From positions 1-49,608 of the IMG/VR virus record IMGVR_UViG_3300047564_004084: DNA of 49,608 nucleotides; one strand, given 5' to 3'. How positions within the stretch are numbered: the first letter of the stretch is position 1; the number at the start of each line of letters is the position of its first letter. Below the pieces are notes generated by a model, which did not search any database, had not been told where the DNA came from, and was given only the letters and a program-made list of their open reading frames with translations. Origin of the DNA: a virus. Positions 1 through 49,608 of the stretch are shown piece after piece. Both the position numbers and the translations under genes were made by a program.

Positions 1-263
1 ATAGATTTACTGACGTTCCTGATGATGGGGGAGAGATAATTGTTAAGGGTGGATCAAGTAATCTATCAATAGATGTTGATTTTACTGGGATAACTACCAC
101 GATAAATAATAAGACATACAACCTTGGACAGTTTTTTGAAGAGGGAATTTCTCAACCAGAAGTTAAGAAATACTCAGGTGAAATAATTTATGTAGATAAC
201 AGACCTTCGATCACAAGATCAAAAAGCCAAAAAGAAGACATTAAGGTTATTTTGCAATTCTAA
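1..263 (+). CDS. 8: Baseplate wedge protein gp8, C-terminal end (partial)
   Basis: The reading frame is open from base 3 to the TAA at 261-263 and gives the last 86 residues of a protein that starts outside the window. The end reads ...GEIIYVDNRPSITRSKSQ followed by KEDIKVILQF, which I recognise as the typical tail of T4 gp8-type wedge proteins (an 'IIY-DNR-P-TR-----ED-K--L-F' ending). In T4, gp8 is a peripheral subunit of the baseplate wedge and its gene precedes those of the outer baseplate and fibre proteins; here too a large structural gene follows after 11 bases. The identification rests on a short fragment and on synteny, so it is likely but not certain. Confidence 0.7.
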   Translation, partial: RFTDVPDDGGEIIVKGGSSNLSIDVDFTGITTTINNKTYNLGQFFEEGISQPEVKKYSGEIIYVDNRPSITRSKSQKEDIKVILQF

Positions 264-274
264 GTTAAAACACC

Positions 275-3200
275 ATGCCACAAGAACTAGACTTAAATAT
301 CTCTCCATATTTTGACGATTTCAAAAGAGACAATAATTATCATAAAGTTTTATTCAAACCTGGATATCCAGTTCAAGCTAGAGAATTAACTACTTTGCAG
401 TCTATGCTGCAAAGTCAGATTGAAGAGTTTGGAAATCATTTCTTCAAGGAAGGGTCATTAGTTACTGGTGGCGGAGCGACTTATATTCAAGATTTACCTT
501 GCGTATTACTTCAGGCAAGTTATCTTGGAACTCCCATTGATTCCTACATGTATTCTTTATTGAATAAAACAATACGAGGAGCTAAGAGTGGAATAAGAGC
601 AGTTGTAATGGGAATACTTCCCGAAGATGATTCAACTAGGAATATTAATACACTATACATATCATTTTTAAGTTCTGATAGCAGATCATCATCTTTCACT
701 GGTTTTGCTCCAAATGAAGCAATTATTGTGGAAGAACTAGTTGATACATCAGACACTACTGATGATTCAACAGCAGAAAATGAGGATGATGGAATTGATC
801 CTGATTTGGAAAATCCAATAGTATTTCAACCTGGATCTAGAGTTGCTCTAACTGTTGAAGGAAATCCAAATGGAATTGGATCTGGTGTTAAAATTGAAGA
901 TGGCGTATATTATCTTAGAGGGCATTTTGTTAGTGTAGATAGTGAATTCTTACTTCTAGATCAATATACAAATCAACCATCATATAAAATTGGTTTTGAA
1001 ATAAGTGAAGAAATTGTAACATATAATGATGACGATAACCTAGTAGACAACGCCCAAGGATTTACAAATTTTTCTGCACCTGGAGCAGATAGATTTTCAA
1101 TAACGGCAGAACTAATAAAATTACCACTTAATTCCACCAATTTGGAAAAATTTGTCCAAATAATGGAAGTTAGGAATGGAGTGCTAATAACTCAGAATAG
1201 AGATACAGAATATACCAAAATTGCAGATGAACTAGCCAGAAGAACCTATGACCAATCAGGTGATTTTTATGTAAAAGCACCTTCATTATTTGTGAGACAT
1301 TCCTTAAATAATAGAAAAGGTAATGATGGTTTATATTTTGAAACAGAATCCACTGATATGGGTTTCAAACCATCAGATAATAAGGGAATATACAAAATAT
1401 CTCCGTTAAAAGCTTATATAAAGGGATATGAAGTTGATGTAATTTCTCCGGTTTTATTAGATTTTGAAAAACCAAGAACCATTAGAACATTAAACAATCA
1501 AGGTGTAATTAATTACACTGGGCCAACATTTACTGTAAATAGAGTATATGGTAGTCCAACATTAGGTTTATCAACATCGTTCTTCTTATCTCTTAGAGAT
1601 GAAAGAGTGGGAGCATCTCAGTCAACTGCTCCAGGTAAAGAAATTGGTATATGTAGAATATATGATTATGCATTAGAATCCGGAAGTTACAATGCGGCAT
1701 TCCCAGACTTAAATCAATGGGATGTATCATTATATGACATCCATCCATATGTTGATATTACAATTAATGAGCCATTATCTTTACAAGTACCAACTCATAT
1801 CAAAGGAAAAGCAAGTGGGGCAACCGCTTTCCTAAGATATTCAGTAACAAATTCAGGTATTATCACTGCTTACAATGTAAGGGGTAAATTTTCTATTGGA
1901 GAAAAATTGATATATGATGGTATAGAGGATACTAGAGTAACAACTTCGACAAAACAGTATTCTGTATCTGATGTAAAATCCATATATGCACTAAATGATA
2001 ATGGATATCCATTTACAGCTGATGTATTGCAGTCTCCTGCACTAAATGTTGGGCAAGTAACGATTACTCCATCTAGTGGAGGTATATCCACAGTAAGATC
2101 TTCTAATTATTCATTTACTAATAATGTTTTTGAAGGAAATATTGTTGCCTATTCAAATCCATCCTATCAGGATATAACATACTCTAAAGTAGTAAGTGTT
2201 TCTACAAATACAATAACAATTAGTTCGGTTCAAACTGTTACTGGACTATGCAATGGAATTCTACCCGCATCACAAATAACACCATCAGATTTTAGAGTAC
2301 TAAAATCTTCTCTGCAAAATTCTCTCGATAGCACTTTATACACAACATTACCAAAGAGATTCGTTTCAAATGTAGATGTTCTCGATGGTTCTCTGACTGT
2401 AAAGAAATCTTTTGACGTTTCTATAACAAATAATCAAACTAATACAATTTCAGCTGGAAGTAATGGAATTTTTCTTCCTTTTGATGAAGAAAGATATGTT
2501 TTAACAAGAGATGATGGAACTATAGAACCACTTAGTTCAGATAAGTTTGCATTTTCTGATGGAAATAGGGAAGTAACAATTGTTGGATTAGGTACGAATG
2601 TTACGGGAACCTTATTAGCAACATTAACGAAAACAAAGGTAAAATCTAAGAAAAAAATAAAAAATAAAATAAAATCTATTATAATAGATAAATCAAAGTA
2701 TTCCTATTCTGGTATAGGAACAACTACAAGTAATGATGGACTTCAGTTTGGTAATTTCCCATATGGATCTAGAGTTCAGGATGAGGAAATATCATTAAAT
2801 TGGCCAGATGTTACAAAAATATACGGTGTGTATCAATCGGATGATACTGCTGAACCAGATATTCGTAAAATGGTTATAACAAACCTTAGTGGAAATACAG
2901 CAAAAACAACCGATCTTCTTATTGGAGAAGAATTTTTAGGAAGCACAAGTGGTGCTTTAGCAATATATGCTGAAAGGATATCAGATTCCAGAATAGGATT
3001 TATATATTTAAATACAATATCCTTTACTGAAGGGGAAAGAGTAACCTTTAAGAATAGCAATGTTCAGGGAACAATTGTAACACTAACAGGTTCTGATAAT
3101 GATATAACTTCCGATTTTACTTTAGATTCGGGTTATAGATCAACACTATATGATTATTCGAGATTAGTTAGAAAACCAAATGCAAAAGAGCCAACTAGAA

Positions 3201-6200
3201 AATTAAAAATATATTTTGAGCACGCAACTTATAATACATCTGATGATGGTGATATTACAACAGTAAATTCTTATTCTGATTATGATTATTGTGATATACC
3301 ATCAACTAATGGTATCCGACATTCTGATATAATCGATATCAGGCCAAGAGTTAATGAGTACATAGTACAGGAAAACGCATTCTCTTCATTTGAATTTTTT
3401 GGAAGAAGGATTGATGCTGATTATAACAATTCAGCAACAAATCCGATAGCTACATCTGATGAATCTATTGTTCTAAATTATTCATATTATCTTCCAAGAA
3501 TAGATAGAATATTTTTAGATAGAACCGGACAATTTCATTTAGTTCAGGGTGAAGCATCCGAAAATCCAAGAATTCCTTTAGGAAAACCAGAATCACTGGA
3601 AATTGCTACAATATCATTACCAGCATATCTCTGCGACGTATCTCAAGCTAATATTAATTTAGCTGAATATAAGAGATATCAAATGAAAGATATCCGTGAC
3701 TTAGAGAATAGAATAAAAAACTTAGAGTTTTATACATCACTTTCACTATTAGAAAGCGATACTGCTAATTTGTTTATTGGAGATGCAAATGGATTAAATC
3801 GCTTTAAGTCTGGTTTCTTTGTTGATGACTTTTCATCAGCTGAACCACAATTAAAAGTGACTGATGTAAAAAATAGTATAGATACAAAACTTGGAGAGTT
3901 AAGACCAGCACCATTCACTACCCAGATAGATTTAGTTCTTGGTACTGAAAATACACTAGGAATTAGCACTTCTCCAGCACAAACTTCAGATTTACGTTTT
4001 GATCAAAATCTAATTGGTAGAGGTGTTAAGAGAACTGGACAATTAGTAACTTTGCAGTATGAAGAAGTTGCTTATATAACTCAAGGATATGCAAGTAGAG
4101 TTGCTCCAGTAACATCATTTAGAAATGCGTATTATGCGGGAAGTATACAATTAGTTCCATCTTCTGATGTTTGGGCAGATCAAGTTAAATTAACTCCTAG
4201 AGTAATTGATGTTCAAGGAAAATATACAAAAACTCAGTCTCAGCTAACAGCGTCACAATTCAATCAACAAACTGGATTTGGTCCCGTGACTTGGGGAGCA
4301 TGGGAGACTGTATGGACTGGATCCACAAAAATTCCAGCTGGTTCAAGAACAGTAGTTAATGGTTATGATTTAATCAGAGAAGATTTAGCAGTAACACAAA
4401 AGACCGGAACTTCAACAAAAACTGGAGTTGCATATAAAGAAAGAGAGAGCTTTGAAAGTATCAAAGTAGGAGAAGTGACTGTAAGTTCAGATCTTATCCC
4501 AGCAATGAGATCAAGAAATATAGAATTTACTGCTAAGAGATTAAAACCACTTACTGAAGTATATGCATTTTTTGATAAGGTAGATGTTAATCGTTACATT
4601 GTACCAAAGTTATTAGAAATTCAAATGGTTAGTGGAGTGTTCCAAGTTGGAGAAAATGTTAAGACATTAAACACATCACCAATTCAAAGTGGAAATGGTA
4701 TTACTCCGCTTGAAGATAAATTTATTAGATTTAGAGTTGCAGCAGCTGCACACAAATATGGTCCATATAATGTCCCGGAAGATATTTTTATAACAAATCC
4801 ATATAATACATCTACACTGGTTCCTGATACATATTCTTCATCTTCAACAATATTAAACGTAGATACATTCAGTTTATCAAATAAAACTCAAGGTGATTAT
4901 TATGGATATGTTACTGTTGGAATGACTTTAGTAGGAGAAACTAGTAAAGCGGTAGCTACTGTTTCTAGAATTAGAATGGTTACTGATAGAAACGGTACTC
5001 TTATTGGTTCATTCTTTATTCCAAATCCAAACGTACCATCTAATCCAACTTTCGAAACTGGAACAAAACTTTTTAGAATAACTAGTCAAGAGAAAAATGT
5101 TACTGTTATTGGAGTTCCAGTAACTGGTGCAGAAGAAAAATTCTATGCTGAAGGAACAGTAAAAGTAGTTCAAGAAAGTGTTTTGTCTGTTAGAAATGTA
5201 CAGACTGAAACCGCAACAATTGTTGATACTAGAACTGATGTTTCTGTTGGACCACCAGAGGTTGTAGCAAGTACAGTTGTTGGAAACATAAAACCACCAC
5301 CTCCTCAAGTCGTTCCAATTTTTATACCAGCTCCTTATGATGGTGGTGAAGTTGATCCTGATGAAATTGATGAAATTATTAATACTATTATTAATGATCC
5401 AGAACCTGCACCACCACCTGCAGTTTATCCAACTAGAGAACCATCACCATCGGATCCGACACCTCGCGGGTCAACCGCAACTCCAGTGAGTCCTAATGAT
5501 CCAAAGAGAGATCCACCACCGCCATGTCCAGATCCAAATTGCCTAATTCTACTTGCTGACGGCACACAGAAGAAGGCAGGAGAACTTCAAATTGGTGATT
5601 TTGTAAAAACTTACCATGAAAATACTTTTGAATATGGTGATTATCAGGTTACTTATGTTGAAATAGTGAATAATGTTACCAAATTTAAGTTGAAGTTTGA
5701 AACTAGTGAAATTATTTGCTCAGATTCTCACAAATTCTATGTTGATGGATTGTGGAAAGAATGCAAAAACATGCAAATTGGAGATGTAGTTTCTGAACAA
5801 AAACTATTAGAAATTGAACAAGTTGATGATGGTGATGTAGTTAAGATTACAGTTGATGATGCACACACTTATATTTGTGAAGGTTTACTCTCTCACAACA
5901 AAACTCCTGTACAAGAAACTCCAAAGACATTTAAAGTTAAGAACGTTACAAGAAGTAGAGGAGGAGTTACTGCAGTTACTTATGTTCCATTTACAACCAA
6001 GAATGGTAAAACGAGAGAATATAATTTTAGACAAATTAAAAAGAGAGAAGGTGCAGCGGCAGCAAGAGAGGCATACAAAGATGCAGGAGTTCCAATTCCA
6101 CCAAAAAATGCTCCTGGAAGGGGCAAACCAGCAAAACCAACTGGTGGAGATAAGAAAACTTCAAATGTTGTAACAGTTCAAGATAAAAATGGTAATCTTA

Positions 6201-6736
6201 GAATTAAAGATTCATCAGTTCCAGGTGGAAAGGTTCTCAAGACTTTAAAACCAGGAACACCTAAATTTGATAAATTTGACGTTAATGACGATGGAAAAAT
6301 TTCAGGTAAAAAGGAAAATTCTCTTGTAATTACACAAACACCAAAAGCTGCTAAGAGAGTTACTGATAGAGGTGAAGTTAAGTTTGAACAAAGAGGATTC
6401 CCAGTTGTCCAACCAAGACCTCAACCAAGACCAGAACCAAGACCATCACCAAGACCATCCCCACCACCAGCACCACGTCCATCACCAAGACCACAACCAG
6501 CACCAGCGCCACGTCCATCACCACGTCCAGCGCCTGCGCCAGCGCCACGTCCATCACCACGTCCAGCGCCTGCGCCAGCGCCACGTCCATCACCACGTCC
6601 ATCACCACGTCCATCGCCCGCACCTTCTGGTGGAATGGGTATGAGTGATATCAACCTCAAGAGTAACATTCAACCCATCGACAATGCACTAAATAGATTG
6701 TTTAGTATTAATTTAAATAATGGGGTTTTATCTTGA
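275..6736 (+). CDS. Giant DUF4815-type virion structural protein with internal Hint domain
   Basis: This 2,153-residue protein begins MPQELDLNISPYFDDF...HKVLFKPGYPVQARELT, the hallmark of the DUF4815 structural proteins of marine T4-like phages, found beside gp8 where T4 has gp9/gp10. It is probably an outer baseplate or fibre-base component of the virion. Order along the chain: DUF4815 region (about 1-1100), mixed beta-rich body, proline-rich linker (about 1690-1755), Hint domain (Cys1756-Asn1875), a basic region, an EF-hand-like loop at D2002 (D-V-N-D-D-G-K-I; position 12 is Lys, so incomplete), a second proline/arginine-rich repeat (about 2050-2115), then the start of an S74 chaperone domain with S2124 and K2129. 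The S74 domain breaks off at a TGA; its remainder continues in the +1 frame at 6735-6977. There is no strong ribosome site before ATG 275. DUF4815 membership is confident; the exact position in the virion is inferred. Confidence 0.85.
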   Translation: MPQELDLNISPYFDDFKRDNNYHKVLFKPGYPVQARELTTLQSMLQSQIEEFGNHFFKEGSLVTGGGATYIQDLPCVLLQASYLGTPIDSYMYSLLNKTIRGAKSGIRAVVMGILPEDDSTRNINTLYISFLSSDSRSSSFTGFAPNEAIIVEELVDTSDTTDDSTAENEDDGIDPDLENPIVFQPGSRVALTVEGNPNGIGSGVKIEDGVYYLRGHFVSVDSEFLLLDQYTNQPSYKIGFEISEEIVTYNDDDNLVDNAQGFTNFSAPGADRFSITAELIKLPLNSTNLEKFVQIMEVRNGVLITQNRDTEYTKIADELARRTYDQSGDFYVKAPSLFVRHSLNNRKGNDGLYFETESTDMGFKPSDNKGIYKISPLKAYIKGYEVDVISPVLLDFEKPRTIRTLNNQGVINYTGPTFTVNRVYGSPTLGLSTSFFLSLRDERVGASQSTAPGKEIGICRIYDYALESGSYNAAFPDLNQWDVSLYDIHPYVDITINEPLSLQVPTHIKGKASGATAFLRYSVTNSGIITAYNVRGKFSIGEKLIYDGIEDTRVTTSTKQYSVSDVKSIYALNDNGYPFTADVLQSPALNVGQVTITPSSGGISTVRSSNYSFTNNVFEGNIVAYSNPSYQDITYSKVVSVSTNTITISSVQTVTGLCNGILPASQITPSDFRVLKSSLQNSLDSTLYTTLPKRFVSNVDVLDGSLTVKKSFDVSITNNQTNTISAGSNGIFLPFDEERYVLTRDDGTIEPLSSDKFAFSDGNREVTIVGLGTNVTGTLLATLTKTKVKSKKKIKNKIKSIIIDKSKYSYSGIGTTTSNDGLQFGNFPYGSRVQDEEISLNWPDVTKIYGVYQSDDTAEPDIRKMVITNLSGNTAKTTDLLIGEEFLGSTSGALAIYAERISDSRIGFIYLNTISFTEGERVTFKNSNVQGTIVTLTGSDNDITSDFTLDSGYRSTLYDYSRLVRKPNAKEPTRKLKIYFEHATYNTSDDGDITTVNSYSDYDYCDIPSTNGIRHSDIIDIRPRVNEYIVQENAFSSFEFFGRRIDADYNNSATNPIATSDESIVLNYSYYLPRIDRIFLDRTGQFHLVQGEASENPRIPLGKPESLEIATISLPAYLCDVSQANINLAEYKRYQMKDIRDLENRIKNLEFYTSLSLLESDTANLFIGDANGLNRFKSGFFVDDFSSAEPQLKVTDVKNSIDTKLGELRPAPFTTQIDLVLGTENTLGISTSPAQTSDLRFDQNLIGRGVKRTGQLVTLQYEEVAYITQGYASRVAPVTSFRNAYYAGSIQLVPSSDVWADQVKLTPRVIDVQGKYTKTQSQLTASQFNQQTGFGPVTWGAWETVWTGSTKIPAGSRTVVNGYDLIREDLAVTQKTGTSTKTGVAYKERESFESIKVGEVTVSSDLIPAMRSRNIEFTAKRLKPLTEVYAFFDKVDVNRYIVPKLLEIQMVSGVFQVGENVKTLNTSPIQSGNGITPLEDKFIRFRVAAAAHKYGPYNVPEDIFITNPYNTSTLVPDTYSSSSTILNVDTFSLSNKTQGDYYGYVTVGMTLVGETSKAVATVSRIRMVTDRNGTLIGSFFIPNPNVPSNPTFETGTKLFRITSQEKNVTVIGVPVTGAEEKFYAEGTVKVVQESVLSVRNVQTETATIVDTRTDVSVGPPEVVASTVVGNIKPPPPQVVPIFIPAPYDGGEVDPDEIDEIINTIINDPEPAPPPAVYPTREPSPSDPTPRGSTATPVSPNDPKRDPPPPCPDPNCLILLADGTQKKAGELQIGDFVKTYHENTFEYGDYQVTYVEIVNNVTKFKLKFETSEIICSDSHKFYVDGLWKECKNMQIGDVVSEQKLLEIEQVDDGDVVKITVDDAHTYICEGLLSHNKTPVQETPKTFKVKNVTRSRGGVTAVTYVPFTTKNGKTREYNFRQIKKREGAAAAREAYKDAGVPIPPKNAPGRGKPAKPTGGDKKTSNVVTVQDKNGNLRIKDSSVPGGKVLKTLKPGTPKFDKFDVNDDGKISGKKENSLVITQTPKAAKRVTDRGEVKFEQRGFPVVQPRPQPRPEPRPSPRPSPPPAPRPSPRPQPAPAPRPSPRPAPAPAPRPSPRPAPAPAPRPSPRPSPRPSPAPSGGMGMSDINLKSNIQPIDNALNRLFSINLNNGVLS
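5540..5899 (+). other. Hint (intein-like, BIL-type) domain within the giant structural protein
   Basis: Codons 1756-1875 encode a 120-residue Hint module. Block A is C-LILLADGTQKKAGELQIGD, opening with Cys1756. Block B is IICSDSHKFY with the conserved His. Blocks F/G are ITVDDAHTYICEGLLSHN, ending in the His-Asn pair at 1874-1875. There is no room for a homing endonuclease, so this is a mini-Hint. The residue after Asn is Lys1876, not Cys/Ser/Thr, so standard protein splicing is not expected. Bacterial intein-like (BIL) domains with variable +1 residues can cleave, or sometimes splice. Proline-rich linkers flank the N-terminal side. Confidence 0.87.
6509..6616 (+). repeat. 36-bp GC-rich coding tandem repeat (Pro/Arg/Ala/Ser-rich)
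   Basis: Two identical 36-bp units (6509-6544 and 6545-6580) are followed by a partial third (6581-6616) built from the same CCACGTCCATCA blocks. They encode Pro-Arg-Pro-Ser and Pro-Ala-Pro-Ala strings in the C-terminal part of the giant structural protein. Similar but less regular proline coding extends upstream to about 6415. The block is far richer in G and C than the surrounding AT-rich DNA. It lies about 75 bases upstream of the point where the S74 domain loses its frame. Confidence 0.9.
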
Positions 6737-6977
6737 TAAAATTGCAAAATTAAATGGGAAATATTATGAATGGAACGATAAAATGAAAGATATAACAGGA
6801 GTAACTGGAAACGCATATGGTGTGATCGCTCAGGAAGTTCAAAAAGAATTTCCTGAGATGGTTGAAGAACAAGAAAATGGTTATTTGGCGGTTGATTATA
6901 AACAGTTAATTCCTGTTATGATTGAAGCTATAAAAGAATTGAAACAAGAAGTGGATTACTTGAAAACTAAAAAATGA
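6720..6977 (+). CDS. Out-of-frame remainder of the S74 chaperone domain
   Basis: The 85-residue reading frame contains most of an S74 (endosialidase-type) intramolecular chaperone domain: LDKIAKLNGKYYEWND, then GVIAQEVQKEFPEMV, then LAVDYKQLIPVMIEAIKEL and a short coiled coil. The start of this domain (SDINLKSNIQPIDNAL) is encoded at the end of the preceding gene in a different frame. ATG 6720 lies 14 bases before the TGA that ends that gene and has no Shine-Dalgarno sequence. It could be reached by reinitiation, by +1 frameshifting (for example at GGGG, 6722-6725, or TCT-TGA, 6731-6736), or not at all. In S74 proteins the domain trimerises the fibre and then cuts itself off. I read this as a frame-damaged 3' end rather than an independent gene, but a separately made chaperone is possible. 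Confidence 0.6.
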   Translation: MGFYLDKIAKLNGKYYEWNDKMKDITGVTGNAYGVIAQEVQKEFPEMVEEQENGYLAVDYKQLIPVMIEAIKELKQEVDYLKTKK

Positions 6978-6996
6978 GAGTAGTGAGGTTGTTTAT

Positions 6997-7407
6997 ATGA
7001 GAACGGGTTTAGAATCTTCAAGATCTTTGTACTTAGACAATCTTTTATTTGCTAATAAATTAATAATTAAAAGATCTGAAATTCATAGGTGGGGAGTTTT
7101 TGCTAGAGAACCGATAAAAAAGTATGAAATTATAGAAGAATTTCCATACTTTAAAGTTCCTATGGATGAAATTACCAACACTCAAATATGTTTAGATTAC
7201 AGTTATAAATTTGACGACGATTATCATGTTATCGGTATGGGATTTTGTGGAATGTACAATCACAGCTTTAATCCAAATGTTGAATATGAAATTGATAAGG
7301 TAAATGAGGTTATGAGGCATTATGCTATTCATGATATTAATATTGATAATGAGCTAACCTTAAACTATGGGGAGGAAAATGTATCCCACTTTGAGAATCT
7401 CCGATAA
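6997..7407 (+). CDS. SET-domain protein (putative protein-lysine methyltransferase)
   Basis: This 136-residue protein is essentially a lone SET domain. An N-terminal substrate/cofactor segment RWGVFAREPIKKYEIIEE corresponds to the 'G-GVFA---I--GE-I' motif. GMYNHSFNPNVEY (N88-H89 and N92-N94) matches the S-adenosylmethionine-binding NHS-NPN motif. DNELTLNYGEE supplies the conserved Tyr124. There is no cysteine-rich post-SET region. SET enzymes methylate lysines in proteins; the target here is unknown and could be a virion or host protein. The start is supported by GAGG at 6985-6988, eight bases upstream of the ATG. The gene sits between two virion structural genes. A late-promoter-like box overlaps its stop codon. 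Confidence 0.82.
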   Translation: MRTGLESSRSLYLDNLLFANKLIIKRSEIHRWGVFAREPIKKYEIIEEFPYFKVPMDEITNTQICLDYSYKFDDDYHVIGMGFCGMYNHSFNPNVEYEIDKVNEVMRHYAIHDINIDNELTLNYGEENVSHFENLR

Positions 7408-7410
7408 ATA
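7403..7410 (+). promoter_or_regulatory. T4-type late promoter box (GATAAATA), overlapping the SET gene stop
   Basis: GATAAATA differs by one base from the T4 late -10 consensus TATAAATA. The TAA stop of the SET gene (7405-7407) lies inside it. It faces the 836-residue structural gene starting at 7482. Confidence 0.55.
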
Positions 7411-7429
7411 AACAATAAAAGAATTGAAA

Positions 7430-7437
7430 AATAAATA
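7430..7437 (+). promoter_or_regulatory. T4-type late promoter box (AATAAATA)
   Basis: A second late-type box lies 44 bases upstream of ATG 7482, within the 74-base gap after the SET gene. Together with the box at 7403 it suggests late transcription of the 836-residue structural gene and the neck genes behind it. Confidence 0.55.
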
Positions 7438-7481
7438 ATAAGATAAGATTTAGTTTTCTTGAGAAAGGGTAATTACTAGAA

Positions 7482-9992
7482 ATGGCAACAAAAATACAAG
7501 ATCCATTAGCGCAATCATTTTATGTTGAAAACCCGGCAGGTATTTTCGTAACATCTGTAGATATATTCTTTTATTCTATAGATAAACAAGTTCCCGTTAC
7601 GGTTCAACTTCGTCCTATGAAGCTTGGATTTCCAACCCCAGAAATTTACCCATTCAGCGAAGTTGTTTTAGAACCAACTAAATGTCTTCCATCTCCAGAT
7701 GCGTCCGCACCAACAAGAGTTAATTTTCCATCTCCAGTATATCTTGAGGGAGATAAGTTTCATGCTTTGGTTTTAACTTCAAATTCTAGCGAATATACTG
7801 TTTGGATATCACATATTGGAGAACCAGATGTTACCTTTATCAATCAACAAGAATCTAAACAGGTCATAATAAGTACTCAACCAAGTTCTGGTTCTCTATT
7901 TTTATCACAAAATGGTCAGACTTGGACGGCAAATCAATATGAAGATTTAAAGTTTAATTTATACAGAGCTAATTTTACCACAAATGATGGTAATGTTAAT
8001 TTTTATAATCCAGAGTTGGCGCTTGGGAATAATCAAATAGCGCAATTATCAAAAAATTCTTTAGAGACTACTTCCAAGAAATTAAGATTAAATTTAAATA
8101 GGATTGTAACTGATCCTGATATCAAGGTTGGAAATACAATATTACAGCAAGATTCCGATGCAACAGCAAATTTAGTTGGATCAGCTGGTGCATCTTCTGG
8201 AAATTTAACTATTGTTAATTCGGGTATTGGGTATACACCATCTTTGGGCGGATTAACGTACTTTGATGTTCCATTAGTAACAGAAACTGGGAATGGAAAA
8301 AATGCAACCGCAAACATAACTATTCAAGAAGGTGTTGCTGTTGGAGCGACTATTGTTAATGGTGGGTCTGGATATACTGTTGGAGATGTAGTAACAGTAA
8401 ATGCTTTGGGAAGCACTATCTTAGGAAGAAATCTGAGATTATCCGTATCTAATATATCAGGAATTAATCAGTTAATAGTGGATCAGGTACAAGGAACATT
8501 TAGAGTTGGTGCAGGAAATACCTTACAGTATGTAAATAACTCAGGTATTACTACTACTATAAATTATAACTCCGGATCTGACGTTAGAGTATCTGATATT
8601 GATATTGAATCCGATGGACTTCATATAAAAGTAAATCATCCAAATCATGGAATGCACGCTCCAGAAAATTTGGTGAGAATATCCGATGTAACTTCAGATT
8701 TACCCTTCGCCAGACTTGTTAACGGATATGCTAGTGATACAGTACAAAATATACCTTTAACAGGAATTGCAACAGATCCAGATACAGGATTTAGTATATT
8801 TTCATCATTCGAAAATATTGGAGTCAGTTCAACAAATCCAGGATATATTAAAATAGGTGATGAAATCTTATCATATGAAGGTGTTTCGGGAAATACATTA
8901 ACAGGCATCATAAGAGGTATTGATGGAACACCAGCATATCAATATCCAGCTGGTTCTGTTGTCTATAAGTACGAATTGAATGGAATATCACTTCGAAGAA
9001 TTAACAAAGTTCATACTTTGCAAGATGCTACTGTTACCAATCCTATTGACTTGGATTACTATCATGTAAGAATTGATACAAATACATCTGGACTTGATAG
9101 AAATAATTCTCCACTTACATTACCAGAATTACATTTTAAACAAACAAAGTCTTGTGGCGGTCCTTTCATAAAAGCAACTCAAAATATCAATTTTGAAATT
9201 ATTAGGCCGTTGGTTCAAACCATGACTTTGAATGGAACGTCAATCAGTGCAGCACTTAGAACATATTCTGGTAGAAGTGTTGGTGGATCTGAAATTTCCT
9301 TTGTTGATCAAGGATTTGATCAAATTTCATTGACTGATACAAATTATCTAAAGTCACCTAGAATTGTAGCTTCTAGAATAAACGAACTTGATAGACTTCC
9401 AGAGGATGGTATTGAGGGAAATAAATCATTAAATATGTCCTTAAATTTATCATCGACTAGTAATTTTGTTTCTCCAGTAATTGACCTCGATAGAGTTTCA
9501 GCTATTTTGACTACTAATAGAATTAATAGACCTATTGAAAATTATGCAACAGATGAAAGAACTGCATCACTAAAAGATGATCCACATTCATTTGTTTATG
9601 CTACAAAACCAATAACTCTAGAATCCCCAGCTACCTCAATTAAAATTATTGTTTCTGCATATGTGAACATAGATAGCGATCTAAGAGCTTTCTACGGAAT
9701 ATCAAATAATGCTGGAGAGCAGTTTATCTATTATCCATTCCCAGGATACTCAAATATTGCACAAAATGGTAGTGTTATCAATGATTCATTGAGTAATGGA
9801 AATTCTGATACTTTGGTTCCAAAAACTGATGTGTTTGGATTCCTAAGTAATGAACTTGCATTTAGAGATTATGAATTTACTATTAATAATTTACCATCAT
9901 TTAGATCTTTTGGTATAAAATTAACTGGATCATCCAGAAATCAAACATACCCAATAAGAATAAGAGATCTTAGAGTTATTGCACTTGCATAA
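7482..9992 (+). CDS. Virion structural protein, baseplate-associated (836 residues)
   Basis: The protein opens MATKIQDPLAQSFYV followed by VTSVDIFFYS and VPVTVQLRP, an N-terminal signature shared by large structural proteins of marine T4-like phages in the gp8-gp13 interval. By position it probably forms part of the baseplate periphery, where T4 has gp10/gp11. At about residues 240-310 it carries two 'GxGYT' beta modules (VNSGIGYTP, VNGGSGYTV). At about 455-500 it has a module reading IKIGDEILSYEGV ... IIRGIDGTPA that recurs in the C-terminus of gp15 here. The C-terminal third reads as a beta-rich domain (for example SIKIIVSAYVNIDSDLRAFY). Two late-type boxes precede it and GAAAGGG lies 13 bases before the ATG. 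The gene ends five bases before the next ATG. No enzymatic motif is visible. Confidence 0.8.
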   Translation: MATKIQDPLAQSFYVENPAGIFVTSVDIFFYSIDKQVPVTVQLRPMKLGFPTPEIYPFSEVVLEPTKCLPSPDASAPTRVNFPSPVYLEGDKFHALVLTSNSSEYTVWISHIGEPDVTFINQQESKQVIISTQPSSGSLFLSQNGQTWTANQYEDLKFNLYRANFTTNDGNVNFYNPELALGNNQIAQLSKNSLETTSKKLRLNLNRIVTDPDIKVGNTILQQDSDATANLVGSAGASSGNLTIVNSGIGYTPSLGGLTYFDVPLVTETGNGKNATANITIQEGVAVGATIVNGGSGYTVGDVVTVNALGSTILGRNLRLSVSNISGINQLIVDQVQGTFRVGAGNTLQYVNNSGITTTINYNSGSDVRVSDIDIESDGLHIKVNHPNHGMHAPENLVRISDVTSDLPFARLVNGYASDTVQNIPLTGIATDPDTGFSIFSSFENIGVSSTNPGYIKIGDEILSYEGVSGNTLTGIIRGIDGTPAYQYPAGSVVYKYELNGISLRRINKVHTLQDATVTNPIDLDYYHVRIDTNTSGLDRNNSPLTLPELHFKQTKSCGGPFIKATQNINFEIIRPLVQTMTLNGTSISAALRTYSGRSVGGSEISFVDQGFDQISLTDTNYLKSPRIVASRINELDRLPEDGIEGNKSLNMSLNLSSTSNFVSPVIDLDRVSAILTTNRINRPIENYATDERTASLKDDPHSFVYATKPITLESPATSIKIIVSAYVNIDSDLRAFYGISNNAGEQFIYYPFPGYSNIAQNGSVINDSLSNGNSDTLVPKTDVFGFLSNELAFRDYEFTINNLPSFRSFGIKLTGSSRNQTYPIRIRDLRVIALA

Positions 9993-9997
9993 TTACT

Positions 9998-10237
9998 ATG
10001 GAAATAGCTAAAGTAGAGGGTCATGTATCTCTTATAAGAGATACATCATCAAATGCAATATTAAATACAAATTCTGTTGAATATAACAATTATATTACAC
10101 TAAAAAGACAAAAAGAAAATGAAACATTTATAATGAATAATTTGCAAAGTGAAGTTGACTTCTTAAAAAGAGAAATAATTGAATTGAAAGATACACTAAG
10201 AGGATTATTAAATGAAATTCGATCCAAGCAAAATTGA
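9998..10237 (+). CDS. Small coiled-coil protein of the structural cluster
   Basis: This 79-residue protein has an N-terminal segment KVEGHVSLIRDTSSNAI, then a helical C-terminal half (MNNLQSEVDFLKREIIELKDTLRGLL) with a regular heptad pattern that predicts a coiled coil. It starts five bases after the 836-residue structural gene and its end overlaps the next small gene by 26 bases, so it is translated as part of the same operon. The position between baseplate-type and neck genes suggests a minor virion or assembly protein. I do not recognise a specific function. Confidence 0.7.
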   Translation: MEIAKVEGHVSLIRDTSSNAILNTNSVEYNNYITLKRQKENETFIMNNLQSEVDFLKREIIELKDTLRGLLNEIRSKQN

Positions 10238-10382
10238 TCTAGATAAACTTTCTAAATCATTTGAATACGAAAAACTTTCTAGAGATATAGATAGTATAGA
10301 TGATATTGAAACTTTGAGAAATATTGCAAAGTGTTATATTAAATTATACTTTAAACAACAAGAAGTTATTTCAGACCTATAA
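10212..10382 (+). CDS. Small conserved protein upstream of gp13
   Basis: ATG 10212 opens a 56-residue frame: MKFDPSKIDLDKLSKSF, then YEKLSRDIDSIDDIETLRN and AKCYIKLYFKQQEVISDL. It is acidic and mostly helical. It overlaps the preceding gene by 26 bases and shares one base with the gp13 start in a TAATG junction, the normal coupling in this operon. Purine-rich AGGA lies at 10201-10204 upstream of its start. Small proteins of this kind precede gp13 in related marine phages as far as I recall. Function is unknown. Coding continuity and tight packing support a real gene despite its size. Confidence 0.7.
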   Translation: MKFDPSKIDLDKLSKSFEYEKLSRDIDSIDDIETLRNIAKCYIKLYFKQQEVISDL

Positions 10383-11200
10383 TGGCAAAACCATCAACTA
10401 GACAAGAACTAATAGATTATTGTTTGAGAAAACTTGGTGCTCCTGTACTGGAAATAAACGTTGCAGATGAGCAAATAGATGATCTTGTTGATGATGCTAT
10501 TCAATATTTCCAGGATAGACACTTTGATGGTGTAACACAAACCTTTTTAAAATATGAAATAACCCAACAAGATATTGATAGGGCAAGAGGTACTTCTGGA
10601 ATAACAACTACAACTGTTACTCAAAACTCTATCAATTATGATTATGAAGAAAATTCCAATTTTCTACCTATACCAGAATCAGTAATAGGAATTAATAAAA
10701 TATTTCACTTTGAGGGATCGAATACAGTTTCTAGTGGAATGTTCAGTTTAAAATATCAATTATTTTTAAATGATATTTACTATTGGGGAGCAGTTGAATT
10801 GCTAACCTATGCAATGACTAAAACATACTTAGAAGATATTGACTTTCTATTAACAACGCAAAAGCAAATAAGATTTAATAAAAGACTTGGAAAATTGTAT
10901 ATGGACATCGATTGGGCTTCAGTAACTCCAGGAAAATACTTAGTTATAGATTGTTATGTTGTATCTGATCCGGCAAATTCTTCAAGAATATGGAATGATA
11001 GATTTTTAAAATTATATTTAACTTCACTCATAAAACGTCAATGGGGACAGAATCTAATCAAATTCCAGGGAGTAAAACTTCCTGGGGGAGTAGAGTTAAA
11101 TGGGAGACAAATATACGATGATGCTCAAAGAGAAATAGATTCTCTAATGGAAAAAATGTCTTCTGATTATGAACTTCCACCATTCGATATGATAGGATAA
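10382..11200 (+). CDS. 13: Neck protein gp13
   Basis: The 272-residue product begins MAKPSTRQELIDYCL followed by KLGAPVLEINVADEQIDDLVDDAI, the strongly conserved opening of marine-phage gp13. In T4, gp13 and gp14 form the neck that closes the packaged head and receives the tail. Further typical segments are YFQDRHFDGV and the central helix-rich region up to LKLYLTSLIKRQWGQNL. It is followed after four bases by gp14, as in T4. It lacks a strong Shine-Dalgarno sequence, but its start overlaps the preceding stop, so translational coupling is likely. Length is close to the T4 protein. Confidence 0.9.
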   Translation: MAKPSTRQELIDYCLRKLGAPVLEINVADEQIDDLVDDAIQYFQDRHFDGVTQTFLKYEITQQDIDRARGTSGITTTTVTQNSINYDYEENSNFLPIPESVIGINKIFHFEGSNTVSSGMFSLKYQLFLNDIYYWGAVELLTYAMTKTYLEDIDFLLTTQKQIRFNKRLGKLYMDIDWASVTPGKYLVIDCYVVSDPANSSRIWNDRFLKLYLTSLIKRQWGQNLIKFQGVKLPGGVELNGRQIYDDAQREIDSLMEKMSSDYELPPFDMIG

Positions 11201-11204
11201 TCAA

Positions 11205-12599
11205 ATGTTAAATCCATTTTTCCTTCAAGGTTCAAAATCAGAACAAAATCTATTGCAAGATTTGATAAATGAGCATTTGAGGATGTATGGTGTTGATGTT
11301 TATTATATTCCAAGAATGTATGTTACTGAAAAAACTGTAATAAGAGAGGTAATAGAATCCGAGTTTGTTGATGCATATCCAATAGAAGCATATGTGCAGA
11401 CTTACGAAGGTTATGAAGGTGCTGGAGTATTAATGAGTAAATTTGGAGTCGAAGCAAGAGATGATCTAAATTTAATTATATCAAAAGAAAGATATGAAAG
11501 CTATATAAAACCTTTAATCGAGAATAAAGAAAATATAAAACTTTCAAATAGACCAAAAGAAGGTGATTTGGTTTATTTTCCATTGGGCGATAGGTTATTT
11601 GAAATAAAATTTGTAGAGCACGAAAAACCATTCTACCAACTACAAAAAAATTACGTATATGAGTTAAGATGCGAATTGTTTAGATATGGAAATGAAATTT
11701 TAGATACTGGAGTTGATGAGATTGATGATAACGTAGTAAATGAGGGATACACTAGAACTTATGTTATGTCTGGTGCAGGATCAACTGCAACTGCTATCGC
11801 CAATATAGTTAATGGCGGTGTTAGAAAAGTTATTATAACTAACAGAGGAACTGGTTATACTTCAGCACCTATAGTAAATTTCTCAAAATCTCCATCTTTT
11901 GGAGGAACATCTGCTGGAATAGCCACTATGATAAGTGGTATTACAGATTTTTGCGAGACCGACTCCAGCTTATTAAGAGTTCAAGGAGTAGAACTTACTA
12001 AAACTGGTTATGGATACAGTAAAGCACCATTAGTTTCTTTTACTGGTGGAGAAGGAAGTGGCGCATCAGGTATCGCAGAAATTGCAGACGGAATAGTTGG
12101 TATTATCACTATAACTAATGCTGGATCTGGATATGTAGTTGATCCGATAGTGACCTTTAGCGCACCACCAGCTGGATTTGGAACAGCGGTTGGTAGAGCT
12201 GTGGTTAGTACTGCAGGAACAATAACTGAACTTCTAATAACTGATGCTGGTATTGGATATACTGTCGCACCAACTATTACAATATCAAATCCATATATGA
12301 CTGGATCTGGCAACTACAAACTTAATGAAATTATAACTGGGTCAGTTAGCGGCACAACTGCTAAAGTAAAGTCTTGGGACTCTTTAACAAATACATTAAA
12401 AGTGTATCAACTTACTGGAGAATTTTTAAATAATGATGTTATTGTCGGTTCTGCATCATCAGCATCTTACATGATAAGACCACAAACAAAATATGATTTA
12501 CTAGATTTTTCAGATCCTTTTGCAGATAACAAAAATATAGAGATAGAAGGTGATGCTATTATCGACTTTTCTGAAAGAAATCCATTTGGAAATCCATAA
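11205..12599 (+). CDS. 14: Neck protein gp14 with an inserted glycine-rich beta repeat region
   Basis: The N-terminal 170 residues (LNPFFLQGSKSEQNLL, YYIPRMYVTEKTVIREV, FGVEARDDLNLIISKERYE, KEGDLVYFPL) are clear gp14. The end (YDLLDFSDPFADNKNIE ... FSERNPFGNP) is also gp14-like. Between about residues 185 and 420 the chain carries at least four copies of an 'I-T--G-GY---P-V-F' repeat (ITNRGTGYTSAPIV, LTKTGYGYSKAPLV, ITNAGSGYVVDPIV, ITDAGIGYTVAPTI). This makes the protein 464 residues, much longer than T4 gp14 (about 256). The core role is joining the filled head to the tail. The repeat region probably projects from the neck as a beta-rich decoration. The same repeat type occurs in two other proteins of this window. 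Confidence 0.88.
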   Translation: MLNPFFLQGSKSEQNLLQDLINEHLRMYGVDVYYIPRMYVTEKTVIREVIESEFVDAYPIEAYVQTYEGYEGAGVLMSKFGVEARDDLNLIISKERYESYIKPLIENKENIKLSNRPKEGDLVYFPLGDRLFEIKFVEHEKPFYQLQKNYVYELRCELFRYGNEILDTGVDEIDDNVVNEGYTRTYVMSGAGSTATAIANIVNGGVRKVIITNRGTGYTSAPIVNFSKSPSFGGTSAGIATMISGITDFCETDSSLLRVQGVELTKTGYGYSKAPLVSFTGGEGSGASGIAEIADGIVGIITITNAGSGYVVDPIVTFSAPPAGFGTAVGRAVVSTAGTITELLITDAGIGYTVAPTITISNPYMTGSGNYKLNEIITGSVSGTTAKVKSWDSLTNTLKVYQLTGEFLNNDVIVGSASSASYMIRPQTKYDLLDFSDPFADNKNIEIEGDAIIDFSERNPFGNP

Positions 12600-12604
12600 A
12601 AGTG

Positions 12605-12612
12605 TTAAATAG
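12605..12612 (+). promoter_or_regulatory. Weak late-promoter-like box (TTAAATAG) upstream of gp15
   Basis: TTAAATAG lies in the 39-base gap between gp14 and gp15, 27 bases before the gp15 ATG. It departs from the TATAAATA consensus at two or more positions and is listed only as a possible weak late start. Confidence 0.25.
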
Positions 12613-12638
12613 TAGATATTAAAATAAAATTTAAAAAT

Positions 12639-13643
12639 ATGTTTGAATATTTTTATAACGAGATACTAAGGAAGACTATAATTGCTTTTGGATCATTATT
12701 TAATGAGATTAAAATAGCAAAAGTAGATGAATCTAATAATACAAAGTCTATAACCAAAGTTCCTTTGGCTTATGGACCTATGCAAAAATTTCTTGCTAGA
12801 TTGGAGCAGTCTCCAGATTTAAATAAACCAGTTCAATTGACTTTACCCAGAATGTCTTTTGAAATGACTGGTATATCTTATGATCCTGGAAGAAAAGTTA
12901 CTACTGCACAATCATTCTTAGCTCAGAGTAAGTCTGATGGTAAGGATATAAGAAAATTATACATGCCTGTTCCATATAATGTTACATTTGAACTTTCAAT
13001 TTACACAAAAATAAATGATGATATGCTTCAAATTATTGAGCAAATATTACCATATTTTCAACCACAATACAGTGTGACCGTCGATTTAGTGGATCAGATA
13101 GGAGAAACTAGAGATATACCAGTTATTCTAGATAATATTTCAATGAGTGATGAATATGAAGGAGATTTTACTAAAAGAAGAGCGTTGATTTATACTCTAT
13201 CATTTACAGCAAAAACTTACATCTTTGGACCTACATCTACTTCTGCCTCTCAGGATATTATCAAAAAAGTTTCTATCGGACTTGTATCTGGAGCAGAGAC
13301 TCTTCAGAGGAGAAGAGAAGTTTCTTATGTTGTTACTCCAACAGCAACAAAAAGTTATTCAGAAAATGATACTACTACAACAGCAAAAGACGTAACTGTA
13401 AGTGATACACGCATAGAAGTTTCTGATTCTAGCTTGATAACAGAAGGGTCTTACATAACTATAGGTGAAGAAACTTTAAAAGTAACATCAAAAGATTCAA
13501 ATTTACTGAAAGTTACTAGAGGTGTTTATGGGACATCTCCATCAGAGCATGTATCTGGTTCTGGAGTAAAACTAATTACTGATGAAGACAATGATTTAAT
13601 AGAATTTGGAGATAATTTTGGTTTTGATGGAGACTTTGTGTAA
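12639..13643 (+). CDS. 15: Proximal tail sheath stabiliser / tail terminator gp15, with C-terminal extension
   Basis: MFEYFYNEILRKTIIAFGSLF at the start, LPRMSFEMTGISYD and YELS-like FELSIYTKINDDMLQIIEQ followed by ILPYFQPQYSVTVDL match T4 gp15 closely ('FQIVEQILPYFQPHFNTT' in T4). gp15 caps the tail tube and sheath and docks on the neck. The first 235 residues cover the T4 protein. Residues about 240-334 are an extra module (VSDTRIEVSDSSLI, YITIGEETLKVTS, LKVTRGVYGTSPSEHV) related to one in the 836-residue structural protein. The gene lies between gp14 and gp16 as in T4, and its stop is one base before the gp16 start. Confidence 0.92.
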   Translation: MFEYFYNEILRKTIIAFGSLFNEIKIAKVDESNNTKSITKVPLAYGPMQKFLARLEQSPDLNKPVQLTLPRMSFEMTGISYDPGRKVTTAQSFLAQSKSDGKDIRKLYMPVPYNVTFELSIYTKINDDMLQIIEQILPYFQPQYSVTVDLVDQIGETRDIPVILDNISMSDEYEGDFTKRRALIYTLSFTAKTYIFGPTSTSASQDIIKKVSIGLVSGAETLQRRREVSYVVTPTATKSYSENDTTTTAKDVTVSDTRIEVSDSSLITEGSYITIGEETLKVTSKDSNLLKVTRGVYGTSPSEHVSGSGVKLITDEDNDLIEFGDNFGFDGDFV

Positions 13644-13644
13644 G

Positions 13645-14076
13645 ATGAAACAAAATTTCGATGATTTAGATGCTGCTTTTGATGTGACTGGAGAGATAGT
13701 ATCTAAAAAAATAGAAGAAATAAAAGATATGTCCATAGATACTAAACCAAAAAGTACCAATGATGATATTAAAAAAGATTATGAATATACTAGGGGAAAT
13801 TTATATTCGTTAATAGAAAAAGGTCAGGAAGCTATCAATGGGATATTAGAACTAGCTCAAGAAAGCGAAATGCCTAGGGCATATGAAGTAGCAGGTCAAT
13901 TGATTAAAAATGTTGCAGATGCAACAGATAAATTAATGGAACTGCAAAAAAAACTCAAAGAAGTAGAAGAGGATTCAAAATCCAAAAATCCAACAAATGT
14001 TACTAATGCTTTATTTGTTGGATCCACTTCAGAGTTATCCAAACTTTTAAAGTCTACTAAACTGGATAATAAATAA
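13645..14076 (+). CDS. 16: Terminase small subunit gp16
   Basis: The 143-residue protein starts MKQNFDDLDAAFDV at ATG 13645, one base after the gp15 stop. An ATG further upstream in this frame (13606) would add 13 residues inside gp15 and is unlikely. The sequence is acidic and helical: DDIKKDYEYTRGNLYSLIEK, GQEAINGILELAQESEMPRA and YEVAGQLIKNVADATDKLM form the central helices characteristic of T4 gp16, which assembles into rings that regulate gp17 in DNA packaging. A late-type box overlaps its stop codon. Unlike in T4, the large terminase gene is not next: it lies about 22 kb downstream, beyond the fibre block. Confidence 0.88.
   Translation: MKQNFDDLDAAFDVTGEIVSKKIEEIKDMSIDTKPKSTNDDIKKDYEYTRGNLYSLIEKGQEAINGILELAQESEMPRAYEVAGQLIKNVADATDKLMELQKKLKEVEEDSKSKNPTNVTNALFVGSTSELSKLLKSTKLDNK
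14067..14075 (+). promoter_or_regulatory. T4-type late promoter box (TAATAAATA) at the gp16 stop
   Basis: TAATAAATA lies 26 bases before ATG 14101 and overlaps the gp16 stop codon (14074-14076). It would start late transcription of the fibre block. Confidence 0.6.
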
Positions 14077-14100
14077 GTTAGATAAGATATTTTTACTAAA

Positions 14101-14430
14101 ATGAGCGTTCCTTCAGTAACATCAATAACAATATATAAAGGAACCGATTTTGAAAAGAAAGTATCTATCGCTGTCACAACTTTAGATTCTTCAAGTCAAA
14201 CAGCACTTGCTAAGATTAGGAAGCATCCAGCTTCAGAAAATTACAAGACTTTCGATACCTATATTAATGAAGATGATAATAGTGTTCTCATTTCAATGGC
14301 GAGTTCAATCACATCAGATTTAGATAATGGAAGAAATTATTTTGATATTATTATCGAAACAAATTCAACAGATAAATTAATGAAAGTCGTTGAAGGTTCT
14401 ATTTTAGTTTACGATACAGTATCAGTATAA
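14101..14430 (+). CDS. Small structural protein at the head of the fibre block
   Basis: This 109-residue beta-rich protein reads SITIYKGTDFEKKVSI, ALAKIRKHPASENY, SVLISMASSITSDLDN and GRNYFDIIIE, then KVVEGSILVYDTVSV. The pattern (a strand-rich fold with 'KG--F' near the start and 'EG---V' at the end) resembles the small immunoglobulin-like or BppU-N-type domains used in phage baseplates and fibres. That comparison is structural guesswork. It has a late-type box upstream and is followed by a four-base gap to the glycine-rich protein. Probable role: an adaptor for the fibre genes that follow. Confidence 0.7.
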   Translation: MSVPSVTSITIYKGTDFEKKVSIAVTTLDSSSQTALAKIRKHPASENYKTFDTYINEDDNSVLISMASSITSDLDNGRNYFDIIIETNSTDKLMKVVEGSILVYDTVSV

Positions 14431-14434
14431 TAAA

Positions 14435-15340
14435 ATGCATTTTATATCTCAAATGATGCTGTTTTCAACAGCAATAATCTCAGCTTCTCCTGCAGATGAC
14501 GAGCAAATATACGATACTCCAGGAGTATATACTTGGATTGCACCACCAAAAGTAAGGAGTGTTAGTGTAGTTGCTGTTGGTGGAGGAGCATCTCCAACAG
14601 TATTTTCGAGTGCAGTTGTTGGCGGTGGCGGTGGCGGTTTAGTATATAAAAATAATATACAAGTAAATCCAGGTTCTTCTTACATTGTAGAAGTCGGGGC
14701 AGGTGGTCAATCTTCTGGATCTAGTGCTTCACCAATTTTAGGGAGTAATGGCGGATATTCCAGTTTTACTTATGATGAAGAAACAGTAATAGCATATGGA
14801 GGATTATCAGATGGAACAGGAGGTAATTATGCAAATGGAAATGGTGGAGGAAACGGTGGATCGGCAGGACAGCAAGGATCTGGTGGCGGAGGTGCAGGTG
14901 GATATACCGGAGATGGTGGAAATGGAGGATCAGGAGGTTCTTCATCTATTGGATCTAATGGTTCTCCTGGACTAGGCGGTGCTGGCGGAGGTGGTGGAGG
15001 TTCCTGGCAGACACTATATTTTTCAACCGCATCTCAACCAGCTAGATCTTCTTCAGGTGGAGGTGTTGGTCTATATGGTCAAGGATCAGATGGATTTGGT
15101 GGAACAGGAGCATCATCTTCAAGTCAAATAGGAAATGCTACTCCATCTGGAGGTGGAAGTAGTGGTCAAAATGGAGACTTAGATGGTGGACTTTATGGTG
15201 GTGGAGGAAGATCTGGATTTATCAGATTTGGTGTTGGAGTACCAACTCTATTCTTATCTGGAGGTGCTGGTGGAAGAGGAGCAGTTAGAATAATTTGGCC
15301 TGGAAATTCCAGAGCATTTCCTTCAATAAATACTCAATAA
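14435..15340 (+). CDS. Glycine-rich adhesin-like protein (candidate receptor-binding tip)
   Basis: Of 301 residues, a very large share is Gly, with Ser next. After a hydrophobic N-terminus (MHFISQMMLFSTAIISAS) comes IYDTPGVYTWIAPPKVR followed by SVSVVAVGGGA, a phrase found at the base of glycine-rich phage tip domains. Runs such as GGGGGGLVYKNNIQVNPG, GNGGGNGGSAGQQG and GLGGAGGGGGGSW follow, ending GAGGRGAVRIIWPGN. Glycine-rich strings of this sort pack as polyglycine-II bundles in T4-like adhesins such as gp38 of phage S16, where the connecting loops contact the receptor. No Shine-Dalgarno sequence stands before the start (TAATAAAATG). The next gene encodes a tail-fibre-assembly-type chaperone. 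Both facts favour a receptor-binding role. Confidence 0.72.
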   Translation: MHFISQMMLFSTAIISASPADDEQIYDTPGVYTWIAPPKVRSVSVVAVGGGASPTVFSSAVVGGGGGGLVYKNNIQVNPGSSYIVEVGAGGQSSGSSASPILGSNGGYSSFTYDEETVIAYGGLSDGTGGNYANGNGGGNGGSAGQQGSGGGGAGGYTGDGGNGGSGGSSSIGSNGSPGLGGAGGGGGGSWQTLYFSTASQPARSSSGGGVGLYGQGSDGFGGTGASSSSQIGNATPSGGGSSGQNGDLDGGLYGGGGRSGFIRFGVGVPTLFLSGGAGGRGAVRIIWPGNSRAFPSINTQ

Positions 15341-15373
15341 ACATGAATTATCACTGTACGGAGAATTCTTAGA

Positions 15374-15847
15374 ATGCTAATACAACTAGACAATGGCGTA
15401 CCATTTGGACATCCAGTTGATGAAAAAAATTTTCGGATGTTATTTAGAAATACATCATTTCCGGAAGTTCTTAGTCCGGAAGTGGTAGAACCTTTTGGAT
15501 TTGGCGTATATGAATTTACCGCACAACCTCATCCAAAGAAATTTACAAAAGTAGTTGAAGATTCCCCGGTAAAGGGCAATGATGGAATTTATAGACAAAC
15601 ATGGAAGTTTATTTCTATGACTGAAAGTGAAAAAAAAGCTGTTACTGCTGAAAAAGCAGCAGAAGTTAGAAATGAAAGGAATATGAAATTGTATATGTGT
15701 GATTGGACCCAATTACCAGAATCGGAAGAGATAAATTCAAAAGAATTTATCAAAGAATGGAGAGTCTATAGAGATCAATTGAGGAACATAACCACGCAAA
15801 AAGGATTTCCATGGAATATTCTATGGCCAGAAGCTCCAACAATTTAA
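15374..15847 (+). CDS. Tail fibre assembly / tail assembly chaperone-like protein
   Basis: The C-terminal part of this 157-residue protein, RNERNMKLYMCDWTQLPES, KEFIKEWRVYRDQLRNI and FPWNILWPEAP, matches the 'R----L--CDWT-------W--YR--LR-I-----FPW---WP--P' signature of tail fibre assembly and tail-assembly chaperone proteins. The N-terminal part (HPVDEKNFRMLF, GFGVYEF) is the typical beta domain of the same group. Such proteins help fold or attach the distal fibre/adhesin encoded next to them and usually are not in the finished virion. Here it directly follows the glycine-rich adhesin-like gene, its likely client. CGGAGAA lies 9-15 bases before the ATG. A late box overlaps its stop codon. Confidence 0.78.
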   Translation: MLIQLDNGVPFGHPVDEKNFRMLFRNTSFPEVLSPEVVEPFGFGVYEFTAQPHPKKFTKVVEDSPVKGNDGIYRQTWKFISMTESEKKAVTAEKAAEVRNERNMKLYMCDWTQLPESEEINSKEFIKEWRVYRDQLRNITTQKGFPWNILWPEAPTI

Positions 15848-15853
15848 TAAATA
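15845..15853 (+). promoter_or_regulatory. T4-type late promoter box (TAATAAATA) at the chaperone stop
   Basis: The first three bases are the TAA stop of the preceding chaperone-like gene. The box sits 29 bases upstream of ATG 15882. Confidence 0.6.
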
Positions 15854-15881
15854 AGATATAGTTAAAATATCCGTTTAAGTA

Positions 15882-18323
15882 ATGTCATCATTATACGTAG
15901 ACCTAATAAGAAACAAAGACGGTAATGGTGCTCCCGAATTTGATAGGGGTATTGTTATTAGTGGCGTTATCACAGCAACTGGATCTCTTGGAGGAGACAG
16001 TGTTGGTATTGGATCAACTACGGTTGTTGATTCATCATTTCAACTTAAAAATATATTATCTTTAGATTCAACAACATTAGCAACTTTTGAATCTGCTTTA
16101 GAAATTGCTCCAAACAATTTTAATAGTTTAAATGTAACTGGAATAGGAACTATAATTCAACTGAATGTTGTAGATTCTCTTGCAGGAACTGGGTTATCAA
16201 TATCAAAATATGCAGAGTTGCAAAATATTAGTGTATCTGGTTTATCAACACTAACAACTTTATCTGGACAAAGACTATACTATTCTGGATTATCTACAGC
16301 TCAATATTTAAGTGGATTATCATACTATTATTCTGGTATAAGCACAGCTTTACTTTTGGACGGAGCAAATTTATATTATACTGGAATAGGAACTGTAGTT
16401 AATTTAAGATCAACCACATTAAATTCCACTGGAGTATCTACTGTATCATACCTACAGGGTATTAATTTAAACTACTCTGGAATATCTACCCTAACAAATC
16501 TGAATAGTAGTAATGTAGTTTCAACGGCATTAACTTCGACAGGGTTAACTGCAACTAACGCAACTATTTCAAATATAAGCGCAACAAATATAGTTGGAAC
16601 TGCATTAACAACAACTAGTGCAAATATTACAACATTAACAGTAAATACAGCAATAACTACAACATCAAATGCTCAAACGGTAAATGCAGTTTCCATAGCA
16701 GCAACTACATTAGATGGTGATAGTATTGTTGGATTAGCAGCAACTATCACAAACCTAACTTCTACCTCTTTTGGAACACAGTCAGCAACAATTGCAATCG
16801 GAACTGCTACTGTATTTAACCCAACAACTCTGAACGCAACAAACGTAAATACAAGAAATGTTTCAAGTGTAGGAGTTATAACATCTACAGAATTCCATAC
16901 TGGATCTGCTGCAACTTCTATTAGAATTCTATATGATAGAATTACAGGACCATCTGAAATAATAATAGATCCAGCATCAACAGGATCTACAGGACGAGTA
17001 AGAATTGCAGGTGATCTTTATGTTGATGGTGAGCAAACTTATATAAATTCAACTGCTATTGAACTAGCAGACTTTAATGTTGGTATTGCTACAACAGTAG
17101 CAACTAATGCACTTCTTGATGGTGCTGGTATTGGTATTGGTTCAACTGGAGTTCGTAAGACTATAACCTGGAACAATTCCGCTAGTGCTTTAACATCAAG
17201 CGAGGATTGGAATCTTGTTTCTGGTAAGCAATATGAAATTAACGGAACTGGAGTTTTAAGTTCAACTACTCTTGGTTCTAGTGTCGTTAATTCATCATTA
17301 ACATCCGTTGGAACATTAGGATCTTTATCAGTTTCTGGGGGAATTACAGCTGGTGGTTTAAGTGCTGGATTTTCTACTATTACCACAGTAACTGGAACTA
17401 TACTAGACTATCAATCAGTTCTATGTAGAACAGGAATTATCACCAATTCTTCTGGAGAGAGATTAAATTATACTGGTCTTTCTACAGTCACTCATGCAAG
17501 AGGAACGACTCTAGATTATTCCGGAATTTCTACTGTTGCTAATATTAGAGGAACGACTCTAAGTTATACTGGGATTTCTACTATAGCAAGCTTAAATGGA
17601 ACTAATTTATCATACTCGGGATTAAGCACGGTAACTCATATTAGAGGATCTAGTCTAGAATATACTGGTGTTGGAACGATCTCTCATATTAGTGCAACTA
17701 CTTTGGTTTCTGGTGCATCTACTTTCTCAGGCACTGTTAATTTAACAACTGGAAATAATTTTGCAATAAATTCATCTTCAGTGTTATCGTCAACAACACT
17801 CGGATCTGGAGTTACTGTTTCTTCGTTAACAACTTTAGGTAATCTAAATTCATTAACCGTTTCTGGTGTTTCAACATTAACAGGATCTGTATCACATGGC
17901 GGATTAATTTATCAAAAGGTAGGTGGAGAAGTTGCAAATAATGGAGCATTCCCAACAGGAGTAACATATAATCTTATTACAAATACATTAACTATTGATC
18001 TTTCTCAAAGTGGATTGCCTACTGTAATAGCAGGAGATACGAGTGGTCAAATTGGCGAAATAGCATTAACTAATGTTCCGACTACTGGAACGTATATGGC
18101 TACATTAACCTTAATCATCGAAGGTGATAATTTAGGGTGGGATACTGGTAATGTTTCAATAACCGTTAATGGTGGTTCCCCAACTAATGAATTCTGGAGA
18201 AATGGAGCACAACCAGTTGGAGTTACTACGTCAAACCCAGCGTTTGATATTGTAACATTAAAAATTATTAGGGATGTTGTTGGAAGTTATAGTGTATTTG
18301 CTGATTGGGACCCATACTATTAA
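15882..18323 (+). CDS. Repeat-built tail fibre protein (813 residues)
   Basis: The opening MSSLYVDLIRNKDGNGAPEF is a common N-terminal attachment sequence of marine-phage fibres. The body is dominated by two blocks of a 16-residue repeat 'L-Y-S/T-G-I-S-T-V----GT', five copies each (coding 16275-16514 and 17463-17702), separated by a Thr/Ser/Ala-rich stretch and a conserved fibre segment GRVRIAGDLYVDGEQTYINS. The last 130 residues (YMATLTLIIEGDNLGWDTGN, GGSPTNEFWRNGAQPVGV, FDIVTLKIIRDVVGSY) form a globular C-terminal domain that recalls collar/knob domains. A short beta-repeat fibre shaft with a terminal knob is the natural reading. No enzyme motif was seen. Confidence 0.78.
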   Translation: MSSLYVDLIRNKDGNGAPEFDRGIVISGVITATGSLGGDSVGIGSTTVVDSSFQLKNILSLDSTTLATFESALEIAPNNFNSLNVTGIGTIIQLNVVDSLAGTGLSISKYAELQNISVSGLSTLTTLSGQRLYYSGLSTAQYLSGLSYYYSGISTALLLDGANLYYTGIGTVVNLRSTTLNSTGVSTVSYLQGINLNYSGISTLTNLNSSNVVSTALTSTGLTATNATISNISATNIVGTALTTTSANITTLTVNTAITTTSNAQTVNAVSIAATTLDGDSIVGLAATITNLTSTSFGTQSATIAIGTATVFNPTTLNATNVNTRNVSSVGVITSTEFHTGSAATSIRILYDRITGPSEIIIDPASTGSTGRVRIAGDLYVDGEQTYINSTAIELADFNVGIATTVATNALLDGAGIGIGSTGVRKTITWNNSASALTSSEDWNLVSGKQYEINGTGVLSSTTLGSSVVNSSLTSVGTLGSLSVSGGITAGGLSAGFSTITTVTGTILDYQSVLCRTGIITNSSGERLNYTGLSTVTHARGTTLDYSGISTVANIRGTTLSYTGISTIASLNGTNLSYSGLSTVTHIRGSSLEYTGVGTISHISATTLVSGASTFSGTVNLTTGNNFAINSSSVLSSTTLGSGVTVSSLTTLGNLNSLTVSGVSTLTGSVSHGGLIYQKVGGEVANNGAFPTGVTYNLITNTLTIDLSQSGLPTVIAGDTSGQIGEIALTNVPTTGTYMATLTLIIEGDNLGWDTGNVSITVNGGSPTNEFWRNGAQPVGVTTSNPAFDIVTLKIIRDVVGSYSVFADWDPYY
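16275..16514 (+). repeat. 48-bp degenerate tandem repeat, block 1 (five units)
   Basis: Five consecutive 16-residue units share the pattern 'LYYSGLST--YL-G--' (examples LYYSGLSTAQYLSGLS and LYYTGIGTVVNLRSTT). The period is exactly 48 bases with no indels. Protein similarity is higher than DNA similarity, so the array is old or selected for its shape. Confidence 0.85.
17463..17702 (+). repeat. 48-bp degenerate tandem repeat, block 2 (five units)
   Basis: Five further 16-residue units of the same family (LNYTGLSTVTHARGTT, LDYSGISTVANIRGTT, LSYTGISTIASLNGTN and so on) lie about 950 bases after block 1. DNA identity between neighbours is partly high; GAGGAACGACTCTA recurs at units 1 and 2. Confidence 0.85.
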
Positions 18324-18329
18324 TTTTAG

Positions 18330-18337
18330 TATAAATA
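18330..18337 (+). promoter_or_regulatory. T4 late promoter box, perfect consensus (TATAAATA)
   Basis: An exact TATAAATA lies in the 43-base gap before ATG 18367. GAGGGGAAAG (18348-18357) follows as a strong ribosome site ahead of the start. Confidence 0.7.
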
Positions 18338-18366
18338 GTAAAAACTAGAGGGGAAAGTGAACCTCC

Positions 18367-20232
18367 ATGGCTGTAGGAAAGAATTTCGTAGTTAAAAATG
18401 GTTTAGAAGTTAACGAGTTGCTTCTATATGCAGATGCAGTAACCGATCAGGTAGGAATTAATACAAGTATTCCCGATTATGATCTGCATGTATTAAGCAG
18501 TATTGGTTGTACTGACTTAACTGTAACTAGAAACGCAACAGTAAGTGGAATATTAACAGCAAATGAATTGGATTTTACTGGTAATGGTATTTCTATTGGA
18601 GATACAACTGGTCTTCCCGGGCAGTACTTAAGATCTACTGGATCTGGAGTTGAATGGGCTAGTTTTCCAACGAGTTTAAGATCTACATTTACATATACTG
18701 CAACAAACGATCAAACTACATTTGCATATGCATACAATGTTGGATTTTTAGATGTATATATTAATGGTGTAAAATTAAAAGGAAACGGCGTATCTGATAT
18801 TACAGAATATACTGCTTCTAATGGAACATCAGTAACTGTAACAGAACCTTGTTTTGAAGGTGATACTGTAGAATTAGTTGCATATAATCCATCTGCTATA
18901 GCTGCTGGTGGTAATGGTGTTCTTGGGTTTACTATCCAAGAAGAAGGTGTAATTGTTGGAAATGATAATGGAGTAGCATCTATTAATTTTGTTGGTGCTT
19001 CGGTAACTGCTGTTGGAAGCGGAGCGGGAGTTACCGTATATATTGAAGGGACCGCAGGAACTGCCTTTACCGGTGCTGCAAGCACTATAACAACTACAAA
19101 TATTTCAAACTGGAATACAGCATATGGTTGGGGAAATCATGCTACGCAAGGTTATTTAACAACATATAACGAAACGGATACTCTACAAGATGTTTTGGAT
19201 AGGGGAAATACAGCCAGTTCTGATGTAATAATATCTGGAATAGTTACTGCTACTAAATTTATTGGTGATGGATCTGGATTAATTGGTGTTGTTGGATCCG
19301 GATCAGGTATTGTAATAAGAGATTCTGGTGTATTGGTTGGAACCGCTGGAACAATAGATTTTGGAAACAACATAACAGTATCTCCAATATCATTGGGAAT
19401 AGTTACAGTTACTGCGTCTGGTAGTGGCGGAGATTCTTACTGGGCATCAACAGCAGCGGGAATTCATACACTCTCTAATGTTGGAATGGGAACCACAAAT
19501 CCAACAAGTAAACTTACAGTTAAAGGTAATACTTCTCTTGAAACTTTAAATGTTTCTGGTGTTTCTACATTATCTGGTACAGTTACTTTTGGTGGCGCAA
19601 CCGAGATTCTATCTTCCGGTGAGGTAAAACTAGATAATCTTAGCAGAATTATGCTTGGATATTCTGGTGGTACTCCAAATGGATTGGTCATCAGACAGAA
19701 CAGTTCATCCGATGTTAGTGAAATAGTAAATGTTGGTGGAGATGATATTCAAATTCAAGCAGATAGTGGAAGAAGTGTTTTTATTGGAAATGATAATACT
19801 ACCAACTCTTTGTCTATAACTGGAACTGGCGTAACAGTTTTATCAACTCTCAACGTAGGATCAAATACTACTGCAGTTACTCCATTCCAACTAGAAAACA
19901 TTTATGGTGTAAAGACTGGTATTGGAACATTTATTTCTTCTGCCGGAATTGGACATACAATAGATTCTTTCACAATATCCACAAGTGATTTTAAAACAAT
20001 AGAATATACAATTCATGTTGGATACGGAACTTACATTCAATCGCAAAAAATATTAGCGATGCAAAATGGTTCTTCTGCATATTCTCAAGAATATGCGATC
20101 ATGTATGACCCATCTCTGATTGTTTCAGTAGGTTCTACTGTAACTGGTGGTCAATTTAGATTAATATTAACACCAGAAGTTGGTGTTTCTGGATTGACTA
20201 CTTATAGATTTACAAGACAGACAATGCTCTAA
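18367..20232 (+). CDS. Tail fibre / virion structural protein (621 residues)
   Basis: It begins MAVGKNFVVKNGLEVNE followed by LLYADAVTDQVGINT, the usual N-terminal module of marine-phage structural fibres. At about 100-175 there is FTYTATNDQTTFAYAYNVGF and LDVYINGVKLKGNGVSD, a known small beta domain of phage fibres. Two copies of a module 'I-EEG--VG-----INFVG--VT---SG--VT--I' follow (about 195-230 and 312-350). The C-terminal part has TSKLTVKGNTSLETLNVSG and a terminal beta domain IDSFTISTSDFKTIEYTIHV. The gene has a consensus late promoter and strong ribosome site upstream. It ends one base before the subtilase start, implying coupled expression. Exact virion location is unknown. Confidence 0.78.
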   Translation: MAVGKNFVVKNGLEVNELLLYADAVTDQVGINTSIPDYDLHVLSSIGCTDLTVTRNATVSGILTANELDFTGNGISIGDTTGLPGQYLRSTGSGVEWASFPTSLRSTFTYTATNDQTTFAYAYNVGFLDVYINGVKLKGNGVSDITEYTASNGTSVTVTEPCFEGDTVELVAYNPSAIAAGGNGVLGFTIQEEGVIVGNDNGVASINFVGASVTAVGSGAGVTVYIEGTAGTAFTGAASTITTTNISNWNTAYGWGNHATQGYLTTYNETDTLQDVLDRGNTASSDVIISGIVTATKFIGDGSGLIGVVGSGSGIVIRDSGVLVGTAGTIDFGNNITVSPISLGIVTVTASGSGGDSYWASTAAGIHTLSNVGMGTTNPTSKLTVKGNTSLETLNVSGVSTLSGTVTFGGATEILSSGEVKLDNLSRIMLGYSGGTPNGLVIRQNSSSDVSEIVNVGGDDIQIQADSGRSVFIGNDNTTNSLSITGTGVTVLSTLNVGSNTTAVTPFQLENIYGVKTGIGTFISSAGIGHTIDSFTISTSDFKTIEYTIHVGYGTYIQSQKILAMQNGSSAYSQEYAIMYDPSLIVSVGSTVTGGQFRLILTPEVGVSGLTTYRFTRQTML

Positions 20233-20233
20233 T

Positions 20234-22123
20234 ATGACATTAAAAAACTACACGTTAAAAGTAAAATCACCAGAATATTGGGATGAGATACATAACACAT
20301 TATGTGGTATTTCATCGTGTGAACATATTCCCAACAGAGAAATTATATGTGTAGATGATAAAAATCATAGTCCAACTAGAGGAACCTTTTCCTTACATAA
20401 GTATGAAGCTGATTCAATATCCAAGCACCCATATATAGATTGGATTGAACTATCTCCAACTGATCATAGAGATGCATATCCCGATCCACAACCAGCGACT
20501 CCTAGATTTAAAAAAGATACTAAAATCTATAGAGATTTAACCACTGGTGGTGTTGGATCTGGACAGACAGAACTTAATAGAACAAACTGGGCAATAAAGA
20601 GGATTGGATTGAAGGAAAATATAGAATTTTGGACTAGCGATGATATAACTGCAAAATATGGAGACGTTAATTATTCATTAACAGGCAAAAATGTTGATAT
20701 TATTATCCATGATTCCGGAGTTCTTCAATATCACCCAGAATTTTTAGATTCAAATGGAAAGTCTAGAGTTAGAGATGTTGTTTTAGACGGTCCATATTAT
20801 ATTGATCCAGATTATTTTATTACCAATAATTTAACTTATATAAAATCAGATGGTAGAACTGGAATAACTACGGCATCTGCACTTAGTTGGTGGAGCACTT
20901 CTGGAAATAGATCTCCACAATTTTCATCATTAGGAACATTTTCTATTTCAGCATCATATACTGAAAATAGTTCCATGGGGACAGGTTTGAATGGTTCCAA
21001 TAATTTAATCAGTGGACATGGAACTGCATGTGCTGCATTATCTGCTGGAAAAAATTTTGGGTTAGCATTTGAAGCAAATATTTGGAATATGCCTGCAATT
21101 TCCGATAACGTTGGTATGGGAATTGAGCAGAGTTATGATTTAATGAAGATCTTTCACACATATAAACCAATTAATCAAACTACTGGTATAAAAAATCCAA
21201 CTGTTATAAATGGAAGTTGGGGTTATCAAGCTGCATTTTCTTCAGGTACATCAGTAACATTTAAATTTAGAAATACAACAGGAATTTTTACTGGAAATTC
21301 ATCAACTGTTAATCAGGTCACTGCGATGAAAAATGGATTGAATAACCAAGTTAGTGGTGCATTTAAATCTTGGTCAACATCATCAAGATCAAATTCTACT
21401 GATGAGGCTGGTAATGAATTAATGCAATCCGGAGTAGTATACGTTGCAGCAGCTGGTAATAATAATCAAAGACTGGGTATGGGATCAGATGATCCAGATA
21501 GACTTAACTATATGAGAGATTCTTGGTTCGGTACTACTGACCCAAGAGCTGAATTTGCATCAAATACTGTTCCATGTAATCATAGGGATTGGATGAATCC
21601 CCAAGGAATAGGATTTAATTCTACAAATGATTATCATCCAGTAATTTGTGTCGGTGCAATGGATGATACTATAGTTAGTGGTATAGAATTAAAAGCAAGT
21701 TATTCTAATAACGGACCAGGAATTGATGTTTGGTCTCCAGCAGATGAAACTTTAACGGCAGGAACAAATGGTATATCTGGATATACTAATTATACTAGAG
21801 TAGATGATAATAGATTTTTTGATACAAATTTTAATGGTACTAGCGCAGCTGCCCCAGTAATTTCTGGTTTGGTAGCATTATACTTGCAAACAAAACCATC
21901 CGCATCTTCAATTGAAGTAAAGAATTGGTTAAAAAAATATGGATCAAAAGTAATTACTGCATATAGAGATGATTATTCTGATGATACCACAACAGAATAT
22001 TGGACTGGTAGTTTTAATATGAGAGGTGCAGAAAAAAGAATATCTTATAATCCATATGATAATAATACATCACCATCCATCAGTGGAGTTTTTATGTCTG
22101 GTGTTGTTTTCACTCAATCATAA
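20234..22123 (+). CDS. Subtilisin-like (S8 family) serine protease in the fibre cluster
   Basis: The catalytic triad of subtilases is complete: Asp160 in VDIIIHDSGVLQYHPEF, His262 in SGHGTACAALSAG and Ser537 in NGTSAAAPVISGLVALYL. The oxyanion Asn409 stands in YVAAAGNNNQ. The first roughly 75 residues (YTLKVKSPEYWDEIHNTL ... YIDWIELSP) look like an inhibitor-I9-type prodomain, suggesting self-activation. No signal peptide or membrane segment is visible. At 629 residues it is larger than simple subtilisins because of long insertions between His and Ser. The start codon is one base after the stop of the preceding fibre gene. Likely roles are maturation of virion fibres or a virion-borne protease acting at the host surface; both are inference. 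Confidence 0.88.
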   Translation: MTLKNYTLKVKSPEYWDEIHNTLCGISSCEHIPNREIICVDDKNHSPTRGTFSLHKYEADSISKHPYIDWIELSPTDHRDAYPDPQPATPRFKKDTKIYRDLTTGGVGSGQTELNRTNWAIKRIGLKENIEFWTSDDITAKYGDVNYSLTGKNVDIIIHDSGVLQYHPEFLDSNGKSRVRDVVLDGPYYIDPDYFITNNLTYIKSDGRTGITTASALSWWSTSGNRSPQFSSLGTFSISASYTENSSMGTGLNGSNNLISGHGTACAALSAGKNFGLAFEANIWNMPAISDNVGMGIEQSYDLMKIFHTYKPINQTTGIKNPTVINGSWGYQAAFSSGTSVTFKFRNTTGIFTGNSSTVNQVTAMKNGLNNQVSGAFKSWSTSSRSNSTDEAGNELMQSGVVYVAAAGNNNQRLGMGSDDPDRLNYMRDSWFGTTDPRAEFASNTVPCNHRDWMNPQGIGFNSTNDYHPVICVGAMDDTIVSGIELKASYSNNGPGIDVWSPADETLTAGTNGISGYTNYTRVDDNRFFDTNFNGTSAAAPVISGLVALYLQTKPSASSIEVKNWLKKYGSKVITAYRDDYSDDTTTEYWTGSFNMRGAEKRISYNPYDNNTSPSISGVFMSGVVFTQS

Positions 22124-22126
22124 ATA
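22119..22126 (+). promoter_or_regulatory. T4-type late promoter box (CATAAATA) at the subtilase stop
   Basis: CATAAATA contains the TAA stop of the subtilase gene (22121-22123) and lies 15 bases before ATG 22141. It differs by one base from the late consensus. Confidence 0.5.
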
Positions 22127-22140
22127 ATTAAAAAACTAAA

Positions 22141-22440
22141 ATGGCTGATAAGAAATTTGGAGTAAAACAAATTGACTTGATTGGTGCCTCTGGTACTCCA
22201 ACTTTAGCAAGCCCAAATAATTTAAATATTGAAGCTATAGAAGTAAGTATAAATAACGATCTTAGCATATCTGGAATTGTAACAACTAACCAACTAGGTG
22301 TTTCTGGAATTTCTACTTTTAGTGCAGATGTGAAAGTTGGAATTAACACTTCCGTAGGACTTGTTTTAACATCACCAAACGGAACTCAATATCGTTTAAT
22401 TGTAGATAATAGCGGAACTTTAAGTACTGTTACTGTTTAA
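22141..22440 (+). CDS. Small fibre-like structural protein (99 residues)
   Basis: MADKKFGVKQIDLIGASGTPT is followed by LNIEAIEVSINNDLSISGIV and TTNQLGVSGISTFSADVKVG, the same 'VSGISTF' building block used in the long fibre proteins here. It then ends in a compact tail, GTQYRLIVDNSGTLSTVTV. It looks like a minimal fibre: an attachment segment, one shaft repeat and a terminal cap. It is flanked by late-type boxes at both ends, so it may be expressed on its own. A role as a short fibre or trimerisation partner is inferred from composition only. Confidence 0.7.
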   Translation: MADKKFGVKQIDLIGASGTPTLASPNNLNIEAIEVSINNDLSISGIVTTNQLGVSGISTFSADVKVGINTSVGLVLTSPNGTQYRLIVDNSGTLSTVTV

Positions 22441-22447
22441 ATAAATA
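22440..22447 (+). promoter_or_regulatory. T4-type late promoter box (AATAAATA) after the 99-residue gene
   Basis: AATAAATA starts on the last base of the preceding stop codon (22438-22440) and is 24 bases upstream of ATG 22471. Confidence 0.55.
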
Positions 22448-22470
22448 ACTTATAACGGGATACTACCAAA

Positions 22471-25404
22471 ATGTCTAGGAATAATAGAGAATTATCTCAA
22501 TTTGCATCCTATCTGCATATCGATGACTTTGAACTGATCGATAATGGTGCGATTACTATTCCTACAGGTATTGATCCATACGATGGTGTTATATCAATAG
22601 GTGCTACTCTTTGGAACGATAACTTCCATTCTCCCAATATTGGAATAGGAACATCTTTACCAGGATCAAAGGTTCATGTTGCTGCTGGATTAACTGATGT
22701 AATAATATCCGGAAAAATTGTAGGTACGGAAGGGGGTGGTGTAGGTTTAGCAGGTGGTGGATTACTTTTAGATGGAAAAATATCAGCTAAAGCAGAAGCG
22801 TATATAGGCGGACCAGCAGAGTTTTATGATCGTGCATATGTTCATGGTACTACCAGACTAGGAAATTTTGTAATTTTACAACCAGACTCTGGAAATCCAG
22901 AGGAGGGATCATTATTTCTTCCAGGACAAATTACGATAGGTTCAACTTCACGTATCAGCGGAATAGCTGCTACAGTACGAGGAACAAATAGAGGATTTAT
23001 AAATTTATCTGATAGCATTTTATATGGAAATAATACATTAACAGGTATTACTACTATTTCCAATAACTTAATAATAAATCCAACACATTCAGTATCTACT
23101 GCTTCTACAGATACTAGTACTGGTTTATTTGTTGTTAATGGAACTGTTGGTATATCTTCCTTAATGAATGTTCGTCAGGTAAGAACTCCTGAATTATTTG
23201 TTAGCAGTTTACTTAGATTACCTTCAACTTCAACATTAATAATAGCAACAGATGAAGCAACTTTTGAATCAGTAAACTTCAACAAAGGAATTAATGTAGC
23301 TGGAATATCAACCTTTCAAAATAGATTATTAGTAACTGGAGATGAAGACTCAAATAGTTTAACTGAAGGTTCTATTGTAACTGAGGGTGGTCTGTCGGTA
23401 ACTAAAAAATTAAATGTTGGTGGAGCTTCGACTTTCTTTGGTACTGTAAATATCTTTGATAATGTTGGTATTAGTGCAGCGGAAATTGAGGTATATACAA
23501 ATAGTATTGTTTTGGGATTGGATTCATCAAGTTTATTAAATGTCCAGGCTACTTTAGTTTCTGGATTGATCCCAAATGCATCTGATACATATGATTTGGG
23601 ATCAGAATCTCTACGTTGGGAAAATGTTAGAGCAGCAAATGGAACATATGATACTTTATCTGTAGATGTTAATCTGACTGTTTTGGGTACTGTAGCAGTT
23701 GGAGGAACGGCACTATTTACTAATGGAATAGACGTAACCGGTGCTCAAGGAACATTTGAATTGGGTATCGCTGCTACTTCCAATTCAACTTTTTTCAACC
23801 AGTTAACCACAGGAGTAGCGGCATTTATAAATGATATACAAGGAACAGCAACAACCGCAATTAGAGCCACAGCAGTTGATGTATCAGTGGCTAACACGGA
23901 AACTAATTATTACTTAACATTCACAAACTCCTCAATTTCTCAACCAGAAAGAACTTTACATGTAGATAGTGGTTTATATTATTCCCCAATAGCGAATACT
24001 TTAGCTGTTGATGGTGATATATTGATGGATGGTTCTTCTTTAGGAGCTATAACAAATACTGAAGATTTGCAACTTTTTAACAATGATGTAACTTCAATCA
24101 GAGCTTTTGGTGATGCACTTTCAGTTTCAATGGGAAGCACTGTTGGTTATACAACAATAAGATCGACTCAAACTGAATTTAGTGGAAATATAAGACTTGT
24201 TGGAAATGGTACAACTGCAGCAATAAAAGGTGCTAATGGTTTAGAAAATATAACAATTACTGGAAATACATTAACAGAATTATCTGGAAATTTATCATTA
24301 AACGGTACAATCATTGATGTTAAAAACTCTGAGCTAAATTTAGCAAGAGAAAACGTAACTAATGTTTATGCTTTTGATCAAGCATTTGATATTGTTCTTG
24401 GTGGTCCCACAGGTGTAACATCTATTGCTAGTCCATTAACTTTATTTGGAGGAGATGTAAGAATATTAGGTGATGATATACAAGCAAGTGATGGTCAAGT
24501 AAACATTACTTTATTCAGTTCAAACAATACAAGATTCGCAGGAAATATCCAAGTTGATGGTCAAAATATTCTTGCTGGTGGCGGAACGACCAATATTACT
24601 ATGCAAGGTGGTAATGAAACTATATTTGCGGGGGATATTAGAGTTAATGGTAATGATATAAAAGCATCTGATGGTAATGTTAACATTACCATGACTAGCA
24701 ATACAAAAACTAGTATTACTGGACAATTAAGAATTGAAAGCAATCAAATATTAGATTCTGGCGATCAACTTAATATTACACTAGGATCAAATTATGTTCA
24801 ATTTGAAGATGATATTAGAATAAATGGTGATAATATAAGAGCTTCCAATAATGCTATTAATATAACCCTTGAAGATGCTGTTAGAACTATTTTTGCCGGC
24901 AAAGTTAACATCCAAGGTAATGGAATAGAAGCTTCTGATAATGTTGAGGCAATAACTCTAACACCAGTTTCTGGATCTGTTGGTATTAGATCTGATTTAA
25001 CAGTAAATAATGATTTAATAGTAAAAGGGTCCGATACGGTAATTAGATCTAATATTGTAAAAATACGTGATAACTTAGTTAATATTGGTTTAGCAATAGA
25101 TCCGCTTAATGCAAATGATTTAATTGAACCAACAAGTGATAGTAATATTGATGTTGGTTTGTTAATGAATTATTATAATGGTTCTTCTAGAAAAGCAGCT
25201 ATTTTCTGGGATGATTCTAGATCTAAAGTAGCAATTGCATCAACAGTAACTGAGTCATCTAATGTTCTCACAGTATCTCAGTATGCTTCTATTGATATTG
25301 GAAATATTACTGTAAATGATTGTGCTGGTTCATCCGAAATTCTTTCATGTACTGGATCTACTAGAAACTTGGTTAATCTTACTATAGATGGCGGAGAATA
25401 TTAA
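22471..25404 (+). CDS. Long repeat-built fibre protein (977 residues)
   Basis: The N-terminus MSRNNRELSQFASYLHIDD is a typical attachment motif of marine-phage fibres. The body contains conserved fibre phrases (NSLTEGSIVTEGGLSVTKKL; NASDTYDLGSESLRWENV). It then has a regular array of six 30-residue repeats (coding 24451-24987) of the type 'GDIRVNGNDIKASDG-VNIT'. The C-terminal domain includes IVKGSDTVIRSNIVKIRDNL, NDLIEPTSDSNIDVGLLMN and AAIFWDDSRSKVAIAS, a common terminal region of such fibres. The expected structure is an elongated beta-repeat shaft. A late box precedes it. No receptor-binding tip can be named from sequence. Confidence 0.78.
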   Translation: MSRNNRELSQFASYLHIDDFELIDNGAITIPTGIDPYDGVISIGATLWNDNFHSPNIGIGTSLPGSKVHVAAGLTDVIISGKIVGTEGGGVGLAGGGLLLDGKISAKAEAYIGGPAEFYDRAYVHGTTRLGNFVILQPDSGNPEEGSLFLPGQITIGSTSRISGIAATVRGTNRGFINLSDSILYGNNTLTGITTISNNLIINPTHSVSTASTDTSTGLFVVNGTVGISSLMNVRQVRTPELFVSSLLRLPSTSTLIIATDEATFESVNFNKGINVAGISTFQNRLLVTGDEDSNSLTEGSIVTEGGLSVTKKLNVGGASTFFGTVNIFDNVGISAAEIEVYTNSIVLGLDSSSLLNVQATLVSGLIPNASDTYDLGSESLRWENVRAANGTYDTLSVDVNLTVLGTVAVGGTALFTNGIDVTGAQGTFELGIAATSNSTFFNQLTTGVAAFINDIQGTATTAIRATAVDVSVANTETNYYLTFTNSSISQPERTLHVDSGLYYSPIANTLAVDGDILMDGSSLGAITNTEDLQLFNNDVTSIRAFGDALSVSMGSTVGYTTIRSTQTEFSGNIRLVGNGTTAAIKGANGLENITITGNTLTELSGNLSLNGTIIDVKNSELNLARENVTNVYAFDQAFDIVLGGPTGVTSIASPLTLFGGDVRILGDDIQASDGQVNITLFSSNNTRFAGNIQVDGQNILAGGGTTNITMQGGNETIFAGDIRVNGNDIKASDGNVNITMTSNTKTSITGQLRIESNQILDSGDQLNITLGSNYVQFEDDIRINGDNIRASNNAINITLEDAVRTIFAGKVNIQGNGIEASDNVEAITLTPVSGSVGIRSDLTVNNDLIVKGSDTVIRSNIVKIRDNLVNIGLAIDPLNANDLIEPTSDSNIDVGLLMNYYNGSSRKAAIFWDDSRSKVAIASTVTESSNVLTVSQYASIDIGNITVNDCAGSSEILSCTGSTRNLVNLTIDGGEY
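24451..24987 (+). repeat. 90-bp degenerate tandem repeat (six 30-residue units)
   Basis: Six successive units of 30 residues (one of 29) follow the pattern 'GDIRI-GD-I-ASDG-VNITL--------FA'; an example is GDIRVNGNDIKASDGNVN. The nearly constant length and the recurring 'NIT' and 'FAG' phases mark one structural rung or turn per unit. Confidence 0.85.
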
Positions 25405-25414
25405 TTAGTTTTTT

Positions 25415-25422
25415 GATAAATA
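25415..25422 (+). promoter_or_regulatory. T4-type late promoter box (GATAAATA)
   Basis: GATAAATA lies in the 74-base gap before ATG 25479. A perfect hairpin lies immediately downstream at 25431-25450, inside the predicted leader. Confidence 0.55.
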
Positions 25423-25430
25423 TATAAAGC

Positions 25431-25450
25431 ATCTTGATTTCTATCAAGAT
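25431..25450 (+). promoter_or_regulatory. Perfect 8-bp hairpin in the leader of the 1,683-residue gene
   Basis: ATCTTGAT (25431-25438) and ATCAAGAT (25443-25450) pair perfectly around the loop TTCT. No T-run follows (TTACGG), so it is not a standard intrinsic terminator. It sits between a late-type box and the start codon and would form the 5' end of the transcript, where it might protect the RNA or tune translation. Confidence 0.55.
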
Positions 25451-25478
25451 TTACGGTATATACCAAGAATGTAAGTAA

Positions 25479-28400
25479 ATGTCTGATCCAATAATTAGGT
25501 TAAAAAGATCTTCAGTAGAAGGCAAAGTTCCAACAAATGCTCAACTTCTAATTGGTGAATTAGCTGTTAATGCATTTGATGGTCAAGTCTTCTTGAAGCA
25601 AGACACTGGTGGAGTTGGAATTGCTACCAGAGTTATTGCAGTTGGTGCTGGTGGATCATTAGGTAAAACAATATTTGTAACTAAAAATGGAAATGATGCT
25701 AATAGTGGTTTAAATGAACGAGATGCAAAAGCATCTATTAAAGCTGCTGCAGCAATAGCAAATTCATTTGATACTATTAAAGTTTATGCTGGACAATATA
25801 TTGAAAATAACCCAATTCTTCTTAAAAAGAATGTATCGGTAGAGGGATTAGAATTAAGAAACTGTTTAGTAACACCACAAAATTCAAATAAAGATTTATT
25901 TCATGTAAATGATGGTGTTCACGTTACCGACTTAAGTTTTGTTGGACCTCCAGCTACAGAAGGTGCTGCTGTTATTGCTTTTAGACCTTTAGAAGGAGTA
26001 TCTCCAGACAGATATTTTGATGCTGCTAGATTAATTAGATATAATTCAGATTTTATTGCTAGAGAAGCAGTTGGATTCTTAACAAGTGGATATAGCGGAT
26101 ATGCTGGAACTCACGTAGCACAAGATGCTGCTGTATTGTTAGAAGCAAACTTAGATTTTATTGCTGGTGAGGCTGTTGGATTCCTGACTAGTACTGATTA
26201 TAAAAATCCCGTATTTGAAGTTCCAACAACAGACCAAGATTGTAGGGATGATATTAAAGATATTTTCAAATCCATTGCATATGATTTAAAAGCGACAGGT
26301 AACGAAAAGTCTGTTGGAGCAGCACTTTCATATTTTTCATCTGGTGGGGCTTTACTCCATATTACGGGAGTAGATATAAACGGATATGGAATTTCTACGG
26401 CGACAGTTGATACAATTAATTATGCCGTAGGTATTGCAACATACGTAATCAATAATAAGCCATATGGTAGTGTTGCATCTGGATCAACAACAAATATTAC
26501 TGGATTTATCTATGATAATCTAACTGGATTATCAACAGTTACTGCAGTTGGACATGGAGTAACAACTGGTGATATCATCAAACTAAATGGAGTTAAGTTT
26601 ACGTGTCCTGGTGGTTCTGGTATTACAACTAATACTTTCCCAGATGGTAAGTATGGATACTTCTTTAAAGTAGAAGAATATGTTGGCGTAAATACATTCA
26701 AAGTCTACGTTGGAATATCATCTATTCCGCACACATACAGTACTGGCGGAACTGTTGAGAAATATACAAATTATCAATCAACTTATACTCAAGCATTTGA
26801 CCCGACTCGTATTCAAACAAGAGTTGAATATGATCAGTCTGGGAATAAGTTCGTTAGAGGAACTGGTTGGTGTGTAGGTGTTGCTAATAGTATTTCATAT
26901 CTTGCTGGTATTGTTACAACAGCTGTAGGAACTGGATCTACTGCGGGAATAGTAACAGTTACTGGAATAAACTTAGATACATTTAAGTGCTCTAGGGATA
27001 TTAGAAATATTTGGAAAGCAGTTTGTTATGATATTACTAGAGGTGGTAATTCTAAATGTGTTGCGGCTGGTAAAACATATTTTGATGAGAGTACTGGAGA
27101 ATTTGCACTCAATACTCTAAAAAATCCACTGGAAAGAGAACAGACAATAAAAACACTGGATTATTCTTTCAATATTGCTAGAAACGTTATTAATAATTCT
27201 ACATGGGGTGGAGTTTCCATTGGATTAACTATACCAGCAACAAACATAATATATGATCAAAAAACAGGATTATCTACAGTTACAGTCCCAAATCATGGTC
27301 TTCAAAAATATGATTCTGTAAAATTAGATGGATTTGCATTTACGTGTCCAGAAGGTTCCCCAGGAACACCAATAAATGTTATCAGCGCAACATATGATAA
27401 TATAAGTGGTATTACCACTATAGAAACCTCAGCAAATAATAACTTTAAAGTCGGAAATAGAGTAAGACTTCAAAATCTAGTCTATGAATGCGATTCTGGT
27501 GGAGGTCCATCCACCGCATTATATCCAAGCGGTAATCTTGGATATGATTTTACCGTATCAGATGTTCTTTCTGGAACGAGTTTTAATGTTAATGTTGGAC
27601 CATCAACTATTTCCCATAGTTATGTTGGAGGGGGAACGGTAACTAGATTATATACTCCAACGTTTGGAGTTTCTACTGCAACATACGACAGAATTACTGG
27701 TATATCAACAATTAGAGTTGTTGGTATTGCATCCACAACTGCTATAGGTTTTTATGCAGAGCCAGGCGAAAAAGTTAGACTAGAGAATTTAGTATTTGAA
27801 TGCAATAGTGGAGGAGGTCCATCCACTGCATTATATCCAAGTGGTAATCTTGGATATGATTTTACAATACTTTCAACAGCAATTGATCACAGATACGCAG
27901 ATGCTGCTAATTTAATATCTGGTAATAGGTTGGAAATTATTGATAAATCTTTAGCATCTATTGCGATTGCCCATTCTGATTTCTATTTTCCAGATGATAA
28001 TCAGACAACACAATATTCAAGATATAAGGATGCTTATAGACTCATCCAACAAAATAAAGCAGAAATAGTAACTTCTGCTTGGGATACTATGATTGCTAAT
28101 CCAGCAAACTCTGGTGTTATTTTAACTGAAACAAAATGCAAGAGAGATCTTGGATATTTTGTAGATGCTGTTTCTACAGATATATTCACTGGAGGGAATA
28201 GATATTCAATAGAATTTATTAAACAGTATTTTGATGGATCTGGTGCTCCAATATCAAATGGACTGGTTGGAGAGGAATCAGCTTCGATTGAAGCATTCCA
28301 AGCAGCAAGAGATTTGATGAAGTCTGCAATAACCAATCAACTTACAATAAAAGATACTGGAGTTTCCATCGGATCATCAGTATATGGTGATGGTAATATT

Positions 28401-30530
28401 TCCGTAGCAAATACAAGTTCAATTGCTTGTTCAGATGTTCAGTCAACTCTAGATACATTAACATCTATTATCACCGAACCAATTGGTTCTGGGAACTTAC
28501 TAACCCTGAATGCTATTAAAATAAATTATGGTTTATTCTTAAGTGGTGAAAGTAAGTGCAGAAGGGATATTGCATATGTTGTCGATGCTCTTATAAAAGA
28601 TCTTAGATTTGGAACCAACAAGTATATTAGAGAAGCGACAAGAGCGTATTTTGATGCTAATGGAGATCCATTAACAAATGGATTAATCGGAGAGGAAGCA
28701 CCATCAGTTACTGCATTCAATTCTATTAGAGATTATTCAAAACTAGCAATTACAAATCAATTAAACTTTAAGGATCTAACAATTACAGCAGATCCACTAA
28801 CTGGATTTAATACAAGTCCAAATTCTTGTGCTAATGTTAAATCCAACATTGATAATCTAATTTCAATATTAACAACTTCTGTTACTAACGGTAATCTAAA
28901 TTCATATCCACAACTATTCACATCAGGAAGATTTACTGTAAATGTCGGTATATCAACATTAGATCACACTTATGTTGGTGGCGGTACAGTAAATTCTGGT
29001 ATCACAACCACTATTTTCCCAGATAATACACATGGACAAATATTCCCAGTAGAAAGAATTGTTGGGGTTAATACCTTCGAAGTTACTCTCGGTGGAACTG
29101 AAATACAACACACATACTATGGTGGGGGATCAATCCTTAAGTTTAGACCATTCCAAACATTCAATACTCAAGTAAAAGATCTTGGTATTCAAATTGATCC
29201 ACTAGTTGGAACTAACCAAAGTCCAGCTGGATGTTATAATGTAGTTTCTGCTATGAGGTCATGCATTGGAATTGTAACTACAATCGTTGGATCTGGTTTA
29301 ACAGTCTTTAGATCCGCACAAAATCCAACTGGAATAAAAACAACTTATCCAGGAAATAACGGAGCTGGTAGTGAAATTGAGAACGATCCATCGTTCTCAC
29401 CAGGAACTGGTCAAATTTTCAAAGGGCCATATATTAGAAACTGCACAAACTTTATTCCAGATAGTATTGGAATGAAAATTGATGGATTCCCAGCAGAACC
29501 AGGAGATGAAGATGATATTGGTGTACAGGGATCGATGAGTGTTGACTCATATACTCAATATAATCAAAATGGTATTGGAGTTTCTATTTCAAATGGAGCA
29601 TATGCACAGTTAGTTTCTATCTTTACTATTTGCTGCAATGAAGCAATTGTAACTCAGTCTGGTGGACAATGCGACCTAACAAACTCTAATGCCTCTTTTG
29701 GAAATAAAGGTCTAGTATCTAGAGGTATTAGTGGAGTTGATTCTAAATCAATTTATAGAAAGAGTGCTAACGTTGCTATAGCTGGTTCTATTGGTGATAT
29801 TGAATTGACTGTAAGTGGTGTTGGTACATACAGACCATATGATGGTGAGGTTTTCTATATTGGAAAACTATACTATTCACTAAATTCAATTACTGTAACC
29901 AATGGTGGTTCTGGATACCAAAACGCTAACGATGTCGATATAACTATTGATGCTCCAACCGGACCTAACGGAATTACTGCACAAGCAATTCCAACAGTTT
30001 TGGATGGAAGAATCACAGACATTACTTTAATTAACTCTGGAACTCAATATGAAACAGAACCTTCTATAACAGTTTCTGCCCCATTGTCTGGTGGTGGATC
30101 CGCAGGTTCTGCAGTTGTTAGTAAGATTGACCCACTATACTATAAGATTTCTGCTGCAACTTTCCCAAATGCGGGAATCACAACTATAACTTCAGTTCAA
30201 GGTTTAAATAATAATGTATCAATTGGAGATACAGTCTATTTGGCTCGCCAAAGTCTACAAATCGCAACCACAATCTCGTTTGAATACATTGGTGCTGGAA
30301 CAAATATCTTTACAGCAAGACCTGCTGTTGGTGGAGTTCCTATACAAGAAAATGAGGTTGTTAAGGAAGATGGTGGAGAGGCTACATATACTAGCACTGA
30401 TCAAGCAGGAAACTTCCGAATTGGTGATGGCGTTGTTATTAACCAAGCGAGTGGAACAGTTTCTGGTAGAGCATATCTGAAGAGTTTATTTAATAATGTA
30501 ACCCCATTCATTCTAGCACTAGGAGATTAA
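25479..30530 (+). CDS. Giant beta-helix-type tail fibre / virion structural protein (1,683 residues)
   Basis: The N-terminus MSDPIIRLKRSSVEGKVPT then AQLLIGELAVNAFDGQVFLK is the 'IIRIKRS--------GELA' tip of many phage fibres. It is followed by a pectin-lyase-like start (FVTKNGNDANSG ... AAAIANSFDTIKVYAGQYIE). The long body is modular. About four copies of a Cys-containing module (CRDDIKDIFKSIAYDL; CSRDIRNIWKAVCYDI; CKRDLGYFVDAVSTDI; CRRDIAYVVDALIKDL) alternate with copies of a 'FPDG-YGY-F-V------F-V-VG-S---H-Y--GGTV' module. Near the C-terminus are 'GGSGYQ' and 'SGTQYETEP' beta modules like those in gp14. A very similar layout is seen in other marine T4-like phages as a virion structural protein. 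A carbohydrate-degrading role is possible from the pectin-lyase-like fold, but I see no catalytic residues. Confidence 0.78.
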   Translation: MSDPIIRLKRSSVEGKVPTNAQLLIGELAVNAFDGQVFLKQDTGGVGIATRVIAVGAGGSLGKTIFVTKNGNDANSGLNERDAKASIKAAAAIANSFDTIKVYAGQYIENNPILLKKNVSVEGLELRNCLVTPQNSNKDLFHVNDGVHVTDLSFVGPPATEGAAVIAFRPLEGVSPDRYFDAARLIRYNSDFIAREAVGFLTSGYSGYAGTHVAQDAAVLLEANLDFIAGEAVGFLTSTDYKNPVFEVPTTDQDCRDDIKDIFKSIAYDLKATGNEKSVGAALSYFSSGGALLHITGVDINGYGISTATVDTINYAVGIATYVINNKPYGSVASGSTTNITGFIYDNLTGLSTVTAVGHGVTTGDIIKLNGVKFTCPGGSGITTNTFPDGKYGYFFKVEEYVGVNTFKVYVGISSIPHTYSTGGTVEKYTNYQSTYTQAFDPTRIQTRVEYDQSGNKFVRGTGWCVGVANSISYLAGIVTTAVGTGSTAGIVTVTGINLDTFKCSRDIRNIWKAVCYDITRGGNSKCVAAGKTYFDESTGEFALNTLKNPLEREQTIKTLDYSFNIARNVINNSTWGGVSIGLTIPATNIIYDQKTGLSTVTVPNHGLQKYDSVKLDGFAFTCPEGSPGTPINVISATYDNISGITTIETSANNNFKVGNRVRLQNLVYECDSGGGPSTALYPSGNLGYDFTVSDVLSGTSFNVNVGPSTISHSYVGGGTVTRLYTPTFGVSTATYDRITGISTIRVVGIASTTAIGFYAEPGEKVRLENLVFECNSGGGPSTALYPSGNLGYDFTILSTAIDHRYADAANLISGNRLEIIDKSLASIAIAHSDFYFPDDNQTTQYSRYKDAYRLIQQNKAEIVTSAWDTMIANPANSGVILTETKCKRDLGYFVDAVSTDIFTGGNRYSIEFIKQYFDGSGAPISNGLVGEESASIEAFQAARDLMKSAITNQLTIKDTGVSIGSSVYGDGNISVANTSSIACSDVQSTLDTLTSIITEPIGSGNLLTLNAIKINYGLFLSGESKCRRDIAYVVDALIKDLRFGTNKYIREATRAYFDANGDPLTNGLIGEEAPSVTAFNSIRDYSKLAITNQLNFKDLTITADPLTGFNTSPNSCANVKSNIDNLISILTTSVTNGNLNSYPQLFTSGRFTVNVGISTLDHTYVGGGTVNSGITTTIFPDNTHGQIFPVERIVGVNTFEVTLGGTEIQHTYYGGGSILKFRPFQTFNTQVKDLGIQIDPLVGTNQSPAGCYNVVSAMRSCIGIVTTIVGSGLTVFRSAQNPTGIKTTYPGNNGAGSEIENDPSFSPGTGQIFKGPYIRNCTNFIPDSIGMKIDGFPAEPGDEDDIGVQGSMSVDSYTQYNQNGIGVSISNGAYAQLVSIFTICCNEAIVTQSGGQCDLTNSNASFGNKGLVSRGISGVDSKSIYRKSANVAIAGSIGDIELTVSGVGTYRPYDGEVFYIGKLYYSLNSITVTNGGSGYQNANDVDITIDAPTGPNGITAQAIPTVLDGRITDITLINSGTQYETEPSITVSAPLSGGGSAGSAVVSKIDPLYYKISAATFPNAGITTITSVQGLNNNVSIGDTVYLARQSLQIATTISFEYIGAGTNIFTARPAVGGVPIQENEVVKEDGGEATYTSTDQAGNFRIGDGVVINQASGTVSGRAYLKSLFNNVTPFILALGD
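27462..27553 (+). repeat. Near-identical internal DNA duplication, copy 1
   Basis: About 92 bases encode VRLQNLVYECDSGGGPSTAL and YPSGNLGYDFT. The same stretch returns 312 bases downstream (27774-27865) with only a handful of differences; GGAGGTCCATCCAC is exact in both. Confidence 0.85.
27774..27865 (+). repeat. Near-identical internal DNA duplication, copy 2 (truncated module)
   Basis: This is the second copy of the stretch at 27462-27553, encoding VRLENLVFECNSGGGPSTAL and YPSGNLGYDFT. Unlike copy 1 it does not continue into the usual 'F-VNVG-STISHSYVGGGTV' segment but jumps to ILSTAIDHRYADAANLIS, so the module is internally truncated. Confidence 0.85.
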
Positions 30531-30534
30531 TTAA

Positions 30535-30873
30535 ATGGCTGCACAAATTGCAATTAATAATTTTAGAACTGTAACACAAACAGTTCCAACATCTGAAACA
30601 GAACTATATACTGCACCAACAGGATATACTTCAGTATTCTTATTAGCTCAATGCGTAAATACTGGAGCAACAACGCATACGATTACTTTTTATTATAAAA
30701 GAGGCGCAACATCAACTCCTATCGTTACGGCATTTCCTGTTCCATCGGGAGATACAGTAAATCTTCTTCCAGGTAAATTGGTGTTAGAAACTGGGGATAA
30801 AATTTCAATATCTGGTAGCAATGGAACTGACTTGAAATTCTTAGTCAGTATTCTTGAAACATCCAACTTCTAA
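30535..30873 (+). CDS. Small structural protein (112 residues)
   Basis: MAAQIAINNFRTVTQTVPT is followed by ELYTAPTGYTSVFLLAQCVN, then THTITFYYKRGA, VNLLPGKLVLETGDKISISG and LKFLVSILETSNF. This compact beta-sandwich pattern ('IYTAP-GYTS-------N------I-----') is common in small phage head or tail decoration proteins. AGGAG at 30521-30525, inside the end of the previous gene, serves as ribosome site nine bases before the ATG, so the two genes are translated together. The function is probably decoration or connection of fibres; no specific name can be given. Confidence 0.72.
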   Translation: MAAQIAINNFRTVTQTVPTSETELYTAPTGYTSVFLLAQCVNTGATTHTITFYYKRGATSTPIVTAFPVPSGDTVNLLPGKLVLETGDKISISGSNGTDLKFLVSILETSNF

Positions 30874-30896
30874 TTTTAGTTTAAGGTAATAAGAAA

Positions 30897-33044
30897 ATGA
30901 GTAACTACGGTAGATTTTTATCAGGAAAGCAGAGAGACCTAGGTATTGGTATAAGCAATTACAGTGAAGGTAAGACTGTACTAAATGTTATTGGTAATGT
31001 AGCCATTGGTGGAAGCATTGGAATTGGAACTACTAGTAGATTTGATTTGACCGCCGATGTTGATACTAGAACTATACGAATTAGGAGAGAACTTTATGAC
31101 TCCCAAGGGAATTCTGGGGAGAATAACCAACTTTTAACTTCTGTTGGCGGATCTTCGGTTCAATGGACAACTCTTGAGGATATTTTATCTTTCCAAGGAA
31201 TTACTGTTCAAGATGAGGGCACAATTGTAGGTGCTGCGGGAAGCATTAAGACAGTTAATTTTGTTGGTACTGGAGTAACTGCAGCTGCATCTGGAAATAT
31301 TGCTACTATAACTGTTGACCAAGTAACTGCAGCAGGTTTTGATGGACAAATTCAATATAATGATAATGGAGACTTTGGTGGAGCTCAAACATTTTATTAT
31401 AATGACTCTACACTGAGAGTTGGTATTGGAACATCATCAATGAATAGAACTCTCGATATCGTAGGAGATGTTGGGATATCTAGTTATCTTTATTCTCAAA
31501 GATCATATGTTAGTTTAGACACTATTATTCCCATTGCCCCAGAAGAACTAGCATCAAAATCATATGTAGATAATTTTACTGTTGCTGGTCTAACAGTTCA
31601 GAAAGCTGTATCTGCTGCATCAACAGTATCAATAAATGCGTACTATAATAACGTGTCAGCATCTCCAAGCGGTGTTGGAGCAAAGTTATGGGGTGTTAAT
31701 GTTGGTATAACATCTATCGATACTTATTTCCCAATTCTTGGGGATCGTATTCTAATCAAAGATCAGGGTGGACCTCTTGGATTTGGAAATACCTTTGAAA
31801 ATGGTTACTATACAGTAACTAGAGTTGGTACTGTAAGTACTTCGTTTGAATATACAAGAGCAGTTGACTTCGACGAACCTGAAGAAATTACTGCTGGTGC
31901 GTTCTCGTTCGTTATTGGCGGTGAAGTCAATGCTGGTGGTGGTTTCGTTCTTATCACAAAAGGAACTGTTTCTATCGGTGTATCTGCAATCGAATTCACA
32001 CAATTCAGTAGTCCTGGAGAAATTATTGCAGGTGATGGTTTAGTAAAAACCGGAAACGTTATCGATGCAGTAACTGCTAGTTCTTCCAGAATCGTAATGA
32101 ATCCTGATAGCATTGATTTAGCCACAGTAGCTACGTCAAGAAGCAATCTGACATCTGGTACAGGATCATTCATTAGTGGATTAAGCGTTGATGGATATGG
32201 ACGAGTAAGTGGAGTTATAACAAGTAATACTCATACACTAGCAACATCTTCTGTAAAGGGAATTGCATCTTTTAATACTCCAGAATTTACTGTTGCATCA
32301 GGAGCAGTAGGTTTAGCAAGTACTTCTGCGGGTGGGGCAGCAGTTTTATTTGTTGACGGCACACCAAATCAAATTGATGTTACTAGAGATGGTGGTAGAG
32401 AAATTGTTGGTTTGACTAATAATGTCACAGTACAAGGTAACTTAACCGTCATTGGAACTATAAGTGGAAATGGTACTGGACTAACAGGATTGCAGGCAGG
32501 GGTTGGTGTTGCTACAGCAGGGGTCTATGTTGGATCTGGAGCAACTGTACTCAATTTTACAGGAGCTGGTGTAAGTAGTGTAACTTTAGTTGGTACAACT
32601 GCTACAATTAATATTCCTGGTGGTAGAGATATTGATACTATTGGTAACGCTAACCAAGTTCTTTATAAGAACAGTTTGAACAAAGCAGTTGGTTCAGCAA
32701 ACCTAACTTTCAATGGAACTAACTTGGTTTGTGGAGGAACAGTTACTGCGAACTCAGATGAATCTCTAAAAGAAAATATTAAAACAATAGACGGTGCTTT
32801 AGAAAAAGTACAAAATCTTCGTGGAGTTGAATTTGATTATAGGAGTGATAAGACACATTCTATTGGATTAATCGCACAAGAGGTTGAAAAAGTTCTTCCA
32901 GATCTTGTCCACGAAAACGATGGAGTTAAGTCTGTAGCATATCAAAATATAGTTTCGGTATTAATCGAAGCTATTAAAGAACAGCAAGGTCAAATTGATG
33001 ATTTAAAACTACAAATTAAATCAATAAGAGATTTAAATATTTGA
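30897..33044 (+). CDS. Tail fibre protein with intact C-terminal S74 chaperone/self-cleaving domain
   Basis: The 715-residue fibre starts MSNYGRFLSGKQRDLGIG. It contains two copies of the 'I-V-DEG--VG------NFVG-GVTA--SG--ATI' module (about 98-140 and 535-585). A well-known fibre domain follows (LASKSYVDNFTVAGLTVQK ... GDRILIKDQGG ... FENGYYTVTRVG, about 220-380). It ends in a complete S74 domain: NSDESLKENIKTIDGALEKV with Ser620 and Lys625 forming the Ser-Lys dyad, then IGLIAQEVEKVLPDLV and SVLIEAIKEQQGQIDDL. In this family the domain assists trimerisation and then cuts just before the Ser, so roughly residues 1-619 should remain in the fibre. It serves as an in-frame reference for the broken S74 domain at 6644-6977. 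AAGG before the ATG is the ribosome site. Confidence 0.87.
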   Translation: MSNYGRFLSGKQRDLGIGISNYSEGKTVLNVIGNVAIGGSIGIGTTSRFDLTADVDTRTIRIRRELYDSQGNSGENNQLLTSVGGSSVQWTTLEDILSFQGITVQDEGTIVGAAGSIKTVNFVGTGVTAAASGNIATITVDQVTAAGFDGQIQYNDNGDFGGAQTFYYNDSTLRVGIGTSSMNRTLDIVGDVGISSYLYSQRSYVSLDTIIPIAPEELASKSYVDNFTVAGLTVQKAVSAASTVSINAYYNNVSASPSGVGAKLWGVNVGITSIDTYFPILGDRILIKDQGGPLGFGNTFENGYYTVTRVGTVSTSFEYTRAVDFDEPEEITAGAFSFVIGGEVNAGGGFVLITKGTVSIGVSAIEFTQFSSPGEIIAGDGLVKTGNVIDAVTASSSRIVMNPDSIDLATVATSRSNLTSGTGSFISGLSVDGYGRVSGVITSNTHTLATSSVKGIASFNTPEFTVASGAVGLASTSAGGAAVLFVDGTPNQIDVTRDGGREIVGLTNNVTVQGNLTVIGTISGNGTGLTGLQAGVGVATAGVYVGSGATVLNFTGAGVSSVTLVGTTATINIPGGRDIDTIGNANQVLYKNSLNKAVGSANLTFNGTNLVCGGTVTANSDESLKENIKTIDGALEKVQNLRGVEFDYRSDKTHSIGLIAQEVEKVLPDLVHENDGVKSVAYQNIVSVLIEAIKEQQGQIDDLKLQIKSIRDLNI
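32754..33041 (+). other. S74 intramolecular chaperone / autocleavage domain (intact)
   Basis: Codons 620-715 hold the complete domain: Ser620, Lys625, the GLIAQEVEKVLPDLV core and a C-terminal coiled coil. Expected cleavage falls between Asn619 and Ser620, by analogy with endosialidase-type fibres. Confidence 0.85.
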
Positions 33045-33051
33045 ATAAATA
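33044..33051 (+). promoter_or_regulatory. T4-type late promoter box (AATAAATA) after the S74 fibre
   Basis: The box begins on the last base of the TGA stop of the fibre gene and lies 17 bases before ATG 33069. Confidence 0.55.
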
Positions 33052-33068
33052 CTTAAAATAGTAGAGAT

Positions 33069-34448
33069 ATGGATTATCAAAAATTCACTCATAAAACTCC
33101 ACATTTAAAGGGAAAGAAACATCAATTAGATCCCAATTTGGATCTAAAGCAATTAGTTCATCACGCAACAGTTCAGTATGTTGATCGTGATGCTGATGGT
33201 GATGTTGATGTTTATGATAATCCAAAAAAGAAAGTTCCAGACGAATCTCCCGGTAAAGAACACATACAAAAATCGACCAATATTCTTATGAAAAAGGAGA
33301 AGGGTGAAATTAAACATAGCAAAAAAAGAATTGCATTTGAATCAACATCTAGTGGTGAAGATATTGACGAGGGATTAGTTGGAAAATTAATTGATAAGGT
33401 AAAGGGTCGTAAGGTAATTGGCAAAACTGGTAGTGGTGGAAACATTTACGTTTCCACTAGAAATAAATCATCTAAAGTAGCCTATAAGTCTTCAGCAAAA
33501 CCAAAGCAACCAGAAAAGAAAACTTCAGAAATAGATCATGATGATCCATGGCTTAAGCACTCTTCTGGTGCCGAAAAGAAGGCGCATTATCGTCAACTTC
33601 GTGGGGAGTCAACTACGATTGAAGATTTAAATGGTAATTCTTTCGTTGAGGTAATTGATCTAATTAAGCCAAACAAGCTAAAAGTAGAATCAACTGAAGA
33701 GAAGAGATACTGCCCTCTATGTGATAAAAGAGAAGGTAGATCAGAATGTTCATATGGTGAAAAAGCATGGGATAAGGTATCGGTAAAGGATGAAGAGTAT
33801 TCAATGGCTCGTTCAGAACTAAATACTATTCATAATGCACTAAAAAGACTTGAGCAAAAAGTAGGTAAAGGTGAAGGAAATCTAGAAGCCTGGGTACAAT
33901 CAAAGATCACTAAAGCAGCAGACTACATTGATACTGCTGCCGATTATCTTTCTGGTGATGAATCTGGATTAGAAGAAGCGGTAAGAATACCAACAAAAAA
34001 TGGCAATCTTTTAATGGTTGTTTTGACTTGGAAAGGATCTACTTATGCACTCAGAGTATTTTTCCCACAATCAAAAATACCAAATAGAAGAGAAGTTGAA
34101 GAGCAGATCCAAAAAGTATATCCAGGATCTAAAGTAACACACTTTAAGGTTATTGAAAGGCAACCGGGAGAACCATTTTTACAGATCGAAGACTGGCAAT
34201 CTGTAAATCGTAATGATAAAACTGATGGTTTGAGCCAGAAGGCAGTTAATGCATATCGTAGGGAGAATCCAGGTTCAAAACTACAAACTGCAGTAACTGA
34301 AAAAAAGCCTACTGGCAAAAGGGCTGATCGTCGAAAATCCTTTTGCCGTAGAATGAAAGGTATGAAATCAAAATTGACCTCTGCGAAAACTTCAAGAGAT
34401 CCAGATTCAAGAATCAACAAAGCCCTTCGTCGTTGGAACTGTAACTAA
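33069..34448 (+). CDS. Conserved marine-phage protein with Ca-binding-type loop and Cys motif (459 residues)
   Basis: At residues 39-50, DRDADGDVDVYD is a textbook calcium-loop sequence (D-x-D-x-D-G-x-V-D-x-x-D) as in EF-hand/dockerin motifs. Cys215, Cys218 and Cys227 (CPLCDKREGRSEC) suggest a metal site. EYSMARSELNTIHNALKRLE, KVGKGEGNLEAWVQSKI and TKAADYIDTAADYLSG form a helical domain seen repeatedly in marine T4-like phage proteins. About residues 305-360 (VVLTWKGSTYALRVFF ... EEQIQKVYPGSKVTHF) repeat as the main domain of the next gene. The basic end (GKRADRRKSFCRRMKGM ... DPDSRINKALRRWNCN) is a separate conserved tail. The function is unknown. The gene lies between the S74 fibre and the terminase region behind a late box, so a structural or assembly role is likely. 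Confidence 0.72.
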   Translation: MDYQKFTHKTPHLKGKKHQLDPNLDLKQLVHHATVQYVDRDADGDVDVYDNPKKKVPDESPGKEHIQKSTNILMKKEKGEIKHSKKRIAFESTSSGEDIDEGLVGKLIDKVKGRKVIGKTGSGGNIYVSTRNKSSKVAYKSSAKPKQPEKKTSEIDHDDPWLKHSSGAEKKAHYRQLRGESTTIEDLNGNSFVEVIDLIKPNKLKVESTEEKRYCPLCDKREGRSECSYGEKAWDKVSVKDEEYSMARSELNTIHNALKRLEQKVGKGEGNLEAWVQSKITKAADYIDTAADYLSGDESGLEEAVRIPTKNGNLLMVVLTWKGSTYALRVFFPQSKIPNRREVEEQIQKVYPGSKVTHFKVIERQPGEPFLQIEDWQSVNRNDKTDGLSQKAVNAYRRENPGSKLQTAVTEKKPTGKRADRRKSFCRRMKGMKSKLTSAKTSRDPDSRINKALRRWNCN

Positions 34449-34449
34449 A

Positions 34450-34767
34450 ATGAAAAGCTTCAATCAATTTTTATCTGAGTCTGTAAATATCTCCGGAGAT
34501 TTCAACGGAAATCTTTATATAAATTCTCAACCAGATCAACCTCAACAGGTTGGAGAAAATTATGTTGCTGATATTGTATGGGAAGGAAATCTTTATAGAT
34601 TAGAGTTGGTGACTAAATCTGGTTTACCATCTAAACAAGAACTCGGTGAGCAACTTCAGAGACAATATCCTGGATCAATTGTTCATCAAATTTATCCAGC
34701 AGAAGAAAAGAACTTTAACATTAAAAACGTACAAAGATATCACCCATCAAAATTAGAGTGGATTTAA
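34450..34767 (+). CDS. Small protein sharing a domain with the preceding gene (105 residues)
   Basis: The N-terminus MKSFNQFLSES is a short helical opening seen on many marine-phage proteins. The rest (ADIVWEGNLYRLELVTKSG, LPSKQELGEQLQRQYPGSIV) matches the alpha/beta unit VVLTWKGSTYALRVFFPQS/KIPNRREVEEQIQKVYPGSK of the 459-residue protein just upstream. The gene starts one base after the upstream stop, so the pair is co-translated. A duplicated domain with a shared partner is a reasonable inference. No known function. Confidence 0.68.
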   Translation: MKSFNQFLSESVNISGDFNGNLYINSQPDQPQQVGENYVADIVWEGNLYRLELVTKSGLPSKQELGEQLQRQYPGSIVHQIYPAEEKNFNIKNVQRYHPSKLEWI

Positions 34768-34770
34768 TTC

Positions 34771-36045
34771 ATGGCTATTTGGAAAAAAACTACACAAGAT
34801 TTTTTAGACCAAGAAAGAAGTCTTTTTGAAACTTTTAATATCGCAGATCACTGGGGAAACCAGACAGACTGGAGACCTCAGTTTTCCAATAACAACAGAT
34901 TAAAAGTTGCTCCGTTCCAAACAGTTTTCTTTAATACCTTCCAGTATGGTAAAGAGACCGATGTTTGGGATGAGAGAATCGTTGGAGTTGGAACTGCAAC
35001 TCATAATGTTTCTGCTAGTAATGTGATTATGGAAGTTGGTTCTACTGTTGGAAGTAAAATCATCAGACAGACCAAGAATGTAATGAGATACATTCCTGGA
35101 AGACCAGCAACACTTGCATTCGCAATTCGTTTAGAACAACCAAAGGTAGGTATTCGTAGAAGATTTGGATTGTTTGATGATTATAATGGTGCTTATTTTG
35201 AGGATGATGGGGGAACATATTCATATGTAATTCGCACATCTACAACTGGAATTACCACAGAAATAAGAGTTGGTAGAGATGATTGGAATGGTGAAAAGTT
35301 TGATGGTAATGGTTGGACTGGTGTAGTCGCAGACCCAACAAAACAACAGATGATTTCTATAAGTTATGAGTGGTATGGTGCTGGAACGGTAAATTTTGAA
35401 TGGTTAATGAAAGGTGAAACCATTAAAAGTCATACTTTTGATAACTCAAACACTCAAGATAGAGTTTGGTGTTCTACTCCATTCCTTCCCATTCGTCTTG
35501 AGATAGAAAATGTAACTGGTGTTGCAGGAACTCATTATCTTTATCAAGGTTCCAATTCTCTTATTCAGGAAGGAGAACCAGAGAAACTTGGAACTCTTTT
35601 GAGTATATCAAATCCCATCACAGGGACAACGATGGCATCTGCAAATACATATTATCCAATTATAAGCATTCGTTTAAAATCTAATAATCTAACTGGTGTA
35701 ATGCTTTTGAGATCATTACAGGCAGCAACTGATGATAATACGAATGTTTATTGGCAACTTCTACAAAATGCAACACTGACTGGAGGAACTTGGTTGGATC
35801 ATCCCGATCCAAACTCCTTTATGCAGTATAATATCACTCAAACCGCAGTATCTGGTGGAAGTGATCTTTTGAGTGGTTTTGTAATTAATGGTAGTGGTGC
35901 GTTAGTTGATCTTGATATTAAAGCAGCACTTCAGTTAGGTAGAAGTGGTATTGGAACAATTAGTGATACTTATACACTTGTTTGTGCAAGTCCAAACACC
36001 AACAAAAAAGCACTTGCGGTATTGAACTGGATTGAACAAAGGTAA
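34771..36045 (+). CDS. Conserved virion structural protein (424 residues)
   Basis: The protein begins MAIWKKTTQDFLDQERSLFE and continues NIADHWGNQTDWRPQFSNNN. The middle (YIPGRPATLAFAIRLEQP, RRRFGLFDDYNGAYFEDDGG, ISYEWYGAGTVNFEWLM) reads as a jelly-roll or lectin-like beta-sandwich. The C-terminal part (YYPIISIRLKSNNLTGVML, SGFVINGSGALVDLDIKAAL) is a second beta domain. The same architecture occurs near gp17 in related marine phages as far as I recall, annotated only as structural. The gene sits three bases after the 105-residue gene and five bases before gp17, at the edge of the fibre block. A carbohydrate-binding role would fit the fold impression but is unproven. Confidence 0.75.
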   Translation: MAIWKKTTQDFLDQERSLFETFNIADHWGNQTDWRPQFSNNNRLKVAPFQTVFFNTFQYGKETDVWDERIVGVGTATHNVSASNVIMEVGSTVGSKIIRQTKNVMRYIPGRPATLAFAIRLEQPKVGIRRRFGLFDDYNGAYFEDDGGTYSYVIRTSTTGITTEIRVGRDDWNGEKFDGNGWTGVVADPTKQQMISISYEWYGAGTVNFEWLMKGETIKSHTFDNSNTQDRVWCSTPFLPIRLEIENVTGVAGTHYLYQGSNSLIQEGEPEKLGTLLSISNPITGTTMASANTYYPIISIRLKSNNLTGVMLLRSLQAATDDNTNVYWQLLQNATLTGGTWLDHPDPNSFMQYNITQTAVSGGSDLLSGFVINGSGALVDLDIKAALQLGRSGIGTISDTYTLVCASPNTNKKALAVLNWIEQR

Positions 36046-36050
36046 TTTTT

Positions 36051-37697
36051 ATGACTGATAGTGTATATCTTGGTAATCCAAATTTAAAGAAGGCAAATAC
36101 TCAAATTGAATTTACTCAAGATCAAATTCTTGAGTTCGTAAAATGTCAGGAAGATCCGGTATATTTTGCTAAAAATTATGTAAAGATTGTAAGCCTTGAT
36201 GAGGGGTTAACACAGTTTGAGCCATATCATTTCCAAGAAAAATTAATCAACAATTTCCACAAAAATAGATTTAACATCTGCAAAATGCCTAGGCAGACTG
36301 GTAAATCTACCACTGTTGTTTCGTATCTTTTACATTATCTTATTTTCAACGATAGTGTAAATATTGGTATTCTTGCTAACAAAGCGGCAACTGCTAGAGA
36401 ATTGTTAAGTAGGTTAGCAACTGCCTACGAAAACTTACCAAAATGGATGCAACAGGGTATAATAGCATGGAATAAAGGAAACATTGAACTAGAAAATGGA
36501 TCAAAGATTCTGGCTGCTTCTACGTCTGCAAGTGCTGTCCGAGGCATGTCGTTCAATATCCTCTTTCTCGATGAGTTCGCTTTCGTTCCAAACCATATCG
36601 CAGATTCCTTCTTTGCATCTGTTTATCCTACTATTACTTCCGGTAAAAACACGAAAGTAATTATCGTATCAACTCCACATGGTATGAATCATTTCTACCG
36701 AATGTGGCATGATGCAGAAAAAGGTAAAAATGAATATGTACCAACTGATGTTCATTGGTCGGAAGTTCCTGGAAGAGATGAGGAATGGAAAAAACAAACC
36801 ATTGCAAACACATCCGATCAACAATTCAAAATCGAATTTGAGTGTGAATTTTTAGGATCCGTCGATACTCTTATTTCACCAAGTAAATTAAAAAGTTTTG
36901 TTTACGAAGATCCAATCAAAAAAAGTGCGGGATTGGATGTATACGAACCAGTAATAGAAAACCACGATTATATAATTACAGTGGATGTCGCTAGAGGAGT
37001 TAGTGAAGATTACTCCGCATTTGTAGTTGTAGATATAACACAATTTCCTCATAGAATTGTAGCAAAATACAGGAATAATGAAATTAAACCTATGTTATTC
37101 CCAAATATAATTTGGGAAGTTGCAAAGAATTATAATAGTGCGTATATTCTCTGTGAGGTCAATGATATAGGCGATCAGGTAGCGTCATTATTACATTACG
37201 ATCTAGAGTATCAAAATGTACTAATGTGCTCTATGAGAGGGCGTGCTGGGCAGATTGTAGGACAAGGTTTCTCTGGGAAGAAGACTCAACTTGGAGTAAA
37301 GATGTCCAAAACTGTAAAAAAAGTCGGTGCTTTAAATCTTAAAGCAATGATTGAGAGTGATAAGTTACTCTTTAAAGATTATGAAATAATATCAGAACTT
37401 ACGACTTTCATTTCAAAGCATAATTCATTTGAAGCAGAAGAGGGTTGTAATGATGACTTAGCGATGTGTCTAGTCATCTATGCTTGGTTAGTTGCACAAG
37501 AGTATTTTAAGGAACTTACAGATCAAGATATCAGAAAGCGTTTGTATGAAGAACAAAAAAATCAGATAGAGCAAGATATGTCTCCATTTGGTTTTATAGT
37601 TGATGGGTTAGATTCTGAGAGTTTTGTTGATTCTAGTGGAGATAGATGGTTTACGGATGAATATGGAGATATGTCTTATATGTGGGAGTACAAATAA
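36051..37697 (+). CDS. 17: Terminase large subunit gp17
   Basis: This is the ATP-driven DNA packaging motor and headful nuclease. The Walker A motif is PRQTGKST (residues 80-87). Walker B is ILFLDE (170-175), with catalytic Glu175. The coupling motif is IIVSTPHGMNHF. The RNase-H-like nuclease domain shows YIITVDVARGVSEDYSAF, ILCEVNDIGD and a final acidic cluster NDDLAM. At 548 residues it is slightly shorter than T4 gp17 (610). There is no intron or intein. The stop codon overlaps the start of the zinc-ribbon gene (TAATG). Its gp16 partner lies about 22 kb upstream. Confidence 0.95.
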   Translation: MTDSVYLGNPNLKKANTQIEFTQDQILEFVKCQEDPVYFAKNYVKIVSLDEGLTQFEPYHFQEKLINNFHKNRFNICKMPRQTGKSTTVVSYLLHYLIFNDSVNIGILANKAATARELLSRLATAYENLPKWMQQGIIAWNKGNIELENGSKILAASTSASAVRGMSFNILFLDEFAFVPNHIADSFFASVYPTITSGKNTKVIIVSTPHGMNHFYRMWHDAEKGKNEYVPTDVHWSEVPGRDEEWKKQTIANTSDQQFKIEFECEFLGSVDTLISPSKLKSFVYEDPIKKSAGLDVYEPVIENHDYIITVDVARGVSEDYSAFVVVDITQFPHRIVAKYRNNEIKPMLFPNIIWEVAKNYNSAYILCEVNDIGDQVASLLHYDLEYQNVLMCSMRGRAGQIVGQGFSGKKTQLGVKMSKTVKKVGALNLKAMIESDKLLFKDYEIISELTTFISKHNSFEAEEGCNDDLAMCLVIYAWLVAQEYFKELTDQDIRKRLYEEQKNQIEQDMSPFGFIVDGLDSESFVDSSGDRWFTDEYGDMSYMWEYK

Positions 37698-37927
37698 TGG
37701 ACTTAGATAATCAGGTAAAGTTTGGACATCTTTTATTATACGATAGAGAATGCAGGGTATGTGGAGAAATAAAAAACCTTATAGACTGTTTCTATAGAAC
37801 ACGCAAAGATAGAGGAGCAGTTGCATCATCATTTTCCTACGAATGTAAAGATTGTACAATAAACAGAGTTTTGAGAAAAAGAAAGACATCTAATTTAGGA
37901 TATATGTGGGAATATCCTGATTGGTAG
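37697..37927 (+). CDS. Small zinc-ribbon protein downstream of gp17
   Basis: The 76-residue protein starts MDLDNQVKFGHLLLYD at ATG 37697, one base overlapping the gp17 stop; a GTG at 37682 in the same frame is an unlikely alternative. Two Cys pairs, CRVC (in DRECRVCGEIKNL) and CKDC (in SYECKDCTINRV), form a zinc ribbon of the kind found at the front of HNH and endonuclease-VII-type nucleases. The rest of a nuclease domain (HNH residues) is absent. The basic tail RKRKTS favours nucleic acid binding. It may assist gp17 or be a relic of a homing endonuclease. A hairpin terminator follows. Confidence 0.7.
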   Translation: MDLDNQVKFGHLLLYDRECRVCGEIKNLIDCFYRTRKDRGAVASSFSYECKDCTINRVLRKRKTSNLGYMWEYPDW

Positions 37928-37931
37928 TATG

Positions 37932-37967
37932 TTTACGCACATTTTCCCCCGCGTAAAGTGATTTTTT
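37932..37967 (+). terminator. Probable intrinsic terminator after gp17/zinc-ribbon genes
   Basis: TTTACGC (37932-37938) pairs with GCGTAAA (37951-37957) around a 12-base loop rich in C. GTG and a run of six T's follow (37962-37967). The stem is short (7 bp) and three bases separate it from the T-run, so efficiency may be moderate. It directly precedes the late box of gp18. Confidence 0.65.
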
Positions 37968-37975
37968 AATAAATA
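37967..37975 (+). promoter_or_regulatory. T4-type late promoter box (TAATAAATA) of gp18
   Basis: TAATAAATA lies 35 bases before the gp18 ATG, directly behind the terminator hairpin. AGGAG at 38000-38004 gives a strong ribosome site six bases before the start. Confidence 0.7.
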
Positions 37976-38010
37976 TTTTTTAGATAATCTGAAACTATCA
38001 GGAGAAAAAC

Positions 38011-40230
38011 ATGGCGACTCCTCAATTATCTCCCGGTGTACTTACTAGGGAAGTTGATTTAACAGTTGGGAGAGCTGAAAATATTTTAGATAATATTGGT
38101 GCTATTGCAGGCCCCTTTCCCATCGGTCCAGTTGAAGTACCAATAGACATCAACACCGAACAAGAATTAATTAATATTTTTGGAAAACCAAAAAATGAAG
38201 ATGGACAGTATGAGTATTGGCTCACAGCATCTTCATTCTTATCATACGGTGGTGTTCTTAAGGTTGTAAGATGTGCTGGTGATGAACTAAACAATGCTAA
38301 CGCAGGATTTGATGTATCTGCCTCAAATGATCTAAAAATTTACAACTACGATGATTATGATGATAATCACTCCGATGATTCTGTAACTTTTGCCTATGCA
38401 GCAAAAAATCCAGGAGTCTGGGCAAATGGTCTAAAGGTTTGTTTAATTGATGATAAAGCAGATCAAATAATCGGAATTGCAACAACTAATCCATCTGCAC
38501 TTGGAGCAGTAATTGGATATGGTGTTACAGTCGGTATAAACAGCGTTTCAGCTGGATCAGGAAGCACCTCAGTATTTAATGGTTACCTTAAAGGAATAAT
38601 TACTGGTGTTACAACAGATGCTTCTACCGGAGCAAGTAAAGTTGACGTTAAGATCGTTTCCCTTGCTAGCACCACTGGGGTGGAAACACCAATAACATAT
38701 TCTGAAAATGATAGACTATCTTCCATAGTTAGACTTGATACTTTAACATTCGTAAATAACTCTGGAACCAACGTAAACACATCGCAGGCAACATCGGTCG
38801 CTGATTGGTATGATTCGCAAACTCTTGGATTAGTTAATAGCACAATTTATTGGAAATCAATTGCACCAAAACCAATTTCTAATGGATATTCGTTAGATAG
38901 AAGTTCAAAAAATGACGCGCTACATATTGCGATTTTTGATGATGAAGGAAAGATCACAGGAATTCAAGGAAATCTTCTAGAAAAGCATGTAAATCTTTCG
39001 AAGGCAACTGATTCAATTTCCGCAATCAATTCTCCACAGAAGATCTGGTGGAAGAATTATCTAGCTAACTTCTCAGATTATATTTTTGCTGGCGCTAATC
39101 CTTCAGATGAATATGATTCTCAAAATGGTACTACACCTGTTGCTACTGGATTTACAACATATTCTGGTGTAAAATCAGAATCATTTAGTCCAATTTCAAT
39201 TGCTGATGGCATTTGGAACCAAGAAACTCAGGGTGTTACATTCAGTGCTATTGGAAATGTTACATATACCCTAACAAATGGTAACAACTACAATTCTGCT
39301 AATAATGGTTATTCCGTTGAATTGGGTGATGTAATTTCAGCATATAGTCTCTTCTCAAACAAGGATGAAATCGAAGTTGACTTCATTCTAAATGGTCCTG
39401 GTTTTGGAACTTTAGAAGAATCACAAGCAAAAGCAAATTATGTGATGTCCATCGCAAATCAGAGAAAAGATTGCGTTGCTTGCATTTCTCCACACAGAGG
39501 AGCAGATGGAAAGGGTATTATTGGTATCACAAATTCCGATACTCAAACCGACAACTTAATTAGATTCTTTAGTCCACTTCCTTCTTCATCATACGCAGTA
39601 TTTGATACTGGTTATAAGTACATGTATGATAGATTTAATAATCAATTCAGATATATCCCATGTAATGGTGATGTTGGCGGAATGATGGTTAGAACAAACT
39701 TAGTTGCATATCCATGGTTCTCACCTGCTGGTCAGCAAAGAGGAATTTTAAACAATGCAATTAAACTAGCATACAACCCAAATAAAGCACAAAGAGATCA
39801 ACTCTATCCAAGAAGAATTAACGCAATTGTTAATCAACCAGGAATTGGAATTCTTCTCTTTGGTGATAAAACTGCTCTTGGATATTCTTCAGCATTCGAC
39901 AGAATTAACGTTCGTCGTTTATTCCTGACGGTTGAGCAAGCATTACAAAAAGCAGCAGAAGCTCAGTTATTCGAACTTAATGATCAAATCACCAGAGCTA
40001 ATTTCGTTAACATTGTAGAACCTTATCTTAGAGATATTCAAGCTAAGAGAGGAGTCTATGACTTCCTGGTTATTTGTGATGAAACCAATAACACTCCCGA
40101 TGTTATTGATAACAATGAATTTAGAGCAGACATCTTCCTAAAACCAGCCAAGTCAATTAACTTCGTAACACTAACTTTCGTAGCAACCCGTACAGGTGTA
40201 AGCTTCGAAGAAGTGGCTGGAAGAGTTTGA
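38011..40230 (+). CDS. 18: Contractile tail sheath protein gp18
   Basis: MATPQLSPGVLTREVDLT and GAIAGPFPIGPVEVPIDI, followed by NIFGKP, are the classic start of myovirus sheath proteins. The C-terminal domain (RANFVNIVEPYLRDIQAKRG, YDFLVICDETNNTPDVID, NEFRADIFLKPAKSINFV) is the conserved sheath handshake region. Length is 739 residues against 659 in T4, with the extra length in the variable middle domains (for example SGSTSVFNGYLKGIITGV). Sheath subunits polymerise around the gp19 tube and contract during infection. It has a late promoter box and an AGGAG ribosome site, as expected for an abundant virion protein. Confidence 0.94.
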   Translation: MATPQLSPGVLTREVDLTVGRAENILDNIGAIAGPFPIGPVEVPIDINTEQELINIFGKPKNEDGQYEYWLTASSFLSYGGVLKVVRCAGDELNNANAGFDVSASNDLKIYNYDDYDDNHSDDSVTFAYAAKNPGVWANGLKVCLIDDKADQIIGIATTNPSALGAVIGYGVTVGINSVSAGSGSTSVFNGYLKGIITGVTTDASTGASKVDVKIVSLASTTGVETPITYSENDRLSSIVRLDTLTFVNNSGTNVNTSQATSVADWYDSQTLGLVNSTIYWKSIAPKPISNGYSLDRSSKNDALHIAIFDDEGKITGIQGNLLEKHVNLSKATDSISAINSPQKIWWKNYLANFSDYIFAGANPSDEYDSQNGTTPVATGFTTYSGVKSESFSPISIADGIWNQETQGVTFSAIGNVTYTLTNGNNYNSANNGYSVELGDVISAYSLFSNKDEIEVDFILNGPGFGTLEESQAKANYVMSIANQRKDCVACISPHRGADGKGIIGITNSDTQTDNLIRFFSPLPSSSYAVFDTGYKYMYDRFNNQFRYIPCNGDVGGMMVRTNLVAYPWFSPAGQQRGILNNAIKLAYNPNKAQRDQLYPRRINAIVNQPGIGILLFGDKTALGYSSAFDRINVRRLFLTVEQALQKAAEAQLFELNDQITRANFVNIVEPYLRDIQAKRGVYDFLVICDETNNTPDVIDNNEFRADIFLKPAKSINFVTLTFVATRTGVSFEEVAGRV

Positions 40231-40265
40231 TTATTATTTTAACTTAAAAAGGGAGGACTACTAAA

Positions 40266-40931
40266 ATGTCTACTTTAAGAACTATCACAGATTTCAAATC
40301 AAAATTAGCAGGTGGCGGCGCTAGACCCAATCTATTTGAAGTAAATATTCCTTCATTCCCAGCCGCTGCTACAAACTCTGGTGCAACTTGGGCAACTGGT
40401 GCTAATGGAGAAGCAGAAGCTTTCAATTTCTTATGCAAAGCAGCTGCTCTTCCAGCATCAAACATTGCTCCAATTGATGTTCCATTTAGAGGAAGAATCC
40501 TCAAGGTTGCTGGAGACAGAACCTTCGATACATGGACTGTTACCATTATCAATGACGAAGATTTCAAACTGAGATCTGCGTTCGAACTTTGGATGAATTC
40601 CATCAGCAAGTTAGATAATAACACTGGTGCAACAAATCCAACTTCATATATGACAAATGCTGTTGTTCATCAACTCGGTAGAGGTGCTAGCAACAGAATG
40701 GACAATTCAAACCAAAACTATGATTTAGTCGGTGGTTCTGGTATTACTCCACTGAGAACATATCTATTCTATGATGTATTCCCAACAAATGTATCTCAGA
40801 TTGATCTATCATATGATTCATCCGATACCATCGAAGAATACACTGTAGAGTTCCAAGTTCAATACTGGACTGCTGGATCTCAGCAAACCAGTGGTGGTGC
40901 TACCGATCAAACTGGAGTTGCTATTGTTTAA
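40266..40931 (+). CDS. 19: Tail tube protein gp19
   Basis: The 221-residue protein contains TDFKSKLAGGGARPNLFEVN, ASNIAPIDVPFRGRILKVAG, FDTWTVTIINDEDFKLRSAF and ELWMNS, all typical of gp19 tube subunits. It ends in the beta strand EEYTVEFQVQYWTA. Six-fold rings of this protein form the inner tube through which DNA passes. The strong ribosome site GGGAGG (40251-40256) lies nine bases before the ATG. There is no separate late box in the short gap after gp18, so it is probably co-transcribed with gp18. A late box overlaps its stop codon ahead of gp20. Confidence 0.93.
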   Translation: MSTLRTITDFKSKLAGGGARPNLFEVNIPSFPAAATNSGATWATGANGEAEAFNFLCKAAALPASNIAPIDVPFRGRILKVAGDRTFDTWTVTIINDEDFKLRSAFELWMNSISKLDNNTGATNPTSYMTNAVVHQLGRGASNRMDNSNQNYDLVGGSGITPLRTYLFYDVFPTNVSQIDLSYDSSDTIEEYTVEFQVQYWTAGSQQTSGGATDQTGVAIV

Positions 40932-40937
40932 TAAATA
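40929..40937 (+). promoter_or_regulatory. T4-type late promoter box (TAATAAATA) at the gp19 stop
   Basis: The first three bases are the gp19 stop codon. The box lies 26 bases before the gp20 ATG. Confidence 0.65.
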
Positions 40938-40963
40938 GTATTAATCTAGTTTACACTTTAATA

Positions 40964-42610
40964 ATGGCTAAATTATTTGGTTTTTCAATAGAAGATAATA
41001 ACAAAAAATCACCATCTACAGTTTCCCCCGTTCCTCAAAATAATGAGGACGGGGTTGACCATTATTTAACCAGTGGATTTTTTGGTTCTTATGTAGATAT
41101 TGAAGGTGTTTATAGAACAGAATTTGATCTAATTAAAAGATATAGGGAAATGGCACTTCACCCAGAGGTGGATAGTGCAATCGAAGATATTGTAAATGAA
41201 GCTATTGTTTCCGATACAAATGATGTTCCCGTTCAGATTGAATTATCAAATTTAAATGCTAGTGATGGTATAAAAAAGAAAATAAGAGAAGAATTTAAAC
41301 ACATATTAGACTTATTAGATTTTGATAAAAAATCACATGAGATCTATAGAAATTGGTATATTGATGGAAGACTTTATTATCATAAAGTAATAGATTTAAA
41401 AAATCCACAAGACGGAATTCAAGAACTTAGATATATTGACGCATTAAAAATGCGTTATGTTAGACAGCAAAGAAAAGATAAGAAAAATGATGGATTAGTT
41501 AGAAGAAATTCTGACGAAGAATCATTTACATTTCCAGAAATAGATGAATATTTTATATACAATTCAAAGGGAAGTAATAATGCAGGATCTCAATTAACAA
41601 GCAATACTTCATCATCAAGTGCCGGTGTAAAATTTTCTAGAGATTCAATTACCTACTGCACTTCTGGTCTAGTGGATAGAAATAAGGGGACAGTTCTCTC
41701 ATATCTCCACAAAGCAATTAAGTCACTAAATCAACTTCGTATGATTGAAGACTCACTTGTTATCTATAGATTGTCTCGTGCTCCGGAACGTAGAATTTTC
41801 TATATCGACGTAGGCAATTTACCTAAGGTAAAAGCAGAACAATATCTTCGTGATGTTATGATGCGTTATCGCAATAAACTTGTATATGATGCATCAACTG
41901 GAGAAATTCGTGATGATAAGAAATATATGAGTATGCTTGAGGACTTCTGGCTTCCTCGCCGTGAAGGTGGTAGAGGAACTGAAATCACTACACTACCAGG
42001 CGGTCAAAATCTTGGAGAAATTACAGATATTGAGTATTTTAAAAAGAAATTATATCGCTCTCTCAATGTACCACCATCAAGAATGGACGGAGAAGGTGGA
42101 TTTAATTTAGGTCGTTCTTCAGAAATTTTGAGAGATGAATTGAAGTTCACCAAGTTTGTTGGACGTTTGAGAAAGAGATTCTCAAATATGTTCAATGATA
42201 TGCTCAAGACTCAACTTATTTTAAAAAACATTGTTACTCCAGAAGATTGGGAAACCATGGAGCAGCATATTCAGTATGATTTTCTATACGATAATCATTT
42301 CTCAGAACTAAAAGAAGCTGAGTTGATGACTGAACGATTGAATATGGTTGCTACTGCAGAACCATACATTGGTAAATATTATTCTCAAGATTACGTTCGT
42401 CGCAAAATTCTTCGCCAAACTGATGAAGAAATTATCGAACAGGATATTCTAATTCAACAAGAAATTGAAGCTGGAATTATTCCAGATCCAAATGCTCCTG
42501 TTGATCCCGAAACTGGACAACCAATTGGAGATTCTATCGATGGTGCATCTGGAGAAGTTCCCATTGAACCAGAAATAGATGCCTCAGATGTAGAAGCATC
42601 CGAGATATAA
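40964..42610 (+). CDS. 20: Portal vertex protein gp20
   Basis: Clear gp20: REMALHPEVDSAIEDIVNEA, FDKKSHEIYRNWYIDGRLYY, LVIYRLSRAPERRIFYIDVG, KVKAEQYLRDVMMRYRNKLV and FWLPRREGGRGTEITTLPGG are among the most conserved stretches of T4-like portals and are used as a marker for marine myoviruses. The dodecameric portal is the site of prohead initiation, DNA entry and neck attachment. The length of 548 residues is near T4 (524). The C-terminal tail is acidic and Pro-rich (DPNAPVDPETGQPIGDS). A late box lies at its start and another at its end. Confidence 0.96.
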   Translation: MAKLFGFSIEDNNKKSPSTVSPVPQNNEDGVDHYLTSGFFGSYVDIEGVYRTEFDLIKRYREMALHPEVDSAIEDIVNEAIVSDTNDVPVQIELSNLNASDGIKKKIREEFKHILDLLDFDKKSHEIYRNWYIDGRLYYHKVIDLKNPQDGIQELRYIDALKMRYVRQQRKDKKNDGLVRRNSDEESFTFPEIDEYFIYNSKGSNNAGSQLTSNTSSSSAGVKFSRDSITYCTSGLVDRNKGTVLSYLHKAIKSLNQLRMIEDSLVIYRLSRAPERRIFYIDVGNLPKVKAEQYLRDVMMRYRNKLVYDASTGEIRDDKKYMSMLEDFWLPRREGGRGTEITTLPGGQNLGEITDIEYFKKKLYRSLNVPPSRMDGEGGFNLGRSSEILRDELKFTKFVGRLRKRFSNMFNDMLKTQLILKNIVTPEDWETMEQHIQYDFLYDNHFSELKEAELMTERLNMVATAEPYIGKYYSQDYVRRKILRQTDEEIIEQDILIQQEIEAGIIPDPNAPVDPETGQPIGDSIDGASGEVPIEPEIDASDVEASEI

Positions 42611-42613
42611 ATA
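42606..42613 (+). promoter_or_regulatory. T4 late promoter box, perfect consensus (TATAAATA), at the gp20 stop
   Basis: An exact TATAAATA contains the gp20 stop codon (42608-42610) and precedes the gp67-like gene by about 26 bases. Confidence 0.68.
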
Positions 42614-42639
42614 AGTAATTGAAATTGATTCAAAAATTT

Positions 42640-42810
42640 ATGGAAGATCTAATAAACATGATTATGTCTGACGAAGCACCTTCAGAAATTAGTGATAAAA
42701 TTAAAGATATTTTATATACAAAATCTTCAGAAAAAATTGATGATCTAAGACCTACAGTAGCATCTGTAGTTTTTGGGTTAGAAGATGAATCTGAAGAAGA
42801 CGCGGAATAA
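42640..42810 (+). CDS. 67: Prohead core protein gp67-like
   Basis: I take ATG 42640 as start, giving 56 residues: MEDLINMIMSDEAPSEISD, KIKDILYTKSSEKIDDLR, then VFGLEDESEEDAE. A TTG at 42619 would add seven residues (MKLIQKF) and cannot be excluded. The layout, a short helical segment followed by an acidic Glu/Asp-rich end and placed directly after gp20, matches T4 gp67, a small component of the prohead scaffold core that is degraded on maturation. Sequence identity to T4 is low, so the call relies on position, size and charge. A late box overlaps its stop codon. Confidence 0.68.
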   Translation: MEDLINMIMSDEAPSEISDKIKDILYTKSSEKIDDLRPTVASVVFGLEDESEEDAE

Positions 42811-42816
42811 TAAATA
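42808..42816 (+). promoter_or_regulatory. T4-type late promoter box (TAATAAATA) at the gp67 stop
   Basis: The first three bases are the stop codon of the gp67-like gene. The box lies 25 bases before ATG 42842. Confidence 0.62.
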
Positions 42817-42841
42817 ACTATTATAGGACTTTATTATAACA

Positions 42842-43111
42842 ATGCAAAGAACAAAAATAATTGCAACAGAAGTTGCAATGCCTACAACTGCAGGTGCCGC
42901 TTCTAGTATTAGTGAAGCAACCTGTGTAAGATTATATAATGGTTCAGGAGCAGCAGCTACGGTAAGCATCTCAACTGCTGTCGGTGCTGCAACTACCAAT
43001 ACATTTACATTGGCAACCGGGTCAGTTGAATTCCTTCAAAAGGCTTCAACTGATGTAATCTTTGCATCTGCTGGAACAGTATTAGCCGCTAAAGTAGGAC
43101 TCACCAACTAA
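42842..43111 (+). CDS. Small conserved protein between gp67 and gp21 (89 residues)
   Basis: MQRTKIIATEVAMPTTAGAA, SEATCVRLYNGSGAAATVSI, TNTFTLATGSVEFLQKAST and TVLAAKVGLTN form a small Ala/Thr/Gly-rich beta protein. It occupies the place of T4 gene 68 (a prohead core protein), but the composition is more like a capsid decoration or stabilising protein: small, uncharged and strand-rich ('VRL-N-----TV-I', 'GSVEFLQK---D-I'). It has its own late box and is followed after five bases by gp21. I recall similar small proteins at this position in marine T4-like phages. Function is not established. Confidence 0.7.
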   Translation: MQRTKIIATEVAMPTTAGAASSISEATCVRLYNGSGAAATVSISTAVGAATTNTFTLATGSVEFLQKASTDVIFASAGTVLAAKVGLTN

Positions 43112-43116
43112 GAACC

Positions 43117-43767
43117 ATGAAACTAATCAGAGAAGAAATAGAATCAGTAAATTTTATTACTGAAGAAAATAACGGAAAAAAATCATTGTACATAGAAGGG
43201 GTTTTCTTACAGGGAAATATAAAGAACCGAAATGGTCGCATGTATCCAATGGAAACTCTTAGACGTGAAGTTGGTAGATATAATGAAGCACATGTTCAAG
43301 CAGGAAGAGCTCTTGGTGAGTTGGGACACCCTGATGGTCCTACTGTTAATTTAGATAGAGTTTCTCATAAAATTGTTTCATTGAAAGAAAGTGGAAATAA
43401 TTTTATTGGTAAAGCAAAGATTCTTTCAACCCCAATGGGTAAAATTGCAGAATCTCTTATTAGCGAAGGAGTAAAACTAGGCGTTTCTTCTCGTGGTATT
43501 GGGTCATTAAAACCAACAAGAGAAGGATTCAATGTTGTTGGTGATGACTTTATGCTTGCGACTGCTGCAGATATTGTAGCAGATCCTTCCGCTCCAGATG
43601 CTTTTGTTGAAGGAATTATGGAAGGAAAAGAATGGGTATGGGATGGTGGTATTCTTCGTGAAAAACTTGCAGAGCAAACTAAGCGTAGAATCAACACTTT
43701 AGTTGATCAAAAAAGACTAGAAGAACATAAGTTAGACTTATTCAATAATTTTCTAAATAGTCTTTAA
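43117..43767 (+). CDS. 21: Prohead protease gp21
   Basis: The 216-residue protein carries the family motifs: YIEGVFLQGNIKNRNGRMYP, GRALGELGHPDGPTVNLDRV with the catalytic His71, and GVKLGVSSRGIGSL with the nucleophile Ser124 or Ser125. LATAADIVADPSAPDAFVEG follows. gp21 is assembled inside the prohead, activates itself, degrades the core and trims gp23 and other head proteins at [L/I]-x-E sites. Length and placement before gp22 match T4. It is preceded after five bases by the small 89-residue gene. Confidence 0.94.
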   Translation: MKLIREEIESVNFITEENNGKKSLYIEGVFLQGNIKNRNGRMYPMETLRREVGRYNEAHVQAGRALGELGHPDGPTVNLDRVSHKIVSLKESGNNFIGKAKILSTPMGKIAESLISEGVKLGVSSRGIGSLKPTREGFNVVGDDFMLATAADIVADPSAPDAFVEGIMEGKEWVWDGGILREKLAEQTKRRINTLVDQKRLEEHKLDLFNNFLNSL

Positions 43768-43777
43768 AATTATATTT

Positions 43778-43786
43778 TAATAAATA
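43778..43786 (+). promoter_or_regulatory. T4-type late promoter box (TAATAAATA) of gp22
   Basis: TAATAAATAAATATAG lies in the 57-base gap after gp21, 38 bases before the gp22 ATG. It can be read as two overlapping AATAAATA boxes. CGGAGAG (43813-43819) provides the ribosome site. Confidence 0.62.
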
Positions 43787-43824
43787 AATATAGATTAAAT
43801 TTCAAGGTTAATCGGAGAGTTCAA

Positions 43825-44991
43825 ATGTCTCGTGGTAACAATTTACAAGAAATGGAAGCAGGCACTAAGCAATCCAGAACCGCTGTTAACAGTGGAGCTT
43901 CAGCTGCTGATCCAATGGGCAAACTAACAACAGGAATCCCTGATGGTCAAACTGGCGGTTGGGAAGATCTGGGTGGCCCAACACCAGAAAATTATAAGTC
44001 TGATGATGATTCATCAAAATTAAAAACTCCTGGTGCTACTCTTAAGCAAGTTAAGAATGTAGTAAACAAAGGAGCTGGTGCTGCTGATGGAATGAAGACC
44101 CTCAATAAGTCTTCTGCTGTGAAGGAAGAAGAGGAGCTTGATGACGAAGTTATTACTGAAGAAGATGATGAGGAAGTTACCGCAGAGGTAGAAGAAGCAG
44201 AAGCAGAAGAAGAGGAAGAAGTTGCTGCAGAGGAAGAAGTAGAAGAAACCATTGAGTATGAAATTGAAGAAGATCTCAATGCACTACTGAATATTGATAC
44301 CGAAGTAGAACTTTCAGAAGAGTTCAAAGAAAAGGCAAAGACAATCTTTGAGTCAGCTATCAATTCTAAAGTTTCTGAAATCACCTCTTCATTGGAAGAG
44401 CAATATTCGATTGCTCTCCAAGAAGAAGTTGAAGAAATTAGATCAGCTCTTACTGAAAGAGTTGATTCTTATCTTGAATATGTTTCTGGCGAGTGGATCG
44501 ATGAAAATAAACTCGCTGTTGAAAATGGTCTGAAGGAAGAGTTAACCGAATCCTTCATGACTGGTCTCAAGGACCTTTTTGAAGCACATTATGTATCAAT
44601 CCCTGAAGATAAATATAATGTTCTAGAGAGCATGGTAGAAAAACTTGATGAAATGGAGACAAAACTCAACGAGCAAATTGAGAAAAACGTTTCCCTAAAC
44701 AAGCGTCTCGCAGAGGCGGTTGCAGATGGAATCTTTGATCAGGTTTCCGAGGGTCTAGCAGACACTCAGAAAGAAAAGCTCGCTTCACTTGCCGAAAGTG
44801 TTGAGTTTGAAAGTGAGGAAGAATATCGTGAAAAACTGGAAACATTGAGAGAATCATATTTCTCATCAAGATCAGTTTCTCAAACAGCAAAATCTGAAAC
44901 CCTATCTGAGGGTGTAGACAGAGCTCCTGAATCATATTCAGGTAACATGGCTGCTTACCTAAAGACACTTTCAGCATTTCGCCAAGGCTGA
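43825..44991 (+). CDS. 22: Prohead core scaffold protein gp22
   Basis: The 388-residue protein is highly acidic and helical. An N-terminal region of two related units (VNSGASAADPMGKL and VNKGAGAADGMKTL) is followed by a Glu/Asp run (about 95-150, DEEVTAEVEEAEAEEEEEV). Then come long coiled-coil helices (EFKEKAKTIFESAINSKV, EEIRSALTERVDSYLEYVSG, EWIDENKLAVENGLKEELTE) typical of gp22, and a conserved end NMAAYLKTLSAFRQG. gp22 is the main scaffold inside the prohead and is digested by gp21. It is longer than T4 gp22 (269), largely because of the repeated N-terminus and acidic run. gp23 follows directly. Confidence 0.9.
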   Translation: MSRGNNLQEMEAGTKQSRTAVNSGASAADPMGKLTTGIPDGQTGGWEDLGGPTPENYKSDDDSSKLKTPGATLKQVKNVVNKGAGAADGMKTLNKSSAVKEEEELDDEVITEEDDEEVTAEVEEAEAEEEEEVAAEEEVEETIEYEIEEDLNALLNIDTEVELSEEFKEKAKTIFESAINSKVSEITSSLEEQYSIALQEEVEEIRSALTERVDSYLEYVSGEWIDENKLAVENGLKEELTESFMTGLKDLFEAHYVSIPEDKYNVLESMVEKLDEMETKLNEQIEKNVSLNKRLAEAVADGIFDQVSEGLADTQKEKLASLAESVEFESEEEYREKLETLRESYFSSRSVSQTAKSETLSEGVDRAPESYSGNMAAYLKTLSAFRQG

Positions 44992-45043
44992 ATTTAATAT
45001 TAATCAAACGTAAACAAACACACTTTTTAAGAGGTAAACGCAA

Positions 45044-46429
45044 ATGTTCAATAACGAGCATCTGCAGGAAAAGTGGGCACCTATCCTCAACTATGAGGGT
45101 CTTGATCAAATCAAGGATTCCCATCGTAGAGCGGTAACCGCAACCCTGCTAGAAAACCAAGAAAGATTTCTAAGAGAGCAGTCTGCATTCGAGCAGTCTG
45201 GTTCATTCCTTTCTGAAGCACCAACCAACGCTGTTGGTAATGGTGGTTACACTTCAGCTGGCGGTCAGACAGTTGCAGGTTTCGACCCTGTTCTGATCTC
45301 CCTAATTCGTCGTGCAATGCCTAACCTCGTTGCATACGATCTCGCAGGCGTTCAGCCAATGAGTGGTCCTACTGGACTCATCTTCGCAATGCGCTCCAAG
45401 TATGTTAACCAGAGTGGTACTGAAGCATTCTTCAATGAAGCAGATACTGCATTCTCTGGTCAAGATACAGGATACGACAACACCAATGGTTGGACCAATG
45501 GTGGTGTTGGTATGGGTACTACTGCTCAGGCAGGTTCAAACCCAGCTGTTCTAAACCCAACTTCAACAGCAACTCAAACCGACTACAATGTTGGTCAGGG
45601 TATGCGTACAGATTACGCTGAGAATCTTGGCGTATCTGATCAGTTCAACGAGATGGCATTCTCAATCGAGAAAGTCACCGTAACTGCTAAGTCCAGAGCA
45701 CTCAAGGCTGAGTACTCACTAGAGCTAGCACAAGACCTCAAGGCAATCCATGGTCTGAATGCTGAAGCAGAACTCGCAAATATTCTCTCAACAGAGATTC
45801 TTGCTGAGATCAACCGCGAAGTTATCAGAACCATCTACAAGACTGCTGAGCAGGGTGCTACTCTAAACACAGCAACTCCAGGTGTATTTGACCTAGATAT
45901 CGACTCCAACGGTCGTTGGTCAGTTGAGAAGTTCAAAGGTCTACTCTTCCAAATCGAGCGCGATGCTAACCAGATCGCACAAAGAACTCGTAGAGGAAAG
46001 GGCAACGTTATCATGTGTTCCGCAGACGTTGCTTCCGCACTAAGCATGGCTGGTGTACTTGATTACACCCCAGCTCTAAATGCAAACCTCAACGTTGACG
46101 ACACTGGTAACACCTTCGCTGGTGTTCTAATGGGTAAGTGGAGAGTTTATATCGATCCATATGCTGCAAACAACGCTGCTAACCAGTACTACGTTGTAGG
46201 TTATAAGGGTTCTTCCCCTTATGATGCAGGTCTGTTCTATTGCCCTTACGTTCCTCTCCAGATGGTACGTGCAGTTGGCGAGAACACCTTCCAGCCTAAG
46301 ATCGGCTTTAAGACTCGCTATGGTATCGTTGCTAACCCATTCGCACAGGGTACAGATGTTGGCGAAGGTGCTCTCACCACCAACAGCAACCGTTACTATA
46401 GAAGAGTTGCAGTTAAGAACCTCATGTGA
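45044..46429 (+). CDS. 23: Major capsid protein gp23
   Basis: Conserved gp23 stretches are abundant: FDPVLISLIRRAMPNLVAYD, GVQPMSGPTGLIFAMRSKY, ALKAEYSLELAQDLKAIHGL, AELANILSTEILAEINREVI and APCSAE-type region NVIMCSADVASALSMAGVLD. The N-terminal about 58 residues should be a propeptide: FLSEAPTN contains the gp21 recognition pattern L-x-E, with cleavage expected between Glu58 and Ala59. Length is 461 residues (521 in T4). The ribosome site AAGAGGT precedes the ATG by nine bases. Codon use is visibly richer in C-ending codons (AAC, CTC, ATC, TAC) than in neighbouring genes, as expected for the most abundant virion protein. A strong terminator follows. Confidence 0.97.
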   Translation: MFNNEHLQEKWAPILNYEGLDQIKDSHRRAVTATLLENQERFLREQSAFEQSGSFLSEAPTNAVGNGGYTSAGGQTVAGFDPVLISLIRRAMPNLVAYDLAGVQPMSGPTGLIFAMRSKYVNQSGTEAFFNEADTAFSGQDTGYDNTNGWTNGGVGMGTTAQAGSNPAVLNPTSTATQTDYNVGQGMRTDYAENLGVSDQFNEMAFSIEKVTVTAKSRALKAEYSLELAQDLKAIHGLNAEAELANILSTEILAEINREVIRTIYKTAEQGATLNTATPGVFDLDIDSNGRWSVEKFKGLLFQIERDANQIAQRTRRGKGNVIMCSADVASALSMAGVLDYTPALNANLNVDDTGNTFAGVLMGKWRVYIDPYAANNAANQYYVVGYKGSSPYDAGLFYCPYVPLQMVRAVGENTFQPKIGFKTRYGIVANPFAQGTDVGEGALTTNSNRYYRRVAVKNLM

Positions 46430-46452
46430 TCTAAGATCCATAAGGTCTGTTC

Positions 46453-46477
46453 AGAGGGTCTTCGGACCCTCTTTTTT
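46453..46477 (+). terminator. Strong intrinsic terminator after gp23
   Basis: AGAGGGTC (46453-46460) pairs perfectly with GACCCTCT (46465-46472) around the very stable tetraloop TTCG, and five further T's follow. It ends the gp23 transcript. A near-identical copy stands at 46811-46836. Confidence 0.95.
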
Positions 46478-46483
46478 ATTGGG

Positions 46484-46512
46484 TTGACTAAACAAACATC
46501 TTATCTTATAAT
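46484..46512 (+). promoter_or_regulatory. Host-type sigma70 promoter (TTGACT-17-TATAAT)
   Basis: The -35 element TTGACT (46484-46489) and the perfect -10 element TATAAT (46507-46512) are spaced by exactly 17 bases, five of six and six of six matches to consensus. Transcription would start near 46519, about 20 bases before ATG 46538. It lies right behind the gp23 terminator. This is the type of promoter used early by T4-like phages through the host polymerase, and is unexpected within the late genes. Confidence 0.82.
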
Positions 46513-46537
46513 CTGATCATAGTCACAGTTTAAAAGT

Positions 46538-46807
46538 ATGTCTTCTATAATTACTGGCGGTCCAGTACATAATTATAAATTCAAATCTCTTTCAAACAGA
46601 AAAGGTAAATCTGCAAACTATCCCTGGTATAGTACTCCAGTTGGTGGTTGGTTTTTTAAAGCAGTATCAAAAGAAGATCTTGATAATGATAAAGGTCGTC
46701 CAGGATTTCCAAAAGGTCTTTCTCAAAAAGGAATTAAGTGGAAATCTGAACGGGTATTTTGTGAAGAAACTAAACAGTATGGTTATTACTGTGAGCGAGT
46801 AAAATAA
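46538..46807 (+). CDS. Small basic protein in a sigma70-driven cassette (89 residues)
   Basis: MSSIITGGPVHNYKFKSLSN is followed by YPWYSTPVGGWFFKAV, GRPGFPKGLSQKGIKWKSE and QYGYYCERVK. It is basic and aromatic, with two Cys. The pattern 'YPWY-TPVGG-FF--------D-----RP--P--L---G-K' is one I associate with small uncharacterised cyanophage proteins; no biochemical function is known to me. The ribosome site is weak (AGTTTAAAAGT). It has its own consensus host promoter upstream and its own terminator downstream, so it forms an independent transcription unit, probably expressed early or throughout infection. An early host-takeover or regulatory role is inference from promoter type only. Confidence 0.75.
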   Translation: MSSIITGGPVHNYKFKSLSNRKGKSANYPWYSTPVGGWFFKAVSKEDLDNDKGRPGFPKGLSQKGIKWKSERVFCEETKQYGYYCERVK

Positions 46808-46810
46808 ACA

Positions 46811-46836
46811 AGAGGGTCTTCGGGCCCTCTTTTTTT
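46811..46836 (+). terminator. Strong intrinsic terminator after the 89-residue gene
   Basis: AGAGGGTC (46811-46818), loop TTCG and GGCCCTCT (46823-46830) form an 8-bp stem with one G-T pair, followed by six T's. It matches the gp23 terminator at all but one base, so the two flank the 89-residue gene as a direct repeat. Confidence 0.93.
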
Positions 46837-46861
46837 ATCTAAATACTTAGAAAAGGAAAAA

Positions 46862-47431
46862 ATGGCTGGTATATCTAAAGGATTTTTAGATTCTCAAATA
46901 AAAAATAGAAACTTTTTAGCTCCAACAGGATTTAAATTTACTCTGACTAGAGCACCAAAAGTTGCTTTTTTCAGTAACACATCAAATATTCCTGGAATTT
47001 CTTTAGGAGTTGCTAATCAACCATCATACTTAAAAGATATTGATATTCCTGGAGATAAGTTATCTTTTGATGATTTTTCTCTAAGATTTTTGGTAGATGA
47101 AAATCTAGAGAATTATATGGAAATACAAAATTGGATGCGTGGTTTGGGATTTCCAGAAAGTCTAAAAGAGATCAGAGATTTGCAAAGAGAATATAAGTAT
47201 GTCGATACTAGAGATTCAAAATTAATGAATATATATTCGGATGGTACATTATTAGTATTCAATAGTTCATATAAAACTCAATTTAAAGTGCAGTTTAATG
47301 ATTTATTCCCAGTAAATTTATCAGCACTAGAATTTGATGCAACAGACACTGGGGTAGAATACTTTACAGCGGAAGTAACATTCAAGTATACTTTATATAA
47401 CCTATTTGATGCAAAAGATAAGAGACTATGA
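46862..47431 (+). CDS. 3: gp3-like tail completion / sheath stabiliser protein (tail-tube fold)
   Basis: The 189-residue protein reads NRNFLAPTGFKFTLTRAPKV, ISLGVANQPSYLKDIDIPGD and FDDFSLRFLVDENLENYMEI, then QNWMRGLGFPESL. It has the strand-helix pattern of tail-tube-related proteins (compare gp19). Between gp23 and uvsY marine T4-like phages carry a protein annotated as gp3, the tail completion and sheath stabiliser, and I assign it so by position and wording of the conserved segments. A tube-initiator-type protein (gp54/gp48-like) is the main alternative. AAAAGGAAAA precedes the ATG. The gene ends overlapping uvsY by four bases (ATGA). Confidence 0.68.
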   Translation: MAGISKGFLDSQIKNRNFLAPTGFKFTLTRAPKVAFFSNTSNIPGISLGVANQPSYLKDIDIPGDKLSFDDFSLRFLVDENLENYMEIQNWMRGLGFPESLKEIRDLQREYKYVDTRDSKLMNIYSDGTLLVFNSSYKTQFKVQFNDLFPVNLSALEFDATDTGVEYFTAEVTFKYTLYNLFDAKDKRL

Positions 47432-47865
47432 CATTTGATCTTGAATCGATCCAAACCATGTGGGAAAGAGATTCCAAAATTGATCCAGATAATCTACATA
47501 CAGAATCCTTAAATATTCCAATTTTACATGCAAAATATTTCGATCTTTATAATAATATTATTCTACTAAAAAAGAAGGCAGAACAGCAAAGAAGAAATAT
47601 ACGACACGAAAGGTATGAATATTACACAGGTAAAGCAGATCCAGACGTTTACCTAGAAAATCCATTCCCAAAGAAAATCAGAGATAAAGAAACACTACAA
47701 AAGTATCTGGATGCAGACAAATCACTTTCAAATATTTGTTTGAAAATAGACTACTATGAAACTATGCTAAATTATATTGAGAGTATTTTAAAAATGATAC
47801 AAAACAGAACGTATCAAATTAAGAATGCAATCGAAGTAATTAAGTTTCAGGCTGGGTATGGTTGA
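47428..47865 (+). CDS. uvsY: UvsY recombination mediator
   Basis: This small helical protein of 145 residues has the order typical of T4 UvsY: LESIQTMWERDSKIDPDNLH, IPILHAKYFDLYNNIILLKK, RRNIRHERYEYYTGKADPDV and a C-terminal helix YIESILKMIQNRTYQIKNAI. UvsY loads the RecA-like UvsX recombinase onto gp32-coated single-stranded DNA. Size (137 in T4) and position directly before uvsW agree. It overlaps gp3 by four bases and uvsW by eight, so the three are coupled. Confidence 0.93.
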   Translation: MTFDLESIQTMWERDSKIDPDNLHTESLNIPILHAKYFDLYNNIILLKKKAEQQRRNIRHERYEYYTGKADPDVYLENPFPKKIRDKETLQKYLDADKSLSNICLKIDYYETMLNYIESILKMIQNRTYQIKNAIEVIKFQAGYG

Positions 47866-49330
47866 TAGTGCAAATCTGATTATAGAAAAGTCCAATGAGG
47901 TTTTCCTAAAAATTACAACTGAACCTCATATCGAATATGAACTAAGAGACTATTTTAAGTTTGAAGTACCCAATGCAAAATTCATGCCTCAATATAGAGG
48001 AAGAAATTGGAATGGAGAGATCCATTTATTCGATATGAGATCAAAACAAATTTACGTTGGTTTATTAGATAAAGTTATAAGTTTTTGTGATAATTACGGG
48101 TATAAGTATCAATTTAAAGATAATAAGTTCTATGGTCTTCCATATGAAGTAAATGAAACTATTTCATTTGAAGGAGTGAAGGACTATATGAATTCTATTT
48201 GTTCTCATTCCCCAAGACAGTATCAAATAGAGGGAGTATATGATGCTTTACGGCACAATCGAAAGTTATTGATAAGTCCAACTGCGTCAGGAAAAAGTCT
48301 GATGATCTACGCCCTCGTGCGGTATTATGTGGATAAAGGTCAAAAAATTCTTTTAGTTGTTCCAACGACATCTCTTGTATCTCAGATAGTCGGGGATTTT
48401 CGTGATTACGGGTGGGACGCAGATTCATATTGTCATCAAATATATTCGGGTAGAGAGAAGTATAGTGATCTTCCTGTTACAGTTTCTACTTGGCAATCTA
48501 TCTACAAATTAGAAAGATCATTCTTCGAAAAATACAATGTAATTATAGGCGATGAAGCTCATTTGTTCAAGAGCAAATCTCTTATATCAATAATGAGCAA
48601 ATCTCATCATGCAAAATATAGATTTGGATTTACTGGAACATTGGATGGAACACAAACTCATAAATGGGTTCTTGAGGGTTTATTTGGACCATCATATAAA
48701 GTAACTAGAACCGCAGAATTGATGGAGCAGGGACATCTATCTAAATTAGATATTCAATGTTTGGTTCTAAAGCATAATCCGCAAAAGTTTGAAACTTATG
48801 AAGATGAGATTCAATATTTAATCTCTCATGATAAAAGAAACAATTTTATTAAAAATTTAACTTTAGATTTAAAGGGAAATACATTAGTTTTGTATAGTAG
48901 AGTTTCTACTCATGGAGAACCATTATTTAATTTGATAAATAAGAATAAGAAAGATGACCGTAAGGTATTTTTTGTACATGGTGGAGTTGATGCTGAAGAG
49001 AGAGAATTGGTTAGAGAAATTACTGAAAGAGAGAATAACGCAATTATTGTTGCATCTTACGGAACGTTTTCTACCGGAATTAACATTCGAAATTTGCATA
49101 ATGTTATCTTTGCTTCTCCCAGCAAATCCAGAATAAGAAATCTACAATCAATAGGAAGAGTCCTTAGAAAAGGAAAAAATAAAACAAAGGCAATGCTTTA
49201 TGATATATCTGACGATTGCACAGTGAACTCTAGAAAAAATTATACGTTAAATCATCTAATAGAAAGAATTAAAATTTATAACGAAGAAAAATTTAATTAT
49301 GAAATAATCACTTTAAATTTTAAAAACTAA
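47858..49330 (+). CDS. uvsW: UvsW DNA/RNA helicase
   Basis: This superfamily 2 helicase has 490 residues. The N-terminal region is substrate-binding, with EYELRDYFKFEVPNAKFMPQ. Motif I is SPTASGKS (residues 140-147), motif II is GDEAH (DEAH 232-235), motif III-like FGFTGTLDGT, motif V ASYGTFSTGINIRNLHNVI and motif VI QSIGRVLRKG. UvsW unwinds branched DNA and R-loops and drives the switch to recombination-dependent replication late in infection. Its start overlaps uvsY by eight bases and its stop overlaps the next gene (TAATG). Confidence 0.95.
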   Translation: MVDSANLIIEKSNEVFLKITTEPHIEYELRDYFKFEVPNAKFMPQYRGRNWNGEIHLFDMRSKQIYVGLLDKVISFCDNYGYKYQFKDNKFYGLPYEVNETISFEGVKDYMNSICSHSPRQYQIEGVYDALRHNRKLLISPTASGKSLMIYALVRYYVDKGQKILLVVPTTSLVSQIVGDFRDYGWDADSYCHQIYSGREKYSDLPVTVSTWQSIYKLERSFFEKYNVIIGDEAHLFKSKSLISIMSKSHHAKYRFGFTGTLDGTQTHKWVLEGLFGPSYKVTRTAELMEQGHLSKLDIQCLVLKHNPQKFETYEDEIQYLISHDKRNNFIKNLTLDLKGNTLVLYSRVSTHGEPLFNLINKNKKDDRKVFFVHGGVDAEERELVREITERENNAIIVASYGTFSTGINIRNLHNVIFASPSKSRIRNLQSIGRVLRKGKNKTKAMLYDISDDCTVNSRKNYTLNHLIERIKIYNEEKFNYEIITLNFKN

Positions 49331-49608
49331 TGGAAGAAGATTTTTATGCTACTATTAAATTAAAAACCGGAGAAGAAATATTTGCAAAAGTTTCTGTTTC
49401 GGAAGAAAATCACGAAACGTTTCTTCTTATTACAAACCCAGTAGTATTATCTCCTATTGTAATAAGAAGCTCGTTATCTGGTTATAAAGTAGAACCGTGG
49501 CTAAAAACAGCATCCGATGATATGTTTATCATAAAAATGTCTGACGTTATTACAATCTCAGAATCATCAGACATTCAAATAATATCAATCTATCAGTCTT
49601 ATGAAAGA
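49330..49608 (+). CDS. Conserved small protein downstream of uvsW (partial, runs off the window)
   Basis: ATG 49330 shares one base with the uvsW stop. The 93 codons present have no stop: MEEDFYATIKLKTGEEIFAK, ETFLLITNPVVLSPIVI, GYKVEPWLKTASDDMFIIK and MSDVITISESSDIQIIS. The strand pattern ('IKL-TGEEI-A-V' followed by 'L--P---') resembles an Sm/LSm-like small beta barrel, and similar proteins follow uvsW in related phages as I recall. Function is not known. The C-terminus is outside the window. Confidence 0.68.
   Translation, partial: MEEDFYATIKLKTGEEIFAKVSVSEENHETFLLITNPVVLSPIVIRSSLSGYKVEPWLKTASDDMFIIKMSDVITISESSDIQIISIYQSYER

Follow-up and report, generated by a model that had tools for sequence, protein, structure and literature searches.

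The window, by which we mean the whole 49,608-nucleotide stretch of viral DNA analysed (IMG/VR record IMGVR_UViG_3300047564_004084), is filled with structural genes of a T4-like phage, as documented by Portal_T4, Gp23, T4-type terminase and tail sheath. ORF1 (275..6736, + strand) encodes the N-terminal part of a giant DUF4815/VrlC-like tail protein; its Pfam match to DUF4815 has an E-value of 8.4e-56, and residues 1-1669 match VrlC of cyanophage S-SM2 at 45%. The protein ends ...GMGM-SDINLKSNIQPIDNALNRLFSINLNNGVLS, followed by a TGA stop codon at 6734-6736, and this C-terminal end is the first part of a Peptidase_S74 domain (S74-N; 6644..6733, + strand), with Ser2124 encoded at 6644-6646 and Lys2129 at 6659-6661. 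The last 36 residues match positions 1-25 of PF13884 (Peptidase_S74) with 22.4 bits, a score barely higher than the curated cut-off of 22 bits. The remainder of the domain (S74-C) is provided, in another frame, by ORF2 (6720..6977, + strand), which starts with the ATG at 6720 and would direct synthesis of a separate small chaperone protein of 85 amino acids. ORF2 matches positions 17-57 of PF13884 with 38.1 bits, its only Pfam match at E 0.001, and the two parts together span nearly the whole 58-position profile, overlapping at positions 17-25. The intact S74 domain of the tail-fibre gene at 30897-33044 matches positions 1-58 with 60.7 bits. The original prediction, based on the sequence alone, had the giant protein starting an S74 domain (S2124/K2129) and ending at the TGA at 6734, the rest of the domain continuing in the other frame, and an intact S74 domain at 32754, and these assignments hold.

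Downstream of ORF2, a SET-domain gene (6997..7407, + strand; PF00856, 4.4e-12, lysine methyltransferase-type) precedes the gene that we designate the C-part (7482..9992, + strand), a separate gene whose product corresponds to the last third of the giant protein of cyanophages. The SET gene occupies this gap only in the window and in relatives L001-L013, and is missing from L014-L030. A candidate late promoter of the C-part gene, AATAAATA, is located at 7430..7437 (+ strand), and a similar motif precedes the C-part in the other loci compared. The giant protein also contains a Hint/intein-like domain, encoded at 5546-5887 (ORF1 residues 1758-1871, CLILLADG... to ...EGLLSHN-K), with weak matches only, to the N- and C-terminal regions of inteins and to PT-HINT (23 bits, which is under the cut-off). 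HN is followed there by Lys, not by Cys, Ser or Thr, a pattern closer to that of bacterial intein-like domains than to that of normal inteins, and the domain is shared with L025/L026 (47%), where it is also positioned upstream of a split S74 domain. Among the structural genes of the window, the protein encoded at 20234-22123 has a subtilase (Peptidase_S8) domain (6.1e-18).

ORF2 alone is predicted to take the known S74 chaperone fold. Its model has a pLDDT of 88 and is most similar in the PDB to 7dc3, the MyRF ICA domain (TM 0.75), with weaker similarity to 3gw6 and 3gud, all S74-type or intramolecular chaperones. The helix at the tail of ORF1 resembles the ORF2 helix in 11 of 11 loci compared, with a mean BLOSUM62 score of 16.8 over 9 positions versus -5.2 for shuffles, as anticipated in the remark that the extra sequence looks like a diverged second copy of LDKIAKLNG. 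In L024, for example, the repeated helix reads LNRLLNIKI in the first half and LEKLLNING in the second. The stretch that follows the Lys in S74-N is shorter than in any solved S74 domain.

Relatives were identified in IMG/VR with three queries: ORF2 itself, an alignment of its relatives, and the C-part. The same split is present at 49 loci (the window counted), nearly all on IMG/VR contigs and all in uncultured phages, with 35 distinct junctions; at each locus SD..LK.N closes the upstream ORF and the domain resumes in a second ORF. Near-identical copies of the junction are present in L001 and L002, two contigs from different datasets. An S74 domain that adjoins the C-part is split at all 46 places scored (these include the window and a few duplicate fetches), and there the S74 family trait of a whole domain on one polypeptide with its client is absent. 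No relative scored has a fused S74 domain at the giant-protein locus that could represent the ancestor; the suggested check, whether relatives have NAL and DKI contiguous, was negative at this locus. The catalytic Ser and Lys are retained in 35 of 35 distinct junctions. The start codon of ORF2 is ATG or GTG in every junction, its frame is offset from that of ORF1 by +1 in some relatives and by +2 in others, and the ORF1 stop falls anywhere between 11 bases upstream and 14 bases downstream of the chosen ORF2 start, with stop/start overlaps (ATGA, TTGATG, TGATG, TAATG) frequent among the relatives. Our counts treat related sequences as separate. By simple estimates, ORF2 is under strong purifying selection (pN 0.091, pS 0.591, median dN/dS 0.086) and dN/dS is about 0.15 for S74-N and about 0.6 for the weakly constrained ORF1 codons that follow NAL. 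Given that the split is conserved, that the offsets vary and that ORF2 is under purifying selection, error is excluded, frameshifting does not fit and a stable, conserved two-gene arrangement is well supported. In cultured phages, ORF2 matches are at most 49% identical, and the nearest of those retrieved encode an intact S74 domain; the small gene that follows VrlC in cultured cyanophages has no resemblance to S74. A literature search for a split S74 domain found none, but many subscription papers were outside that search, so an earlier description is possible.

The split domain is also found outside the giant-protein setting. It follows a 483-amino-acid protein with a Hint-like region in L025/L026, and a 235-amino-acid Gly-rich protein in L183 (5691-6661), where the two ORFs overlap at ATGA and there is no TAAATA before ORF2; the neighbours of the split S74 in L016 differ from those at the giant-protein locus. 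These settings suggest that the split S74 moves as a module. The L183 split S74 is directly 3′ of a gene that itself ends in an intact S74 domain.

The giant gene itself has a discernible history. VrlC of cultured cyanophages is encoded by one unbroken gene of about 2,500 codons without an S74 domain, whereas in the window (275-9992) the VrlC/DUF4815 gene has been divided, near residue 1650, into separate genes. Residues 7-836 of the C-part match the end of VrlC from S-SM2 at 47% and from S-SCSM1 at 50%, and the C-part aligns with positions 1421-2055 of the 2056 in phrog_358. Since the unbroken genes all fall on one side of a supported branch in the C-part tree (support 95/92; 92% of bootstrap trees), the giant gene was probably broken only once into N-part and C-part. 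The presence of the break helix in both halves indicates that the split probably arose through partial duplication, and to this extent the imprecise recombination originally invoked for this genome, unsupported as such given the 35 junctions, may survive as an old event of duplication or recombination at the origin of the arrangement. The break place is a hot spot for inserted sequence; six unbroken giant genes (L105, L107, L113, L121, L124 and L172) have 550-1,100 extra bases there.

T4-type late promoters are gp55-dependent, with transcription starting about 6 bases downstream of the promoter motif. Their sequence is TATAAATA in T4 and NATAAATA in cyanomyoviruses (PMC2984593). A candidate T4-type late promoter, ACTAAATA, is present within S74-N at 6688..6695 (+ strand), 24 bases before the ORF2 start. 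The first half contains CTAAATA (30 junctions), TATAAATA (3) or AATAAATA (1) in 34 of the 35 junctions, 19-40 bases before the ORF2 start; CTAAATA differs from TATAAATA at one position. From the end of CTAAATA to the ORF2 start there are 24 or 25 bases in 24 of 30 cases, a result favoured by our choice, where several starts were possible, of the ATG nearest to that spacing. The Leu-Asn of NAL-N is encoded by CTA-AAT, followed by A, in nearly all junctions, and CTA is present at the scored Leu codon in 30 of 35, versus 12% of Leu codons in these genes by a simple estimate; L025 likewise has CTA AAT A at its real site. The Leu codon is instead TTA in L014-L018 and L022, which have TATAAATA or AATAAATA within the Ile-Asn codons that lie a few codons before it; L021 has CTAAATA four codons downstream of the usual place and still upstream of ORF2. 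The motif so occupies at least three codon registers, and because the register shifts between clades the constraint is, as judged from these alignments, on position in the DNA and not on the Leu-Asn codons. L183 lacks the motif despite having the split.

TAAATA is absent from the equivalent 90 bases of all 83 distinct fused S74 domains, and is present 14-45 bases upstream of 14 of the 32 other genes in the window (random placement gave a mean of 1.0 and a maximum of 6 in 5,000 draws). For many of the phage's other genes, the motif shares bases with the TAA that ends the preceding gene; in S74-N it is read in another frame, as CTA AAT A. Over the whole window CTAAATA is not commoner than expected by chance, and a DNA-pattern scan with the motif and its flanks retrieved, besides these same phages, sequences that encode unrelated proteins. 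With the motif position maintained, TAAATA common before window genes and none in fused S74 domains, the motif in S74-N is most likely a late promoter for ORF2. Regardless of position, TAAATA occurs 52 times on the + strand of the window and 14 times on the - strand, where, within ORFs, it is depleted relative to synonymous shuffles (14 versus 30 expected), perhaps reflecting selection against antisense late promoters. No Shine-Dalgarno-like 4-mer precedes ORF2 in any of the 35 junctions, versus 14 of 32 other window genes, and it is for this reason that translational coupling to ORF1 probably contributes to ORF2 expression.

S74 domains form trimers and cleave themselves before the Ser. We consider it likely that the two genes of the split domain are expressed separately and that a functional S74 is reconstituted in trans from S74-N and S74-C, with promoter activity, separate translation, assembly and cleavage all inferred. 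A cyanophage-type giant tail-protein gene would have been broken, probably once, into N-part and C-part. The N-part carries S74-N, with the catalytic Ser and Lys and the first helix. S74-C, with most of the chaperone fold, would be made as a separate small protein. Its expression would probably draw on a T4-type late promoter lying within the S74-N coding sequence and, in addition, on translational coupling, proposed because no more than 14 bases part the ORF1 stop from the ORF2 start. S74-N and S74-C would most likely come together in trans as a trimeric chaperone at the end of the giant protein, assist its folding and then cut before Ser2124, shedding the C-terminal peptide together with the small chaperone, with self-cleavage conditional on the second chain. 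Reconstitution in trans is proposed because the chain that has kept the catalytic residues stops about 25 residues beyond them. Two features argue against such assembly: the presence of the helix in both halves, which makes fitting both into one fold difficult, and the shortness of the stretch after the Lys in S74-N. That the nucleophile half resides on the tail protein, the folding half comes from a hidden promoter and maturation cleavage is licensed in trans is a more specific proposal, towards which we lean only slightly.

Of the alternatives to reconstitution in trans, the one that survives best, although we think it unlikely, is that the ORF2 product works in trans as an independent chaperone, or serves some other role, with S74-N a relic or docking tag and no reconstituted cleavage. 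Separate, intermolecular chaperones that resemble S74-type domains do exist downstream of fibre genes (V22 gp27 and A5 gp9), ORF2 alone has a confidently predicted fold, and the weak constraint after NAL could be expected of a relic or tag, but the catalytic pair and the low dN/dS of S74-N are not. In the loci read, moreover, neither S74-N nor S74-C occurs without the other, and S74-N was not seen in the N-part tails of six broken-gene relatives that lack S74-C. It is rather improbable that ORF2 is translated solely by coupling to ORF1, with CTAAATA kept for another reason such as a SET/C-part promoter or a protein constraint. The frequent ATGA, TGATG and TAATG overlaps and the missing Shine-Dalgarno-like sequence would accord with this, but the register changes speak against a protein constraint, the C-part has a TAAATA of its own upstream, and a position 24-25 bases before ORF2 is typical of the motif at other genes in the window (14-44 bases). 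Reinitiation at the ATG at 6720 to yield a trans-acting chaperone, one of the options listed originally, came closest to the evidence, but it overlooked both the late-promoter-like motif 24 bases upstream and the retention of the catalytic residues everywhere.

Programmed recoding, by +1 frameshifting or by a gene-60-like bypass from CTA 6689 to CTT 6732, to give a fused S74 is very improbable, even though the two halves complete one domain and Leu codons are present at both ends in the window. The 43 bases counted between these codons are correct for the window but are not a fixed insert, as the distance is 32-44 in relatives. A +1 frameshift is at odds with the two offsets, with an ORF1 stop codon that begins at least 4 bases before the chosen ORF2 start in 20 of 35 junctions, and with an ATG or GTG start for ORF2 in all of them. 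Bypass is rejected because of landing codons that vary (CTT, TTA, TTG, CTA, or GTA in L016), by the variable distances and by clades with the motif in other registers, one of which has TTA and not CTA as its take-off codon; nor is the predicted RNA fold at the junction unusual (z -1.1). Almost certainly, the gene was not broken in this genome by a recent imprecise recombination, nor is the split an artefact of sequencing or assembly: the frame change is near the GGGGTTTT run and the helix occurs twice, but 35 distinct junctions share the arrangement despite different sequences, with near-identical copies in L001 and L002 and purifying selection on ORF2, and a one-base error in GGGGTTTT, as once suggested, is rejected by the +1 and +2 offsets among relatives.

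S74 domains have been described as intramolecular, part of the chain that they fold, and a natural, conserved split departs from that. It suggests that in evolution the residues for cleavage came to be encoded apart from the body of the chaperone, and provides a ready system for testing how cleavage is triggered by assembly and whether the amount of chaperone is controlled independently. The locus also documents a promoter-like sequence that lies inside conserved coding sequence and in a register that differs from lineage to lineage, and the fission of a structural gene that remains whole in cultured relatives. An automated pipeline would probably label the split S74 a frameshifted or truncated gene.

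As in the T4 gene 60 bypass, a short out-of-frame stretch lies between two parts of a single domain, but here there are no matched take-off and landing codons and no stop directly after the take-off, and frame and length vary among relatives. T4-type late promoters share with the motif described here the TAAATA core, TATAAATA in one clade, and a location shortly upstream (19-43 bases) of a gene start; the differences are that the sequence here is mostly CTAAATA and lies in conserved coding sequence of the upstream gene. Alteromonas phages V22 and A5 have separate fibre chaperones, gp27 and gp9 (DUF4376), respectively, with folds reported to resemble intramolecular chaperones (PMC7289586, PMC10579305). 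The likeness, by description, is a small chaperone-like gene directly 3′ of a tail protein, but the tail protein here holds the catalytic part of the same domain, and the V22 and A5 fibres are not so described in the text consulted. The catalytic pair of T5 pb1, Ser1264/Lys1269 (PMC4690869), has the same Ser-Lys spacing of five as Ser2124/Lys2129. With the S74, or endosialidase-type, intramolecular chaperones in general (K1F endosialidase, 3gw6; T5 pb1; MYRF ICA, 7dc3), the locus shares PF13884 in both halves, a position at the C-terminus of a tail protein and an ORF2 model that matches 7dc3 and 3gw6; it differs from them in having two polypeptides with a repeated helix rather than one chain, and a promoter-like motif within the first half.
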